A stretch of DNA of 64,000 bases, taken from positions 18,052 to 82,051 of the forward strand of contig JAJZXS010000035.1 of the NCBI GenBank assembly GCA_021806295.1, written 5' to 3'. Shown in pieces: positions 1-64,000 of this stretch; positions within the stretch are counted from its first letter, which is position 1; each line of letters begins with the position of its first letter. The notes beneath the pieces were generated by a model. The model did no database searches. It saw only the letters and a program-made list of their open reading frames with translations, and had not been told where the DNA came from. The stretch is from Thermoplasmata archaeon. Its GTDB lineage: Archaea > Thermoplasmatota > Thermoplasmata > Thermoplasmatales > Thermoplasmataceae. Made by a program: the position numbers and the translations under genes.

Positions 1-1
1 G

Positions 2-1120
2 CTTCCAACACCGGGCCTTCAGTACTACTGTAAAGAAAATCATATCCCTGGCATAATGATAACTGCATCCCATAATCCTCCACAGTACAATGGAATAAAA
101 GCAATAGACAGTGACGGTACAGAAATTGATGAGGAGAAAGAGGTAAAGATAGAGGAAATCTATGAAAGCAGGAACTACAGAATGGCAGACTGGGATAGGA
201 TAGGAAACTACAGCTATGACAGCACCGGAATAGACCTTTACATGAATAGCATTATAGACTCTGTTAATTCAAAGGCCATATCTGAGAGCAATCTAAGGGT
301 GGCGATAGACACTGGCAACGGGGCATCCTATTATACAAGCCCGGAAATACTCACAAGGCTTAACTGCCATCCAGTTTCACTGAATGCAAACCCCGATGGA
401 AAATTTTCCTCAAGAAACTCGGAGCCAAAACCGGAGAACCTTTCTGATCTCATATCTATAATGAAGACCGGAAAATTCAGCATTGGAATCGCCCATGATG
501 GTGATGCTGATAGATGTGTCTTTATCGACGAAAAAGGTAATTTTGTGGATGGTGACAGGAGCCTGGCCCTGATCACTAAACATACAGTAAAAAGAGGTAA
601 TTCTGTTGTTACCCCTGTAAGCAGCTCCGACGCACTCAGTGAAATATGCTCAGAAAAGGGGGCTAAATTAATTCTAACTAGAGTGGGGGCACCCATTGTC
701 GCCAGGGCCATGATTGACAACAAGGCCACGATAGGCGGGGAAGAAAATGGTGGGATTATATATGGAAAGCACCAGTACTGCAGGGACGGCGCTATGACAA
801 TGGCCCTGATGCTGGATTTACTTGCCAGGGAAAAGAAACCATTATCGGAGCTTCTGAAAGATATCCCGGAGTATTACATGATAAAAACATCTGTTCCGAG
901 AAACAGGGAATGGAATGAAATAAAAGAACTCATAACAAAAAAATTTACAGGCAAGATGTTCGACTTCACCGACGGCATAAAAGTTTATGATGCCGATGGA
1001 TGGACTCTTATAAGGCCCTCAGGAACTGAAAAAATTATCCGTGTCTTTTCAGAGTCGAAATTCAGCGAAAAGGCAAAAAGTTACAATGAAGAATATGTAA
1101 CATTTTTAAAAAATTTATAG
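2..1120 (+). CDS. Phosphohexomutase (phosphoglucosamine/phosphomannomutase), 5' end outside window
   Basis: Alpha-D-phosphohexomutase, interconverting the 1- and 6-phosphates of a hexose (glucosamine or mannose/glucose) to supply nucleotide sugars. The reading frame is open from base 2, so the N-terminus lies beyond the left edge; the visible part is about 372 residues. The catalytic serine loop TASHNP is at nt 62-79, the metal loop DGDADR near nt 497-514, the sugar-recognition GGEENGG near nt 737-757 and the phosphate-binding RPSGTE near nt 1013-1030, so all four active-site elements are intact. Substrate cannot be decided between GlmM and ManB types. It is convergent with the next gene, their 3' ends overlapping by 6 bp. 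Confidence 0.93.
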   Translation, partial: LPTPGLQYYCKENHIPGIMITASHNPPQYNGIKAIDSDGTEIDEEKEVKIEEIYESRNYRMADWDRIGNYSYDSTGIDLYMNSIIDSVNSKAISESNLRVAIDTGNGASYYTSPEILTRLNCHPVSLNANPDGKFSSRNSEPKPENLSDLISIMKTGKFSIGIAHDGDADRCVFIDEKGNFVDGDRSLALITKHTVKRGNSVVTPVSSSDALSEICSEKGAKLILTRVGAPIVARAMIDNKATIGGEENGGIIYGKHQYCRDGAMTMALMLDLLAREKKPLSELLKDIPEYYMIKTSVPRNREWNEIKELITKKFTGKMFDFTDGIKVYDADGWTLIRPSGTEKIIRVFSESKFSEKAKSYNEEYVTFLKNL

Positions 1121-1726
1121 ACTTTTATACATGTCAAAGAACCGGGTTATCGCATTTATATTACCTGCGAGGCCGAACCAGATCAGGAGTATTCCTGTGG
1201 CGTATATATCTATTGAATAGAGATCAAAATGCGCAGTTATGAAAAACTGTACGATTGAAAATATTATTATTAATACAAGCCTGTCTGCCCTCCCGGCTAT
1301 ACCAGAATAATCACGTTTCAACCCCAGTGCCTGTGATTGTGTACCCATATAACTTGTCAGAAGTATTCCAAGTATTGCAAACAATCCAAGGTACACATTG
1401 CCATAAATTGAAAAAGTCATGCCAAGAACTATAAACATATCTGAGTAACGGTCGAATACGTGATCTAGCATGTCACCTTTCTTTGAAGAGAGGTTTTTCA
1501 ACCTTGCTATTTTACCATCCAGCGCATCAAACAGTGCTGACATAACTATCAATACAAATGCGAGCAGGAGAAAGTAATGCCCAAGATAATAGGATACGCC
1601 CCCTAAACCTGCAAAAATCAGAGATAAAATAGAGATAGTATTGGGATTAGTTCTTGAAAATTTTTCTGTAATTGGATCCAGGAATTTATCTGCATTTTTT
1701 CTGTAAGAGTCCAGTACCATAGGCAT
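1115..1726 (-). CDS. CDP-alcohol phosphatidyltransferase family membrane enzyme
   Basis: Transfers a phosphatidyl/archaetidyl group from a CDP-lipid to an alcohol such as inositol phosphate or glycerol phosphate at the membrane. The family signature D-x2-D-G-x2-A-R-x8-G-x3-D-x3-D is complete (DALDGKIAR, then GDMLDHVFD, about residues 67-96), and there are about five or six hydrophobic segments. Length 203 aa is normal. Archaeal members are often archaetidylinositol-phosphate synthases; the acceptor here cannot be read from sequence. It starts about 17 bp downstream of the glycosyltransferase on the same strand and may be co-transcribed with it. Confidence 0.88.
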   Translation of the reverse strand: MPMVLDSYRKNADKFLDPITEKFSRTNPNTISILSLIFAGLGGVSYYLGHYFLLLAFVLIVMSALFDALDGKIARLKNLSSKKGDMLDHVFDRYSDMFIVLGMTFSIYGNVYLGLFAILGILLTSYMGTQSQALGLKRDYSGIAGRADRLVLIIIFSIVQFFITAHFDLYSIDIYATGILLIWFGLAGNINAITRFFDMYKSL

Positions 1727-1743
1727 GTATGAAAAGGTAATTA

Positions 1744-2961
1744 TTAAATTGTTGTCTTTCCAGTTTTCTTTACCTTATGCCACACACGCTTTGCACCTGT
1801 GATTTCCAGGAACATTGTATATATAGATATCAGCGAATTTATGGTAAGGTATACATAAATCAATGGCAGATAAATTGCATTCTGCTTTTTCTTGATAAGT
1901 ACAAGGATGAAAGCGGCAGCGTATATTATCAGAGATATAACTATAAGGGATATAAAATAGGTTCTCATTGAATGCACGAACGGGTTATAAAAGTTCAGCA
2001 GTGATATGTACATCCATCCGAAAAACAGTATGCCTGAAAATGTCGGTGCAAGTAAGATCATCAGGGCATCCAAATCTGCGAATCTGCTCAGTTTCTTTTT
2101 TGAATGAATAAAAACCTGATGATACCCTCTAAGCCACCTTGTCCTCTGCTTAAAGTATTCTGAATACGATGCAGGTGTCTCCTGAAGTACCTTGGCACTG
2201 CTAAGGTATGCAGACCTGTAGCGGGAATTTGATATCCTCAGTGAGCTTTCCAGGTCTTCTGTGAGGAACTTATCATCCCAGCCACCTATGTTTTTTATTA
2301 CATGCCTCTTAAAATACTGGTTTGAACCTGCAACAGGGACGAATAGATTTAGGTGTGTTCTTCCTATAAGGGTGGCCTTTACAAGTATCTCATCTATTAC
2401 TGCAAGCCTTGTGAATATATTTTCCTCCCTATTTATATAGGAATTGTATCCCTGCAGAACATCCACATTGAAGTAATTCATCCCATAAACGGCGTTTTCA
2501 AGTGTGTTTCTCAGCAGCATGGTGTCTGCATCATAGGTTGCTATGACTTCTCCTCTTGATTTTTCGAAGCAGAAGTTGAGCGCCGAAGCCTTGCTCTTTC
2601 CATCTGGCCTGTTGAATACCTTTACCCTGCTATCCTTATATTCGAATTCCCTGGCTATTTTATATGTATTGTCGCTGGAATTATCAACAACCACGAATAG
2701 TTCAAAGTTCGTATAGGATTGATTAAGAATGGATTCTATGGTTCTCGATATAACAGTTTCTTCATTCTTGGCCGGGACAATTATGCTTACGAGAGGCTTA
2801 TACATCTTGAACCCTGAAAACTGCACCCCATCCAAACTTGAAAAATCTATATCGTATTTTGTAAATTCCTTATACCCGTAAAACAGTATCGGGAACTGGT
2901 AAATAACATAAACGAGACCTATAGCAACAAGTGCAAGGCCAATAGCCTGAAGTATATCCAT
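1744..2961 (-). CDS. Membrane-bound family 2 glycosyltransferase
   Basis: GT2 (GT-A fold) enzyme that likely builds a polysaccharide or glycolipid at the cytoplasmic face of the membrane. One N-terminal hydrophobic helix (about residues 5-30) precedes the catalytic domain, which shows VSIIVPAKNEE, a DNSSDNT nucleotide-binding turn, the metal-binding YDADT, an ED dyad and the QRTRWLRG (Q/R-x-x-R-W) motif of processive synthases. Three or four C-terminal membrane helices follow. Architecture matches cellulose/hyaluronan-synthase-like and N-acetylglucosaminyl transferases; the sugar is unknown. The next gene on the strand is a lipid headgroup transferase, which fits an envelope role. Confidence 0.87.
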   Translation of the reverse strand: MDILQAIGLALVAIGLVYVIYQFPILFYGYKEFTKYDIDFSSLDGVQFSGFKMYKPLVSIIVPAKNEETVISRTIESILNQSYTNFELFVVVDNSSDNTYKIAREFEYKDSRVKVFNRPDGKSKASALNFCFEKSRGEVIATYDADTMLLRNTLENAVYGMNYFNVDVLQGYNSYINREENIFTRLAVIDEILVKATLIGRTHLNLFVPVAGSNQYFKRHVIKNIGGWDDKFLTEDLESSLRISNSRYRSAYLSSAKVLQETPASYSEYFKQRTRWLRGYHQVFIHSKKKLSRFADLDALMILLAPTFSGILFFGWMYISLLNFYNPFVHSMRTYFISLIVISLIIYAAAFILVLIKKKQNAIYLPLIYVYLTINSLISIYTMFLEITGAKRVWHKVKKTGKTTI

Positions 2962-3035
2962 TTTAAGTAGGTATCCATCCAGTATATATAAATTCTTTTC
3001 TATTACATTATTATGTATAAATTTAAATTTCCGTA

Positions 3036-3048
3036 TTTTTTAAATAAT
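3036..3048 (+). promoter_or_regulatory. TATA box of thiD
   Basis: T-run plus TAAATAAT centred about 26 bp before the thiD ATG, with no Shine-Dalgarno in between. This spacing predicts a leaderless transcript starting at the start codon. No TPP-riboswitch core is visible upstream, unlike the transporter at 25951. Confidence 0.55.
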
Positions 3049-3067
3049 CTAAAATTATATTAGTAAC

Positions 3068-3856
3068 ATGGTTCCAAGGGTTATGACTGTTGCATCCACA
3101 GATTCCGGTGGGGGAGCAGGTGTTATGGCTGATTTAAAAACTTTTACAGCAATGAAGGTGTTTGGAACAGCAGTGATCGTTTCACTTACTGCACAGAACA
3201 GTGTTACAGTAAAATCTATTTATGAACTTCCCGTGTCATTCATTAATGACCAGTTCGATGCAGTAATGGAAGATATTGGTACTGATTCTGCCAAGACAGG
3301 CATGCTCTATTCAGAGGAGATCATATCGGCGGTCACAGAAAAATTTCAGCAGTATAATGTAAATAACATTGTTGTAGACCCCGTGATGATCTCCAAAACC
3401 AATGCAAGATTATTGAAAGAGGATGCGGTTTCCACCATGGTGAATAAACTCATGAAAATTGCTACACTGGTAACGCCTAACATACCAGAAAGCGAGGTCA
3501 TTTCATCTATTAAGATTGATTCTGTAATGGATGCAAGGGTTGCAGCAAAGAAAATATATGAGATGACAGGTGCTGCAGTTCTGGTCAAGGGAGGGCATTC
3601 TGGTGGAAGTATATCCACAGATATACTTTATGATGGGCATGAGTACAGTGAATTTTCCGGTACAAGGATTGATACCAGGAATACACACGGCACAGGCGAT
3701 ACCCTGTCTGCCTCTATAGCATCCGGCCTGGCATCGGGCATGACACTGCATAAATCAATTTCAGAGGCAAGAAAATATATAGAAGGAGCAATCGAGAATT
3801 CATTTCCCATGGGTAAGGGCTATGGGGCACTTTCACATTTCTGGGCGATAAAATGA
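3068..3856 (+). CDS. thiD: Hydroxymethylpyrimidine/phosphomethylpyrimidine kinase
   Basis: Phosphorylates HMP and HMP-phosphate to HMP-diphosphate, the pyrimidine half of thiamine. A ribokinase-fold protein of 262 aa, the usual length for ThiD without a fused ThiN domain. It begins with the ThiD motif AST-DSGGGAGVMADLKTF, has the DPVM strand near residue 101, the VKGGH strand near residue 177, and the catalytic anion hole TGDT near residues 215-218. The last bases overlap the next gene as ATGA, so translation is probably coupled through the thiD-AIRS-like-thiE set. Confidence 0.93.
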   Translation: MVPRVMTVASTDSGGGAGVMADLKTFTAMKVFGTAVIVSLTAQNSVTVKSIYELPVSFINDQFDAVMEDIGTDSAKTGMLYSEEIISAVTEKFQQYNVNNIVVDPVMISKTNARLLKEDAVSTMVNKLMKIATLVTPNIPESEVISSIKIDSVMDARVAAKKIYEMTGAAVLVKGGHSGGSISTDILYDGHEYSEFSGTRIDTRNTHGTGDTLSASIASGLASGMTLHKSISEARKYIEGAIENSFPMGKGYGALSHFWAIK

Positions 3857-4884
3857 TAGGGAAGATATCAAGAAAATTTTTTGAAGAAAACATAATAAAC
3901 AGGATTGGAGCTGTGAGGAAAGATGTTACAGTACCACCACGCAATGGCGTCGATGTAGGTATTATTGCAATTAATGGAAGCTACATGGCAGTAACCACAG
4001 ACCCTCTTTACATTGACAGGTCTTTCGGATTTAAAAAAGCGGCTTGGTTTGCATTTCACATACTTGCATCTGACCTTTTTACATCAGGAATCAGGGCCAG
4101 CTATATGAGTATAGACCTGAATCTGCCTGAAGAAATTACAGACGAACAGTTCAACGAAATATGGGATGTTATACATGGTGAATGCGAAAAATACGGCATT
4201 GAAGTGGTTACAGGCCATACTGCCAGATACGCCGGAGTTTCATTTCCCATGGTAGGTGGCGTTACACTGATGGGGGTAGGTGACAAATACATAACAACAG
4301 AGAATGCCTCCCCTGGAGATGTAATTATAATGGCAAGAAGCTGCGGACTTGAGGCCTCCATCATACTTGCATATACATTTCCAGAATATGTAAGGGAAAA
4401 ACTGGGAAATAATACACTGAAGGCTATTCAGAATAAATTTTATACAATGACCTGCGTGCCTGAGGAACTAATGGCTATAGATTATGGGATAGGTGACAGG
4501 ATAACATCAATGCACGATGCCACAGAGGGTGGATTGCTGAATTCTGTTTACGAAATTGGCTATGCTTCCGGCAATGGGGTCATGATAAAATATAACGGCA
4601 TTATTATTGATAATGATATTGCTGCTATTTGCTCGCTTTTCAATATAAATCCAATGAGGTCCATAAGCGAGGGGACATTACTTCTCACCGTTAAGCCAGA
4701 ATATGCAAATGAATTTACAGAGATGCTCAGGAAAAATGGGGTCAATGCCAGTATAATAGGAGAGGTTACAGAAAAGGCCAGGGGAATGAAATTGGTCCAA
4801 AATGGTAAGGAATCAGAAATAAATCCTGAGGAAGACCAGCTATGGGGAGCCGTTTCCGATGGCATAAGGAGGGGATTAAAATGA
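3853..4884 (+). CDS. AIR-synthase/HypE/ThiL-superfamily protein in thi operon
   Basis: Belongs to the PurM/SelD/HypE/ThiL ATP-binding superfamily. Visible landmarks are TTDPLYID near residue 41 (substrate/Mg-binding strand), a GHTARY segment near residue 117 and HDATEGGLLN near residue 215 (the typical ATP-domain Asp/Glu-Gly-Gly turn). It ends without the C-terminal cysteine that HypE carbamoylates, and no other hyp genes are nearby, so a hydrogenase-maturation role is unlikely. A separate, clear ThiL lies at 58446. Sitting between thiD and thiE with ATGA overlaps on both sides, it probably acts in or near thiamine metabolism; the reaction is unknown. Confidence 0.75.
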   Translation: MIGKISRKFFEENIINRIGAVRKDVTVPPRNGVDVGIIAINGSYMAVTTDPLYIDRSFGFKKAAWFAFHILASDLFTSGIRASYMSIDLNLPEEITDEQFNEIWDVIHGECEKYGIEVVTGHTARYAGVSFPMVGGVTLMGVGDKYITTENASPGDVIIMARSCGLEASIILAYTFPEYVREKLGNNTLKAIQNKFYTMTCVPEELMAIDYGIGDRITSMHDATEGGLLNSVYEIGYASGNGVMIKYNGIIIDNDIAAICSLFNINPMRSISEGTLLLTVKPEYANEFTEMLRKNGVNASIIGEVTEKARGMKLVQNGKESEINPEEDQLWGAVSDGIRRGLK

Positions 4885-5501
4885 AACTGGGTGGATTATA
4901 CCTGGTTACACCCCCATATACCGGAATAGAAATATTTACGGCAACAGAAAAAGCCCTGAGGAGTGGGGTCAATATACTGCAGTACAGGGATAAGGAACCT
5001 TCATTCCGTAAAAAAATGGAAAGGGCACAAAAATTCCGGGATATGTGCAGAGAGTACAGCATTCCATTTATCGTTGATGATGATCCTGTTTTGATGGACA
5101 TAGTAGGTGCTGACGGAATCCATATCGGTAAGGATGATGTCCCATTTGAGTATGTGAAATCAAAATATCCTGAAAAAATAATAGGGGTATCTACATATGG
5201 CAGTCCTGAAGATGCAGTTAAGTTTCAGAAACTCGGAGCAGATTATGTTGCTTTCGGGTCTTTTTTCAGTACGAAAACAAAGAATGATGCTACAATGTGC
5301 GATATAAATATCCTTGATAGGCTGGATGATATTAAAATACCTGTATTTGTGATAGGTGGAATAAACAGAGGGAATGTAGATGATGTACTGAAATATAAAA
5401 TCTCAGGAATTGCAGTGGTTTCAGCAATTTATTCAAGCAATGATATTGAGGCAGAGGTATCTTACTATCTGGAAAAATTAAAGAAATACGGCATATCGTG
5501 A
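4881..5501 (+). CDS. thiE: Thiamine-phosphate synthase
   Basis: Joins HMP-diphosphate with thiazole phosphate to give thiamine phosphate. TIM-barrel protein of 206 aa. Seen: QYRDK near residue 37, the VDDD strand with GADGIHIGKDD (phosphate/Mg site), GVSTYG, the YVAFGSFFSTKTK phosphate loop and GGI near the end. The ATG at 4881 overlaps the upstream stop as ATGA and has AGGAGGGG just ahead; a longer frame from 4842 is open but less likely. Confidence 0.92.
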   Translation: MKLGGLYLVTPPYTGIEIFTATEKALRSGVNILQYRDKEPSFRKKMERAQKFRDMCREYSIPFIVDDDPVLMDIVGADGIHIGKDDVPFEYVKSKYPEKIIGVSTYGSPEDAVKFQKLGADYVAFGSFFSTKTKNDATMCDINILDRLDDIKIPVFVIGGINRGNVDDVLKYKISGIAVVSAIYSSNDIEAEVSYYLEKLKKYGIS

Positions 5502-5547
5502 AAATAATTGTACAGAAAAAATATAATACATATTTATATACACAACA

Positions 5548-6318
5548 ATGAAAATCGAACAGGCCCTTATTTCACAGTTAATGATTCTGCTCAATATAAA
5601 AAATGGTAAAACAAGACCCTCAGAGATATCAAAGGAACTGGACATAACACTTCAGGGTGTGGTTTACCATATAAAGATACTGAAGGAAAAGGGATTCATA
5701 GACGAAAAAAACAGTATTACAAAGGAAGGTTTTGACTTTCTTTACAATGGTCTAAATTACATAGAAGATTTTGTGCATTCAAGCCTTATAAGTATAGATT
5801 CTTCACTGGTATGGGAGGTCATATCGGATGAGGATATAGTATCCGGGCAGAAAGTTTCACTTTACATGGACGGAGGATACCTTCATGCAGGGCTATACAA
5901 TGGCAAAGGGGCGCATGGCATTGCCGTAAAAGATTCCAGGAAAAATGAATGCACCGGAGTTACAGCAGTTAGGGAGATTATTAAAATTAATAAATCCAGG
6001 ATAATTATAACTGCTTTCAACAATGTGGAAAAAGTACAGGATATGAAAATTCTGGCTGCAACCATAAAGGATTATATAAACAGTATAAAATTTGATTTTA
6101 TTGGGGTTACTGGAGAAATGGCCAAAACCCTCACTGATACGCTGGAAATCAAACCCGACTTTGAATACGCTTCTATCAATGCAGCATTTGAGGCTGCAAA
6201 GAGGGGATTTACAACGCTCATACTTGTATCTGATAGATTTTTCCATTTCTCACTGAATGAAATTAGGGAACTTCAGGCAAAGAATCCCACTGTTGAACTG
6301 GATTTAAAACATATATAA
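5548..6318 (+). CDS. Winged-helix transcriptional regulator with conserved C-terminal domain
   Basis: The first 70 residues are a winged helix: PSEISKELDITLQGVVYHIKILKEKGFI is a typical MarR/ArsR-like recognition region, followed by a wing. The rest (about residues 80-256) is an alpha/beta domain that I do not recognise by name; it may sense a ligand and ends in a predicted Rossmann-like stretch. A TATA-like ATATTTATATAC lies 10-20 bp upstream, so it has its own promoter although it follows thiE by 46 bp. A role in controlling the thi genes is only inferred from position. Confidence 0.7.
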   Translation: MKIEQALISQLMILLNIKNGKTRPSEISKELDITLQGVVYHIKILKEKGFIDEKNSITKEGFDFLYNGLNYIEDFVHSSLISIDSSLVWEVISDEDIVSGQKVSLYMDGGYLHAGLYNGKGAHGIAVKDSRKNECTGVTAVREIIKINKSRIIITAFNNVEKVQDMKILAATIKDYINSIKFDFIGVTGEMAKTLTDTLEIKPDFEYASINAAFEAAKRGFTTLILVSDRFFHFSLNEIRELQAKNPTVELDLKHI

Positions 6319-6541
6319 ACTGCATTTGACCTGACCTGGCCGAAAAATGTTCCATTCAATTAAGAGGTATGATAAATATATTTTTAATAATATATTTATA
6401 TCAATATATGTTATTTAAAGTAGTCTCGGCTAGTATTATAATCATATATGGATAAAAGTAATTTTTGGGCATTTTTATAAATATTTAAATAAGACTTTAT
6501 TATAAAGGTTGATAATAGAGGTGTAAAAATTATGGAGGACG

Positions 6542-6934
6542 ATGAAAGTGGCAGTAGGGGTACATATCATAGCGGATTTATACGGTGTAGATGCAGAGTT
6601 AATATCTAGCGCTGATGGTATTTCACCTATTATTGAGAATGCTATCAAGGAGGGGAACCTTACAGAGATTTCCTCGCAGTACTATCAGTTCAGGCCCATG
6701 GGCGCCAGTGGCATAGCGCTTCTGGCTGAATCCCATTTATCATTCCACACATGGCCGGAACACGGGCTGGTAACACTGGATATATACACATGCGGGGAAC
6801 ACAGCAACGCTGATAGAGCCTTTAATTATCTTTTGAATGTATTGCATCCGACGTCTATAGAATACAAGAAACTTGAAAGGGGTAGCAAAATAGAGGAAAA
6901 CGTAAAAATTGACAATCCACAGATGATGCTGTGA
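6542..6934 (+). CDS. speD: S-adenosylmethionine decarboxylase proenzyme
   Basis: Makes decarboxylated AdoMet, the aminopropyl donor for polyamines. A short (130 aa) class 1B archaeal/Thermotoga-type proenzyme. The self-cleavage site AES-HLSFHTWPE is present: cleavage before Ser64 would give the pyruvoyl group, with His69 and Cys84 (YTCGEH) in catalytic positions. GGAGG four bases before the ATG fixes the start. The leader (TATA-like AATATTTAAAT near 6479-6490) is longer than for most genes here. Confidence 0.93.
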   Translation: MKVAVGVHIIADLYGVDAELISSADGISPIIENAIKEGNLTEISSQYYQFRPMGASGIALLAESHLSFHTWPEHGLVTLDIYTCGEHSNADRAFNYLLNVLHPTSIEYKKLERGSKIEENVKIDNPQMML

Positions 6935-6938
6935 TACA

Positions 6939-7859
6939 TTGAAAAAAGGATTTATTTTATTTTTTTTCTTGTTTTTGTTGTTTTTTCTTGACATCTTAAT
7001 AGGAATTTATCATATAACTTCCATTTACAAAATTTTAGTTTTGCCGGATATCCTGATTTCTGTGGCATCCATATATACTGGAGGTGATGTATTTCTTGAT
7101 GTTTCATACAGTATTGGAAAATCTTATTCATTATCGGAAAAGAATATTGGCCTCTTTATTGTAGGTTTTGCAGCGATAGTTGATGAAATAGCAATGTCTG
7201 TTATGGCAGCTATAGAAAACCTTGGCACCGTTAGTTTCGGCACAATTCAGGGTTCTAATGTTATTACCCTGCTGGCATTTTTTATACTTATACCTTTATA
7301 TTACAGAAAGGGGATTTCCAGATTCAGGGTTGATTCATATGTTATATTGGCAACTTCAGGAATACTTATATTGCTTTCGTTTTATTTTGTAAAGGTGCCA
7401 TTCTATCTGGGATTTATCACCCTAATCATATTTATATATTACATAGTCAAGAAATCCAGGTCTGGAACAAATGATGAAGTTATCAATGTAGAGGAGGTAT
7501 ATCCATCATATTACGGGATAATGGCCCTGGTTTCCATAGCTCTTGCATCATATAACATGATAGATTCTGCGGTTATTATATCACAGGTAACCGGCATTAA
7601 CACATTTATTTCGTCATTTCTGCTTCTTGGCTTCTTCGGTTCACTGCCAGAAATAATGATGATGTTTATTTCAATAAAAAATGGAAGGAATGATGTGTCT
7701 GTAGGATTAATAACTGGAAGCACAGTATACAAGGAAACAGCACTGTTTTCTATAATAGCTTTTATAGGAACCATGACTTTTTACAAGTCATTTTTTTCCA
7801 TGATTATTATGGTTTTACTTTCTATAGTTCTTGTAATATACACCATCATCTTCAAATAG
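6939..7859 (+). CDS. Sodium/calcium exchanger-like (CaCA) membrane protein
   Basis: Integral membrane protein with about ten hydrophobic segments. Two inverted alpha-repeat regions can be recognised: AAIVDEIAMSVMAAIENLG followed by GTIQGSN (about residues 78-108) and LGFFGSLPEIMMMFIS followed by GLITGST (about residues 228-262). In CaCA exchangers these carry acidic and polar ion ligands; here the second repeat (GSLPE) is canonical and the first diverged. The start is a TTG at 6939, four bases after speD's stop, because no ATG lies in frame before the first helix. Ion specificity is unknown. Confidence 0.75.
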   Translation: MKKGFILFFFLFLLFFLDILIGIYHITSIYKILVLPDILISVASIYTGGDVFLDVSYSIGKSYSLSEKNIGLFIVGFAAIVDEIAMSVMAAIENLGTVSFGTIQGSNVITLLAFFILIPLYYRKGISRFRVDSYVILATSGILILLSFYFVKVPFYLGFITLIIFIYYIVKKSRSGTNDEVINVEEVYPSYYGIMALVSIALASYNMIDSAVIISQVTGINTFISSFLLLGFFGSLPEIMMMFISIKNGRNDVSVGLITGSTVYKETALFSIIAFIGTMTFYKSFFSMIIMVLLSIVLVIYTIIFK

Positions 7860-7868
7860 TTAGATATA

Positions 7869-9611
7869 TCAATATCCCCAGAACTGGTCATCTTTCCGTT
7901 TAATGCGTATTAACTCTTCCATGGTTTCCTTCATATCAGGATCCATGTCTTCATCCTTAAGCTCTTTTACAATGTTCGCGGGCACATCCACGTACAGATC
8001 CTCCTCGGCGAAAATCTGCCTGTTGAGGGTTACTCCTTCTATTGCACAGGATAATTCTGTACCCTTATCTGCGTACTGGCAGTTGGTATCTCCGTCCCTT
8101 AGGCTTTTTATGGTGCCTGCATATTTATTTTTGCTGTTGATTAGCTTATCTCCGACTTTTACCCTTCCGGATAACACTTTGATACCAACAATAACGGGCT
8201 TAGCAGCCCTGAAAATATAGTCGGGCATTATAACAAGCTTTGATGGCACGGGTCTGCTATTCTTGCTTTCTTCTTCCAGTTCATGCCTTTTAAATTCTAA
8301 CCATTTGTTCAGATCATCAATCATGGAATAAATTACATTGCCTGTAATAACTCTGACATTGTTGGATTCCATTGCCTCTTTTGCATCACTGGAAACATTG
8401 ACATTGAATCCTACTATTGCCCTATCCATGGGATTGTTAAGCGTTGATACATTTATTATATCTTTTTTGGTAATATCGCCTATCTGTGCTTCCCGTATAT
8501 TAATTTTATTCTGATCCATCTCATAGGCAATGGCCTCCAGTGATCCTATTGCCTCGGCCTTAACTGTGATCCCGTTATCTGAAAGTTTTATATCTGGCTT
8601 TGATTCCTTTATAAGTTCCTCAAAGGCAGTTTCAGTATTTCCATTTTTTATCGCTATTATGGATGTTCCGGACAAAACATCAAGCCTGTCTGTTATAAGT
8701 ATTCTTATCCCGGCAGCGGCACTGGCACTGTTTTTTTCTTCAAGCCCCTTCTTACCGGTAACCAGAATTGCCTTCACCTTGGTAACTGCCGGACCTGAAG
8801 AGGTATTAAGTGCTATTTTATCGCTTTTATGGAGTGTCCCCTGATACAGTATAGTATCAAGTGTTATGCCTAGAGACTCCTCCTTTTTAATTTCAATAAC
8901 AGATCCACGTACATTTTTGTTTTCAAACTGTATTGAATTTTCAAGAAATCTCTGGGCAAGCCCGGTTAGTACCATCAAAATGTCGGGTATGCCAATATTT
9001 AATTTTGCACTTACCGGCACAATTGCAAATGATTTTGTAAAATCAGATATTCTATCATAACGATCTGATGATACGCCTCTTGTGTATAAGTCATTAATTA
9101 TCTTATAGATTCTTTCATCCAGAAGGTCTATATATTCCTGCCTCTGTATTTTCAGTGTGTCCATAAATGAAGTGTTTTTTGTATTGATGAAATATGGGAT
9201 TAAATCTATCTTATTTGCTGCGATTATGAATGGTGTCTTATATTTCTTTAAAACATCTATAGATTCAATTGTCTGTGGCTTTAATCCTTCATTGATGTCT
9301 ATAACCAGTATGGCTATATCTGCCAGAGCACCGCCCATTGAACGCATATTCGCAAATGCCACATGCCCCGGTGTATCTATAAAAAGAAGACCAGGTATTT
9401 TAATCTGAATATTTTTAAAATAATTTTTAATATTTGTCTCGAGAGTTTTTTTATCGATATCTGTTGCGCCAATTTTCTGTGTTATCCCGCCGACTTCCTT
9501 TTTGGCCACCTTTGTGCCCCTTATATCATCAAGGAGAGTGGTTTTTCCATGGTCTACGTGCCCAAGGACACACACAATTGGTTCCCTTAAATTTTTTTTT
9601 GTGGTTTCCAT
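7869..9611 (-). CDS. infB: Translation initiation factor aIF5B (archaeal IF-2)
   Basis: GTPase that promotes subunit joining and initiator-tRNA positioning. About 580 residues, the normal archaeal length without the long eukaryotic N-terminal extension. G1 GHVDHGKTT near residue 17, switch II DTPGH near residue 81, G4 NKID near residue 135, followed by the beta-barrel, alpha/beta/alpha and C-terminal barrel domains. An upstream TTG at 9617 is in frame, but the ATG at 9611, three bases past the ndk stop, gives the normal N-terminus. Last gene of the ribosomal-protein operon. Confidence 0.95.
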   Translation of the reverse strand: METTKKNLREPIVCVLGHVDHGKTTLLDDIRGTKVAKKEVGGITQKIGATDIDKKTLETNIKNYFKNIQIKIPGLLFIDTPGHVAFANMRSMGGALADIAILVIDINEGLKPQTIESIDVLKKYKTPFIIAANKIDLIPYFINTKNTSFMDTLKIQRQEYIDLLDERIYKIINDLYTRGVSSDRYDRISDFTKSFAIVPVSAKLNIGIPDILMVLTGLAQRFLENSIQFENKNVRGSVIEIKKEESLGITLDTILYQGTLHKSDKIALNTSSGPAVTKVKAILVTGKKGLEEKNSASAAAGIRILITDRLDVLSGTSIIAIKNGNTETAFEELIKESKPDIKLSDNGITVKAEAIGSLEAIAYEMDQNKINIREAQIGDITKKDIINVSTLNNPMDRAIVGFNVNVSSDAKEAMESNNVRVITGNVIYSMIDDLNKWLEFKRHELEEESKNSRPVPSKLVIMPDYIFRAAKPVIVGIKVLSGRVKVGDKLINSKNKYAGTIKSLRDGDTNCQYADKGTELSCAIEGVTLNRQIFAEEDLYVDVPANIVKELKDEDMDPDMKETMEELIRIKRKDDQFWGY

Positions 9612-9613
9612 AG

Positions 9614-10033
9614 TCAATAATCCATTATCTCATTCTCATTAAAGAATATTTTATATTCATGGTTATAAGCTTCCTGAGAGTCAGATGCATGAACTATATT
9701 TTCCTCTATGTTTAGGGAGAAGTCTCCACGAATTGTCCCCGGTGCTGCCTTTGATCCATCGGTGGCACCAGCAATGTTTCTGCATGAAACTATTGCGTTG
9801 TCTCCTTCAAGTATTATGGCAACTATAGGACCAGAGGTCAAATATGATACGAGACTGTCAAAGAAGGGTTTGAGGCTATGTACACTGTAATGTTCCTTTG
9901 CCTTTGCCTCGGAAACCTTCATAAGTTTAAGAGACAGAATTTTGAGACCTTTGTTTTCAAATCTGGCTATTATATTCCCTATGAGATGCCTCTTAACTCC
10001 GTCAGGTTTTATGAGTACCAATGTTCTTTCCAT
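9614..10033 (-). CDS. ndk: Nucleoside diphosphate kinase
   Basis: Equilibrates nucleoside di- and triphosphates via a phosphohistidine. Starts TLVLIKPDG, has the RNIAGATD region and the active-site histidine in NIVHASDS near residue 115. 139 aa, the usual length. Sits between L24e and aIF5B, the widespread archaeal order, with 3-5 bp spacing. Confidence 0.96.
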   Translation of the reverse strand: MERTLVLIKPDGVKRHLIGNIIARFENKGLKILSLKLMKVSEAKAKEHYSVHSLKPFFDSLVSYLTSGPIVAIILEGDNAIVSCRNIAGATDGSKAAPGTIRGDFSLNIEENIVHASDSQEAYNHEYKIFFNENEIMDY

Positions 10034-10037
10034 AGTA

Positions 10038-10235
10038 TTACGCCTTTCTCATTTCTTTTATGCGGTGGTATTCATTTGTCCACTTTACATTCCTGGCGGC
10101 CCGTTTTAGGTCTATCATATTGGTTCTGCACTTCTTTGAACAGAAATTCATAACATTTCCGTCCTTTCTAATGTAAATAATACCAGATGCGGGCTCAATG
10201 TCATGCCCGCAGAAAATACATTTTCTATTTTCCAT
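10038..10235 (-). CDS. rpl24e: Large ribosomal subunit protein eL24 (L24e)
   Basis: Small zinc-ribbon ribosomal protein: C-x2-C (CIFC) near the N-terminus and C-x3-C (CSKKC) about residue 30, then a basic tail. A GTG at 10244 is in frame, but AAGGTGA at 10247-10241 lies five bases before the ATG at 10235, so the shorter 65-aa form is preferred. It follows S28e directly. Confidence 0.95.
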
Positions 10236-10240
10236 TTCAT

Positions 10241-10450
10241 TCACCTTATAGATAACCTTCTGGCCTCTCTTGCAGTTTCTCTCAGCATGAGTATATCACC
10301 CACCTTTACAGGACCAAGCACATTTCTTGCAATTATACGGCCCTGGTCCTTGCCTTCGAGAACCCTCACCTTAACGGTTGTTGCCTCTCCGGTCATTCCG
10401 GTTCTACCCATTAGTTCTACTACTTCAGCTGGAGTTGCATCGTCTGCCAT
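10241..10450 (-). CDS. rps28e: Small ribosomal subunit protein eS28 (S28e)
   Basis: 69-aa OB-fold ribosomal protein with the family hallmark [23 protein letters not shown] and the conserved C-terminus [11 protein letters not shown]. Follows rpl7ae by six bases; its stop overlaps the Shine-Dalgarno of rpl24e. Confidence 0.97.
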
Positions 10451-10456
10451 AAAGCA

Positions 10457-11053
10457 TCACTCTTCACTTTCTTCTGAATCTTTGCTCTTTTTTGCTGCTT
10501 TCTTTGCAGTTTTCTTGGGCTCTTTCTTTTCCTTCTTTTCTTCCTTTGATTCAGATTCTTTTTCTTTCTTTGCAGTTTTCTTGGGCTCTTTCTTTTCTTC
10601 TACTTTTTCGGCTACTTCTGCTGATGCGGCTTCTGCAGGTTCTTCCTTCTTCTCTTCCTTGGCAGGTGCTTTCTTTTTCTCTTCCTTTCCGGTCTTTGCA
10701 CTTTCTATTGAAGATAAAAGATTCTTGTATGCCTCTTCATTCTTGCCGAAATCAGTAACTGCTATTGAAGCTGCAGATGCAATGCCAACTTTTAATCCCA
10801 GGTCACTTTTATTTTTAACATATGTGTACGGAACCTTTCTCTCCTCACACAGTACAGGAATATAAAATACAACCTCAGGTGGTGATACATCCTCTGCAAT
10901 AACAACAACCTTAGCCTCTCCTCTCTCTATGGCCTTTACTACCTCATTTGTCCCTTTCTTAATCTTACCAGATCTGTATGAATTTTCTACAAAATCCAAT
11001 GCGTCTTTGACTAACGATTCGGGAGCTTCAAACTTTACATAAGTGTTTTCCAT
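10457..11053 (-). CDS. rpl7ae: Ribosomal protein eL8 (L7Ae) with long K/E/A-rich tail
   Basis: Kink-turn RNA-binding protein of the large subunit, also part of C/D and H/ACA sRNPs and RNase P in archaea. Residues 1 to about 118 are a standard L7Ae domain (KGTNEVVKAIERGEAKVVVIAEDVSPPE, then the IPVLCEERKVPY strand). About 80 further residues of Lys, Glu, Ala and Ser follow, whereas most archaeal L7Ae proteins end near residue 120. The tail contains two copies of KKEPKKTAKK, encoded by a 34-bp direct repeat. The start has AAGGAGGA five bases ahead. Confidence 0.95.
   Translation of the reverse strand: MENTYVKFEAPESLVKDALDFVENSYRSGKIKKGTNEVVKAIERGEAKVVVIAEDVSPPEVVFYIPVLCEERKVPYTYVKNKSDLGLKVGIASAASIAVTDFGKNEEAYKNLLSSIESAKTGKEEKKKAPAKEEKKEEPAEAASAEVAEKVEEKKEPKKTAKKEKESESKEEKKEKKEPKKTAKKAAKKSKDSEESEE
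10498..10597. repeat. 34-bp direct repeat within the L7Ae tail coding sequence
   Basis: Positions 10498-10531 and 10564-10597 are identical over 34 bp and lie 66 bp (22 codons) apart. They encode the repeated KKEPKKTAKK segments, showing that the tail grew at least partly by in-frame duplication. Confidence 0.85.
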
Positions 11054-11057
11054 GATA

Positions 11058-11107
11058 ATCCTCCTTCACTTCTGCATGGTATTATAAACTGTAATATAAA
11101 TATTTAG
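11058..11107 (-). promoter_or_regulatory. Promoter and Shine-Dalgarno of the ribosomal-protein operon
   Basis: On the minus strand an AT-rich TATA element (AATATTTATATTA, complement of about 11092-11104) precedes AAGGAGGA (11066-11059) and the rpl7ae ATG at 11053. The predicted start leaves a leader of roughly 18 nt, so this operon uses a leader with a strong ribosome site, unlike many genes in the window. Confidence 0.55.
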
Positions 11108-11345
11108 AATAATTTTATGATTCAGGACATTTCAGATTTCTAATTCTATGACCAGATAATACTCTTGACTTTTTATGCCATGTATCTAACAGGTGAACGG
11201 TAATACGCTGATACAATTTATATTTTCTTTGATAATAAATACAATACTAGAAGCCGAAAAGCAATAATATTCAGTATATCCATTATATTAATTCCGGAAA
11301 ATTCTTAAATTAATAGACAAAAATTCGAAGATATGTTGCCAATAA
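11108..11345. other. Intergenic region between divergent operons
   Basis: Separates the rpl7ae operon from the MFS gene. AT-rich, no open frame of note, no tRNA or clear inverted repeat. I see only the two flanking promoters. Confidence 0.6.
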
Positions 11346-11356
11346 ATTTATATAAG
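11346..11356 (+). promoter_or_regulatory. TATA box of the MFS transporter gene
   Basis: ATTTATATAAG lies about 23-26 bp upstream of the ATG at 11373, with no ribosome site between, as expected for a leaderless message. Confidence 0.6.
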
Positions 11357-11372
11357 TTCAAGTTCACACTTT

Positions 11373-12647
11373 ATGAGTGAAAAAACAGATGTTATCGCTG
11401 CATCAATGATAGGAACCATAATTGAATGGTATGGAATCTTCATTTTTTCATCCGGTGCGGTGTACATAGAAAGAGCATTTTATCCGAATGTAAGCGTTGC
11501 AGAGGGCCTATTACTGGTATTGTTAACATTCGCCCTGGGATTTATAACCAGGCCAGTAGGTGCCTATATCTTCGGGCATTTCGGGGATAAACTGGGAAGG
11601 AAAAGAATACTGCTTCTGACACTTCTTATCTCCGGAATTTCGACCGGACTTACAGGATTAATACCTTCAGAGGCCAGCATAGGTGCACTTGCCATAGTTC
11701 TTCTGGTAGTATTGAGACTTGTTCTTGGATTTGGACTTGGTGGAGAATGGGGAGGAGCAATGCTGTTGACACTTGAGACTTTCAAAAAAAGGAGAGGTTT
11801 TTATTCTTCATTTGTCCAGTCAACAGTTGGTATCGGGCTGTTGCTAGGTACAGCAATATTCATTCCTCTTGTATACCTGTTGCCATCTTCTTTCATGTAC
11901 TCGATTGGATGGAGAATTCCGTTCCTGGCTAGTTTTGTAATAGTTATAGTAGGAGTCTTTATAAGACTAAAAGTGAAAGAAACTCCTGTGTTCGAGGCGG
12001 AGAAGAAAAAGAACAGGCTTTTAAAATCGCCGGAAAAGGAATTGTTCACAAAACACTGGAAAGAGGTTATAGTTGGAACATTGCTTGCCGGATCATCCGG
12101 AAATTTCTTCTACTTTGCAATTTCATTGCTACCGGTACTGTTTGAAGACACCGGAAAAATAACTGTACTGGTGGGACTTATAGGTACTGCAATATTCGGT
12201 ATACTGGATGTGGTATTCGTATTCGTTGGTGGCCAGATATCTGATAAAAGGGGCAGGAGAGTTATTATCGCCGGTGCCAATTTACTTGCACTTATAATTC
12301 TGTTTCCCTCAATATATCTTGTAAGCACAGAATATTTTATTCTATTCCTTTCATTATTTGCAGTAGCACACGGATTGAGTTATTCTCCTATGGGAGCAAT
12401 GATTTCGGAAATATTTCCCACAAGGGTGAGGTACTCTGGAAATTCTGCAAGTTATCAGTACGGCAATTCCTTTATTGGTGGTCCAGCCCCGTACGTTTCA
12501 GACTTTCTTGGAACTTTAGAATACGCACTATATCCAGTTTTCACTCTGATTTTTATATTAATTGCGCTTGGTGTTATATATAAATCAAAGGAAACAGACA
12601 ATATATCACTGGAGGAGCCCGATATTGGTACTGACACCACTACTTAA
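11373..12647 (+). CDS. MFS transporter, metabolite:H+ symporter type
   Basis: 424-aa, 12-helix major facilitator. The start (IGTIIEWYGIFIF) and GHFGDKLGRKR between helices 2 and 3, plus GGEWGGA in helix 4, are hallmarks of the metabolite:H+ symporter (MHS) branch that includes proline/betaine, citrate and shikimate carriers. A second GGQISDKRGRR loop marks the half-repeat (about residues 288-300). Probably proton-driven uptake of an organic acid or amino acid; substrate unknown. Single-gene unit with its own leaderless promoter. Confidence 0.88.
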   Translation: MSEKTDVIAASMIGTIIEWYGIFIFSSGAVYIERAFYPNVSVAEGLLLVLLTFALGFITRPVGAYIFGHFGDKLGRKRILLLTLLISGISTGLTGLIPSEASIGALAIVLLVVLRLVLGFGLGGEWGGAMLLTLETFKKRRGFYSSFVQSTVGIGLLLGTAIFIPLVYLLPSSFMYSIGWRIPFLASFVIVIVGVFIRLKVKETPVFEAEKKKNRLLKSPEKELFTKHWKEVIVGTLLAGSSGNFFYFAISLLPVLFEDTGKITVLVGLIGTAIFGILDVVFVFVGGQISDKRGRRVIIAGANLLALIILFPSIYLVSTEYFILFLSLFAVAHGLSYSPMGAMISEIFPTRVRYSGNSASYQYGNSFIGGPAPYVSDFLGTLEYALYPVFTLIFILIALGVIYKSKETDNISLEEPDIGTDTTT

Positions 12648-13021
12648 ACAAATTATTACCAAATTTTTTTCTCAAGACAAAATAGCAGGTACTATTTATA
12701 AACCTTTAAATTTTAATAGCATTCATTTGTTTCTTGTAAAACGCTGAGTGTTTAAACATGTATAAATTGATTGATAGGTCTATCAAATACTATTTACTTA
12801 TCGGTGGTGACGTTCTAAATATTCATTCCGGGTGTTATAATTTTATACCTGTTCCAAAAGCAGGATTGAATTGCCAATAAAAATCATCTACTACAATGAT
12901 ATCCACTCTGAATTACCTGTGATTTCCAGCTTGAGAGTTAAATATTATGAATCGTTATTTTCCAGGTTATATGCTGTTTAACTGGATTAGGGCAGGCCTG
13001 CCGGGTAAATTTGAGAAAAAC
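12648..13021. other. Intergenic region between convergent genes
   Basis: About 370 bp between the MFS gene and the 3' end of the chelatase gene. T-rich stretches suit terminators for both. A 40-codon ORF at 12758-12880 on the plus strand has no ribosome site or promoter and is not called. No other structure recognised. Confidence 0.5.
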
Positions 13022-14857
13022 TTACGTAATTGATATGTTATTCAAATCCTCTATAATTGTGGCACCTGAATAGCTGGAAATTATGTTATTATATGTAGGA
13101 AGGAATTTATTATCATTTTTATCTATTATATACATTTTCGAAACTTTTTTTATTTTTTTGGAAATATATTCAAGGTCACTCATGGGATTCCCCGGAAATA
13201 CATTACCCCTTCCATCAGATATCAGCAAAGAGACCGTTTTGAATTTCTCATAAGTGGACAGGTTATATATTTCTATCAGGGCATCATAAAGAGGGGTTTT
13301 TCCCTCACTCTTTATGCTGTTTATATGGTTCCTTAATGATGTAAAGTTTCTGGAAAAATTCATTACAATTTTTGAATGCTGCCCAGAAAATGTTAACAAT
13401 GCTACACGGCTTCTCATTAAATAGAGTTTTTTAAGGAGCATATCTGAAAAATCTTTTGCTATCTGTATCCTTGAACTGAAATTCATTGATCGGCTCGAGT
13501 CAATGGCTATTATAAAGGGAACAGACCCGGATGAAAACGAATCATTTAGAACCACAGTCCTGCTGTTTATTTCACTGAAACCTGATGTCCATGTGTTCAG
13601 CAGCGACGACCTCATATCAATATGAGTACCGGATTTTTTTCCCCGGTGCTTGAACTGCTTTGCAATTCCTGATCTTCCTGAAATTCTGGTTTCCATGCTG
13701 TTTTCTGGCTTTACCTTAATTTTTCCGATCCGGTCTTTTCCGGAGTTATTGTCATGTTTGTCCTTATCTGATCCTTTGCTGTTTCTGAATTTATCACCAC
13801 CCCTGTTATCTTCATCCTCCACATGATTTGTGTTGCTGTTTCCCCCATCTTTATTGTTCTCCTGATTTTCAGGTTCTTTATAGTTATAATCAGGCCTGCT
13901 GTTGCCCTTCTCCCTGATTCTATGGTTGAGGGCGAACTCGAGCGCTTTCTTTAAGTCCTGTTCATTTACATCATTTCTGCCATTATAGGCTGCTATGGCT
14001 TTTGCCGTTTTTACAGTGCTTATCATTGCCCTGTTGCTCAGAGAATTTTTCAGGATTGTATCGGCTATGAACATTAAAAATTCTCTTCTGATTGTAACAT
14101 ATGGGAGTATCTCTCTGGCCTTCATTATTCGTAACTTTATATTCCTATCCCCTTCTTCGAATTTATTGATAAATTCTACCTTATTCCTGTCAAATTCCTC
14201 AACCCGGTTCGATATTTTAAGTAAAGTTTCAGGTGATTCCGGCATTTTTCCCTCCACAGATATTCCGAACCTGTCAAGCAACTGTGGTCTGAGTTCACCC
14301 TCCTCTGGATTCATTGTTCCAACAAGGATAAACCTGGCAGGATGGATATATGATACCCCCTCCCTCTCAACTATATTTACACCAGAAGCCGCAGCATCCA
14401 GGATAGAGTCTACTATGGAGTCCTCCAGCAGGTTTACCTCGTCTATATAGAGTATCCCCCGATTTGCCTCGCCTATCAATCCCTCACGAAGTACTGATTC
14501 TCCCTTTATTGCATGTGAAATATCCAGCGACCCGACTACCCTGTCCAGTGTTGTGCTATTTGGAAGATTCACTATCCTGATTTTCATGTCTTCTGTCTCC
14601 AGTTTGCCATTTTTCTGCCTTTCTATACATTCATCGCATAGATCACCTTCAGGGTCACAGTGGAATCTGCAGCCTTTAACAGCCCTTATCTCCGGCAGTA
14701 CGGATGACAAGGATCGTACCATGGTTGATTTTGCTATGCCCTTTGGGCCGGTAATTAACAATCCGCCTATTTTACTATCTATTGCATTAACTATCAGGCC
14801 AAGTTTGATATCATCATTGCCTACTATGGCTGAGAATGGAAAATAATAAGTTTTCAT
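13022..14857 (-). CDS. Fused ChlI/ChlD-type chelatase ATPase subunit
   Basis: AAA+ motor subunit that partners with CobN/ChlH to insert Co or Mg into a tetrapyrrole. N-terminal AAA+ domain with Walker A GPKGIAKST (residues 37-45), a cysteine cluster C63, C67, C74, C77, Walker B ILYIDEVNLL and the MNPEEGELRPQLLDRFG sensor region. A hydrophilic linker rich in Asn, Asp, Gly and Lys (about 315-395) leads to a von Willebrand A domain with an intact MIDAS (DSSRS and a later T and D). One protein thus replaces separate I and D subunits. Its ATG overlaps the cobN stop as ATGA. Confidence 0.92.
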   Translation of the reverse strand: MKTYYFPFSAIVGNDDIKLGLIVNAIDSKIGGLLITGPKGIAKSTMVRSLSSVLPEIRAVKGCRFHCDPEGDLCDECIERQKNGKLETEDMKIRIVNLPNSTTLDRVVGSLDISHAIKGESVLREGLIGEANRGILYIDEVNLLEDSIVDSILDAAASGVNIVEREGVSYIHPARFILVGTMNPEEGELRPQLLDRFGISVEGKMPESPETLLKISNRVEEFDRNKVEFINKFEEGDRNIKLRIMKAREILPYVTIRREFLMFIADTILKNSLSNRAMISTVKTAKAIAAYNGRNDVNEQDLKKALEFALNHRIREKGNSRPDYNYKEPENQENNKDGGNSNTNHVEDEDNRGGDKFRNSKGSDKDKHDNNSGKDRIGKIKVKPENSMETRISGRSGIAKQFKHRGKKSGTHIDMRSSLLNTWTSGFSEINSRTVVLNDSFSSGSVPFIIAIDSSRSMNFSSRIQIAKDFSDMLLKKLYLMRSRVALLTFSGQHSKIVMNFSRNFTSLRNHINSIKSEGKTPLYDALIEIYNLSTYEKFKTVSLLISDGRGNVFPGNPMSDLEYISKKIKKVSKMYIIDKNDNKFLPTYNNIISSYSGATIIEDLNNISIT

Positions 14858-17800
14858 TCATTTTCACCTTCAATTTCCATGTATTCTTCTTCCAGTTTCT
14901 CCTTCATTTCATCGGTGGCATGCCATATATCCCTTTTATATGCCTCTATCATTCTTGATGTGATCTCTGAAAGTGCCCATGGATTCTCCTTTTTGAACCA
15001 GTCCTTCATATTTTTATCCATGATAAATTTCTCAGCTATGTTGTTGAAAATATTATCATTGACCATTCCGGTTGTGGCCCCCCATCCATATAGATGCTCT
15101 ATTTTTTTTAGCATTTCAGTAGCCCCCCGGTATCCAAAATTTTTCTGGGCATCAATCCACTTTTCATTTAGCAACTTTCCAATTGCAGTTCTTTCTATTT
15201 CCTCCTTCATAGTTCTTACTTTTGGCTTATTTGGATTGAATGTGTCCTCGAACATAAGCGATGGATTTGATCCACTCTTTTTTGCCATTAAATAAAATCC
15301 ACCTGCGTAAGAATAATTGCAGGAATCGTCGTTTATATCAATTTCATCTATTTCCCGCTTATGTATGATGGTTTCTATATCCTTTGATATTGAAAGAAGC
15401 TGTTCCCTGGATTCCTTTCCAAAATTGTTTTTGCCATAAGAATATCCCATCCATTCGGTGAATACTTCAGCTAAATCCCCCTCATTTTCCCATCTTGATG
15501 ATTCAACAGCATTATTTACACCGGAACCGTATGACCCTGGCTTTGAAGAGAATATCCTGTCAAGGTGCCCGTATTTCCTGTGATGCTTGATAATAAAGTT
15601 GCTATCCTCGTCCTCATCCAGTTCAGATATTTTCTTAACCGCCATATCTATCAGCTCTATTATATTGAAAAGATTATCGCGGACTATTCCGCTGGATTCC
15701 ACAACCACATCAATTCTTGGCCGTTTCAGTATATCCAGCGGGATGGGCTTAACATCCTTGACCTTTTTGGTTCCCTCCTGCCATACTGGCTCAACGCCCA
15801 GCGTATAAAGTATCTGTGAAATTAGTTCTCCATCTGAACGGTATGCATCCGTAGACCAGAGTACAAATCCTATTGTTTCAGGAAATTTATTTTCTTTTTT
15901 ATACTCGTTTTCTATAAGTTTGTTTGCAAGAACCACCCCCACCTGCCAGGCTGAGTGGCTTGGTATTTTAAACGGGTCAACGGCATAGAAGTTTCTTCCT
16001 GATGGAAGCACATCATATCTTCCCCTGGTAAGTGAACCTGATACCCCTGGCTCTATATATTTGCCTTCCAGTGCTGACAGAATATTCTTTCTTTCATTTT
16101 CCGGAGAATATTTTAATTTCTCTATTATTCCAGATTCAAGTTCAGGCAGCTGACCGCCATTGCCCAGATATTCATTTATTATTGTTTCTGCCGCCTCTTT
16201 CCCCTTTTCTTTATACAGGGAATCATCAAAACGGGTGGCAGTGATAACATAATCCTTTATATCAGCTGTTTCCAGATCCTTTCCATATACATACAGTCCT
16301 TTTGTAACTACGGAATCCTTGAAAAGATTCAATCTATGCTCTATTTCATGAGTTGCCTTATTTGAATCCTTGAAGTCTATTGATAGCCCGATCTTATGAG
16401 AAAGTTTCTGTATTCTATCAAGTATCATGCCCTCTCTGGGTTTATTTTCAGCCTTTTCAGTTTCTTCGTAGTCATCTATGAGGTCCTCGAGTTCCTTTAT
16501 TTCCTCTGGAACCTCATCATAGGCGGTTGGTGGTGTTATATAATCCAGTAATACAGCATAGCTTCTTCTCTTGGCAATGATACCCTCCCCTGGCACATTT
16601 GTTGAGTAAAGGTATAGATTTGGAATTTCTCCTATGGAAATTTCAGGGAAGTCCGAAGGGGACAAACCCAGACCCTTTCCTGGCGTGAATTCCAGCGTCC
16701 CGTGGGTCCCAACGTGTATAATGGCATCTGCCATGAATATCTCCTGAATCCATTTATAAAATGCAAGCCAGTAGTGGGTTATTGGTGTTAGGGAATCATG
16801 TATAGTCCTTATACTGTTGTCATTATCTGCAAAGGTGATCCTCTTTGGCTGTATCCCGATGAATATATTGCCAGATATTATTCCAGGGATTTCTATTTTA
16901 CCGTCCTTGAGCATATAATCTCTTTCATTATTCAGTTTACCCCATCTGGATATAATCTGATCCCTGGAGTCTTCTGGAAGCTTTTCAAAAAATCTATTGT
17001 ACTGCCCAACAGGCATGCTGTAGATCGACCCTCCTTTATTTATTACATCCTCAACAGGTGTCCATTTGCCCTCTGGGATTGCCTTCCTCTCCATGATTGT
17101 TTTTATCAATGATTCTCCATCTTCCGGAATATAATCCAGGGAATATCCTTCGGCTTTCAGGAGATGCATTATATTTGAAACGGAATTGAGCGTGTCCAGC
17201 CCTGTTGCGGTACCGATATTGGCCTCAAGGTCCTTGAAAGAAGACCCAGAATGAAGTATTATGGCAATTTTTTTATCACTGTTCTTCTTATATTTAAGGT
17301 CAATCCATCTGCTTATTCTCCCGGCCATATAACTTACCTGTTCATTGACCGGGACAAGCTCCCTGTATACAGTACCGCGGTCATAAATCTTTTTGATAAG
17401 CCCTATGAGGACCGGCTCTATGGTGCCATCCATTTCAGGAAGCATGGCGCTCATTATTGTTGAAACCACATCAAGACCGGAAGAATCAAGCCATTCTTTT
17501 TCCTCCTTGTAATAGTAAATAAGTCCCTGGAAAACAGGTACGCCAAGTTCCATAAGTGTGGTCTTGTCCTCCTTTTTTATCAGCGAAAATGAAAGCAGGT
17601 TAATAACTGCATCTACAGCCGGTTTTCCATCCTGATAAAAATATTCCTGGATGCATTCCTCGGCACTTTTGATATTTCTGGACTTATCACCGAATCCATT
17701 TGTAAACACAGGAATTGCCGATATTTCCCTGCTGTTCAGTTCATCAATAATAGATCTTACAATGCCGGTGTCATTATCCACCCATGCTGTTCTGTAGAAA

Positions 17801-18264
17801 AGTATGCCTGCCTTTCTGGGATAGCCAGTATTACCGTAATTATAGATCCCGGAGAAGGGCATTTCAACAGGTTCTTTATAGGTACAGCCATCATTCAGGC
17901 TTTCAATGAACAGCACCATATTTTTGATATTTTCATATCCGCCATAGAAATAGTAATTAGATACCCTTTCCTCAACAAATTTGCTTACAGTAGAGTAACT
18001 GCTCAGTATAGGGTCTATGGCAATGACATTCTTTTTATTTTTAATTACGGATTCGATATCCTCAAGAATATTGCTATATATATTCTCCCCTGAAAAATGA
18101 TGTATAAATACAGCATCGGCTGTTTTAATAAAATCAATAAATTCAGAATCCACTGGGTCAAGCCGGGGATATTTTATCTCTATCTCATTTCCGGTTTCCT
18201 CACCTGCTTTAAGGAAGGACTGGATAACAGAACCATTCCAGCCAATAAGTACGGCAAACTTCAT
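14854..18264 (-). CDS. cobN: Cobaltochelatase CobN / magnesium-chelatase H-like subunit
   Basis: Large tetrapyrrole-binding subunit (1136 aa) of an ATP-dependent chelatase. Family landmarks are the HYWLAFYKWIQ and HVGTHGTLEFTPGKGLGLS region (about residues 490-530), LYSTNVPGEG, PAYDE-type PPTAYDEVP, the SLTRGRYDVLPSGRNFY block near residue 745 and LWSTDAYRSDGELISQIL. First gene of a two-gene operon with the ChlI/D fusion. No other cobalamin or bacteriochlorophyll genes are visible in the window, so the substrate (hydrogenobyrinic acid diamide is the usual CobN substrate) is inferred from family only. Confidence 0.93.
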   Translation of the reverse strand: MKFAVLIGWNGSVIQSFLKAGEETGNEIEIKYPRLDPVDSEFIDFIKTADAVFIHHFSGENIYSNILEDIESVIKNKKNVIAIDPILSSYSTVSKFVEERVSNYYFYGGYENIKNMVLFIESLNDGCTYKEPVEMPFSGIYNYGNTGYPRKAGILFYRTAWVDNDTGIVRSIIDELNSREISAIPVFTNGFGDKSRNIKSAEECIQEYFYQDGKPAVDAVINLLSFSLIKKEDKTTLMELGVPVFQGLIYYYKEEKEWLDSSGLDVVSTIMSAMLPEMDGTIEPVLIGLIKKIYDRGTVYRELVPVNEQVSYMAGRISRWIDLKYKKNSDKKIAIILHSGSSFKDLEANIGTATGLDTLNSVSNIMHLLKAEGYSLDYIPEDGESLIKTIMERKAIPEGKWTPVEDVINKGGSIYSMPVGQYNRFFEKLPEDSRDQIISRWGKLNNERDYMLKDGKIEIPGIISGNIFIGIQPKRITFADNDNSIRTIHDSLTPITHYWLAFYKWIQEIFMADAIIHVGTHGTLEFTPGKGLGLSPSDFPEISIGEIPNLYLYSTNVPGEGIIAKRRSYAVLLDYITPPTAYDEVPEEIKELEDLIDDYEETEKAENKPREGMILDRIQKLSHKIGLSIDFKDSNKATHEIEHRLNLFKDSVVTKGLYVYGKDLETADIKDYVITATRFDDSLYKEKGKEAAETIINEYLGNGGQLPELESGIIEKLKYSPENERKNILSALEGKYIEPGVSGSLTRGRYDVLPSGRNFYAVDPFKIPSHSAWQVGVVLANKLIENEYKKENKFPETIGFVLWSTDAYRSDGELISQILYTLGVEPVWQEGTKKVKDVKPIPLDILKRPRIDVVVESSGIVRDNLFNIIELIDMAVKKISELDEDEDSNFIIKHHRKYGHLDRIFSSKPGSYGSGVNNAVESSRWENEGDLAEVFTEWMGYSYGKNNFGKESREQLLSISKDIETIIHKREIDEIDINDDSCNYSYAGGFYLMAKKSGSNPSLMFEDTFNPNKPKVRTMKEEIERTAIGKLLNEKWIDAQKNFGYRGATEMLKKIEHLYGWGATTGMVNDNIFNNIAEKFIMDKNMKDWFKKENPWALSEITSRMIEAYKRDIWHATDEMKEKLEEEYMEIEGENE

Positions 18265-18283
18265 AAAAGTAAAGTAGATTTTA

Positions 18284-18293
18284 CTATATAATT
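18284..18293 (-). promoter_or_regulatory. TATA box of the cobN operon
   Basis: On the minus strand AATTATATAG is centred about 25 bp ahead of the cobN ATG (18264). No Shine-Dalgarno is present, so the message is probably leaderless. Confidence 0.55.
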
Positions 18294-18470
18294 ATTCTGA
18301 GGAAGGAACATGCATTGTAATGTTACTATCACAAAAATTAACTGCATTGAATATGTATGAAAGTTAAATTTTACTGCGCTTTATTTATAAAATTTGACAC
18401 GTTGTATCTTTAATTGTCAATTTTACAAACCAAAATTTAAATATTCATGTATTATTCAGTATAGGAATGA

Positions 18471-18539
18471 CGTCTCCATAATGCAGTGCGCTGATGACGC
18501 CTACTGGTGATTAAAATGTTGGAATTAATCCTGGAGACG
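18471..18539 (+). promoter_or_regulatory. Inverted repeat bracketing the start of the Hyf-like operon
   Basis: CGTCTCCA (18471-18478) and TGGAGACG (18532-18539) are perfect 8-bp complements on either side of the Shine-Dalgarno (GGTGA, 18506-18510) and the ATG at 18516. A TATA-like AATTTAAATATT near 18434-18446 would start the transcript close to the first arm, so an RNA hairpin holding the start site is possible. This is a prediction from sequence only. Confidence 0.35.
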
Positions 18540-19457
18540 GTTTCGCAGTATCTGTTCGTTGTTTTATTTTCACCAATTCTTATAGGGATTTTTGAAAAGT
18601 TAAAGGCAAATGTTGAATCCCGGAAAGGCCCCAGTATCTTTCAACCCTATTATGATATATTCAAGTTGTTGAAGAAGGAAACGTTAATCACAAAAGATTC
18701 ATCAAAATTATTTTTATATGCACCGTATATGGCATTTGGCATATATTCCCTTATAGCCCTGATTATTCCAGTGTTCATGACGCAGCCTATAATTTTTACT
18801 GCTTCTGGGGATTTTTTTGCCGGTGCCATACTGTTCTCCCTGGCGGCCTTCATAAAAATAATAGGAACAATGGATTCTGGAAGCAACTTCTCCTCCATGG
18901 GAGCATCAAGGCTTATGTCATTCAACTTCTTCAGCGAGGGCACACTTATAACAGTTTTCTTTGCTGTGGCACTGATAACCGGCACAAATAATCCCTACAC
19001 AACAAATCATTTCCTTATCAGCCATCCACTTTCCAACCTGAGCCTCGTACATATCTTTGCAATATTCGCATTCTTCATGATCTTCATGTACGAATTCGGG
19101 AAGATGCCGACACAGAGTGAGGGAAACCAGGAAATGGGTATGATAGATTCAGGCATAGATTATGAGTACAGTGGCAAGGCCCTTGCAGTAAACAAATGGT
19201 CATCATACATGAAGGTCTATCTTCTGGGATCCGTATTAATCAATGTGTTCCTTATCCCCTGGGGAATGTCCAATACATTTCCATTATTCTTCCTTAACGC
19301 CCTTACAATGATTGCAAAATGGATATTCCTTATAATCATTGTGCTCATAGTAGACACTTCCCTGGCCAAATTACGTCTGTTCAAGGTTATAGACTATCTT
19401 GCTGTGGCATTTACATTTTCAATACTGTTTCTCATACTTTCAGAGGTGATTGCATGA
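18516..19457 (+). CDS. NuoH/HyfC-like membrane subunit
   Basis: Membrane anchor subunit equivalent to NuoH of complex I and HyfC of energy-converting hydrogenases, expected to couple the redox module to ion-pumping subunits. About 313 aa, eight hydrophobic segments; the ESRKGPSIFQPYYDIFKLLKKE loop near residue 37 and the EFGKMPTQSEGNQEMGM segment near residue 193 are characteristic (Q-binding/acidic loops). The ATG at 18516 has GGTGA six bases upstream; a GTG at 18507 is in frame but would place the SD inside the gene. Confidence 0.9.
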   Translation: MLELILETVSQYLFVVLFSPILIGIFEKLKANVESRKGPSIFQPYYDIFKLLKKETLITKDSSKLFLYAPYMAFGIYSLIALIIPVFMTQPIIFTASGDFFAGAILFSLAAFIKIIGTMDSGSNFSSMGASRLMSFNFFSEGTLITVFFAVALITGTNNPYTTNHFLISHPLSNLSLVHIFAIFAFFMIFMYEFGKMPTQSEGNQEMGMIDSGIDYEYSGKALAVNKWSSYMKVYLLGSVLINVFLIPWGMSNTFPLFFLNALTMIAKWIFLIIIVLIVDTSLAKLRLFKVIDYLAVAFTFSILFLILSEVIA

Positions 19458-20095
19458 ACGTAGTTTTTACAGTGATATATTTGATCGCTGCACTCATAGT
19501 AGTAACAGGATTTTATATACAGAGCAACAAATATTTGAGGTCAATGGTCATGACACAGGCATTTCAGTCACTTCTCATTGCCATTATAGCAATACTTCTG
19601 GGTTTCCAGCTTAAGCAGTATACGTTTTTCATACTGGCTGTACTTGTTATTCTGCTGAGGAGTATTCTGGTTACATATTTCCTGGTAGCAAAGATCCCGA
19701 AAAATAAAAATTATTTATATGAATCCAGGCTTCCAACAACCTATTACCTTCTGGTTGATCTTGCATTCATTGTAGTATCCATATTTATAGTGTACTCAAT
19801 ATCATTTATTCATATAATTTCCCGCATATTCCCGGAAAGCAATATTATTCTGTTTCCCCTGCTATTGTTCTTCCAGGGGCTATTTATTATTGCTTCCAGG
19901 AGGAGAACTATTGCACAGATACTTGGCTACATCGAGGAGGAAAATTCACTGATACTCATGGGTACCTTTATTCTTCCGGTTCCAATTATAATAGAAAGCA
20001 GCGTGTTCCTGGACGTTCTGATACTTGTAGTAATTTTTTCAATTATAAGTATTGAAAAAACAGAACATAAACCTGTGGAGGAGTTGAGAGGATGA
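19454..20095 (+). CDS. HyfE-like membrane subunit
   Basis: 213-aa hydrophobic protein with six or seven helices, resembling hydrogenase-4 component E (a fused NuoK-like small subunit). The ATG at 19454 overlaps the upstream stop (ATGA). Its order between HyfC- and HyfF-like genes supports the assignment. The NuoK-type half-channel glutamate is not clearly placed by eye. Confidence 0.8.
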   Translation: MNVVFTVIYLIAALIVVTGFYIQSNKYLRSMVMTQAFQSLLIAIIAILLGFQLKQYTFFILAVLVILLRSILVTYFLVAKIPKNKNYLYESRLPTTYYLLVDLAFIVVSIFIVYSISFIHIISRIFPESNIILFPLLLFFQGLFIIASRRRTIAQILGYIEEENSLILMGTFILPVPIIIESSVFLDVLILVVIFSIISIEKTEHKPVEELRG

Positions 20096-21417
20096 TTTAC
20101 GAAATACTCATATTGATTATACCGTTTATTGCTATGGGATTCTACAGGAATATTAAAACCACCAGTATAATAGCAGCTATTGCTGAAATGTTCCTGCTTA
20201 TTCCACTGTACTTTAATTTATCTGATTCAGGGTTCTTTTTCATTGACCGTATTACCTATATATTCATTCTAATGGTAAGCTCTATTTATCTTATGTCCCT
20301 GATCTATTCCAGAAAATATATCCATAATGTAAAGAACAGAGGAATTTCGGAAAATGTTTACTACATCCTCATGGGATTCTTCTATGTTGCCATGGAATTT
20401 GCCCTGATGGTAAATAATTATGGGTTCATGTGGGTTGGAATAGAAACTACTACCATATCATCAGCCCTGCTCTTAATTACTGAAAAATCAGATATATCCC
20501 TTGAGGCTACATGGAGGTATATAATCATAGTATCTGCAGGGGTCACATTCGCCTTCATATCTGTTATATTAATATATTATGCCTTCGGAACGCTTACAGT
20601 TACTGTAATTCTATCTAAGGGAATTACAGATAGTCTTGCTGTGAGGTTGGCTGTCGGAATTGCCCTGGTTGGATTCGGCACTAAAGTGGGTGTTTTCCCT
20701 GTACACACATGGCTTCCGGACGCCCATAGTGAGGCTCCTGCACCTGTGAGTGCAATGTTTTCAGGAGTATTGCTGCCGGTTGCACTATATGTACTTTACA
20801 GAATTTATGAAATCTTTCCCATGAGGGAACTATTTATCTGGGCAGGTACCATTTCAGTGCTTTTTGCTGCCATATTCCTTGGTTATCAGAAAAATTACAA
20901 GAGGATGTTTGCCTATTCAACAATGGAAAATATGAATATAGCGCTCATAGGTTTGAGCACATTTACCCTTGCCGGACTGGTGGGTTCCCTCCTGCTCCTA
21001 TTATCACACAGTTTCGGAAAGGCCGGCGCCTTTTACTCCTCCGGAAATGTTTTTGAGATGTCAGGAACTAAATCAATTGACAGTGTCGGTGGGTTAATAA
21101 GGAACAGGGCAAGTGCCACTTCCATGCTGCTATCCTCTTTTGCCGTAACAGGAACACCTCCATTCGGGACATTTTTCGGGGAATTTCTCATACTCTATTC
21201 TGTTCTTTCCATACATTTCTATGCACAGTTCAGCATAATAGTACTCTCACTTTTCCTTGCATTTGTATCAATAAATTTCAATATATCTAAAATGCTTTTC
21301 AGGGGGAAGTCAGAATACAGCCAGTCAGGCATCAATACTGTTATACCTCTTATAGCAGCAATAATTTCCATATTCATAGGAATTGTATTCCTGGTGGTGT
21401 ATCATGAAATATTATGA
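20092..21417 (+). CDS. HyfF/NuoN-like proton-translocating antiporter subunit
   Basis: 441-aa Mrp-antiporter-like subunit with about 13-14 helices. The conserved segment GFGTKVGVFPVHTWLPDAHSEAPAPVSAMFSG (about residues 195-225) carries the broken-helix lysine and the histidine/acidic residues of the pumping channel; a glutamate in GIETTTISSALLL lies at the helix 5 position, and HSFGKAGAFY gives the second lysine. Matches HyfF/NuoN/NuoM. ATGA overlap with the preceding gene and a 14-bp overlap with the following one. Confidence 0.9.
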   Translation: MIYEILILIIPFIAMGFYRNIKTTSIIAAIAEMFLLIPLYFNLSDSGFFFIDRITYIFILMVSSIYLMSLIYSRKYIHNVKNRGISENVYYILMGFFYVAMEFALMVNNYGFMWVGIETTTISSALLLITEKSDISLEATWRYIIIVSAGVTFAFISVILIYYAFGTLTVTVILSKGITDSLAVRLAVGIALVGFGTKVGVFPVHTWLPDAHSEAPAPVSAMFSGVLLPVALYVLYRIYEIFPMRELFIWAGTISVLFAAIFLGYQKNYKRMFAYSTMENMNIALIGLSTFTLAGLVGSLLLLLSHSFGKAGAFYSSGNVFEMSGTKSIDSVGGLIRNRASATSMLLSSFAVTGTPPFGTFFGEFLILYSVLSIHFYAQFSIIVLSLFLAFVSINFNISKMLFRGKSEYSQSGINTVIPLIAAIISIFIGIVFLVVYHEIL

Positions 21418-22558
21418 ATTCGGAGACAAGACCGGAAGATACGTCGGGAGAACTGAAAAATATGATGTTTACGCCTCAACACTTGCAGGTATAGGTAAAG
21501 ATGAAGATGACCATGAAGAAAGAACCCCGGGGGAAATATATTTCAATTATGGGCCATCAGCGGGTGGACTCAGGGAATCTGTAAATTTCAGTATCCTCAC
21601 ACCTGGTGAGGCTATAAGGGATGTTATCATAAATTCGGGTTTTAAAAGAAGGAATATAAGAATAACAGGAGATAGTATTTCAGATGTTATGCTAAAGGTA
21701 GAGCGTATCAATGGATTTCACTCAGCATCACATAGCATAGCCTATGCACTGGCCGTGGAGGATGCTTTAAATGTAGATAACAGTGACCTGAATGATGCGA
21801 GAATTGTAGAAATTGAACTGGAGAGGATAAGGTCCAATATTGATGTGATAAAAGGGTTGTGTGAATCCGCCGGGTTTGCCGTGCCAGAAAAACAGCTACT
21901 TCTTCTGAGGGAGGAGGTTGCGAGAATAATTTCCACTGCTTTCGGGCACAGATATTATTTCTCGGTAAATGGCATAAATTCTGTTGATGGTGATTTTTCC
22001 AGAATAACACTCAATTCTGTTGAGAAACAGTTCAGATCACTTTATGACGGCCTGCTATCATCCAAAATATTCCTGGACAGGATACAGGAAAACGGAATTG
22101 TTTCTGACCCTTTATCTACTGGGCCCGCAGCACGTGCGGCAAATTTCAGGTACGATGCAAGGCTGGATTCCGGGTCCCTGAATTATGGAAAATACAGTAC
22201 TGTAATGGAAAGCAGTGGTGATACATTTTCCAGATTTCTGGTCAGGGCAGAGGAAATACTTGAGTCCATAAATATAATAGAATCATATGATATTAAAAAA
22301 ATTTACAGAAAAAATAGAATGGAATTAAATGGATCCGGAGAGGGCACTGCCAGAATAGAATCACCAGCCGGAGACCTCTTTTATTATGTGAAAATAAATG
22401 AAGGCAGGATAATGGATATACAGATGTCGTCACCATCTTATCTTAATATGAGAAATTTCAGATATGCCCTGAAAAATGGCAATATCTTTACCGATTTCTT
22501 TTTTGTATGGGAAAGCTTCGGCATCTGGATATCGGAACTGGAGGTGAGGTTTCAGTGA
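21404..22558 (+). CDS. NuoD/HyfG-like large subunit lacking nickel-site cysteines
   Basis: 384-aa protein homologous to the 49-kDa subunit of complex I and the large subunit of group 4 NiFe hydrogenases. The segment equivalent to ERICGIC-x-x-SH reads ERINGFHSASH (residues 100-110), with both cysteines replaced, and the C-terminus reads FVWESFGIWISELEVR instead of a DPC-x2-C motif. It therefore cannot hold a NiFe centre. The rest of the fold, including the YYVKINEGRIMDIQMSSPSYLNM strand, is conserved. Start chosen at the ATG in position 21404, inside the end of hyfF. Confidence 0.88.
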   Translation: MKYYEFGDKTGRYVGRTEKYDVYASTLAGIGKDEDDHEERTPGEIYFNYGPSAGGLRESVNFSILTPGEAIRDVIINSGFKRRNIRITGDSISDVMLKVERINGFHSASHSIAYALAVEDALNVDNSDLNDARIVEIELERIRSNIDVIKGLCESAGFAVPEKQLLLLREEVARIISTAFGHRYYFSVNGINSVDGDFSRITLNSVEKQFRSLYDGLLSSKIFLDRIQENGIVSDPLSTGPAARAANFRYDARLDSGSLNYGKYSTVMESSGDTFSRFLVRAEEILESINIIESYDIKKIYRKNRMELNGSGEGTARIESPAGDLFYYVKINEGRIMDIQMSSPSYLNMRNFRYALKNGNIFTDFFFVWESFGIWISELEVRFQ

Positions 22559-23154
22559 ACTGGTTCATCAATGGTGTGAAAAAGAGAATAAAAACTGAGA
22601 AACTGGATAAATACAACCTTATGTATCCCTCTATACTGGAAGGAGTAAGCGACTATAACTGCCCAACAGAGGCGATAAACAATGGAAAATGGAATATGGA
22701 TAAGTGCATATTCTGCAGGCAGTGTGATCTGAATCCCACAGGAAAGCAGGATACATATTCTATTGATCAGAAGATTCCGGGCATATTTAAAAAATCTCTC
22801 TACCTTTACCCTGTGGACTCGGGTACATGCGGTGCCTGCAATGTAGAATTTACCACATTATTTTCACCACAGTACGATTCTAGCAGATTCAAAATTTTTA
22901 TGGCAAACACCCCCAGGCATGCCGATGCGCTGGTGGTCATGGGGGTTCATACAGAGGGAATGGAGCAGATTCTCAGGGAGGCTTATGATGCCATGCCTGA
23001 ACCGAAAATTGTTATAGGGCTGGGTGCATGCGCACTCTCCGGCGGAATTATAGGCAGGAGTGCAATGGAGAAATACGATATACGCATTGCAGGATGCCCC
23101 CCCACACCGGCATCAATCCTCAACGCAATAATAGAGGCGAGGGGTAAAAAATGA
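22555..23154 (+). CDS. NuoB/HyfI-like small subunit with N-terminal ferredoxin half
   Basis: 199-aa protein. Residues about 85-190 are a NuoB-like domain with Cys92, Cys95 (GTCGACNVE), Cys159 (GACALSGG) and Cys181 (GCPPTP), the ligand set of the N2/proximal 4Fe-4S cluster. Residues 36-57 hold C-P-T-E-A-I and C-x2-C-x2-C (CIFCRQC), the four ligands of one ferredoxin-type cluster, but the second CP is replaced by NPTG. So a NuoI/HycF-like half ferredoxin is fused to NuoB. GTG start overlapping the previous stop (GTGA), preceded by GAGGTGAGG. Confidence 0.88.
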   Translation: MNWFINGVKKRIKTEKLDKYNLMYPSILEGVSDYNCPTEAINNGKWNMDKCIFCRQCDLNPTGKQDTYSIDQKIPGIFKKSLYLYPVDSGTCGACNVEFTTLFSPQYDSSRFKIFMANTPRHADALVVMGVHTEGMEQILREAYDAMPEPKIVIGLGACALSGGIIGRSAMEKYDIRIAGCPPTPASILNAIIEARGKK

Positions 23155-24896
23155 TATATTATTATATCCCCTTAATCACAGTTTTCCTGGCCGCACTGGT
23201 TTCAATAAGATACAGAACTGCGGGCTATATAATTACTGCCATAGCTTCAGGCCTATTTTTCCTCCTAACATTCAGAATTTTTGATTACATTACATACTTT
23301 TACCTGATAGCAGCCATAGTATGGATAATAACTTCTGTATTTTCAATTTCATATTCCAAGAGGTATGGAGGATGGCTTGCACCGCTGTTCATACTGACAA
23401 TTGCCGGAATGATGACAATACTGTATGCAAATAATTTTCTGGTGTTCATAACAGGCTGGGAGATAATGTCAATACCTGCATATTTAACCGTGGCAATAAA
23501 TAAGAAAAATGACATAGAAGCCTATGTATTCATGCTGTTCTCTGAAATAAGTACTGTACTGATCATAACGGCCGCGGTGCTTTCGTATTATTACACCGCC
23601 ACGCTCAATTTTACAGGGCTTTCCAATGATATAGTCCTGCTCATATTTGCCATAGGCGCCATGTCAAAAATGGGATTGACACCTTTCATGATAAGTGAGT
23701 GGCTTCCAATAGCCCATGGAAGTGCCCCGGCCAATTCATCAGCAATTTTCAGCGCAACAATGACGCTCATGGGGGTGTATGGAATATTAAAAATAGCACT
23801 GCTGTCGCCTGTTTCCATTGATATCGGCGTATTATTCATTATTATAGGTGTGATTTCGGTACTCTTCGGGGCACTCTATGCGTATATATCTGAAAATATG
23901 AAATCACTGGGTGGATTCAGTACAATAGAAAATAATGGGGTGCTCATGGCTGCAATAGGCCTGTTTATAGCTGTAAGCGATAACGTATTAAAAGAATTTA
24001 TCCTCATATCCATAGCCATTTTTGCAATGGCCCATTCCATAGCAAAAACCGGGTTATTTATGTCTATAGGCCATACCGGTGTAGAGTATTTCAGTGCAGT
24101 TAAGGAAGAAAGGGATCCTGTTAATCAGATAGGCAAATTTTTTGCAGTGTCTTCCCTTTCCGGGCTGTTTCCATCACTTGGTGGACTGGGAACATGGATG
24201 GTGCTGGAGTCATTTTTCATGGGTGCCTACCTATACGGCCCGCTGGGTATCGCTTCTATCATAGGGGGCTCCCTTATTGCCATGGGAGAGGGTTTCGCTA
24301 CCGCTGCCATGCTGAAAATTTTTTATTTCACCGATAACAGCCGGAAATCACGTGGAAAAAACCTGGAGAATTACACTATTCTGGGTACAGGGATAACTCT
24401 TGTATTTCTGTTCGCTGTATCATTTTTGATTGTGGGAAAGAGTTATATATCTGGCATACCCACTGTTCTTGTATTCAATGGATTTATGATCGAATCTCGC
24501 CTGGGCATATCTGATTTCGGGCTTATAACACCCCTTTACATTGTGGTCCTTCTGGGAGTATTTACATTGATTGTATTTTCGGTCTTCGGAAGACCAAAAA
24601 CCAGAACTACCGTTAGCTGGAATGGCGGGATAGAACAGGGAGAACACTATAATTCTTTCACATATTCTAATAACATCCGCCTTATACTTAAAAGAATACT
24701 CAGGACTAAAAATACAGATGTAAGCAAGGTAGAAACTGTTGATATCTTCTGGATGATCATGATCAATATTGCCAGAGCTTATAGAAATTTTGCTAAATTT
24801 ACAGCATACAAAATCATGAACAGCTCCATATCGGCATATATTATATACATGATAGCAGCATTCATACTTGTTATTATAATTGTATCACTTGTCTGA
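23151..24896 (+). CDS. HyfB/NuoL-like proton-translocating subunit
   Basis: 581-aa antiporter-like subunit, about 14-16 helices, with the diagnostic MGLTPFMISEWLPIAHGSAPANSSAIFSA stretch near residue 175 and HSIAKTGLFMS near residue 297 (channel lysine). The C-terminal extension has a soluble loop with GGIEQGEHYNSFTYSNNIR, as in HyfB. Last gene of the six-gene cluster, overlapping the NuoB-like gene as ATGA. No NuoE/F/G (NADH module) genes follow. Confidence 0.9.
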   Translation: MIYYYIPLITVFLAALVSIRYRTAGYIITAIASGLFFLLTFRIFDYITYFYLIAAIVWIITSVFSISYSKRYGGWLAPLFILTIAGMMTILYANNFLVFITGWEIMSIPAYLTVAINKKNDIEAYVFMLFSEISTVLIITAAVLSYYYTATLNFTGLSNDIVLLIFAIGAMSKMGLTPFMISEWLPIAHGSAPANSSAIFSATMTLMGVYGILKIALLSPVSIDIGVLFIIIGVISVLFGALYAYISENMKSLGGFSTIENNGVLMAAIGLFIAVSDNVLKEFILISIAIFAMAHSIAKTGLFMSIGHTGVEYFSAVKEERDPVNQIGKFFAVSSLSGLFPSLGGLGTWMVLESFFMGAYLYGPLGIASIIGGSLIAMGEGFATAAMLKIFYFTDNSRKSRGKNLENYTILGTGITLVFLFAVSFLIVGKSYISGIPTVLVFNGFMIESRLGISDFGLITPLYIVVLLGVFTLIVFSVFGRPKTRTTVSWNGGIEQGEHYNSFTYSNNIRLILKRILRTKNTDVSKVETVDIFWMIMINIARAYRNFAKFTAYKIMNSSISAYIIYMIAAFILVIIIVSLV

Positions 24897-25002
24897 AATT
24901 TATGAAAAATGTGCATCCTATATTGTAACTGGTTAATACTTAGGTGTTTTAAGCAGAAAAGGTTAATAAATAATAATTATATAATGATATAAATGGAAGA
25001 AT

Positions 25003-25308
25003 ATGGCTAAAGGCCAAATTGCTTCGAGGTTTGATAAATTTATGAATCTGAGAAGAATTTTACTGGACGTTGATAAAGGATTAAACAGGCCCACACTCAC
25101 GGAACTTGCAGGTTCCATAGAAGATGTGCCTGGTGTGGATGCCGTGAAGATAACTGTTACCGAGATGGATATGGAAACTATGGGGACAAGTATAACAGTT
25201 GAGGGGATAAACATCAATTATAATTATCTTGTTAAGGTTATAGAGGATATGGGATGTGCCATACATTCCATAGATGAGGTTATTACCGGAAAGCACATAA
25301 TAAAATGA
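25003..25308 (+). CDS. DUF211 family protein
   Basis: 101-aa ferredoxin-fold-like protein of the archaeal DUF211 family (LRRILLDVDKGLNRPTLTELA, then VEGININYNYLVKVIEDMGCAIHSIDEV). The family forms ring oligomers in known structures, but its biochemical role is not established. It overlaps the next gene as ATGA, a linkage often seen with VIT/CCC1-like proteins, hinting at metal handling. Confidence 0.85.
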   Translation: MAKGQIASRFDKFMNLRRILLDVDKGLNRPTLTELAGSIEDVPGVDAVKITVTEMDMETMGTSITVEGININYNYLVKVIEDMGCAIHSIDEVITGKHIIK

Positions 25309-25829
25309 ATAAAAAATACATATTTCCGGTAAGCATTGGCCTATCTGATGGTATAATTACTGCCCTGATTCTTGCATCCGGTGGCATCATCGGTAAAAGC
25401 ACCATAGATATGTTTGAGGCTTTTAAAATTTCGTTCGGGTCTGCATTTGCCGGGGCTTTCAGTTATTTTATAGCCCAGTATGCCGGTTTGAATGAAGAGC
25501 TTCACAGAACTGCCCTTCAACTAAATTTAAAGTCTACTGATTATCTATTAAAGGGCCATCTGGGTATAGAAATATTTATTGAATCCCTCATAGGTGCACT
25601 TATTGCGGCTTTTTTCGGTTTTTTAGGGGCACTGATTCCTCTTTCCTCTTCGCTTATAATAAGGGGGAGTGAAATAATCCCGCTTTCCTTATCATATACA
25701 TCCCTGGCAGTTCTGGGACTATTTATAAGCAAATCTACGGCCGGGAGAGCGAGGTTCTGGATTGTAGTTATGGTAACAGTTGGTATTATTGTCACAATTG
25801 CAGGTTTTGAACTGAAGTTAATTGTTTAG
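25305..25829 (+). CDS. VIT/CCC1-like membrane protein (TIGR00267-like)
   Basis: 174-aa protein with five hydrophobic segments. The start FPVSIGLSDGIITALILASGG and the first loop AFAGAFSYFIAQYAG resemble the VIT1/CCC1 iron/manganese transporter fold, here in its short archaeal form. Translationally coupled to DUF211. Substrate unknown. Confidence 0.75.
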   Translation: MNKKYIFPVSIGLSDGIITALILASGGIIGKSTIDMFEAFKISFGSAFAGAFSYFIAQYAGLNEELHRTALQLNLKSTDYLLKGHLGIEIFIESLIGALIAAFFGFLGALIPLSSSLIIRGSEIIPLSLSYTSLAVLGLFISKSTAGRARFWIVVMVTVGIIVTIAGFELKLIV

Positions 25830-25841
25830 ACATACACAATT

Positions 25842-25850
25842 TTTAAATAA
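25842..25850 (+). promoter_or_regulatory. TATA box upstream of TPP riboswitch
   Basis: TTTAAATAA about 26 bp before position 25872 predicts transcription starting almost at the first conserved riboswitch bases. Confidence 0.5.
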
Positions 25851-25870
25851 TCCGGGACAATTCTTATAAT

Positions 25871-25947
25871 GTCGTAGGGGGAGCTCAGAGCTGAGAGGAT
25901 AGGGATCGACCCCATGAACCTGATCCGGGCAATGCCGGCGGAGGGAG
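25871..25947 (+). promoter_or_regulatory. TPP riboswitch (THI element)
   Basis: Contains the invariant blocks in order: GGGG of P2 (25877-25880), CTGAGA (25891-25896), ACCCC closing P2 (25909-25913), TGAACCTGATC (25915-25925), CCGG-gcaatg-CCGG of P5 (25926-25939) and GCGGAGGGA (25938-25946). P3 is minimal (AGCT/AGCT). The 3' end GGAGGGA also serves as the Shine-Dalgarno for the ATG at 25951, so TPP binding should block translation. A normal P1 stem is not apparent. Confidence 0.93.
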
Positions 25948-25950
25948 AAA

Positions 25951-27165
25951 ATGGAATATGATTTGGAAAGCAACAGGAAGATTGCACAGAGTATAGCAAC
26001 ATCACCATGGAATGGCAGGCACTGGATAATTTTTTTTACGGTATCTGTATCATTTTTGATGTGGGGAGTTACACTAAGCATAGCACCTCTTATAACAACC
26101 TGGTATTTTGTTCCTGCCTTTGCATACTATCCGATTATTGGTGCTGCACCGGCAGGACTCCTGACAGGAAACATTGTTATGGGAATAATATCTGATAGGA
26201 CTGGAAGGAGAAGAAGCTACCTCATAACTCTGTTTTTGACTGTAGCGGGACTTGCGGGCATAGGCTTCACATATAATTATGTCGCCCTGATTGCATTTGT
26301 GTTTATAGCGGAATTCGGGCTCGGTGGTGATGAAACCGTATCACTTTCAGTGATGTCGGAATATTTTCCATCACGATACAGAGGAACCGCAATAGTGGAA
26401 TCCTCAAATATGGCCAACATAGGAATAACATTGATGGCCGGTATCTTTTTACTGCTTTCGAGTTCCATTTTTGTCCAGAAAATTGCACTTGTATCCATTG
26501 CAATGATAGGAGGGGCAATATCCCTGTTCGCAAGGCATAGAATAAAGGAAAGCATTTTATGGGAAAATAGAAAAAATATTTATCGAGCACAATTCCATTT
26601 CAGGGGTGCAATGAAATTTATTGCCCTATCTCTGATGGGCATAGCCATAATCGTGGGGTTTGCATTTTCAGACCTTGTGCTTGGACCATTTCATTTCCCG
26701 GAGTATACAGACCTGATTATATTTTTTTCTGTGCTGGCCGAATCGATTACAGGCGTGTTGGGTGGGTTTATTATTGGAAGATCAGGCAGGAAGATCATAT
26801 CCATGATAGGATTTTCCGGTCTTCTTGGATCGTGGATAGTGCTTTTATTGTTCTTTAATGATGTAATATCTAACCTATACCTATTATTGGCCATGCTTGC
26901 TATTAGCTCAGTTTTCGGTGAAATTGCATGGGCATCCAGAGAGCTCCTTGAACCAGAAAATTTTACCAGCCGGTACAGGGGAAGGGGTGTTGGCAGTGTG
27001 CGACTCACAGGTTATACTCTGTATATAGCATTTATATTTATTCTTGCCAGTGCTTCCATTGATCTATACGCCTGGTTTATTCTTATAGTTTATGTGGCAG
27101 GATTTGCCGGGGGTATGCTGTATTTATTGTACGGACTTGAAACTAAGGATTCCTATGTGATTTGA
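25951..27165 (+). CDS. MFS transporter under TPP-riboswitch control, likely thiamine-related uptake
   Basis: 404-aa, 12-helix major facilitator with GIISDRTGRRRSY after helix 2 and ESSNMANIGITLM in the middle; a GRSGRK loop marks the second half. The upstream TPP riboswitch strongly implies that the cargo is thiamine or a precursor such as HMP. MFS proteins behind THI elements in Thermoplasma have been predicted as thiamine transporters; here this is inference from regulation. Start four bases after the riboswitch-embedded ribosome site. The 3' end overlaps the convergent gene by 23 bp. Confidence 0.88.
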   Translation: MEYDLESNRKIAQSIATSPWNGRHWIIFFTVSVSFLMWGVTLSIAPLITTWYFVPAFAYYPIIGAAPAGLLTGNIVMGIISDRTGRRRSYLITLFLTVAGLAGIGFTYNYVALIAFVFIAEFGLGGDETVSLSVMSEYFPSRYRGTAIVESSNMANIGITLMAGIFLLLSSSIFVQKIALVSIAMIGGAISLFARHRIKESILWENRKNIYRAQFHFRGAMKFIALSLMGIAIIVGFAFSDLVLGPFHFPEYTDLIIFFSVLAESITGVLGGFIIGRSGRKIISMIGFSGLLGSWIVLLLFFNDVISNLYLLLAMLAISSVFGEIAWASRELLEPENFTSRYRGRGVGSVRLTGYTLYIAFIFILASASIDLYAWFILIVYVAGFAGGMLYLLYGLETKDSYVI

Positions 27166-28111
27166 TAAATTCTCCCAGTACTTTAAAATCAGATTTCATG
27201 ATTTCAAGGTTTGCTGGATTTCTTAGGGCAGCTGCTGGATGAACTGTGATGAGGTATTTATTTTCAATTATCTTGCCGTGATATGCTGTAATGCCTTTTA
27301 AATTTAGAAGCGCCCCTGCCGCTGTTGCTCCCAGGAGTACAATGATCTGTGGATTCACTATGTCTAACTGCTTTTTCAGGAATGGCATGCATATGGCTAC
27401 TTCATCCTCGGTAGGTGCACGGTTTTCAGGCGGGAAAAATTGTACCACACTTGTAATGTAAACGTCCTCTCTGTCGAGGCCAATTCCCTGTATCAGGCTA
27501 TCGAGGAGTTTTCCACTTCTTCCAATAAATGGCCTTCTTTCCAGGTCCTCATTTCTGCCGGGTGCCTGGCCGATAAAGAATACCTTTGAATTTAGGTTTC
27601 CTTCTCCAGGAACAAAATTGACACTTAAATTCCATTTACTTTTTATGGGAATATTTTTGTATTCGGAATTTAACGCCTCCATATCAAGGTATTTTTTTAA
27701 ATATGAATTTGCATACTGCATGAGGTCTTTCTGGTTCCCGAAGTTAAGATTTCCCATGGCATCAGAATAGTTGAGCCAGACGTAACCTCTATGTTCATCA
27801 GATACTTTCACTATTGTATTCTCGGGCACTATAGACATGAACATTCTCACATGTTTGAGTATTTTTACTGAATTATATGTGAACCTGTACGTTATATCAT
27901 AATGAAAGTATGGTATCAGGTTCTTTTCGTCAATTTTTATTCCCGATTCTTCCCGGGTTTCCCTAATTGCAGCGGCAGTACCTGTTTCCCCCTTCTCAAT
28001 ATGGCCCTTGGGAAAATCAAGCCATCCTTCTGCCCTTTTCAGAAGCAAATATTTATAGTCACCATGGAAACTGGATATGACCACGATTCCATAACTGTAT
28101 TCTTCTCTCAT
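27143..28111 (-). CDS. Nudix hydrolase - family 4 uracil-DNA glycosylase fusion
   Basis: Residues 1 to about 135 are a Nudix domain (FPKGHIEKGETGTAAAIRETREESG, complete Nudix box), most like diadenosine-tetraphosphate or nucleotide-pool hydrolases. Residues about 155-322 are a family 4-type UDG: GQAPGRNEDLERRPFIGRSGKLLD, VYITSVV, PPENRAP and the catalytic-loop VHPAAALRNP. Family 4 enzymes normally bind 4Fe-4S through four cysteines; here only the one in AICMPFL remains. The ATG at 28111 is 26 bp after a TATA box; an upstream in-frame start at 28162 would precede the promoter. Confidence 0.88.
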   Translation of the reverse strand: MREEYSYGIVVISSFHGDYKYLLLKRAEGWLDFPKGHIEKGETGTAAAIRETREESGIKIDEKNLIPYFHYDITYRFTYNSVKILKHVRMFMSIVPENTIVKVSDEHRGYVWLNYSDAMGNLNFGNQKDLMQYANSYLKKYLDMEALNSEYKNIPIKSKWNLSVNFVPGEGNLNSKVFFIGQAPGRNEDLERRPFIGRSGKLLDSLIQGIGLDREDVYITSVVQFFPPENRAPTEDEVAICMPFLKKQLDIVNPQIIVLLGATAAGALLNLKGITAYHGKIIENKYLITVHPAAALRNPANLEIMKSDFKVLGEFIKSHRNP

Positions 28112-28128
28112 GAGTTGGAATTTCAAAC

Positions 28129-28140
28129 ATATATAAAAAT
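28129..28140 (-). promoter_or_regulatory. TATA box of the Nudix-UDG gene
   Basis: Minus-strand ATTTTTATATATG, about 26 bp before the ATG at 28111; no ribosome site, so probably leaderless. It decides the start codon of this gene. Confidence 0.55.
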
Positions 28141-28251
28141 TAGTCAGACCATTTATACGCATTAATTAATAATGGTAATTAAAAATGACCGAAAAAGAAC
28201 AAATATACAATAAATGAAAAACTCTTTATTTTATAAGCCTTTTCAACTGTA

Positions 28252-28926
28252 ATGAAGATATATGCTGAAATTTATCCGTCCAGAAACCTGGAAACTGTAA
28301 AACAGGACATAAAAAAACTGGCAGATTTTGACGGATTCAACATACCCGACAATCCTCTGGGATACCCGACAATGCCTCCTGAACTTATTGGCTATATGAT
28401 AAGAGAGATGTTTCAGAATAAAGAAATCATACTGAACCAGCGCTTAAAGGACATAAATGAATTAAAACTCCGTTCCATTATAAAGGCAGCCAGGGCAATC
28501 AATGCATCTATTATATTCACACAGGGGGATAAACCAAAATTTGGAAATGAGTTCCATGAAATAAATTCAATAAATGCTATGAAGCTTGCCATCAAAAGGG
28601 GGGTAGAGTCTGGAGTTATATTGAGTTTCAGGAAACCTCTTTCTGAAATTAAAACAAGAATGGATTCCGGTGCTGATATTTATCTTGTTATCAATTTTGG
28701 AGACACTGCCATATTGAATAATATAAACACTGAAAAACTGGTTCCATATATCATAGTGAGAACAGAAAAAAACGGAGACATAGTTGACAGAATCAACCAG
28801 CCCTCCGTTAGATTAAAAGAATTGCATTCTTTTGTAGACCAGTTGCGCAATTATAAGTTCAGGGGATATCTGTTCTCTGTACCGGGAGATACAGTAACAC
28901 TTACTAATATCCACAGATATATTTAA
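28252..28926 (+). CDS. Methylenetetrahydrofolate-reductase-like TIM-barrel protein
   Basis: 224 aa. The start AEIYPSRNLETVKQDI, then FDGFNIPDNPLG, the ILNQRLKDINELKLRS strand (compare TCRDRN of MetF) and IIFTQGDKPKFG (compare GD of MetF) fit the MetF/MTHFR barrel. It is shorter than bacterial MetF (about 290 aa) and the flavin-site residues cannot be confirmed by eye. In archaea such proteins may act on a different C1 carrier. TATA-like TTATTTTATAAG lies about 28 bp upstream. Confidence 0.6.
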   Translation: MKIYAEIYPSRNLETVKQDIKKLADFDGFNIPDNPLGYPTMPPELIGYMIREMFQNKEIILNQRLKDINELKLRSIIKAARAINASIIFTQGDKPKFGNEFHEINSINAMKLAIKRGVESGVILSFRKPLSEIKTRMDSGADIYLVINFGDTAILNNINTEKLVPYIIVRTEKNGDIVDRINQPSVRLKELHSFVDQLRNYKFRGYLFSVPGDTVTLTNIHRYI

Positions 28927-29038
28927 TTTCCTTATTGGCGTGGTATCCAGTAATAGCTTAATGCTTTTCTGCTTATAATACCAAAGGCATGCTATGGATT
29001 TTTACAGCATATTGTATTTTATTTTGTATAAATAATTA

Positions 29039-29050
29039 ATATTTATATAT
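29039..29050 (+). promoter_or_regulatory. TATA box of the secreted repeat-protein gene
   Basis: ATATTTATATAT centred about 26 bp upstream of the ATG at 29070; predicts a leaderless message. Confidence 0.55.
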
Positions 29051-29069
29051 TCTATACAGATAAGGGAAT

Positions 29070-30035
29070 ATGGTTAAAACCATGTACAAATTTGTAATCG
29101 TTGCGATTGCCATAATTCTCGCTGGGGTGTTTATTACAACCTCCTTTTCAGGTTATCAGGATCAACAAACGTCAAATGGAATAACAACAATAGACGCATA
29201 TTCAGCACATAATGTAAAGACTTTGAACAGCTCAGCTGTAACAAATTCGACACCGGCTAATTATATCATGAATCATGATATTATTAAAATTTCCACACTA
29301 ACTCACGTGTTGGTAAATGGGACTTATCTGAATAGTGATATTGTAGATAAGGCTTTGATTACTAATTCCAGCGTTAATGATAGCAGGATTGGCAAGGCAA
29401 CTTTAATGAATATATTTGTGAACAATACATATATTTATATGGCAACAGTGGCAAATGGAAGTATAGAGAATTCAGTTGTATGGTCTGCAAATGTAGAGTA
29501 TGCAGGTATAGAAAATACCAGCATATGGGATTCCAGACTTGCCCATGTAACGGTAGAAAATGCGCATATTTTGAAAGCAAGTATATACAATGGGACTGTA
29601 GAGAATTCAACTTTGTATGATATGGGATTGCAGAATGTCACAGCTTCCAACACATCAATATATGATTCCTCCATGTCCAATGTAGATTTAGAGCATACAG
29701 TTGTCAAAGATGCGTCTATAGATTCTGGATTTATAAACAACTCTAAGTTAATCTATGTAGGATTGGGTTCAGGCGTTCATCTAGGTACAAATGTAACAAT
29801 AATTCCTTCAATAAATTCTTCACCTACACTGCCACCAACTATAGGTCCATCACCCCCACCTGTGCACACATCACCTAAGAGTTCTATCCCAAAGTATAAC
29901 AGCACATCAGTTTTCACAAATCCGGTTCCTGGCTCCACGAATCCATTAGGTGGAAACTGGAATAACCATAATGGTAATATAAATTCGATAAAACCAATTA
30001 ATTTCACAGGACCGCAGAATACCGGGCATAACTGA
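29070..30035 (+). CDS. Secreted pentapeptide-repeat beta-helix protein
   Basis: 321 aa. Residues 6-28 are a hydrophobic signal or anchor segment. From about residue 67 to 236 a hydrophobic residue (I, V, L or M) recurs every fifth position for about 34 consecutive units, with the pattern hydrophobic-x-N/D-small-x. This is the register of pentapeptide-repeat right-handed quadrilateral beta-helices, giving about eight coils. The remainder is Pro/Ser/Thr/Asn-rich with no repeats. Many N-x-S/T sequons suggest heavy N-glycosylation outside the cell. Function unknown; a surface spacer or adhesin is one possibility. Confidence 0.75.
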   Translation: MVKTMYKFVIVAIAIILAGVFITTSFSGYQDQQTSNGITTIDAYSAHNVKTLNSSAVTNSTPANYIMNHDIIKISTLTHVLVNGTYLNSDIVDKALITNSSVNDSRIGKATLMNIFVNNTYIYMATVANGSIENSVVWSANVEYAGIENTSIWDSRLAHVTVENAHILKASIYNGTVENSTLYDMGLQNVTASNTSIYDSSMSNVDLEHTVVKDASIDSGFINNSKLIYVGLGSGVHLGTNVTIIPSINSSPTLPPTIGPSPPPVHTSPKSSIPKYNSTSVFTNPVPGSTNPLGGNWNNHNGNINSIKPINFTGPQNTGHN

Positions 30036-30136
30036 ATTTATCCGGCACTTTTTTATTATTTACCGGAAAAATTTTAATATTCTCTAAAACTCATTTCATA
30101 AAAAGTTTAATTAGGTATCCTTACATTGTTAATTCT

Positions 30137-30610
30137 GTGTACTGTGTAACAATAGAGAATAGAAAGGTTTCCAACTATGAAAGCATTTTCCAGATTTTAA
30201 AGTTAAAGGTAGACTCGATATTCGTTATTGATTATGATGCCATAAGGCATAGATACCTTAATCTTAAATTATATAGCGAACTTTCGAAATTTTTTGAACT
30301 TACCATTATGAACTACCCTGAAACAGAGAATGACCTTATGGATACAATAATTAATGGGGCCTCAACGGTAGTAATAAACAACAATCTAACATACAAGAGG
30401 ATATCCAGCTATCTTTCATTTACTCAAAACATAGCCATGAACTATAAATATGTTGATACCTGCATATATTTTTCTGAAATGGGTGGGAATATGTTTCTAA
30501 CAGATAAGGAAATAATGCTTCCATACATACTGGCATATAATTACAATAACTTCCCAATTAAAAATTCCATACAGCTCCAGAATTTCCCATATGACCTGAT
30601 GCAACAATAA
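30137..30610 (+). CDS. Hypothetical protein, possibly HisA-related fragment
   Basis: 157 aa from a GTG. The stretch SIFVIDYDAI-RHRYLNLKLYSELSKFFELTI and later NGASTVVINN look like strands of a HisA/HisF-type (beta/alpha)8 barrel, but the protein is too short for a whole barrel and lacks obvious phosphate loops. The frame stays open upstream to about 30098 with protein-like sequence, and a TATA-like AATTTTAATATT at 30068-30079 would start transcription near 30100, so the true start may be a non-ATG codon farther upstream. Lies 39 bp before pyrD. Confidence 0.5.
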   Translation: MYCVTIENRKVSNYESIFQILKLKVDSIFVIDYDAIRHRYLNLKLYSELSKFFELTIMNYPETENDLMDTIINGASTVVINNNLTYKRISSYLSFTQNIAMNYKYVDTCIYFSEMGGNMFLTDKEIMLPYILAYNYNNFPIKNSIQLQNFPYDLMQQ

Positions 30611-30649
30611 TTAGAATTATTTACATATCAGGAATAGATAGGGGCATAT

Positions 30650-31543
30650 ATGCTGGAAACTGATATAGGAATAAAACTGGAAAACCCATTTATCCTGGCC
30701 TCGGGAATTCTGGATGAAAATGGTTATACAGTAAAGAGAGTACTTGAATCCGGTGCCGGCGCTGCTGTGACCAAATCTATTGGTTCTTCCGAAAGAAGAG
30801 GGTTCGAACCACCTGTTATTTATTCCGATGATAATTATACAATAAATGCAATCGGCCTCTCAAATCCAGGAATAGAGGATTATGGAAATGAGATAAAGAT
30901 AGCATTGCAGGCGGGTAAGCCGATCATAGGAAGCATATTTGCCCAGACCCCGGAGGAATTCGCCAGCCTTGCAAAAAAAATGCAGGGATACGGTGCGTCT
31001 GCCATTGAGTTAAACCTTTCATGCCCACATGTGAACGGATATGGAATGGAGGTTGGTTCCGATCCTGAACTGGTATCTGCTGTAGTCTCAGAGGTCAAAT
31101 CAAATGTAAATATTCCGGTTTATGCAAAACTTTCCCCCAATACATCCGATATGATAGAACAGGCCAGGGCCGCATCCAAATGTGATGGATATGTACTTAT
31201 TAATACAATAAAGGCAATGAAAATTGATATAAATGCAAGAATGCCTGTTCTTAGCAACGTTTATGGTGGCCTCAGTGGCAGGTCAATAAAACCTGTGGGA
31301 ATACGATATGTTTACGAGGTGAAGAAGGAGACAGGTAAAAATATAATAGGCGTCGGAGGTATAAACACTGTAGAGGACGTTCTGGAGTATATCATGGCTG
31401 GAGCCTCTGCAGTCCAGATCGGATCGGCAATTTCATCCCATGGAGTTTCTCTATTCACTGATCTTTCCAAAGAACTGAAGAAATATATGGAGATGAATTC
31501 AATTAACAGCATAAAAGACCTTGTCGGGGTGGCTATCAGATGA
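30650..31543 (+). CDS. pyrD: Dihydroorotate dehydrogenase, catalytic subunit (type 1B)
   Basis: Oxidises dihydroorotate to orotate in pyrimidine synthesis, using FMN. 297 aa. Seen: NPFILASGILDENG, KSIGSSERRGFEPP, INAIGLSNPG, the ELNLSCPH active-site strand with the type 1 catalytic cysteine nearby, and GVGGINTVEDVLEYIMAGASAVQIGSA phosphate-binding end. ATGA overlap with pyrK shows the heterotetrameric type 1B arrangement, in which electrons pass to PyrK. Confidence 0.94.
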   Translation: MLETDIGIKLENPFILASGILDENGYTVKRVLESGAGAAVTKSIGSSERRGFEPPVIYSDDNYTINAIGLSNPGIEDYGNEIKIALQAGKPIIGSIFAQTPEEFASLAKKMQGYGASAIELNLSCPHVNGYGMEVGSDPELVSAVVSEVKSNVNIPVYAKLSPNTSDMIEQARAASKCDGYVLINTIKAMKIDINARMPVLSNVYGGLSGRSIKPVGIRYVYEVKKETGKNIIGVGGINTVEDVLEYIMAGASAVQIGSAISSHGVSLFTDLSKELKKYMEMNSINSIKDLVGVAIR

Positions 31544-32283
31544 AATATTTCACTGTATCAGAAAATATAAGAGAGGCAGAAAATGTAAATACACTTGAAT
31601 TCTACGATGATATCAGAATTATTCCAGGGCAGTTCATTATGGCATGGGTGCCTGGTATAAATCAAATTCCCCTGTCATTTTCCTCAACCGGAAGCCCGAA
31701 AAGTATCACTGTCAAGGTTTATGGTGACGCCTCTGCGAAAATTGCCGGCATGAAAACAGGGGATAGGATATTTTATGAGGGGCCTTATGGAAATGGGTTC
31801 AACAATATTACAGGCAAAAAACTTGTTATTGGTGCTGGTAGCGGTATAGCACCGCTTGTACCTCTGGTTAATGAAAGCACCACAGGGATTATTTCAGGGA
31901 AAACTGCCAGTGATATTATTCTCACATCAAAATTCAACCCTGATCGCCTGATCATTGCTACAGATGATGGCACAGCCGGAATTAAGGGATTCGCCACAGA
32001 AGCCATGAGAGAAATCGATATAGAAAGTTTTGATATGATTTATGCATGCGGCCCTGAAATTATGCTGAAGGCGGTCTTTGATTACATAAAGGGCAGGGAT
32101 GTGAAATGCCAGTTCTCTCTGGAAAGATCAATGAAATGCGGCATAGGCATATGCGATTCATGCTCCATAAACGGCTACCAGGTGTGCCATGATGGACCTG
32201 TTTTCACCTCTGAACAGCTAACGAAAATGGATGAATTCGGCAAAACAAAACTTACATATTCCGGGAAACGCGTATTCTTTTAG
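31540..32283 (+). CDS. pyrK: Dihydroorotate dehydrogenase electron-transfer subunit
   Basis: FAD and 2Fe-2S protein that passes electrons from PyrD to an acceptor (NAD in characterised PyrDK). 247 aa. Ferredoxin-reductase fold with IPLSFSS flavin motif, GAGSGIAPLVPL nucleotide-binding loop, and a C-terminal cysteine cluster MKCGIGICDSC...VCHDGPVF, four ligands for 2Fe-2S. Confidence 0.92.
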   Translation: MKYFTVSENIREAENVNTLEFYDDIRIIPGQFIMAWVPGINQIPLSFSSTGSPKSITVKVYGDASAKIAGMKTGDRIFYEGPYGNGFNNITGKKLVIGAGSGIAPLVPLVNESTTGIISGKTASDIILTSKFNPDRLIIATDDGTAGIKGFATEAMREIDIESFDMIYACGPEIMLKAVFDYIKGRDVKCQFSLERSMKCGIGICDSCSINGYQVCHDGPVFTSEQLTKMDEFGKTKLTYSGKRVFF

Positions 32284-32316
32284 AAACTTTTTAATATAAT
32301 ACAAATATAGCAATAT

Positions 32317-32550
32317 ATGGCAGATGGAGGTATTGAGGAAAAATGTGTTTTTAACCGTTCTGGAGAGTGTTATTTCCTTGAATCTCGGGTTCAGACATGC
32401 CATCTTTGCTTCAACTTCAAAACGTTCACAATGGTGGGCAAAAAAAGAAAGCTGTATTATAACATTTTTGACTATCTTAAAGAAAATGGGCTCAGCGATA
32501 GCCTTTTCCCAAGGGATAATTCAGAACAGGACTCCCTCAAAAATTTATAA
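32317..32550 (+). CDS. Small cysteine-containing protein
   Basis: 77 aa, with Cys10, Cys18, Cys28 and Cys31 (C-x7-C-x9-C-x2-C), a spacing that could bind zinc or a cluster. An overlapping frame at 32324 is also open, but the cysteine-bearing frame has a TATA-like TTTTTAATATAAT about 24 bp before its ATG and is preferred. No family recognised. Confidence 0.55.
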   Translation: MADGGIEEKCVFNRSGECYFLESRVQTCHLCFNFKTFTMVGKKRKLYYNIFDYLKENGLSDSLFPRDNSEQDSLKNL

Positions 32551-32584
32551 TAAGTATTATATTGTAATTTGGCATTGAATTAAA

Positions 32585-32923
32585 ATGTCTTCCAACACAG
32601 ACCATTTTGCAAACAAGAGAACTTTTCTCGCCTGGATGAGAACTGGCATATCTCTCATGGGATTCGGATTCGTTATTGCAAAGTTTGTAATATTTCTCCA
32701 TGCACTGGAGGGGAAGGTCACGTCATCATTCAGCGATTCACTTATTGCAGGGGAGGTAATGATAGTTGTTGGGATGATAACCATTGCATACGGATATGTT
32801 GAATACGTTACAAATGAGAAGGATCTGGATAACAATAAATATTACTCAAGAAAGACGGAACTCCTTGTATTCACCGCAATAATAATAGGCATGGCAATAC
32901 TGCTTCTGCTTTTCATTATATAG
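32585..32923 (+). CDS. DUF202 (YidH-like) membrane protein
   Basis: 112 aa with three membrane helices. The N-terminal NKRTFLAWMRTGISLMGFGFVIAKF is the DUF202 signature (N-x-R-T-x-L-A-W-x-R-T). Family function is not established. TATA-like GTATTATATTG lies about 28 bp upstream, so it is probably a leaderless single gene. Confidence 0.85.
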   Translation: MSSNTDHFANKRTFLAWMRTGISLMGFGFVIAKFVIFLHALEGKVTSSFSDSLIAGEVMIVVGMITIAYGYVEYVTNEKDLDNNKYYSRKTELLVFTAIIIGMAILLLLFII

Positions 32924-32955
32924 GGAATAAAAATTATTTTTATGAAATAATAAGA

Positions 32956-33966
32956 TTATTTCTTAGGCTGGCCTCTGAGAACTATTTCCCGGAGCTCCCT
33001 GCCCACCTGCTCTTCCAGTGAATTATCAAGGTCGTCCATGAGAGATTTTAATTTTTTGGAACCCTCATCATATTCCTCTATCCACTCATCTGCAAATTTG
33101 CCACTCTGTATTCTCTGTGCCTTTTCCTTCATTCTCTTTTTCACGTCCTCATCGATTACATATGGCCCGACTGTCAATCCTCCGTATTTTGCAGTATCGG
33201 AAACTGCCCTCATCATTCCAGATATCCCATTTTCATATATCTGGTCAGTTATGAGTTTCATTTCATTTATTGCCTCAAAATATGCCATTTCTGGCCTGTA
33301 ACCTAATTCCACTATTGTCTGGAATGCTGCCCTTAGCATGGCGGTTAACCCACCAACAAGGTCAAGCTGTTCCCCCATAAGGTCTGTTTCTGTTTCCTCC
33401 TTGAACGTAGTCTCCAGTACCCCTGCCTTGGTTGCACCCAGCGCCTTTGCAATCGCCAGGGATTTCTCAAGGGCCTCTCCGGAATGGTTCTGATGTACGC
33501 TGACGAGAACAGGAACGCCTCCACCCTTCACAAAAAACTCCCTCACAGATGGGCCGGGGGCCTTCGGGGCAGCCATATAAACGTCCACGTTTTCAGGTGG
33601 TTGAATAAGCTTATAATGAATATTGAATCCATGGGCAAATACAAGGTCCATACCATCCCTGAGAACAGGCCTTACCTTTTCACTATATATTTTTCTCTGC
33701 ACCATGTCCGGAACCAGAAATATTACTATATCTGCGTCCTTAAGAGCCTCCTCAGTCTTTACAGGATTGACCCCGTCCTCCAGTGCCTTTTTCCATGAAT
33801 TGCCTTCCCTTTCGAGCCCCAGCTTTACCTTTAGGCCGGAATCCATCAAATTTAGTACCCATGCCCTGCCCTGGCTTCCGTAGCCCAGAACAGCTATATT
33901 CTTGTCCTTTACATATTTCAAATCTGCATCATTATCTGTATATACATTACCAAGTATTTTACTCAC
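32956..33966 (-). CDS. ilvC: Ketol-acid reductoisomerase
   Basis: Second step of branched-chain amino acid synthesis, NAD(P)H- and Mg-dependent. 336 aa, class I. GYGSQGRAWVLNLMDSG Rossmann loop near residue 29, AHGFNIHY with the catalytic histidine near residue 115, and the KARI domain with DLMGEQLDLVGG (Mg-binding acidic residues) near residue 197. Starts with GTG overlapping the last eight bases of the ACT-domain gene; third gene of ilvBNC. Confidence 0.95.
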   Translation of the reverse strand: MSKILGNVYTDNDADLKYVKDKNIAVLGYGSQGRAWVLNLMDSGLKVKLGLEREGNSWKKALEDGVNPVKTEEALKDADIVIFLVPDMVQRKIYSEKVRPVLRDGMDLVFAHGFNIHYKLIQPPENVDVYMAAPKAPGPSVREFFVKGGGVPVLVSVHQNHSGEALEKSLAIAKALGATKAGVLETTFKEETETDLMGEQLDLVGGLTAMLRAAFQTIVELGYRPEMAYFEAINEMKLITDQIYENGISGMMRAVSDTAKYGGLTVGPYVIDEDVKKRMKEKAQRIQSGKFADEWIEEYDEGSKKLKSLMDDLDNSLEEQVGRELREIVLRGQPKK

Positions 33967-34276
33967 TTACAACACCCCATTCATATTTTTTTGATTTATT
34001 ATATTCTATTTCGAACTTATTGTATCTGGCCCCCTCAAGTTCCTCCACAAAATCTATGTCAACCATTTTGCTCAAAGTTATTATGGAAAGATCGAGATTG
34101 CCCAGTTTACTTCTGTCATATATGGACATGTATATGCTACATGTTCCATTCTCCTCTGCCTCCATGTGCATCCATCCTATATCCAGCCAGAACCTCCTGA
34201 AGTTTGCCGCTATTCTTTCAACCAGTCCGGGATCCCGGTAATATGCCTCAATTTTTATTATTCTTTCTTGGGTCAC
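33959..34276 (-). CDS. ilvN: Acetolactate synthase small (ACT) subunit-like
   Basis: Regulatory subunit expected to confer valine feedback on IlvB. About 105 aa, a single ACT-like domain (DPGLVERIAANFRRFWLDIGWMHME) without the long C-terminal domain of bacterial IlvH. The start is judged to be the GTG at 34276: AGGTGA at 34289-34284 lies six bases ahead, whereas the TTG at 34282 would abut it. The gene lies between ilvB and ilvC and overlaps both. Confidence 0.75.
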   Translation of the reverse strand: MTQERIIKIEAYYRDPGLVERIAANFRRFWLDIGWMHMEAEENGTCSIYMSIYDRSKLGNLDLSIITLSKMVDIDFVEELEGARYNKFEIEYNKSKKYEWGVVSE

Positions 34277-35966
34277 TGACAATCACCTCGCTTAATTTTC
34301 CACCCGGCGGAAGTGTGGGAAGCGCAAGCTCTTCCTTATCCACCGGAACACGTATCACTGTAGGAACATTCTCCCTTATAGCCGTCCTGACATACTCCAT
34401 TATATCGGAGTAATTATGCGCCTCGAAGGCATCGGCACCGAACGATTCGGCGTATTTCATTATATTAGGTGAATTCCCATAGTCCACGCCCACTATTCTC
34501 TTATTCTGGAACATATCCTGAACCTGTCTCACAAGGCCGAGTGTCCGGTTATCATTGACCACTGCTATTACAGGTATATGCTCATCTACTGCGGTGGCGA
34601 GGTTATTTCCTGTCATCATAAAGGAACCGTCGCCATCATAGTCAACAACCACCTTATCTGGCCTGCCAACCTTCGCACCCATGGCAGAGGGGAGACCGAA
34701 TCCCATTGTTCCCATGCCTGTGGATGAAAAGAAGGATCTTGGCTCGAGGTTTTCCCAATGTGTTTCTGCCCACATCTGGTGCTGCCCAACGCCTGTTGTC
34801 ATTATGGCATCCCTTGGCAGTGCCTCTCTCAGTGCTTTCAGGATCTGCCACGGCCGCATATAGCCATCATCAGGGGGATGGGAATACTGTGAATAATAAT
34901 CCTTAAGCTCATTTATTCTGCGATTCCATGCATAGTTTGCCTTTTTACGACCCATGACAGACAGGTCATTTAGAAGTTCCTGCAGAAGCACCCGGGCATT
35001 TCCGGCCATGGAAACGTCAGGCTTTATACCCTTGGAAAAATCTGTAGGGTCAAGATTTATAGACATAAATATTTTTTTTGTATCTTTCATTTCATCGTAG
35101 GATGTAAATGTCCTGTCACTGAATCTGGCTCCTATGGCAAGCAGGAGATCTGACTCCAGGGCAACCATACTCGCCTCTGCCCGGCCATAGTATCCCATGG
35201 CACCAACATAAAGCGGATAATCTGCCGGAATCGCAGATTTTCCAGGAAGTGTTGATACAACAGGGCATCCAAGGAATTCAGATAATTTCAGTACCTCATC
35301 TGTGGCATTTGCCCATACAACCCCGGTACCCACCAGCAGTACAGGTTTTTCTGCCTTCATGAGATTAAGCGCCATCTGCCTGACCTTGTCCTTATCTACT
35401 ACAGTCTGGAACGACCTGTAATGCAAATTGGTTGTCTCAGGATAATTAACATTCTCTATATCCTCCATCTGTACATCTCTCGGCACGTCAACAACAACCG
35501 GGCCTGGCCTACCAGTAGACGCGATATAAAATGCATTTTTGACCCATACAGGGATTTCCTCTATGGTTTTAACCTCCACAGCATATTTCGTTACAGGGAA
35601 AGACACTCCAAGAGTATCTGATTCCTGGAAGGAAAGCTTTCCCATGGCATTTCTATTTACAGCTCCTGTGATTGCAACAACCGGAGAAGAATCCTGGTAT
35701 GCCGTAATCAGGCCGGTAACAATATTGGTCACTCCGGGACCGGCAGTTGCAGTCAGGACTCCGGGCCTTCCGGTAGCCCTGGCATAGCCATCGGCTGCGT
35801 GGGCAGCTGCCTGCTCATGCCGCATCAGTATATGCCTCAGTTCACCCGATTCCACGTCTTCAATGAACGAGTCATATAATGGCATGTTGTACAGCCCGGG
35901 GATACCAAAAAGATCTTTTACACCCTCTCTCTTCATAGATTTAACAAGTAATTCAGAACCTTTCAT
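34248..35966 (-). CDS. ilvB: Acetolactate synthase large subunit
   Basis: TPP-dependent condensation of pyruvate to acetolactate. 572 aa. FGIPG near the N-terminus, the catalytic glutamate in RHEQAAAHAADGYARATGRPG (near residue 47), a central FAD-type domain and the TPP motif VVDYDGDGSFMMTGNNLATAVDEHIPVIAVVNDN. The ATG at 35966 has AGGAG eight bases before it; an in-frame GTG at 35975 would include the ribosome site. First gene of ilvBNC, divergent from ilvD. Confidence 0.94.
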   Translation of the reverse strand: MKGSELLVKSMKREGVKDLFGIPGLYNMPLYDSFIEDVESGELRHILMRHEQAAAHAADGYARATGRPGVLTATAGPGVTNIVTGLITAYQDSSPVVAITGAVNRNAMGKLSFQESDTLGVSFPVTKYAVEVKTIEEIPVWVKNAFYIASTGRPGPVVVDVPRDVQMEDIENVNYPETTNLHYRSFQTVVDKDKVRQMALNLMKAEKPVLLVGTGVVWANATDEVLKLSEFLGCPVVSTLPGKSAIPADYPLYVGAMGYYGRAEASMVALESDLLLAIGARFSDRTFTSYDEMKDTKKIFMSINLDPTDFSKGIKPDVSMAGNARVLLQELLNDLSVMGRKKANYAWNRRINELKDYYSQYSHPPDDGYMRPWQILKALREALPRDAIMTTGVGQHQMWAETHWENLEPRSFFSSTGMGTMGFGLPSAMGAKVGRPDKVVVDYDGDGSFMMTGNNLATAVDEHIPVIAVVNDNRTLGLVRQVQDMFQNKRIVGVDYGNSPNIMKYAESFGADAFEAHNYSDIMEYVRTAIRENVPTVIRVPVDKEELALPTLPPGGKLSEVIVSDPRKNNKN

Positions 35967-36264
35967 ATAAAACACTCCTGAAAAAACTAAAACTCACTGA
36001 CAAGCTACTTCTAAAACTATTCTGGAAAAATACGCCACAGATGTTAGATAAACCTACTCACGCTTTTCAAATTTACCACCGTTACCCGAAATCATTAACA
36101 GGGAACCCCATGATAGTTAAATTCAGACATGCATGATGAATCCGCAGTAATAACAACAGGTAATATGGTTTATGTATATGCAATATTTAATTATTGTGTT
36201 ATTTTTATTGCTAATTAGTAAATAATTAAAAAATGTTAAATATAATAATGCCTTTTATTTCAAA
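35967..36264. other. Divergent ilvB/ilvD regulatory region
   Basis: 298 bp between ilvB and ilvD. The ilvD TATA (TTAAATATAATAA, 36236-36248) is about 23 bp before its ATG and predicts a leaderless transcript; ilvB has a Shine-Dalgarno and so a leader. No tRNA-like or leader-peptide attenuator structure is recognised. Confidence 0.5.
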
Positions 36265-37923
36265 ATGAAGCGTTCAGATACGACATACGCCGGACCGGAA
36301 AGATCACCGAACCGTGCGTTTATGAAGGCAATGGGATTGAATGACAGTGACCTAAAAAATTATATGGTGGGCGTTGCAGCCGCATGGAATGAAGCGGGGC
36401 CATGCAACATACATGTTCTGTCACTGGCCAACCACACAAAGGAGGGAATAAGAAGCAAAAGTGGCACTCCAAGGGTTTTTACAACACCGGTTGTCATAGA
36501 TGGAATTGCCATGGGAACCGAGGGAATGAAATATTCACTTGTTAGCAGAGAACTTATTGCCAATACAATTGAATTAACAGTAAATGCCCATGGTTATGAC
36601 GGTTTTGCCGCGCTCTCTGGATGTGACAAAACCTCACCAGGGATGATGATGGCCATGGCCAGAATGAATATTCCATCCATCGTAATGTATTCAGGAACCA
36701 CATTGCCCGGCTACTTCAAGGGAAAGCAGATCGCCGTCGGAGATTTATTTGAGGCGGTTGGGGCGTATATGAATGGCAAAATGACAGAGCAAGATTTTAA
36801 GCTCATGGAGGATAATGCTATACCTACAGCAGGAGCATGTGGTGGCCTCTATACAGCAAATACGATGGCAATGATGACTGAAGTGCTTGGGCTGGCGCTT
36901 CCTGGTAGTGCGTCTCCCCCTGCAGTTGACGGTGCAAAGCAGAAATACGCCTATCAGACTGGAGAAGCAGTAATGCATCTTATAGAGAACGGATTAAAAC
37001 CCAGGGATATACTTACTGAGGAATCATTCTACAATGCCATAACAGTATTGATGGCCTCTGGAGGATCGACAAATGCGGTATTACATCTACTGGCAATTGC
37101 GCATGAGGCAGGGTTGAAACTATCCCTTGATGATTTTGACAGAATTTCCAGGAAGGTCCCGGAAATCGTAAATATGAAACCATCCGGCGAGTACGTTATG
37201 GCTGACCTGAACAAAATAGGTGGAGTCCCTGTTCTGATGAAGGTATTGCTCGAACATGGGCTTTTGAATGGCGATCAGATGACTGTAACTGGAAAAACCA
37301 TTAAGGAAAATTTGCAGGATATAAAAATTTATACACAGGGTAATATAATTTCTGAATTCGATAAACCATACAGCCATGATGGCGGCATAAACATCCTGAA
37401 AGGAAACCTGGCTACCGAAGGAGGAGTTTTTAAAAGCTCTGCATCTAAGGTAAAGTACCACAAGGGCCCTGCGAAAGTTTTTGATTCAGAAGAAGAAACT
37501 TTCAGGGCCATAAAAGACAGGAAAATTAAGCCAGGCGATACAGTAGTTATAAGATATGAGGGCCCGAAGGGCGGCCCAGGCATGAGGGAAATGCTTTCTG
37601 TAACTTCTGAACTCATAGGAGAAGGCCTGGGGGACAGCGTTGCCCTCATCACAGATGGAAGGTTCTCCGGTGCCACAAGGGGAATAATGATAGGCCATAT
37701 AGCACCTGAGGCCATGGATGGAGGCGCAATAGCAATTGTACGTGACGGGGATATGATAGAGATAGACGGCCCTAACAGAAAAATAAACCTCCTGGTAGAT
37801 GAGGATGAGATAAAAAACAGACTTAAGGAGTGGAAGAAACCTGAAATTCGATATAAAACAGGATTACTGAACCAGTATGCGAAACTGGTTACATCCTCAT
37901 CCATGGGGGCGGTGATGGAATAA
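36265..37923 (+). CDS. ilvD: Dihydroxy-acid dehydratase
   Basis: Fe-S enzyme making the 2-keto acids of valine and isoleucine. 552 aa. Cluster cysteines are visible in GPCNIH (near residue 48), SGCDKTSPG (near residue 117) and [13 protein letters not shown] (near residue 190); [12 protein letters not shown] and the GRFSGATRG loop near residue 470 carry the catalytic serine. Divergent from ilvBNC. Confidence 0.95.
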
Positions 37924-37958
37924 CCAAAAGACTTTATATTTTTTATTAATTTTGACCG

Positions 37959-38210
37959 ATGGATAGCACAGAAGAAATGAAGAAAAGAGAGGAAGACATT
38001 ACAGGGAAACTGGATGAATTCAGAGGGCAGGCAGAAAAGAATTTTAATGAGATATATGATAAGTTGAATACTCAAAAACTCTCGGAAGAAAATGAGGAAA
38101 ACCTATCACTGGCACTTACCATGATGGAGGCACTTGGAATAGATATACTTCATCTTATCCGTGATTATGAAGACCTTACAGATTACCTGGATATGCTTAG
38201 AAAGTTATAG
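37959..38210 (+). CDS. Small helical/coiled-coil protein
   Basis: 83 aa, highly charged and almost entirely helix-prone, with heptad-like spacing over residues 1-50. TATA-like CTTTATATTTT sits 20-28 bp upstream. No family recognised. Confidence 0.55.
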   Translation: MDSTEEMKKREEDITGKLDEFRGQAEKNFNEIYDKLNTQKLSEENEENLSLALTMMEALGIDILHLIRDYEDLTDYLDMLRKL

Positions 38211-38345
38211 AATGGCAAAATTTTATAATAATAAATTTGAGATATTAACATGGAAATTCTTATATTTAATTTATAATTTTAATAAAATTCTACCTATTTC
38301 TACACGCCTTTCATGAAAGAGAAGATGTGTTCATACACTGCAGTA

Positions 38346-38885
38346 CTAAGGGCATCCCACAAGCGTATTCAATGGAATAAATGGATTTAATAATTTTTCC
38401 CTCTTTATAGAGGCAACATCTATATTATTAATTGTATCACGTATTTTCAACCTGTTTGCCCTTTCTATCACATTTCTGGCTACTGCACTATGGCCACGCT
38501 GCATATGTACACCGGCAACGCATAAAAGTATTATGTACTGGTATGTAACTCTCTCTATTCCTGTTGATGCCTGCCACTGATTTTCCAGTACCTCGTGCGC
38601 CTCCCAGTAGCGCTCACCCTTAATGAGGTAAAGTGCGAAGTTGAATGATGTTGCCCCCTGCAAAAAATCAATTCTGGATGTAAAAAAGTTTGTCCCCATT
38701 CTTTTCATGGTTTTACTGTTAATGTGATAAAAATAGGAAAGCTCTATTCTATGTGATTCCACCCTGAGGTCGTAAACAAATGGATCGTTTTTACGCAGTT
38801 CTCCCATCAATGTGTCCCGGTTTTTTGGATCTGTTTCAATTTCGTATATATTGATATACCTGCCTGAATTCCAGCGTATTTTCAT
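38346..38885 (-). CDS. DUF309 family protein
   Basis: 179 aa. The C-terminal half carries the DUF309 motif (FNFALYLIKGERYWEAHEVLENQW, then QYIILLCVAGVHMQRGHSAVARNVI). The N-terminal 80 residues are a less conserved alpha/beta extension. Function of DUF309 is unknown. It follows the Y-family polymerase on the same strand with no gap, so the two are probably co-transcribed. Confidence 0.8.
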   Translation of the reverse strand: MKIRWNSGRYINIYEIETDPKNRDTLMGELRKNDPFVYDLRVESHRIELSYFYHINSKTMKRMGTNFFTSRIDFLQGATSFNFALYLIKGERYWEAHEVLENQWQASTGIERVTYQYIILLCVAGVHMQRGHSAVARNVIERANRLKIRDTINNIDVASIKREKLLNPFIPLNTLVGCP

Positions 38886-39944
38886 CTAAACACCGAAAAA
38901 ATCGTCAAGGCTTTCGTTATTTGTTATCCTGCCGAGCCTAATGCCAACACGCCTGAAATTTCTATCATCTTCCACCAGTATTTTATTTAAAAGAGTGTTG
39001 GCAATTGTATAGGCATTTTCTTTTGTAATTCTTCCAGATGTATAGGATCTGGAAACTATATCAAGGTCCTCCATAATGCCTATCACAGAAATCTCTCCAG
39101 GCGTTCCTGGTGCCTTTTCATATGCAAAATCCACAGCCTTTTTAATTACTGGTAAAATTATATCGAGATTTCTGGTATTTTCCTGAAGGGTCATGTACCT
39201 GCCAAAGTTTTTTCTAACACGTTCTTCTACAGGCTTGCTATATCTGTTTTCAGCGATGTCAATTAGATAGTTATATTTTGCATTTCCAAGGATTTCCGTC
39301 ATTCCGGCAGGATCTGCCTTCAATATATCACGTATATAATATACACCTGCATCATTCAATCTGGATGACAGGACAGAACCGATCCCTGGAATTCTGGTAA
39401 TTTCAAGTGTGTCAAGGAACTCATCCACATGTTCCGGATCAATATATTTTAATCCGTCAGGTTTTGCCATATCGCCCAGAACTTTTGCTATAACCTTGTT
39501 TACTGATACCCCTACAGATGCTTGCATACCATGAGTTTTAAATATTTTTTCCTTAATTTCGCCGGCAAGGGCGACAGCCTCATTAAAATTATCACACTCC
39601 TCTGTTACGTCTATATATGCCTCATCAATGCTCGCGATTTCCATTTTATCTGAATAGGATGATATGGTTTTCATTACCCTATCTGAAAATTCCTTATAAA
39701 AATCACGCCTGATAGGCAGGAATATAGCTTTATCCCTGCCAACCTTCAGGGCCTGAGGAAGGGGCATCCCGGATTTTATGCCCAGAGACCTTGCTATGTA
39801 GTTAGAAGTTGCAACGGCACCGCTGTTCTCAGTTCTGCCGGAGTAGACACAAACTACTACAGGTTTATCCCTTATGGATGGGTTCATTATTTCCTCCACC
39901 TGTGCATAGAAATAATCAAAGTCCACAAATATTATGAAAGGCAT
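38886..39944 (-). CDS. dinB: Y-family DNA polymerase IV
   Basis: Translesion DNA polymerase (Dpo4/DinB type), 352 aa. Catalytic acids in FVDFDYFYA (residues 6-13) and SIDEAYIDV (near residue 105), the GVSVNKVIAKVLGDMAKPDG palm/thumb motif, a helix-hairpin-helix IPGIGSVLSSRL, and a little-finger domain. The C-terminus NESLDDFFGV resembles a PCNA-interacting peptide with Asn in place of the usual Gln. Paired with the DUF309 gene downstream. Confidence 0.95.
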   Translation of the reverse strand: MPFIIFVDFDYFYAQVEEIMNPSIRDKPVVVCVYSGRTENSGAVATSNYIARSLGIKSGMPLPQALKVGRDKAIFLPIRRDFYKEFSDRVMKTISSYSDKMEIASIDEAYIDVTEECDNFNEAVALAGEIKEKIFKTHGMQASVGVSVNKVIAKVLGDMAKPDGLKYIDPEHVDEFLDTLEITRIPGIGSVLSSRLNDAGVYYIRDILKADPAGMTEILGNAKYNYLIDIAENRYSKPVEERVRKNFGRYMTLQENTRNLDIILPVIKKAVDFAYEKAPGTPGEISVIGIMEDLDIVSRSYTSGRITKENAYTIANTLLNKILVEDDRNFRRVGIRLGRITNNESLDDFFGV

Positions 39945-40030
39945 TATTATTGAATATGTTATACGATTTTAATTTTTTCTATATTTAAGGAATATATATT
40001 AAAATTATACTTAATCAACCCGTACTGAAC

Positions 40031-41248
40031 TCAAAGTATAAGTGAATTCATACCGGGCTCTCCAGGGTCTCTTTTCATATTCTTTAGTCTTCTGAATATT
40101 TCAAGGGACAAATCAGCCTTATTCATATTTTTAAGTTCATCCCTTTTCTTACCACTGACAATTATATAATCATTGTTTGTTTCTCCGAATGGTGATTTAT
40201 CAAAGCTGTTTAGTATAATAATGTCAGGATCCGATTTTTCAAATTTTTTCTTATCAAAGGATTTTTCGCTATCAAGATTAAATAGAACCATGAGGGATCC
40301 TGGGGCCATATCCCTTATTCTGTCCCTTACCTTGGGCCTGGGAGTTAATATAATATTCTGATCCTTTCCGCTGTCAAGTTTCCCCTTATTTTCCTGTGTA
40401 TCAAAATCCATCAAAGCCATTGGCATCAGGATATAATCATATTTTTCAATGGTTATATACGTGTTTGTTTCTATGATAATTTCTTTCAGGTTGTATTTCT
40501 CCATATAAGTTACATATGATGGTATGCTATACTGGGAATTGCCTACATAAGTTATTACAGAAGCCCCGAGCCGGAAAGCGTTTCTTGCCATCCAGTAGCC
40601 TGTATAGCCTGAGGATCTATTAGTTATTACCCTCACCTGATCTATTGGAAGTTCACTTCTTCCAGATATTATTAGCACTTTCTTACCACTTAGTTCATCG
40701 CCGTAAATGGCTCTGCAAAGGTGGTCTATAATCCTATCATTGTCAGCAAGTTTTGCCTTGGTATCATCGTACTCAGGTTCAACCACAAGTACTCCCATTT
40801 TTTTGAGAGTCTCTATATTCTCCTTATTTACAGGATTCTCCATCATATCCCTGTGCATTGCAGGGACAACAACAATCTTGTTTCCATGCCCCAGGGCATA
40901 GGAAAAGAATAATGATGGTATGCTATCTGAAATGCCTCTTGCCATTTTCCCGATTGTATTATACGATGCTGGTGCAACGAGGAGCACAGTGTTTTCATCG
41001 AACATGGAAATGTGTTCTATGTTTCCAGTTATTTCAGTAACAACAGGATTTCCTGTTGCCCATTCCATTATAGTTTTTCCTATCATTGAAACAGCAGACC
41101 TGCTCATTGCAGAGACAGTTTTGGCACCTTCGCGCTTGATATCTCTAATTAAATCAGGAATTCTATATATTGAAATACTCGCAGAACTGGCGATAATAAC
41201 CTTTTTGCCTGAAAGCATATTTTCGAAATGTGATTCTATGTAGTTCAT
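40031..41248 (-). CDS. coaBC: Bifunctional phosphopantothenoylcysteine decarboxylase/synthase
   Basis: Two steps of coenzyme A synthesis. Residues 1-190 are the FMN-dependent CoaC domain (ASSASISIYRIPDLIR, APASYNTIGKMARGISDS, PAMHRDMMENP), and about 190-405 the CoaB ligase (SGRSELPIDQVRVITNRSSGYTGYWMA). The usual bacterial PAMN motif reads PAMH here, a variant I believe occurs in other archaeal CoaBC proteins. Length is normal. Confidence 0.92.
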   Translation of the reverse strand: MNYIESHFENMLSGKKVIIASSASISIYRIPDLIRDIKREGAKTVSAMSRSAVSMIGKTIMEWATGNPVVTEITGNIEHISMFDENTVLLVAPASYNTIGKMARGISDSIPSLFFSYALGHGNKIVVVPAMHRDMMENPVNKENIETLKKMGVLVVEPEYDDTKAKLADNDRIIDHLCRAIYGDELSGKKVLIISGRSELPIDQVRVITNRSSGYTGYWMARNAFRLGASVITYVGNSQYSIPSYVTYMEKYNLKEIIIETNTYITIEKYDYILMPMALMDFDTQENKGKLDSGKDQNIILTPRPKVRDRIRDMAPGSLMVLFNLDSEKSFDKKKFEKSDPDIIILNSFDKSPFGETNNDYIIVSGKKRDELKNMNKADLSLEIFRRLKNMKRDPGEPGMNSLIL

Positions 41249-41362
41249 ATTTTTAATAGTCCATCATGTTTTAAATGTTTTATCCATTTTAGTTCAATTT
41301 ATAAAATTGGACAGAAATTTATAGCCCCATAGATTAATCAAAAAAAGTAGTCAGGAGGCTGA

Positions 41363-42988
41363 TTATGCGCCAGAGCTGGCTCCCGGATTTGCCTTTTCTT
41401 TTTTTGTTCTAATCCGGTCATTTATGCCGTATCTCGTGATCCAGTACACCGTCTTAAAGAATCCAGGAATTGTATTCAGGTTTACTGTTGCGAAATCACG
41501 GGATTTCTGTCCCTTGGTTTCAGACAGCTGAAGGAATATCTTATCAAGATTTTTGAAAACGGTATCCGTCATCAGGTTAAGTATACCCCTTGTTATAGGA
41601 TTTAATCTATCAACCATGTGCGGTATGATTTTTCTGGTGGTCTTGAAATTATATTTCCATGATAGGTAAAGCAGCTCCCAGTATTTGGATGGCAATTTTT
41701 CCATGTAGGGGAATGGATTTTTGCTTATTCTGGATGATGTCATTGGTATAACTGGCAGGGGAAATACCCATGCAGTAAAATTATTCTCAATTATGGAATT
41801 TACCATGTCAATGCTCTGATCAAGGTCTGCATCGTTTTCCTCAGGATAGCCAATTGTCATTGTATAACAGGGAAATATGCTGGCCCTATTCATTATGGGA
41901 GTTGCCTTCAAAATTACATCTTTCCAGTCCTCCGGTTTCCATGGGAATGGTTTGGCATTCATGTATTTATGCATTATTTTGGTGCTTCCGGTTTCAAGGC
42001 CAACAACTGGCGCCTCGGCACCGTACTCCTTAAGTCTGGCGATGTCTGAAATTTCATATACAGTATCGGGCGATGTAAGAACTGCAGGTGCAGATATGTG
42101 TGGAAATGTAATATATCTGGCACCCATGTTCCTGGTTGTTGTGAAGAGATCTACCAGGGCTTCATGGTTTACTCCCAGTTTCTTCTGGCCGTAAAGCATA
42201 ATATCATCTGTAATCAATTCTATGTCTTTATATCCGCTGTCCATGTATAGTTTTATTTCCTTTTTTATGCTGTCCATTGGTATTGTACGGTATGTTTCCG
42301 GCGTAATAGAGCAGAATGAACACCCTCTGGGGCATCCCCTGGTAACCTGTACCTCTCCGAATCTGCCAGGTTTTATGATCTCAGGGATATCCTCAACTTT
42401 CGGCATTCTTCCGGTTATTTCCCTTGGAAGCTGATCGTCATTAAGTGCCTTTTTTACCAGTACAGGAAAATCCAGTTCAGCCTCCCCATTGAAAACAGTA
42501 TCAATATAATCCGGCCTTTTTAGTCCGATCTGCCAGGCTGCAGGGCCTCCCACAATAACCTTCAGGCTGTATCTTTTCTTGATTTGTATTACCTTCTTTT
42601 CAAGTTCCTGAAAATATCTGGCGGTCCAGCTCATCTGACCACCGAATAGCATTGTTAATTTGAATGTTACAGGACTCAGCCCGTACGGGTCATGGACATT
42701 GATTCCCAGAACCTTTGTATCATCACCAATATTATCCTCAAGCCTTTCAGGTGCAACTATTTTTATATCCTCTATGCCATTTTTGACAAGTGCAGCCTCA
42801 AGTTTTCTAAGAGGATACGGGACATACAGAGGTTCTCCGTTCTTATACCGTGCCGGAGGGTCGAAAAATTTATCCATCAAAATTTTTGGTACAACGTTGT
42901 TTGGCATGCATGCTACATAACCCATTACGGAAACCCCACCATAGTTCGTGAAAGTCCCCCTATCCGAGGTAAGTACTACTTTTGCCAT
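41363..42988 (-). CDS. Radical SAM protein with B12-binding-like N-terminal domain
   Basis: 541 aa. Residues about 60-180 look like a cobalamin-binding-type Rossmann domain (VLGINVHDPYG, VIVGGPAAWQIG). The radical SAM cluster motif is C219-x3-C223-x2-C226 (RGCPRGCSFCS), followed by ITDDIMLYG and a GLETGS strand. This architecture is shared by B12-dependent methylases and by lipid-modifying enzymes such as the GDGT ring synthases of Sulfolobus; a lipid role would suit an acidophile but is only a guess. Single gene. Confidence 0.82.
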   Translation of the reverse strand: MAKVVLTSDRGTFTNYGGVSVMGYVACMPNNVVPKILMDKFFDPPARYKNGEPLYVPYPLRKLEAALVKNGIEDIKIVAPERLEDNIGDDTKVLGINVHDPYGLSPVTFKLTMLFGGQMSWTARYFQELEKKVIQIKKRYSLKVIVGGPAAWQIGLKRPDYIDTVFNGEAELDFPVLVKKALNDDQLPREITGRMPKVEDIPEIIKPGRFGEVQVTRGCPRGCSFCSITPETYRTIPMDSIKKEIKLYMDSGYKDIELITDDIMLYGQKKLGVNHEALVDLFTTTRNMGARYITFPHISAPAVLTSPDTVYEISDIARLKEYGAEAPVVGLETGSTKIMHKYMNAKPFPWKPEDWKDVILKATPIMNRASIFPCYTMTIGYPEENDADLDQSIDMVNSIIENNFTAWVFPLPVIPMTSSRISKNPFPYMEKLPSKYWELLYLSWKYNFKTTRKIIPHMVDRLNPITRGILNLMTDTVFKNLDKIFLQLSETKGQKSRDFATVNLNTIPGFFKTVYWITRYGINDRIRTKKEKANPGASSGA

Positions 42989-43308
42989 AAATAATTAATT
43001 CATACAAATATTTTAATTTTATCAAATTTGGAGAATTATTACTATATGTAAATATTATTAATCGAATTATATTTGTAATAACTGGAAATAAATAGAATGA
43101 TATATCAATCAACTATTAAGTATCATATAATGTTCCAATAAATTATAAAGAAACAGAAATTGTATATCTTGAGAATGTGATGTTTTTGATGTTGATTGTC
43201 ATACATTTCTGTAGAAATTATTTGGCATTAATTGTTTATGCCTGCCTTAAATACTAATTCCAGCTATATAACGCAAAATACATATAGTTATGCTCGTTGT
43301 CATACATA
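42989..43308. other. Intergenic region upstream of smc
   Basis: 320 bp of AT-rich DNA between divergent promoters. Contains an imperfect inverted repeat (43153-43165 with 43201-43212) and an 11-bp direct repeat TTGTCATACAT at 43197-43207 and 43297-43307, exactly 100 bp apart, the second copy ending just before the smc ATG. A TATA-like AATACATATAG lies 26 bp before that ATG. No gene seen. Confidence 0.5.
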
Positions 43309-46300
43309 ATGATTGTTGACTCTATAGAAATGGAAAACTTCAAATCGTATGGAAACAAACAAATTATTAAGGTAAATCAGGGTTTTACAGTAATTATAGG
43401 GCCAAATGGATCAGGAAAAAGCAATATTGGAGACAGCATGCTGTTTGTTCTCGGAATCAGGTCAAATAAAACCGTGAGGGTAGATAAACTTGAAGATTTT
43501 ATACATAAAACTAATCCACCGAAGAAGCATTGTTATGTTACATTAAATGTTATTGCTGATGATGGCACCAGATACGCAATAAAGAGGGAAATTACCTATT
43601 CCGGTGGAGAATATAAGTCAAATTATTATATAAATGACAGAAGATCCACAAGAAACGACGTCCTTAAACTTATAGATAGCTTCCACATATATCTCGATGC
43701 TTACAGCTTTGTCCTTCAGGGAGATATAAATAATATGGTGAAGATGACCGGTGCTGAGAGAAGAAAACTTTTTGAATCAATAGCCGGAATTGAAAGTTAT
43801 AAAGAACGTATCGAAAGTGCCCAGCAAGATATTAATGGATTGAATGAGAATTTAAACAGTATGGATGCGGTCCTGGGAGAAATAAAAAATGTGCTTAACG
43901 TTCTTGGTGTAGACCGGGAAAACGCTATCCGGTACAATACTATCAATAAGGAATTAAACGAGCTTAAACTGTATTTGAAGGTTAAGGACAGGGAGAGATT
44001 GACCCAGGAACTTTCTATGTATAATGGGAATATTTCCCAGAATAACGTAGATATTCACAATCTGGAAACGGAAAATGATACCCTCCAGCAGAGGAAGGAT
44101 GAAATTGCAAATCGAATAGAAGAAATACAGAAACAACTGGACGCAATCGGAGGAACGGAGATAGTTAAAATCCGGCAACTGATAGAAAACCTGACAATAA
44201 GGATTACTGAAAACAGTACAAAAATTGGAACGTTTAAGGAAAGTGTTACTAATTCAGAGTCAAGAATCAGGACATCCAGAGATGCGTATGCTTTCAATCA
44301 GGAACAGCTCGAGAAGAAGATAAAGGAGAAGAAAAATTATGAATCCTATCTCAGAGGGGCTGAAAACAGCATAAAAAAGATAAATGAGGAATTGAACAGA
44401 TTCCGGCAGGAAAATTACGAAAACTCCAGAATGGCACGGGAGATCAATGATAAAATTGGCAGCATAGATAAAGAAATTCAATCAAACAATAGCCTGCTTA
44501 TAAATGATAATGATATCAGTTCAATAGAGAAGGAGATATCATCACTTTCAAGGGAACTCACACTACATGAGGAAAAAATAAAGGATGAAACAGTAAAAAT
44601 AAAGGATTTTAAATGGAAGATAGATAATCTGAAAGGCAATATAGAAGGGTATAACAGAGAAATTAATTCTGTTAACTCTGAGTTTATGACCATCAGAAAC
44701 AAATTAAACGATCTTATTACTGCGAAGAATAACAACGATATAGAGATCAGGAACAAAGAAAAAGAGCTACGTGGCCTCAATTACAGAAGCAGTGCATCTT
44801 CGGCCATGAAAGAAATTAATAATCTTATGGAGGATGATGACAGGATATATGGAACCATTTCAAAACTTATTGAATATAACGAGAAATATACAAATGCAAT
44901 AAGTGTTGCTGCCGGCGGTCGCCTTAATTCTATAGTTGTTGAAGATGACCGGGTTGCACAGAACTGCATTGAAGATTTAAAGGAAAGAAGACTTGGACGG
45001 TTAACATTCATACCTCTGAATAAAATATCATCTGGGTCTGACCGGCAACGTGCAGTAGATCTTGTCAATTCTGGTGAGGCCATAGATTTCGTTAGGAACC
45101 TTGTGGATTATGATTCAAAATTTGAAAAAGCCATAAAATATGCCTTCGGTGATACTGTGCTGATGGATTCAATGGAACATGCCAGAAAGCACATGACCGG
45201 TGTCCGTATTGTTACCCTGGAGGGTGATGTCTTTGAACCATCTGGTGCAATGACCGGTGGATCAATAAAAAATGATGAGCTTCTTGCAAACAGGATTTTA
45301 AAAACTATATCCGATCTGGAGGGCAGCAATGAAATGTTGAAAAGTGAGATAAGCATTATTGAGAAAAAAAACAGTGAAATTTCAACAAAACTTGCAGAGT
45401 TAACAAGAAAGAGAGACATATCAAATAGCAACATAGCCAGTTACCAGGCACAGATGCAGGATTCTGAGAATGCAGTAAAGTCCTCAGGAGAAAGAATAAA
45501 GGATATAAATATTAAAATTGCTGATGCTGAGGAAAGGAAGAAGAATTTCGAATTCAGAAAAAATGAAATCAAACTAAAGGTATTTGAACTTGAAAAGGGG
45601 AAGGAAAAATTATTTAAAAAGTTGAAGGAGCTTGCCCCAGAAAACGTTGAAATAGAGAAACAGATGGAAAATGAGCTGGGAGAAGCACAGAAAAGCAGGG
45701 AGAATTATTCAAATAATCTCGCCCAGATAGAAACTGAAATAGGGCATTTCCAGGAGAAAAGCCAGGAACTTGCAGAAAAGATAGAGAGCCTTGAGAGGGA
45801 AATTTCAGATAATAAGAAATTAATCGAGAAGTATAATCAGGAACTGGATTCCATGCAGGTAGAGCTTCTGGAAAATAAACAGAAACAGAATGAGATAGAA
45901 TCAAGATCTGGAGATCTGTACAGGGAAAAATCGAGACTGTCCACGGAACAGGATAACATTTTTAACAGCATAAGAAAAAATGATGATATGATAAGCAATA
46001 AGAAAACTATCATAGCTTCCCTTAATGCAAAGATAGAAAATATATCATTCCAGCTTGATACTATCAAGTATGAAATAGAAAACAGCAGTGTAGAATTTAC
46101 TGATTTCAGGATCAGCATCAACGATGTAAATAAGAAAATTTCTGAAAACACAAGGAAAATAGAGGAACTGGGAGCAGTGAATATGAAGGCAATTGAGCAG
46201 TATGATAACGAAATGCAGCGTTATAACAGTACTGAATCTAAATATAAAACTTTATTAAATGAAAAAAATGACCTCATAGAATTGCAGAATCAGATAATAG

Positions 46301-46788
46301 AGGATGAAAAGAAAAAATTCCTGGAACTCCTTGATACCATTAATGAACAGTTCAAAAAGTTATATGCGAGGCTGTCCGAGGGAGGAGAGGCAAACCTTGA
46401 AATCACAAGCAGGGAAGATCCTTTAAATGCCGAAGTTTATATAAAGGTAAAACCCAGCGGAAAACAGATGATAAAAATAGATGCGCTTAGCGGTGGGGAG
46501 AAGAGTGTGGCTGTTCTTGCACTTATACTGGCATTCCAGATAAAAAATCCATCACCTGTATATTACCTTGACGAGGTGGATATGTTCCTGGACGGGCATA
46601 ACGCCGAGCACGTAGGAGAACTATTCAGGGAGAACTCAAGAAGCTCACAGGTTGTAATGGTATCACTGAAGGGTGCAGTGTCAAAATTTGCAGACAATAT
46701 AATAGGAGTAACCACAGATGGGCGTGGAAATACAAAGATAGTTCAAAAAAAGGTGGGTGAAGACCTTGGAAAGGGAAGAGATACTTAA
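43309..46788 (+). CDS. smc: Chromosome segregation/condensation ATPase SMC
   Basis: 1159-aa SMC. Walker A GPNGSGKS at residues 31-38, Q-loop in FVLQGDIN, two long coiled coils separated by a hinge (about residues 500-660, with GAMTGGSI), signature LSGGEKS at 1060 and Walker B VYYLDEVD at 1084-1091. A TTG at 43297 is in frame, but the ATG at 43309 is 26 bp from a TATA box and gives the normal N-terminus. Its 3' end overlaps scpA by 32 bp. Confidence 0.96.
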   Translation: MIVDSIEMENFKSYGNKQIIKVNQGFTVIIGPNGSGKSNIGDSMLFVLGIRSNKTVRVDKLEDFIHKTNPPKKHCYVTLNVIADDGTRYAIKREITYSGGEYKSNYYINDRRSTRNDVLKLIDSFHIYLDAYSFVLQGDINNMVKMTGAERRKLFESIAGIESYKERIESAQQDINGLNENLNSMDAVLGEIKNVLNVLGVDRENAIRYNTINKELNELKLYLKVKDRERLTQELSMYNGNISQNNVDIHNLETENDTLQQRKDEIANRIEEIQKQLDAIGGTEIVKIRQLIENLTIRITENSTKIGTFKESVTNSESRIRTSRDAYAFNQEQLEKKIKEKKNYESYLRGAENSIKKINEELNRFRQENYENSRMAREINDKIGSIDKEIQSNNSLLINDNDISSIEKEISSLSRELTLHEEKIKDETVKIKDFKWKIDNLKGNIEGYNREINSVNSEFMTIRNKLNDLITAKNNNDIEIRNKEKELRGLNYRSSASSAMKEINNLMEDDDRIYGTISKLIEYNEKYTNAISVAAGGRLNSIVVEDDRVAQNCIEDLKERRLGRLTFIPLNKISSGSDRQRAVDLVNSGEAIDFVRNLVDYDSKFEKAIKYAFGDTVLMDSMEHARKHMTGVRIVTLEGDVFEPSGAMTGGSIKNDELLANRILKTISDLEGSNEMLKSEISIIEKKNSEISTKLAELTRKRDISNSNIASYQAQMQDSENAVKSSGERIKDINIKIADAEERKKNFEFRKNEIKLKVFELEKGKEKLFKKLKELAPENVEIEKQMENELGEAQKSRENYSNNLAQIETEIGHFQEKSQELAEKIESLEREISDNKKLIEKYNQELDSMQVELLENKQKQNEIESRSGDLYREKSRLSTEQDNIFNSIRKNDDMISNKKTIIASLNAKIENISFQLDTIKYEIENSSVEFTDFRISINDVNKKISENTRKIEELGAVNMKAIEQYDNEMQRYNSTESKYKTLLNEKNDLIELQNQIIEDEKKKFLELLDTINEQFKKLYARLSEGGEANLEITSREDPLNAEVYIKVKPSGKQMIKIDALSGGEKSVAVLALILAFQIKNPSPVYYLDEVDMFLDGHNAEHVGELFRENSRSSQVVMVSLKGAVSKFADNIIGVTTDGRGNTKIVQKKVGEDLGKGRDT

Positions 46789-47533
46789 AGCTATGATCAC
46801 CCAGGATATGGGTGAGGATATTCAGTATTACACAGAAATTCTGAATGAAGTTGAGGAGAATATTAGCTATCCGGACGTATTTTCAGAAACTGTGTCCAAA
46901 ATATTCCGTATGGTTTTGACTGGAAAACTTGATCCCTGGAGCGTAAATATTTCAGAATTTAAGGATCTGTTTTTCCGGGAAAGAAATGAAAATTTTGAGG
47001 TTGCTGGAATTTTAATATCAAGCGCATGGCATGTTCTCTACGAAAAAAGCATGAAAATGATGATGGGCGCCATTGATGAACCTGTAGAAGAAAGTTATGA
47101 AGAATTAAGTGACAATACTGAAAATTATGATGTGGACGACTCCACTATGGGTTCCATGCCAGACCTGAATGTTCCTGTATTTCACAGGGAAGCAGCCAGA
47201 GTTACAATAACAGAATTTTTAACGGTTATGAAAAAGGTATATAAAAGCAGGGAAAAGAAACCTGAAAAAGAACCTGAGGAATATTATGATGCTGACATTG
47301 ATGAGGATATTATATCACACTCCAACACTGATACAATAGAACAGGGCATAGAGGAAACCCTGTCAAAAATAGGTAAATATATGAATCCATTTTTTGTGGA
47401 AGATTACTGGGGAAACACAAAAGCAGAAAGGGCAAATTTTATTTTATACCTGCTCTTCCTCCAGAAATCTGGAAAGGTAGAACTCTACCAGGAAGAGCCA
47501 ATGGGTAATATACAGGTTACAAAATTATTTTAG
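46757..47533 (+). CDS. scpA: Segregation and condensation protein A (kleisin)
   Basis: 258-aa kleisin bridging SMC heads. N-terminal helical domain ([14 protein letters not shown], about residues 53-70), an acidic, low-complexity middle (about 110-200) and a C-terminal winged helix ([23 protein letters not shown]). GTG start preceded by AGGTGG inside smc. No scpB is visible next to it. Confidence 0.88.
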
Positions 47534-48522
47534 GTACCATCTATGATACCGTCCTCTGTCAGGGTTATAACTGCCTCACCCTCCGGTAAGTATGGAGAAT
47601 CTATGAGCCTTGCAATTCTTTTGCCTGCCTTGGCCTTCCTCAGATATATCCTGAAGGTTGCTGTATGCCCGACTATGTTTCCGCCTATGGGTGTCATTGG
47701 GTCTCCGAAGAATACCGCCGGGTTTGCAGATACCTGATTTGTAACTGCTATCACGGCATTATATATTGTTCCGAATTTTAGCAGGTCATGCATATGCTTA
47801 TTCAGTAGCTGCTGCCTTTCAGCTAGCGACCCCCTACCCACATATTCAGAACGGAAATGCGATGTAAGGGAATCCACTATAAGTAGTTTAATTGGAAATT
47901 CCTTTGCAATTTCCGCAGCCTTCTCTGCAAGGAGTATCTGATGATGTGCATTGTATGCTCTTGCAACATGAATTCTTTTGAGTGTTTCGTCCGGGTCAAG
48001 GTTCCTTGCCCTTGCCATCTGGATAACCCTTTCAGGCCTGAAAGTATTCTCTGTATCTATTATAAGGACATCAGAATCAAGCCCACCCTGTTCTTTTGGT
48101 ATTGTTGCATTGACAGCAAGCTGCAACATTATCTGGGTTTTGCCAGAACCGAATTCACCGAAGAATTCCGTAATAGACTGTGTTTCAAGGCCTCCACCTA
48201 TAAGGTTGTCCAGTCCCTGCGCACCGGTTGATAATTTTAAAACCTCCTTCCTTCTCTGCAAAATTTCCTCACCGGTTTCAAAATTACCCACATCTGCGTA
48301 TTTTCTGGCAGCTGCAATAATCTTAACTGCTGCTCCCTCTGCAATACCACTGATATCAGCAAGGTCCTTCGGGGATGCTACTGCGATCTGCATAATATCA
48401 TCATATCCATTTTCACGCAGCTTGTCAGCGGTTGCCTCTCCTACACCGGGCAGGTCTTCTATCGTAAGGTTCTTTTTTTCAGTTAAGTCTTCTGTGTCAT
48501 CAATCTTTTTTTCTTTAGCCAT
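47530..48522 (-). CDS. radA: DNA repair and recombination protein RadA
   Basis: Archaeal RecA/Rad51 recombinase. N-terminal helix-hairpin-helix ([17 protein letters not shown]), then the polymerisation and ATPase domain with Walker [10 protein letters not shown] near residue 110, Walker B LLIVDSLT and the L2 region VTNQVSANP. 330 aa. The ATG at 48522 begins two bases after the gap stop codon; an upstream TTG at 48534 lies inside gap and abuts AAGGAG. Co-directional with gap, probably one transcript. Confidence 0.95.
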
Positions 48523-48523
48523 T

Positions 48524-49537
48524 TTAATATTCAACTCCTTTTATATCAAGTGAGGCATCTGTTTTATTCACCGATAGGTTCTGTTCCATGCCGAACATTG
48601 CCCTTACAGCGTCTATATTTTCAGGTATAACATCGCTTTCCTGGTGAACTGCCTGTATATAATGCAGTCTGTTCTTATAAATATTTATGCTCTCCTTCCA
48701 GATTGCAATCTCATACAGATCTGATCTATTTCTTGAAAGTTCTCTTGCATAGTCCATAACCTGTGCTGTTGAATTTATTTTCTCGCCGCCATTCAGCAGT
48801 ATGATTCTCCTCTTCTGTGACAGGGCATTTAGAACCTCCTGTGTGCCGGGCTGGGAAGCAAGTTCCAGATTTATTACGTGTACATGCATTAAGGTTGTAG
48901 GAACCTTGACTGCAGTGGTTTCTATATTTATGTCCTTCATTACTGTTTTTAAATCTCCTGCATGATGTGATGGATATGACATGGATGGCTCTATGGCATT
49001 TATTGGGCCTTTTTTATTATCGTTGGGATCTGTTGCCCTTCTAAGTATTGTGGAACTGGCACTTTCAATCCCGAAAGCGTCACGTATCGGTGTAAGGGTT
49101 CTGGCAAGTGCCGTTGTATTGCATGATACAACCCTAACATAATTTTTTGCCATGGAATCTGCATAATTTGAATAGGCATTAAAACTGGATTCAGCTGCAT
49201 CACTCCTTTCACCGCCCTCAAGAATTGCCTTGATTCCATACTCTTTATAAAGTTTTAAATTCTTTTCGCCGCTTCCTTCCGGTGTTCCATCAATAACAAT
49301 ATCAGATTCAGCCAGGAGATCTTTAAGTGTCCCCTTTACTTTAATACCACTTTCCTCAAATTCCTTTTTCTTATCACTGTCAGGCACATATATGTTATAA
49401 TATCTGGATGCCTGTTTTGTAACATAATCCGGTGTATTTTTTACTATTCCTGTGACATACATATCATCCTGAACGGAAACGCCATATGCAACCCTTCTGC
49501 CTATTGTGCCGTAACCATTTATAGCAACGCCTATCAT
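48524..49537 (-). CDS. gap: Archaeal (type II) glyceraldehyde-3-phosphate dehydrogenase
   Basis: 337 aa with [11 protein letters not shown] at the N-terminus, the catalytic cysteine in VVSCNTTAL near residue 139 and HHAGD near residue 193, all typical of the archaeal class rather than the bacterial GAPDH. Works on GAP or bisphosphoglycerate in central carbon flow. Its stop (TAA) lies one base before the radA ATG. Divergent from priS. Confidence 0.95.
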
Positions 49538-49673
49538 CGAAATACGATACTGTTTGATATTATAAATTTATTGATTATAGATAACTGCTGTATATTTGAA
49601 TTAAGGAAATTAGAACAGAGTTTGAAGTTGGGCAGGAAGGAAATAATTATATTATTTGGTTAAATGGTAGGCT

Positions 49674-50822
49674 GTGCCGGATGACATTTTGAAACAGTAT
49701 TTTAGGCAGTATTATTCCACAAACTCACTGGGTATACCGGATATGCTATTTCAGCGGGAAATCGGATTTATCCCGTTCAACGGAACCATGATAAGACACA
49801 AAAAATTTTCCGGTCAGAAACCTATTGAAAGATTTGTAAGGCAGTATGTGCCGCGGCATCTTTACTATTCCTCGGCATACTACAGGTTCCCTGATCAGCA
49901 TAAAATGATGGAAAAAGAATGGCTAGGTGCCGAGCTCATATTTGATCTTGATGCGGATCATATAGAGGGGGCAAACAGAATGACCTATATGGAAATTCTT
50001 GCTGAGGTCAAAAAGCATACACTCAGGTTGCTGGATATGCTCATGAACGATTTTGGATTCGGGGAAAATAATATAAGACTTTATTTTTCCGGAGGGAGGG
50101 GTTACCATGTACACGTGGAAAATGATAAAATTTACACAATGGATTCCGATTCGAGAAGAGATATCGGCGATTATATACGTATAGAGGGACTCAACATAGA
50201 AGACCTCAAAATGCTTGATGACAGTTATTTCAATTATGGTATACTGGGAAGGTTCAATAACTATATTGCAGATTTTTACAGTAATATAGATGAGAATTAT
50301 ATCAAATCTGTTTTTGGCAAATCCTGGTGGAACTATATGAATTATCTTGAGAAGTTCTACAACGGAGAGAAGATTGTAGATTTTTTGAAAAAAGCCCAGG
50401 GCAACAAGTTCAAATTGCTTATAAAAAAAGGCAACAGCAATGAAAATGCGTCTATTGACTATGACAGGATTATGCTGGGGAAACTCCTTCAGGATTTTAA
50501 AAAAAATGCACTGGCTGAAATAGATGAGCCGGTTACAACTGATATTCATAGGCTTATACGGTTCCCATTCAGTTTGCATGGCAAAACCGGGTTAATGGTG
50601 AAACCTGTTCCCATTGACAAACTGAAGTGGTTCAATCCCCTGGATGAGGCCATACCGGAGGTTTTTAAAAATGGTGAGGTAAATATTAACCTGAAAATCA
50701 ATAAATTCTCAATATCTATGAATGGAGAAGATTATTCAATAGAGAAAGGTGAGAATAGAGTTCCGCTCTATCTGGGAATATTCACATCTGCAATAAATGT
50801 TGCAGATTTTATGCAGGAATGA
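49674..50822 (+). CDS. priS: DNA primase small catalytic subunit
   Basis: Archaeo-eukaryotic primase, 382 aa. Catalytic aspartates in ELIFDLDADH near residue 85, substrate-binding SGGRGYHVHV near residue 143 and a later RLIRFPFSLHGKTGL motif near residue 292. GTG start; an AT-rich TATA-like AATTATATTATT about 27 bp upstream fits a leaderless message. The large subunit PriL is not next to it. Confidence 0.93.
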   Translation: MPDDILKQYFRQYYSTNSLGIPDMLFQREIGFIPFNGTMIRHKKFSGQKPIERFVRQYVPRHLYYSSAYYRFPDQHKMMEKEWLGAELIFDLDADHIEGANRMTYMEILAEVKKHTLRLLDMLMNDFGFGENNIRLYFSGGRGYHVHVENDKIYTMDSDSRRDIGDYIRIEGLNIEDLKMLDDSYFNYGILGRFNNYIADFYSNIDENYIKSVFGKSWWNYMNYLEKFYNGEKIVDFLKKAQGNKFKLLIKKGNSNENASIDYDRIMLGKLLQDFKKNALAEIDEPVTTDIHRLIRFPFSLHGKTGLMVKPVPIDKLKWFNPLDEAIPEVFKNGEVNINLKINKFSISMNGEDYSIEKGENRVPLYLGIFTSAINVADFMQE

Positions 50823-50827
50823 ATTTA

Positions 50828-51559
50828 TCACTGGATCAGGTCCAGGCTTTTTAACCTGAGAAGGAAATCGTCTTTGCTTGTGTCGAACAGTGACGTCAAT
50901 TTTATCAGGTCATCCCCTTCTATGAGCTCTTTTGCACGATCCCTGAATGGCAGTATGTCCTCTTTCTGCAATACCCCCTTCTCCCCCAGGTCTATTATGG
51001 TTTCCCACGCATTAAGCCTTATATACTGATTTGAAGATTTCAAAACGTTGAATAAATATTTTTTATTATCCTCATAATCCGATTCGGTTAAAATTTTAGC
51101 GCCTGTCAGCATGGGCACCATATGCCATGCATCACTGACTATTCCTGGATTTTCACTTTTAAGGCTTTCAATAAATACATTTTTGTATGGCCTGATATAT
51201 GAGCTATCTATATATCCGCCCTTTATCAGGTCCACAGCGTTCCACCATGCTGTTAGGTCCCCACTCTGCACATATGGCATCAGATATGATTTCCTTTTAT
51301 CTATATCCTCCTTTGTTATGTATCCAGCATCTGCAAACCTTCTGGCTAGAACCCATGCATGTACCTTTACCATTTCATCGGTTGTGGTCAGGAGATCAAG
51401 GAAATACCCCTTATTTTCTACCACATATTCCTTTGTCATGATGTTATTATCAATCAGAAAATCAACCTTGTACCAGGCATCCAGCCTTGAAAATTTGTCC
51501 TCCAGCGACAGTGATTTTAAATAATACGATTTGTTATTCTCTATTGCATTGCTTACCAT
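50828..51559 (-). CDS. Helical-repeat protein with six ~38-residue units
   Basis: 243 aa made of six tandem units of about 36-40 residues. Each begins K-x-Y-hydrophobic and contains a central A-W (DAW, HAW, NAV, DAW, NAW) and an I/L-T-x-E/S-D-I end, for example NKGYFLDLL then VKVHAWVLARRF then YITKEDI. This is a HEAT/armadillo-like alpha solenoid, probably a protein-binding scaffold. I do not recognise a named family. Convergent with priS, five bases apart. Confidence 0.7.
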   Translation of the reverse strand: MVSNAIENNKSYYLKSLSLEDKFSRLDAWYKVDFLIDNNIMTKEYVVENKGYFLDLLTTTDEMVKVHAWVLARRFADAGYITKEDIDKRKSYLMPYVQSGDLTAWWNAVDLIKGGYIDSSYIRPYKNVFIESLKSENPGIVSDAWHMVPMLTGAKILTESDYEDNKKYLFNVLKSSNQYIRLNAWETIIDLGEKGVLQKEDILPFRDRAKELIEGDDLIKLTSLFDTSKDDFLLRLKSLDLIQ

Positions 51560-51776
51560 GAGTATTAATGTTGTATGGATATAAATATTTTATTGTAATA
51601 TTCCCAGTTATGAAAAGTATATAATAATAATGAAAATTAAATGAAAAAATAAAAAATCAGAAGTTAATTTAGGTATATGCTGAAATATATATATTTTTTT
51701 ACCATAGTAGAATATTTATTGCGAAATTAAGCGTATATAGAATGAATTCAAATGCTAGCATTAATAATCAGAAAAA

Positions 51777-51825
51777 GTCATATTTATGAATAATAAAGCT
51801 TAAATATGACATATTAATCTAATAT
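51777..51825 (+). promoter_or_regulatory. Palindromic operator over the sor promoter
   Basis: GTCATATTTA (51777-51786) and TAAATATGAC (51801-51810) are perfect 10-bp inverted repeats with centres 24 bp apart. The second arm overlaps the likely TATA box (TTAAATAT, 51800-51807), and a further palindrome ATATTA-atc-TAATAT follows at 51811-51825. A dimeric regulator bound here would cover the TATA box. Confidence 0.6.
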
Positions 51826-51838
51826 ATGGTGACAAAAA

Positions 51839-52762
51839 ATGCCTAAACCGTATGTAGCAATAAATGAGGTCGAGATGTTGAATAACGATACGACCATGCA
51901 GATGTTCCAGCAGGTTGGTCCAAAAGTATGCCAGGTAACTGCCAGGCATCCAGGTTTCGTTGGTTTCCAGAACCATATGCAGTTCGGAATAATACCCATG
52001 GGAACAAGATGGGGTGGAGGATCCATGGATATGACCAAGATGGATACAATGAACGTTTACCAGTACACAATGTGGAAGAGCATAAAAGACCATGAGGATA
52101 TGCACAGGGAAAACTTCTCATCAATATTCAGGCTTTGCTCATCCTGCCTTTCACAGGTAGTTTACGGGCCATGGGAACCGTTATATGAAATAGTGGACGC
52201 AAGCATGCCATTGAACACAGAAATGGCAGACTTCACAGTAATGTTCGGAAAGAAATTCGCTGCAGGGGATCCGTCCGGTGTGCCTCCAATATCAATGCCC
52301 TATGGTCAGAGAACTATTGCATTGTCAGAGCATACTGTAAAGAAGGGAAGTGAAAAGGAGTTTGAATCAACAATAGTTGAGGTCATGAAAGATTTCGAGA
52401 ATGCACCAGGATTCTTAGGATACATGATACTGAAAGAAGTGGGTGTATCTGCAGTAGGTTCATTCCAGCTGAAATCCAAGGGTATACACGAATCGCTAGA
52501 ATCAGGTGGAGAGGTTCCAACCCAGCAGGAAGGATCATTCACATATGAGGAAGCCAAACCCACACCACCAGAATACAGGGTGCACATGGAATGGGCAAGT
52601 CCCAATGACGCAATGTTCGGAATAGGCAGAGTGCTATTCGCACATCCTGCAAGGGAAATACACGACAAGGTTCTTGACACATTAATCAGGGGTCCCTACA
52701 TAAGATTACTGAACCCGATGATGGAAGGAACAACCTGGAGAGAATACTTAAACTCTCCATAA
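51839..52762 (+). CDS. sor: Sulfur oxygenase reductase
   Basis: Cytoplasmic non-haem iron enzyme that disproportionates and oxidises elemental sulfur to sulfite, thiosulfate and sulfide. 307 aa against 308-310 for the family. Active-site cysteine Cys31 (VGPKVCQV), iron ligands His85 and His89 (DHEDMH) and Glu113 (PWEPLYE), and the Cys100/Cys103 pair (LCSSCL) are all present, each one residue earlier than in Acidianus. GGTGA six bases ahead of the ATG. Monocistronic; a T-run follows the stop. Indicates a sulfur-metabolising acidophile. Confidence 0.96.
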
Positions 52763-52777
52763 AAAATTTTTATTTTA
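52763..52777 (+). terminator. T-rich terminator after sor
   Basis: AAAAATTTTTATTTT directly follows the sor stop codon, the kind of U-rich tract at which archaeal RNA polymerase ends transcription. Confidence 0.5.
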
Positions 52778-52810
52778 AATATAGATACAAGTACTAATAA
52801 ATATATGTTT

Positions 52811-54196
52811 TTATGATCTTTCTTTATTCTCAATTTTTGCGGTATTTTCCTCCTCTTTAAATCTTTTTAGCTCAGCACTGGACGGTGGATATGACATGTC
52901 AAAACCTGATTCACCATGAATGGCCATGTCACCTATTTTCAGTGTTTTATCAGTTTCCTTCAAAGGTATAAATACGCCGATTAATTTCAATATGCCGTAT
53001 GTTAAGGCAAAAACATATATTATTACTACTAATGCTGCGAATGCCTGTATTCCGAGCTGATAAAAATTGCCATATATTGCACCTTTCAATCCCGGGTCTA
53101 TATACTGTGTCACTACTGGGTCCGCCAGAACACCGGTGAGCAGGCCACCGACAACACCAGCAACGGCATGAGAAGAAAATACACCAAGAGTATCGTCTAT
53201 TTTTAACCTAGGTTCTATCTTGTACAGAAATATCCAGGGAATTATTCCTGTGGCGATGCCTATAACCATGGCCCCATATATATTTACATATCCTGCCGCA
53301 GGGGTAATTCCCACAAGACCGGCGATTGCACCCACTGAGGCACCTATTAAAGATGGCTTTTTAAATACTTTCATATCCATAAACATCCATGTTATCATGC
53401 TAACTGCTGTTGCCACGTTCGTATTTATTATGGCAATTCCAGCATCTATGGTACTGCCATATGGATCTCCACCATTAAACCCATCCCACCCAAGCCATAT
53501 AAGGCCAAGCCCTAGCATAACAAGAGCTAAATTGTTTGCCTTCATATGCATTTCTTCCTTTAACCTGGGGCCAATTACCATGGCAGCTACCAGGGCGCCT
53601 ATACCAGCATCAACATGGATAACATAGCCCCCCGAAAAATCTACAGCACCAAGTTGATTCAACCATCCACCGGCAAATAACCAGTACGCAACAGGGCTGT
53701 AAACTAATAGTGACCATGCGGGCACAAATACCATCCATGCCTTAAAATTCATCCTTTCAAGTATGCCACCCATCAGGAGAACAGGAGTGATTGCGGCAAA
53801 AACAAACTGAAAGAACATTACTGTTGAATTAGGAATGCTAAGAGCCTGCTTCTGCGGCCCCACAATAGCCTGGCCACCTATAAAAGACCCACTCATTGCC
53901 GGGAATGGTATACCAAAGATATAATATCCATCTATTTTAAGCGCACTTGAAGTACCAAATCCAAAATTATACCCCGCTATTACCCATATAACAAGAACTG
54001 CAGCAAAGGCATAAAGTGCCATCATCATCGCATTAACCATATATTTTCTCTTCGTTAATCCTGCATAATACAGTGCAAGACCGGGAATGCTTTGAAGGCC
54101 GACGAGTGTTGCTGCAGTTAACATCCATCCATTATTGCCAGTATTTAACCATGATAAACTATCGGGGTGCAACGAAAAAAATATTTCATTAAGCAT
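52811..54196 (-). CDS. amt: Ammonium transporter Amt
   Basis: 461-aa, 11-helix Amt/Mep/Rh channel. Twin histidines appear in [15 protein letters not shown] and [11 protein letters not shown], the phenylalanine gate in [10 protein letters not shown], and the N-terminal [21 protein letters not shown] block is typical. C-terminal cytoplasmic tail about 60 residues. TATA-like TTTATATTA lies about 26 bp before the ATG (leaderless). No GlnB/GlnK partner gene lies beside it in this window. Confidence 0.95.
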
Positions 54197-54385
54197 AAGA
54201 ATTAAATTTAAAATAATTAATATAAATTTTTATTAATTTTATGATAATTATACTAAAAAAATATCATATTTAGTGAATTTATTCAGAAAATTTAGATAAT
54301 AAGAGCAATAATCTGTTGAAATGATATGTATTAACATGCCGAAGTAGTAAATAATATGAAATTTAAAAATCTTATATTGGAAATT
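54197..54385. other. AT-rich spacer upstream of amt
   Basis: Contains the amt promoter (minus-strand TATA at about 54218-54226). The rest is very AT-rich without recognisable structure. Confidence 0.45.
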
Positions 54386-54540
54386 TTAATTATAGATATT
54401 ATCGGTACAGTGTTTAAATAATTCCTCTAATTTATTATAAATGTCTGGTACCACAATATTATTCATAATCGATGCATTGAAGTATTTTATTTCCACATCC
54501 CAAATAACTTCTCTGTTTAACCTCATGGGGAGATAATTTA
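54386..54540 (-). pseudogene. -1 frame continuation of the small gene at 54538-54807
   Basis: Past the 89-aa ORF's stop, the -1 frame reads on as INYLPMRLNREVIWDVEI and continues to a TAA at 54388-54386 (about 51 residues). The frames join at a run of six A's just before the 89-aa stop. The extension looks like natural protein and has no ribosome site of its own at the internal ATG (54526). Either the gene is broken by loss of one A, or -1 frameshifting makes a 140-aa product. Confidence 0.45.
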
Positions 54541-54807
54541 TTTTTTCTCCGGTATATTGTCTATTTTCTCAATGTATTCATTTATGTTATCAATTATCGT
54601 CTTATAACATCCCTCATCCTTTTTAACCATTATTCTTATATCACCAACATCTGCATATATAATTGAATTGTTTACATGGAAATGTATAACGTTCCTACTC
54701 TTATAATAAAAATGCCCTGGATTTTTCTCCATGATATTTTTAATTCTTCTTATACTCTCTATTAATGTGTTGATTTCATATAGCTCATCTATCTTTGCAT
54801 GATTCAT
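54538..54807 (-). CDS. Small hypothetical protein, probable N-terminal part of a 140-aa protein
   Basis: 89 aa, mixed helix and strand (IHFHVNNSIIYADVGDIRIMV looks like a beta hairpin between helices). The ATG at 54807 is 26 bp downstream of TATA-like CTTTTATATCTC; the TTG at 54816 is less likely. It ends in EKK-stop within an A6 run; see the adjoining continuation. No family recognised. Confidence 0.55.
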   Translation of the reverse strand: MNHAKIDELYEINTLIESIRRIKNIMEKNPGHFYYKSRNVIHFHVNNSIIYADVGDIRIMVKKDEGCYKTIIDNINEYIEKIDNIPEKK

Positions 54808-54878
54808 TAGTATCAATATGCAAATGAGATATAAAAGTTAATATTTAATAGGATATAAATTGGGTTATTAAATATATT

Positions 54879-55982
54879 TTAAATGTGGAACCATGATTTT
54901 TTAACAGGCTCTCCCTTAAGTTCCTCAATAAGCTCTTTTTCCCTTGAGGATAGATGCTTGGGTACCTGAAGTTTTAAAACAACCAGCAGATCACCACTCC
55001 CGTGCGAGGTAAGCCTGGGCATTCCTGCACCTTTGATTCTTAAAACATCGTCTGGCTGGCTTCCAGCAGGAATAGTCAGATTAAATTTTTCTTTAAATAA
55101 AGGTATCTGTACAGTTCCCCCAAGTGCAGCTGTTGGAAAATCAATGGCTTCCTTAACATATAAATTATCTCCTGTACGTTTTATGTTTGGGTTCTGCTGC
55201 ACATATACAACAGCATACAGGTCACCGGTTACACCGCCGAATGAATTACCGAGCTTCTGGGTTCTCAGCCTTGTATTTGTATCCACCCCTTTTGGTATTG
55301 TAATTGATATGTTTTCCATTTTAGGAATATAGCCCTTGCCATTGCAGACTTTACATGGAGTTTTCGGTATTTTTCCCCGGCCATTGCATGTACGGCACAC
55401 AATAACCTGTACGAAATTGAAGAATCCCTGACCACGTGATATTCTTTCCTTCCCGGTGCCGTGGCATGTTGGACATGTAACAAGCACTCCCCCTTCGGCC
55501 CCAGTGCCGTTGCATGTCTCACACATTGCATTCCGTTTAAACTTAACAGGTTTGGATGCACCGTAATATGCGTCCTCCATGGTAACATTTACCTTAATAT
55601 ATATGTCAAGATCCGGCTGTGTATCATAACCGCCATAGAATCCACCGGTATTTCCACCACCGAAGCCTCCTCCGAATATTTTACTGAAAATATCATTTAT
55701 GTCATCAAAATGGGAGAAGTCTTCCCAGTTAAATCCCGAACCACCTGAACCGCTGGCATCTCCAAATGTAGTGGAGCCGGTAGCATCATATTGTTGCCTT
55801 TTTTGTGGATCAGAAAGTACTTCATATGCTTCTGCAACCTCCTTGAATTTCTGTTCAGCCTCCTTGCTGCCTGCATTGACATCTGGATGGTATTTCTTTG
55901 CAAGTTCTCTGAACTTTGCCCTGATTTCATCCTGCGAAGCATTCCTGTCCACACCAAGGACACTATAGTAATCTGTTGCCAT
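54879..55982 (-). CDS. dnaJ: Chaperone DnaJ (Hsp40)
   Basis: Stimulates DnaK ATPase and delivers substrates. 367 aa, type A: J-domain with KKYHPDVN (HPD near residue 33), Gly/Phe-rich linker (about 75-110), four CxxCxGxG zinc repeats ([32 protein letters not shown]) and C-terminal substrate domains. Start at the ATG (55982) six bases after a GTG that abuts the dnaK stop. Last gene of grpE-dnaK-dnaJ. Confidence 0.96.
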
Positions 55983-55988
55983 TTCCAC

Positions 55989-57866
55989 TCATTGGTTTTC
56001 CTTATAATCTGTATTTACAGTATTGTCATCATTTCCCTGTTCTGCAGATCCCTGATTCTCAGTATTCTGTTCCTGTGATTCACTGCCCTGTTCTCCCTGC
56101 TGTTGAGTTCCCTGATCCTGCTGTGCCTGTGCCATTTTCTGATACACTGCCGTCATTTCCTTTGTCAGTGTTTCTGTTAATTCCTTTACTTTGTCGACGT
56201 CCTTCTTTTCTACAGCATCCTTCAGGTCTTTTATTAATCCCTGCATCTTTTCCTTTGTCTCACTGTCCAGTTTGTCCCCTGCCTCATTGATTGTTTTTTC
56301 TACTGTGTATGCCAGGGATTCTCCGTTGTTGAGTGTTTCTATATTTTCCTTTTCCTTCTTATCCTCTTCAGCGTACTGTTCAGCCTCTTTTTTCATTTTT
56401 TCTATTTCTTCCTTGGATAGTTTATTAGAGGCACTGATTGATATGCTCTGGGATTTTCCTGTTCCCTTGTCCTTTGCAGATACGTTCAGTATTCCATTTG
56501 CATCTATATCAAATGTTACCTCAATCTGGGGCACACCCCTGGGAGCCGGCGCTATGCCGGTTAGTGTAAAGTTACCAAGGGAAACGTCATCCTTCACAAG
56601 TGGTCTTTCTCCCTGAACTATGTGTATATCCACAGCAGTCTGCATATCTGCAGCTGTAGAGAATACCTGGGTTTTTTTGGTGGGGATTGTTGAATTGGCA
56701 GATATCAGGGGAGTCATTACCCCTCCAACAGTTTCTATGCCCAGGGTCAATGGTGTTACATCTATAAGAACTATATCCTTTATATCGCCCATGAGCACTG
56801 CGCCCTGTATTGCAGCTCCTGTGGCAACTGCCTGCATGGGGTCTACTCCACCCTCAGCCTTTTTGCCGAAGTAGTCCTCAACATACTTTCTGACATAGGG
56901 CATTCTTGTAGGACCACCGATAAGTATAATTTTATTTATGTCTCCCTTTGAAAGCTTGGCGCCCTGAAGTGCCTTGTTAAGTGATTCAGCAGACCTGGCA
57001 ACGATAGGAGCAATTAATTCCTCAAGTTTTGCCCTGGTCAGTTTGTATTCAAGGTGTTTTGGACCGTCCTGTGTAGCTGTTATGTATGGAAGATTAATAT
57101 CTGATTCCAGTACTGTTGAGAGCTCTATCTTAGCTTTTTCTGCGGCGTCCCTGAGTCTTATATATGCAGACTTATCCTTTCTTAGATCTATGCCCTCCTT
57201 CGATTTGAAATCATCGGCAAGGAAGTTCACGATAGCCTCATCCATATCGCTTCCACCGAGCTTTGTATCCCCGGATGTTGACATAACTTCAAATACTCCC
57301 TGGCCGAAATCCATGACTGTTACATCCAGTGTTCCTCCACCGAAATCGTAGATAAGGATTTTTAATGTTTCATTTAATTTATCAATACCATACGCCATAC
57401 ATGCAGCTGTGGGCTCGTTTATAATTCTTTTTACATTCAACCCGGCAATGGCCCCGGCATCCTTTGTAGCCTGCCTCTGATTATCGTTGAAATATGCAGG
57501 GACAGTTATAACTGCGTCATTGACAGGCTCTCCCAGAAAAGCCTCTGCATCCTTCTTAATTTTTTGCAGTATAAACGCAGATATCTGCTGTGGTGTGTAT
57601 TCTTTACCAAATATTTTGTATTTAAAATCTGTTCCCATCTTTCTTTTGGCACCATATATTGTTCCTTCTGGGTTAAGAAGTGCCTGTCTTCTGGCAGGTT
57701 CTCCAACCAAAAGCTGGCCATCCTTTGTGAATGCCACATAGCTTGGGAAAGATTTCCCGCCAAGTGAAACTCCTTCCGCTGCAGGGATAGATTCAGGCTT
57801 ACCTGATATAACCACTGCTGCTGCTGAATTGCTCGTACCTAAATCAATACCTATTATTTTACTCAT
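55989..57866 (-). CDS. dnaK: Chaperone DnaK (Hsp70)
   Basis: 625-aa Hsp70. [13 protein letters not shown] at the N-terminus, phosphate-2 motif [15 protein letters not shown], adenosine motif [13 protein letters not shown], linker [10 protein letters not shown], substrate domain, lid, and a Gln/Glu/Asn-rich tail that ends NTDYKENQ. The bacterial-type system is present in Thermoplasmata but patchy in archaea, indicating ancient transfer. Six bases after grpE. Confidence 0.97.
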
Positions 57867-57872
57867 TTTTTA

Positions 57873-58388
57873 TCACCTTTTTGAAACAATTACCTTTGAT
57901 GTCCGTATGACATCCCCATTTAGTGTATAACCTTTCTGAACCTCTTCAAGGACAGTTCCATCCTCTCCCTGATCCAGAACTCCCACGGCCTCTTCTATAT
58001 TGGGATCGTATTTATTTCCCTTTGCTTCAATTACCTTCAGACCATGTGCCTGAAGCACCTTTAGAAGCTGGGATTTAACAGGTTCCAGTTTAGGGTCATG
58101 GGCTATACCTGCGTCCAGGGTGTCAAGAACAGGCAGGAGTTCCTTAACCAGTTCACTGCTTGCATTTTTTCTGATATTACTGATCTCTTTCTCCTTGTAT
58201 TTAGAATAATTTTCCATTTCAGTTCTCTGACGTACGTAGAGGCTTTTGTAATCATTGAGATCGGCCATGGTGCTATTGTACAGATCTTTATATTTTTTCA
58301 TCTCTTCCCTGTCCTTCATTTTGTTTCTCTTCCTTACCTGTTCTATATCGAATTCAAGGGGCCTGCTATATTCTTTATGGTTCATCAT
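57873..58388 (-). CDS. grpE: Nucleotide exchange factor GrpE
   Basis: 171-aa exchange factor for DnaK. Long N-terminal helix (MKDREEMKKYKDLYNSTMADL, then YKSLYVRQRTEMENYSKYKEKE), followed by the LLPVLDTLDAGIAH segment and a C-terminal beta domain (GNKYDPNIEEAVGVLDQGEDGTV, YTLNGDVIRTSKVIVSK). First gene of the heat-shock operon. Two adjacent ATGs (58388 and 58385) are possible starts. Confidence 0.93.
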   Translation of the reverse strand: MMNHKEYSRPLEFDIEQVRKRNKMKDREEMKKYKDLYNSTMADLNDYKSLYVRQRTEMENYSKYKEKEISNIRKNASSELVKELLPVLDTLDAGIAHDPKLEPVKSQLLKVLQAHGLKVIEAKGNKYDPNIEEAVGVLDQGEDGTVLEEVQKGYTLNGDVIRTSKVIVSKR

Positions 58389-58402
58389 AAGTATATTTGT
58401 TC

Positions 58403-58432
58403 TTCTATATAAATATTTTCTATATAAATATT
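58403..58432 (-). promoter_or_regulatory. Tandemly duplicated TATA box of the grpE-dnaK-dnaJ operon
   Basis: A 15-bp element (AATATTTATATAGAA on the minus strand) is repeated perfectly and without gap (58418-58432 and 58403-58417). The copy nearer the gene is placed for a start at or near the grpE ATG (leaderless); the distal copy would start about 15 nt further upstream. Confidence 0.7.
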
Positions 58433-58445
58433 TACTTTTTTGACA

Positions 58446-59396
58446 TTATTTATTAAGGGGAATGCCCATAAAATGTTCATAACCCCTATTATTTACAGGA
58501 TGCCATAGCCCTTTATCGTGTATTACATTTATCCCATTATATGTTTCGCCTATATTGTGAACCTCAATATGTTCAGCCTCCATGGCGTGTATAAAGCCTT
58601 CAGTCTCTTCATTATCTACTGTGAACAGAAGCTCATAATCTCCCCCGAATGAAAGTGTTATATCCTCAACTGAAAAACCAGAAATCCGGGAAGCTTCTTC
58701 AACAGAATGTGCCACAGGAATTTTTTCCATGTAAATCCTGAATCCGGTGCCGAAATCCCTATACATCTGATAAATGGATGCATAAATACCATCTGACAGG
58801 TCCATCATAAATTTTGCCCCATTTTTGCTTATTTTCTGGGCTTCTGAAATCCTGGGTTCAATATCCAGCATTTGCCTGATTCCGTATTCTTTATCTGTTC
58901 CATATTTATAATAAATATAGCCAGATCCGGCCGAACCCAGTGAATTGGTAACGAACAGTTGCTGGCCAGGCCCTATATCTGACCGTTTTCTTATAAGATC
59001 AGGTACCTGCCTGCCAACTATTGTTCCAGAGGCAGTAAAATCGTTTCCCTCCTTTGTGTCCCCTCCCAGGATTGTGGCACCATATCTGGAAAGTTCATAT
59101 CTGGCACCGTGATAAAATTCTTCCAGATACTGAATATCATATTCAGGTGAAACTGAAATTGATATGAGCATGCCTTCAGGAATTCCCGCCATAGCGGCTA
59201 TGTCACTTAGATTTAGGGCTGCAAAGAATTTCCCTGCCAGAAAAGGGGGAGTCCCATCCGGAAGATGGGTTGCACGTGTTATGAGGTCAGTGGATAAGAG
59301 AAGGTCCATATCACCGCATTTCAACACTGCACAGTCATCTATATCACGGCCTTTTCCTGCGAGTATGTCTATAATTTCCCGTTCCCCGAGGTTCAT
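58446..59396 (-). CDS. thiL: Thiamine-monophosphate kinase
   Basis: ATP-dependent last step of thiamine diphosphate synthesis. The N-terminus NLGEREIIDIL, DIDDCAVL, LSTDLITRATH and NLSDIAAMAG are ThiL hallmarks, as is GGDTKEG near residue 115 and LSFGGDYELLFTV near the end. About 316 aa from the ATG at 59396, the normal length; an open frame extends further upstream but lacks homology. Completes the thiamine set with thiD and thiE at 3-5 kb. Confidence 0.92.
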   Translation of the reverse strand: MNLGEREIIDILAGKGRDIDDCAVLKCGDMDLLLSTDLITRATHLPDGTPPFLAGKFFAALNLSDIAAMAGIPEGMLISISVSPEYDIQYLEEFYHGARYELSRYGATILGGDTKEGNDFTASGTIVGRQVPDLIRKRSDIGPGQQLFVTNSLGSAGSGYIYYKYGTDKEYGIRQMLDIEPRISEAQKISKNGAKFMMDLSDGIYASIYQMYRDFGTGFRIYMEKIPVAHSVEEASRISGFSVEDITLSFGGDYELLFTVDNEETEGFIHAMEAEHIEVHNIGETYNGINVIHDKGLWHPVNNRGYEHFMGIPLNK

Positions 59397-59505
59397 GAGC
59401 TTCAATGAATTTGTTATAATTCCTGCCAATTTAAAGTTTGTTATTGCTGAAGTGTTTGTCGATAGGGAACAATGCAACAGGCTTTCGGCTTAAAGTTAAA
59501 TTGGA

Positions 59506-59537
59506 AAATATTTATACATGATAGATATGCTCTATCA
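59506..59537 (+). promoter_or_regulatory. TATA box and palindrome before the chorismate mutase gene
   Basis: TATA element AAATATTTATACA (59506-59518) is followed directly by TGATAGA-tatgc-TCTATCA (59519-59537), a perfect 7-bp inverted repeat ending just before the predicted transcript start. A regulator bound there would block initiation. Confidence 0.5.
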
Positions 59538-59543
59538 TAGGTG

Positions 59544-60116
59544 ATGAAATTTATCAATGAACTGGATAATCTAAGGGACGAGATTTACCTCAATTCAAAG
59601 AAAATGCTGGAATTACTGGAAAAAAGGAAAGAACTGGCCGCGAAAATAGGTGATATTAAGGATTCTGAAAACCTGAATATACGGAATAGGGGCAGGGAAA
59701 TAGAAATACTGAAAACACTTTCCCGGGATCCTTTCCAGGAATCCGTGCTCAATATTCTTTTCGAATTTTCCATACATTATGAGAAGAAAGTTACAGTGCC
59801 AGATATTAAGCTTAATTATTCTGATTATGGAAACGGATTAAAGTACATAGAATACAGAGGTGACTACAATAATCTCATTTTTCTGCTTTCTAAGATTCTG
59901 AACCCTGGGTCCATCATAAAATGCAGGGACATAGCCATATCTAATCTACTGGCAAATGCAGGGCACCATATTGTAGATTATATTGAACAACCAGATATGG
60001 TAATTAGCCTCGTTAGCAGCCCCCAACAGGATATTGTAATAACAGCAGATTATATTTTGATATCAGAAAGATTCATGAAGAATAGGAACAGCATATACAA
60101 AATTGTGATAGAGTGA
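59544..60116 (+). CDS. Chorismate mutase with unrecognised C-terminal domain
   Basis: Converts chorismate to prephenate. Residues 1 to about 85 form an AroQ-type helical mutase (LDNLRDEIYLNSKKMLELLEKRKELAAKIGDIKDSENL), with the conserved R and K pattern. About 105 further residues form an alpha/beta domain that I do not recognise. Start: ATG at 59544 (a GTG at 59541 is adjacent). tyrA begins one base after the stop, so this is a two-gene tyrosine/phenylalanine unit. Confidence 0.8.
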   Translation: MKFINELDNLRDEIYLNSKKMLELLEKRKELAAKIGDIKDSENLNIRNRGREIEILKTLSRDPFQESVLNILFEFSIHYEKKVTVPDIKLNYSDYGNGLKYIEYRGDYNNLIFLLSKILNPGSIIKCRDIAISNLLANAGHHIVDYIEQPDMVISLVSSPQQDIVITADYILISERFMKNRNSIYKIVIE

Positions 60117-60117
60117 T

Positions 60118-60759
60118 ATGAAAATTCTGATAATAGGATCTGAGGGGAGGCTTGGTATAACACTAATGCATATTTTTCCTAATTCAGAAGGCATCGACAC
60201 AGGTAATGAAGATTTGCTTGAACAGGAGCTTGGGAAGGCCCAGATTGCGTTTCTCGCTGTACCACTGAATGCAACGCTTGATATTATAAACAGGTATCCG
60301 GATTACAGGGGATTTGTTGATCTGACATCTGTGAAATCCCCGATCAAGAGATTTTCTGGAAAAGTAATAAGTATGCATCCCATGTTCGGCCCATCATCTT
60401 ACATAACTAACAAAGATATACTTTTTATAAATGATATATCTCCTGCTAACTCACTGGAGGTAATGCTTGATTTATTTGGTGGATATAATATAACCTCAGT
60501 AACCGCAGATGAACACGATAAACTTATGGCCGAGCTGCTGGTGAAACCATATATACTCTCATATATCTCAGACTCCCGGGAGATGAAGATAGAAACAAGT
60601 TCTCATAAAAAGTTGCTTGAGATTATAGGAATAAAATATGCGGAAAATCAGGATATAATGCTGGACACTATAAAATTCAATAAATATACACAGCCCATAA
60701 TACAGGAAATAGAGGAAAAATTGGGCAATATTAAAAATTTAATAGGTAATAGAAGATGA
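60118..60759 (+). CDS. tyrA: Prephenate dehydrogenase-like protein
   Basis: NAD-dependent conversion of prephenate to 4-hydroxyphenylpyruvate. 213 aa, compact. Rossmann start ILIIGSEGRLG, AFLAVPLNAT, DLTSVKSPI and the SMHPMFGPSS motif (the prephenate-binding His region) are present; the C-terminal helical domain is shortened. 3' end overlaps the convergent gene by 21 bp. Confidence 0.85.
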   Translation: MKILIIGSEGRLGITLMHIFPNSEGIDTGNEDLLEQELGKAQIAFLAVPLNATLDIINRYPDYRGFVDLTSVKSPIKRFSGKVISMHPMFGPSSYITNKDILFINDISPANSLEVMLDLFGGYNITSVTADEHDKLMAELLVKPYILSYISDSREMKIETSSHKKLLEIIGIKYAENQDIMLDTIKFNKYTQPIIQEIEEKLGNIKNLIGNRR

Positions 60760-61794
60760 TGATAGCCTCTTTAACAGGGTATCATAATCCCCCTGGAAAA
60801 ACATTCTATCTTCAAGCTCAACCTGGTACCTGTATTCCTCGAGATCAAGGGAATTATAATAATCAGAAAGTTTTGTAAAATCGTGGTCCAGGGAACCCTG
60901 AACTATGAGATCCAGCAATTCCCTGTCATAGCTATCATTATGCACTCCCCTCTCCCTGTTTCCTCCAGTTGGATATGAAAGCACCGGGTAACGGGAACCC
61001 AGCTGTATCAGCAGCGTTGCCAGTGAATAGAGCCGTGGGGGCCTGTAAAGGCCTTTCTTCCAGAGCCTTTCAACAAGTGTGTTTTTCTGTATATTCATCG
61101 GATTTATGGATATATCAGCTGAATATGGTCCCACAATTTCCACAGACTTTATTATATCTTCAATGGCCATCTTTTCAGAGATAAACGGCGGCTTGAATAG
61201 AAGATATGTCCGCAATTCTATTTTTTCTCTGTTTAGAATTGTTGCCGCATCAATGAATTTTTTCAGCGTGCTTCCCTTATTTATGGAATATTTCATTATA
61301 TAATCATCAGCACTTTCAAGTCCTATGGCAATACGCAGGTCTATACCGGCCCTTTTAAATGGTTCAAGGGTTTCCTGCCTGATATATTCCGTTCTGGACT
61401 CCACAAGCAGTTTATCAACCTTATTCTTCATCCTTTCAATGAAGTAATCCCTAACAGCAGGGTGGACCTCGTTAGGATCGAGAAAACTTCCGGAGGTAAA
61501 AATTTTTAAGACTTTGGTATCATCCAGTGAATCATACAGTGTGTCTATTTGATGCATCAGATTTTCATCCACTATCTCCGGGGATGTATCATTGAAATAT
61601 CCACACATGGAGCATGCAGTAAATTTATACCATGCACACCCCGTAGTCCTGAAAATACATACCATTGTCTTCTCCGGGTATCCTCTCAGCCTGTCAAGTT
61701 CCTTCCATATGGAAACCGGTTTATTAACGTCGTTTTTCCGGTTGTTCTCATGCATAAGCCCTTTAATGTAAAGTGAATAATCTCTTACTACCAT
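60739..61794 (-). CDS. Archaeosine biosynthesis radical SAM protein RaSEA
   Basis: 351 aa of the COG1244/Elp3-like group. Cluster cysteines C53-x7-C61-x2-C64 (TGCAWYKFTACSMCGYF), an unusual spacing typical of RaSEA, then FTSGSFLDPNE and IGLESADDYI. In archaea RaSEA works with ArcS to turn preQ0-lysine on tRNA into archaeosine (G+15). ArcS and TGT are not in the window. Confidence 0.88.
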   Translation of the reverse strand: MVVRDYSLYIKGLMHENNRKNDVNKPVSIWKELDRLRGYPEKTMVCIFRTTGCAWYKFTACSMCGYFNDTSPEIVDENLMHQIDTLYDSLDDTKVLKIFTSGSFLDPNEVHPAVRDYFIERMKNKVDKLLVESRTEYIRQETLEPFKRAGIDLRIAIGLESADDYIMKYSINKGSTLKKFIDAATILNREKIELRTYLLFKPPFISEKMAIEDIIKSVEIVGPYSADISINPMNIQKNTLVERLWKKGLYRPPRLYSLATLLIQLGSRYPVLSYPTGGNRERGVHNDSYDRELLDLIVQGSLDHDFTKLSDYYNSLDLEEYRYQVELEDRMFFQGDYDTLLKRLSSSSITY

Positions 61795-61916
61795 CCTGTA
61801 TAATATTGATAATACGTATATGAGTGTTATTATGAGATTTTATGATGTTGCTTGCTAATGGTATATTTTAAAGCTCAATGTAAAAAATTATATATTATCT
61901 TAAAATGAACCTAGAA

Positions 61917-61988
61917 GGGCTCGTAGTCTAGTGGTATGATGTCTCCCTGACACGGAGAAGGTCACCGGTCCGAATCCGGTCGGGCCCA
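61917..61988 (+). tRNA. tRNA-Val (GAC anticodon)
   Basis: Complete cloverleaf of 72 nt. Acceptor GGGCTCG pairs with CGGGCCC (one G-T pair), discriminator A; D arm with AGTGGTAT; anticodon stem TCTCC/GGAGA around loop CTGACAC gives anticodon GAC; T arm ACCGG-TCCGAAT-CCGGT. No intron and CCA is not encoded. TATA-like AATTATATATTA lies about 35 bp upstream. Confidence 0.95.
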
Positions 61989-62089
61989 CTTTATAGATTG
62001 GGATTGCATGAATAGGTATGGCCAGGATTTTCATTATATATAAAATATGGAAAGTTTATTTTATCTGGCACATTCAACGTTAATTTTAT

Positions 62090-63739
62090 TCATGAAGAGG
62101 CATGAGTCACCGGAGCTATGGTAACCGGGGTGAATTTATATTTCGGTGTTCCAGTTTCATCGTCCAGTTCTGCGTCCACAACATAGTTTATGTCAGCATT
62201 ATGCATATATGAAAATACAACTCCCGGAATCACATCTTCTGTAATTCTTGCTGATATTTCAAGCTGCCCTGCCCGGGATTTCAAAAGCACCATGGACCCG
62301 TCAGTCACACCATATTTTTTTGCATCAACAGGATTTATCCACAATGTAGGAATATACTTCTGCATCCCTGGAACCCTGTTTATGACCTCGTCTGTGTTAT
62401 ACCTTGTAACAGTTCTTCCAGTGGAGAGTATGAGATCACCGCTTTCCTCCTTTGCCACAACAGGAATGAATTTTGCCTTTCCATTGGGAAGTGAGAACTT
62501 TTCACTGTACAGATGAAGTTCCCCATGTGGATATCTTGAATTTTTGGAATAATCCTTTACATCATTGATATCTACCCCGGAATATATTTTAGAAACTTTT
62601 TTCATTTCTTCGAAGTTTGCCTCCGGAGAGGTTTCAAAAGTAAAACCTGCCTTTTTGGCAATTCTTGCAATAATTTCACCGTCAGGTAAAGCTTCACCGG
62701 GAGGGTCTACTGCCTTGAATCTCCATTTTACAAGCCTGTCAAGGCTGGTAACTGAGCCACTCTTTTCTGCCCATGCCGCAGCCGGCAACACTATATGGGC
62801 GTAATCTGTATTCTCTGTCATGAATATGTCCTGGACAACAACCAGTTCCAGTGATTTAAGAAATTTTTCTATTCTAGCCTTATCCGGCAGGCTTCTTACA
62901 GGATTGTACCCCATGAGAAACAGCGCCTTTATCTTTCCATCACCTCCATAAAATGCCTCCGGTATGTTTGTCCCCTTGCAAACAGGTGGCTTGAATCCCC
63001 ATACTTTAGATAATTCATCGCTATTTGCCTCATTCAATGGCCCGTTCGGGAATGTATCCGGTTTTATCAGGTCACCGGAACTTTGAACGTTTGTCTGCCC
63101 CCTATAAACTATAATTCCAGTCCCCTCCCTCCCTATGTTACCGGTTAACAGCACAAGGTCTATATAGGATTTTATACCCTTCGTACCTGTTGACTGCGTC
63201 AAACCAAGGCCCCATGAAAAAATGGTCTTTCCACCAGAAACAAGGGTGGCAAATTGCTTTATGGTTTCTTCTGGGATTCCTGTTTTTTCCTCTGCAAGTT
63301 CAAGAGTATAGGATGAAACTGTGACCTTATAGGATTCAAAATCGTCCGTCCTTGCATTTATAAAATCATTGTTGACAAGGTTGTTCTGTATGAGGTAGTT
63401 CCCAACTGCATTGATAAGGAAGATATCAGTGCGGGGTTTTATCCTGATATGGACATCTGCAAAAACCTCTGTTCTGGTGGTTCTCGGGTCTATTACTATG
63501 ATTCTGGCACCATTTTGCTTTGCCTCGACAAAATACTGTGATAGCACCGGATGGCTATCTGTAATGGATTCTCCAGCGATAACGATTACATCAGCTTTTG
63601 GAATTTCAGTTACGGATGTTGCACCTGCTCCTATTCCGACCATTTCCTTGAGTGCCTTAGCTGATAGATCATGGCAAACCCTGGCACATGAATCCACATT
63701 ATTTGTGCCCAGCACCCTTCCAAGTTTCTGGAAAAGGTT
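62090..63739 (-). pseudogene. fdhA: Formate dehydrogenase alpha subunit (molybdopterin oxidoreductase), 5'-truncated
   Basis: About 549 codons matching FdhF/FdhA from NLFQKLGRVLGTNNVDSCARVCHD onward. The molybdenum-ligand position is Cys (VCHD) rather than selenocysteine, and the pterin-binding segments (IDPRTTRTEVFADVHI, FLMGYNPVRSLPD, HIVLPAAAWAEKSGSVTS) and C-terminal cap are intact. Homology begins immediately after an in-frame TAA at 63742-63740; the N-terminal 4Fe-4S domain and first molybdopterin region (roughly 130 residues in FdhF) are absent. A GTG at 63715 could start translation, but the product would lack the cluster, so I treat it as a fragment. Confidence 0.7.
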
Positions 63740-63742
63740 TTA

Positions 63743-63832
63743 TAGCTGTAATTATAGTATTAACAGGTAATAACATTCTGTATGGCAATATTCCGGTTTA
63801 GAAATTAGAAATCATGAAAAACCTTATTTAGC
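63743..63832. other. Non-coding gap between truncated fdhA and the structured element
   Basis: No frame here continues fdhA. AT-rich, with a T-tract reading leftwards (complement of 63819-63829) that could end a minus-strand transcript. Confidence 0.4.
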
Positions 63833-64000
63833 CTCAGCTATATGACGATATAGCTGTGAGAATCGGAGGCGGTTGTTATGCAACTTGACCTTAGAGGCCG
63901 CTTTATAGAATAGCCGCCCTTCGACTCGATTTCTTACCTTATTAATATCTAATAAGGTGAATAGGAGTTTGTCGAGTCTACGATTCTAACTCTCACAGAA
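63833..64000. other. Highly structured element at right edge (IS605-type end/omegaRNA or other ncRNA)
   Basis: Nested complementarity over 168 bp: a hairpin with 11-12 bp stem and GACG loop (63833-63860); a long-range stem CTGTGAG/AATCG (63854-63865) with CGATTCT (63981-63987) and CTCACAG (63992-63998); GGCGG (63868-63872) with CCGCC (63914-63918); GTTG/CAAC (63872-63884); GACTCGA/TCGAGTC (63923-63929 with 63972-63978) enclosing ACCTTATT/AATAAGGT (63936-63943 with 63951-63958). No open frame. The terminal hairpin with CGTC loop on the minus strand resembles IS200/IS605 right ends, with tnpB expected beyond base 64000. Identity unproven. Confidence 0.5.

What the first reader, a model, noticed from the sequence alone, without database searches (positions are those of the whole stretch)
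63833..64000. Dense nested stem structures at the right edge
At least six complementary stems pack into 168 bp with no open frame. The CTGTGAG arm (63854-63860) can pair either with the local hairpin or with CTCACAG at 63992-63998, two mutually exclusive folds. A minus-strand IS200/IS605 right end with its omegaRNA is the simplest reading; an unrelated structured RNA or regulatory switch is also possible.
Basis: partly seen in the sequence, partly recalled or inferred. Interest (0 to 1): 0.55.

Follow-up and report, generated by a model that had tools for sequence, protein, structure and literature searches.

The report
Mirror-image bridge RNA of archaeal transposon
The folded stretch at the window edge is the start of a jumping gene (an IS110 insertion sequence) in an acid-loving archaeon; it encodes a predicted 'bridge RNA' that tells the jumping gene where to insert, and in this lineage its guides and the element's ends are arranged as a mirror image of the textbook IS110 case.

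Summary
In detail: ten 7-bp stems against one expected, and folding z = -5.2. It is not an IS200/IS605 end. The window ends where its contig ends. The last 127 nt recur at the start of another contig, which runs on into a + strand IS110-family (DEDD/Transposase_20) recombinase; a second copy elsewhere is complete. Window 63807-64000 is the left end of such an element and encodes a predicted bridge RNA: 5' hairpin, variable target-binding loop, conserved donor-binding loop. Base-pair covariation supports the fold. Donor guides match the element's own ends, with six co-varying pairs. Target guides match flanking DNA far above shuffles (left 94/165 vs 53; right 74/126 vs 41; both P<1e-5). The RNA model hits 39 of 117 genomes of the order.

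New here: this clade has an IS110-type transposase and upstream RNA, but IS1111-type ends (11-bp subterminal repeats, 7/3-bp extensions), reversed guide order and an AG core. Its sister clade in the same archaea has the canonical order, a CT core and 3/7 extensions: a mirror image. I infer that the ends were inverted relative to the RNA+transposase cassette, with unchanged chemistry. Expression and activity are untested; the window copy's own target match is poor.

The parts
63807..63813 (+). Left extension of the element (AGAAATC, 7 bp); its first two bases AG are the core dinucleotide
   Evidence: Left boundary shared by about 28 copies with different flanks; AG follows the right end in nearly all intact copies
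63814..63824 (+). Subterminal inverted repeat ATGAAAAACCT; partner AGGTTTTTCAT at the right end in C21, C28 and relatives
63835..63856 (+). Bridge RNA 5' hairpin CAGCUAUAUGACGAUAUAGCUG
   Evidence: fold; 6 of 9 pairs with compensatory changes
63859..63865 (+). 5' arm of the stem that encloses both loops (AGAATCG)
   Evidence: pairs with 63981-63987; 2 of 6 counted pairs with compensatory changes
63868..63918 (+). Target-binding loop hairpin GGCGG...CCGCC, variable among copies
   Evidence: 6 of 9 stem pairs with compensatory changes; guide-flank matches
63875..63885 (+). Right target guide GUUAUGCAACU, predicts right target AGTTGCATAAC
   Evidence: RTG-RT test over 18 copies; the C23 copy with the same guide is flanked by AGTTGCATAAT
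63901..63908 (+). Left target guide CUUUAUAG, predicts left target CTTTATAG
   Evidence: LTG-LT test over 33 copies; this copy's own match is poor (1 of the scored positions)
63923..63978 (+). Donor-binding loop hairpin GACUCGA...UCGAGUC, constant among copies
63928..63934 (+). Right donor guide GAUUUCU = reverse complement of the element's own left end AGAAATC
   Evidence: guide and left end co-vary across relatives
63961..63967 (+). Left donor guide AUAGGAG = element's own right end ATAGG plus core AG
63981..63987 (+). 3' arm of the enclosing stem (CGATTCT)
63992..63998 (+). CTCACAG at the 3' end of the predicted RNA, invariant or nearly so in the genus
62090..63715 (-). Neighbour: molybdopterin oxidoreductase (formate dehydrogenase alpha-like) fragment lacking its N-terminal part, about 70-90 bp from the element's left end; not part of the element

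Best explanation
Window 63807-64000 is the left end of an IS110-family insertion sequence, read on the + strand. It encodes a bridge RNA upstream of a DEDD/Ser recombinase whose gene continues on another contig. In the inferred mechanism the recombinase binds the RNA. The donor-binding loop pairs with the joined ends of the excised circle (ATAGG-AG-AAATC). The target-binding loop pairs with a short genomic site either side of a two-base core. Strands are then exchanged at that core. In this clade the RNA's 5' loop strands pair with the top right strand and its 3' strands with the bottom left strand, and the core is AG. That is the mirror image of IS621 and of a sister clade in the same archaea, and is best explained by an ancestral inversion of the element's ends relative to the RNA+recombinase cassette. 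Shown by sequence: the element, its boundaries in relatives, the fold with covariation, and both kinds of guide match. Inferred: expression, binding, circle formation, and the inversion as the historical event. The confidence given is for the bridge-RNA reading; I put the inversion reading at about 0.6.
For: Recombinase: PF01548 and PF02371; NF033542 'IS110 family RNA-guided transposase' 239.8 bits against a cut-off of 140; IS621 and ISCro4 are the only PDB relatives found. Boundaries from many copies. Fold: 93.6% of cells paired, 16 of 39 pairs with compensatory changes, 0/500 shuffles as high, sliding collapses it. Donor guides match both ends and co-vary. Target guides: LTG 94/165 vs 52.9+-5.9, RTG 74/126 vs 40.8+-5.6, both P<1e-5, reversed-strand controls null; hold-out copies LTG 25/55 vs 17.9, P=0.015. 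Model hits in 39 of 117 genomes of the order. Mirror arrangement; both clades monophyletic.
Against: No RNA or transposition data. The genome is a draft in 49 contigs, and the join of C6 to C21 rests on a 127-nt overlap typical of assembly k-mers at a branch. The window copy's left guide fits its left flank poorly, and C21's right flank does not fit the guide at C21's start, so C6 and C21 may be different or recombined copies. Several copies are truncated or decayed. Copies are related, so the permutation P values are somewhat optimistic. In the sister clade only the right guide is significant (P=0.003); the left is not (P=0.20; 7 copies).
Confidence: 0.9

Rival explanations
1. Right end of a minus-strand IS200/IS605 element with its omegaRNA.
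For: Insertion-sequence end, multi-copy, structured; TnpB-like sequence near two copies.
Against: The element's own gene is an IS110 recombinase on the + strand. TnpB sequence lies beyond the right end as target DNA: C12 holds TTTTACAAATC-AA-TTTACCAGAAAG without the element, C28 holds the two halves either side of it. The loops match the IS110 ends.
Confidence: 0.01
2. Cis-regulatory RNA or switch controlling a neighbouring gene, with two exclusive folds.
For: CTGTGAG can pair in two ways and CTCACAG is conserved.
Against: The two pairings share only 3 nt; no Rfam family matches; the variable loop tracks insertion flanks, which regulation does not predict.
Confidence: 0.02
3. A dead, truncated left end: same family, but this copy makes no working RNA.
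For: At least four of the genome's left-end copies (C18, C20, C23, C38) are truncated or cut by contig ends or other insertions; contig C6 ends here; the window copy's own target match is poor.
Against: The window copy's RNA is complete and among the best model scores (179.9 bits), and a contig starting with the same 127 nt carries an intact recombinase.
Confidence: 0.3
4. The reversed guide order is a true change in mechanism (different strand cleavage order), not an inversion of ends.
For: Siddiquee et al. (PMC11187229) state that mechanics may differ between IS110 and IS1111 because the order is reversed.
Against: Everything flips together: AG is the reverse complement of CT, 7/3 extensions mirror 3/7, and the left end of one clade aligns with the reverse complement of the right end of the other (score 14 against 6-8), while the RNA keeps its guides on the same loop strands.
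Confidence: 0.15

Closest known systems
IS621 and IS110-group bridge RNA (Durrant et al. 2024, PMC11208160; Hiraizumi et al. 2024, PMC11208158)
   Same: Upstream non-coding end; 5' stem-loop, variable target loop, conserved donor loop; DEDD+Ser recombinase; two-base core included in the guides
   Different: Guides on opposite loop strands; AG instead of CT core; 11-bp subterminal repeats; longer recombinase (387 aa against 328 for the IS621 chain)
IS1111-group seekRNA elements such as ISEc11 (Siddiquee et al. 2024, PMC11187229)
   Same: Subterminal repeats of 11 bp or more with 7-bp left and 3-bp right extensions; top-strand complement 5' of bottom-strand complement
   Different: RNA upstream rather than downstream of the gene; transposase falls outside the ISEc11/IS4321 branch
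Sister IS110 clade in the same archaeal order (L043, L046, L050, L118, L120, L121, L128)
   Same: Upstream RNA with the same loops and similar subterminal repeats; about 39-43% identical recombinase
   Different: CT core, 3/7 extensions, canonical guide order: the mirror image

Membership tests
IS110 family (broad) | DEDD (PF01548) plus Transposase_20 (PF02371) recombinase with catalytic residues | tested here: met
   D9, E54, D92, D95 and the SSG motif at 258-260 read from the sequence
[quoted passage not shown]
IS110 family (broad) | RNA expressed, bound by the recombinase, required for movement through a circular intermediate | not testable with these tools
   needs experiments
IS110 group (as against IS1111) | Long non-coding region upstream of the transposase gene | tested here: met
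IS110 group (as against IS1111) | 5' loop strands pair with the bottom strand, 3' strands with the top; CT core | tested here: not met
   opposite order and AG core
IS1111 group | Subterminal inverted repeats of 11-13 bp with 7-bp left and 3-bp right extensions | tested here: met
IS1111 group | Top-strand complement precedes bottom-strand complement in the RNA | tested here: met
IS1111 group | Non-coding region downstream of the transposase gene | tested here: not met
   upstream
IS1111 group | Transposase in the IS1111 branch, 330-350 aa | tested here: not met
   387 aa; outside the ISEc11/IS4321 branch, though deep branches are long and few references were used
IS200/IS605 | Own tnpA(Y1) or tnpB inside the element | tested here: not met
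   only an IS110 recombinase between the ends

The most novel reading that the evidence does not exclude
Bridge-RNA transposons exist in two mirror-image forms that arise when the element's ends invert relative to the RNA+recombinase cassette (the subterminal inverted repeats offer a route). This Thermoplasmatales clade, IS1111-like at its ends but IS110-like in RNA position and recombinase, is the link that shows IS110 and IS1111 use one reaction. In addition, the left donor guide inside the RNA gene, identical to the right end, can act as a stand-in right end and give about 160-bp mini-elements such as C23.
Probability: 0.5. Interest if true: 0.72.

Novelty: new variant of a known kind. Interest (0 to 1): 0.58.

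Why it matters
The two published groups of RNA-guided DEDD transposons differ in guide order, core and end structure, and one discovery paper says that a shared mechanism cannot be assumed. A clade that combines the ends and guide order of one group with the RNA position and recombinase of the other, beside a sister clade in mirror image, suggests the same chemistry with inverted ends and makes that testable. It also gives many natural archaeal target/guide pairs and a covariance model where Rfam returned no match.

Tried and rejected
Rfam: only a tRNA and a TPP riboswitch in the window, nothing in C21 or C28. Protein scan of named genomes: only two loci, a Thermoplasmata MAG and Acidiplasma aeolicum. 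An empty-site proof for C23 was only partial: homology with G005 and G008 begins exactly at the core, but left flanks do not align convincingly and the right flank is itself a repeat. A first left-guide register for the sister clade was off by one; corrected, it is still not significant with 7 copies. RNA transcribed from the - strand was considered and rejected: loop order (5' hairpin, target loop, donor loop) and guide polarity fit only the + strand. Apparent 3-bp register shifts at the right ends of L084 and L097 (CATAGGAGG) were left unexplained. IS4321 ends did not give a clear core.

Full report
Observation. The stretch folds far better than shuffles on either strand, + strand better, and holds ten perfect 7-bp stems against one expected. 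The proposed two-state switch is weak: the two pairings share only CTG and differ by 2-3 kcal/mol.

What it belongs to. The window is the end of contig C6. The last 127 nt are repeated exactly at the start of contig C21, which continues into a 387-aa + strand ORF. That ORF matches PF01548 and PF02371 and NCBIfam 'IS110 family RNA-guided transposase', and its only relatives found in the PDB are IS621 and ISCro4. A second complete copy lies on C28, and further left ends on C18, C20, C23 and C38. So the finding is a left end on the + strand. A 127-nt overlap is what an assembler leaves at a branch, so I do not claim that C6 and C21 are one copy. Close relatives of the element are in a Thermoplasmata MAG and in Acidiplasma aeolicum.

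Boundaries. About 28 left ends in the genus have different flanks up to the same point, and right ends end in GGTTTTTCATAGG followed by AG in nearly all intact copies. The element is therefore [AG]AAATC-ATGAAAAACCT ... AGGTTTTTCAT-AGG[AG]: an 11-bp subterminal inverted repeat, 7 bp outside it on the left counting the core, 3 bp on the right. C28 sits in a repeat linked to TnpB-like genes. An uninterrupted relative of that site on C12 reads TTTTACAAATC-AA-TTTACCAGAAAG, and C28's two flanks are its two halves.

The RNA. An alignment of 16 left ends from the genus and family supports a 5' hairpin, an enclosing stem, a first stem-loop that varies and a second that is constant. 93.6% of cells pair, 16 of 39 pairs have compensatory changes (69 cells against 24 in shuffles), and sliding the partners by one to three columns destroys it. 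This is the architecture that Durrant et al. (PMC11208160) describe for bridge RNAs.

Donor guides. The 5' strand of the constant loop, GAUUUCU, is the reverse complement of the left end AGAAATC; the 3' strand, AUAGGAG, equals the right end plus core. When the left end differs in relatives, so does the loop: AAATC/GATTT, AAATT/AATTT, AGGTC/GACCT, ATGTC/GACAT, GTGTC/GACAC and ATATC/GATAT. Some copies do not fit.

Target guides. Across 33 copies the five bases left of the core match the 3' strand of the variable loop at 94 of 165 positions (shuffled 52.9 +- 5.9). Across 18 copies the seven bases right of the core match the reverse complement of the 5' strand at 74 of 126 (40.8 +- 5.6). Neither was reached in 100,000 shuffles, and strand-reversed controls are at chance. 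In copies found later and not used to set the register, the left guide still scores 25 of 55 against 17.9, P = 0.015. Good single cases are L075 (AGGTATTG, 8 of 8) and L122 (AGCCATCAT, 9 of 9). Copies are related, so these P values are optimistic.

The mirror. [quoted passage not shown] Here it is the reverse, which Siddiquee et al. (PMC11187229) report for IS1111, and the ends follow their IS1111 rule. Yet the RNA is upstream and the recombinase falls outside the ISEc11/IS4321 branch. The sister clade in the same archaea, with recombinases about 39-43% identical, also has an upstream RNA, but its core is CT, its extensions are 3/7, and its guides are in the canonical order; its right-guide test is significant (P = 0.003), its left-guide test is not. 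The left end of one clade aligns with the reverse complement of the right end of the other (AGATGTCATGAAAAAAGTT / AGGTGTCATGAAAGAAGTT), while the RNA keeps GACAU or GACAC on the 5' strand and AUAG(A/U)AG on the 3' strand. Inversion of the ends relative to the cassette explains all of these at once; separate changes of order, core and extensions would need several coincidences. ISEc11 shows ends of the same orientation as this clade, with core AA (my reading). IS621 needs T at the second core position, which becomes A at the first in the mirror, as in AG and AA. The inversion itself is inference. Two published exceptions (subterminal repeats in some IS110-type elements; an upstream region in one IS1111 element) are mentioned by Siddiquee et al., so parts of this mixture were known; I found no paper in the library that maps guides in such a hybrid.

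Spread. A covariance model of the RNA finds matches in 39 of 117 genomes and 20 of 33 genera of the order. It matches sister-clade RNAs only weakly (E about 1e-5 to 1e-6), so the strong matches are of this clade.

Limits. There are no expression or activity data. The window copy's left guide fits its flank poorly (1 match among the six positions scored), and its right flank is unknown. C21's right flank fits the guide of L031 (9 of 9) rather than its own, while L031's right flank fits C21's guide at 7 of 9, so copies may have exchanged ends by recombination.

Noticed in passing
L023 (contig C23), about 505-667 on the - strand: A 160-bp mini-element: the left end stops exactly at the left donor guide of its own RNA gene (AATAGG) and is followed by AGTTGCATAA, the right target predicted by its own guide. 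The guide sequence may serve as a false right end; deletion between 9-bp repeats after a full insertion would leave the same scar.
   Followed up: partly
L021 (C21) and L031 (G008:C32): The two copies carry each other's target guides relative to their right flanks (9/9 and 7/9), as if recombination between copies had swapped ends.
   Followed up: partly
L034 about 2710-2760 and L118 about 2190-2240 (reverse and forward strand respectively): A mirror-form and a canonical-form IS110 element lie head to head and share the same core dinucleotide (CATGACAT-CT-ACTATGAAAG).
   Followed up: no
window 62090-63735: Formate dehydrogenase alpha-like gene without its N-terminal part; its homology stops about 70 bp before the IS left end, so the IS alone does not explain the break. 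An uninterrupted paralogue (990-aa frame) is on C15.
   Followed up: partly
window 25867-25963: TPP riboswitch (RF00059, 59.3 bits) in this archaeal genome.
   Followed up: no
L084 and L097 right ends: Right ends read CATAGGAGG instead of CATAGG, and the right target match appears only after a 3-bp shift.
   Followed up: no
L024 about 3839-3863 (C38): A lone 24-bp match to the element's left tip (AAATCATGAAAAACCTTATTTA) on the edge of an unrelated repeat.
   Followed up: no
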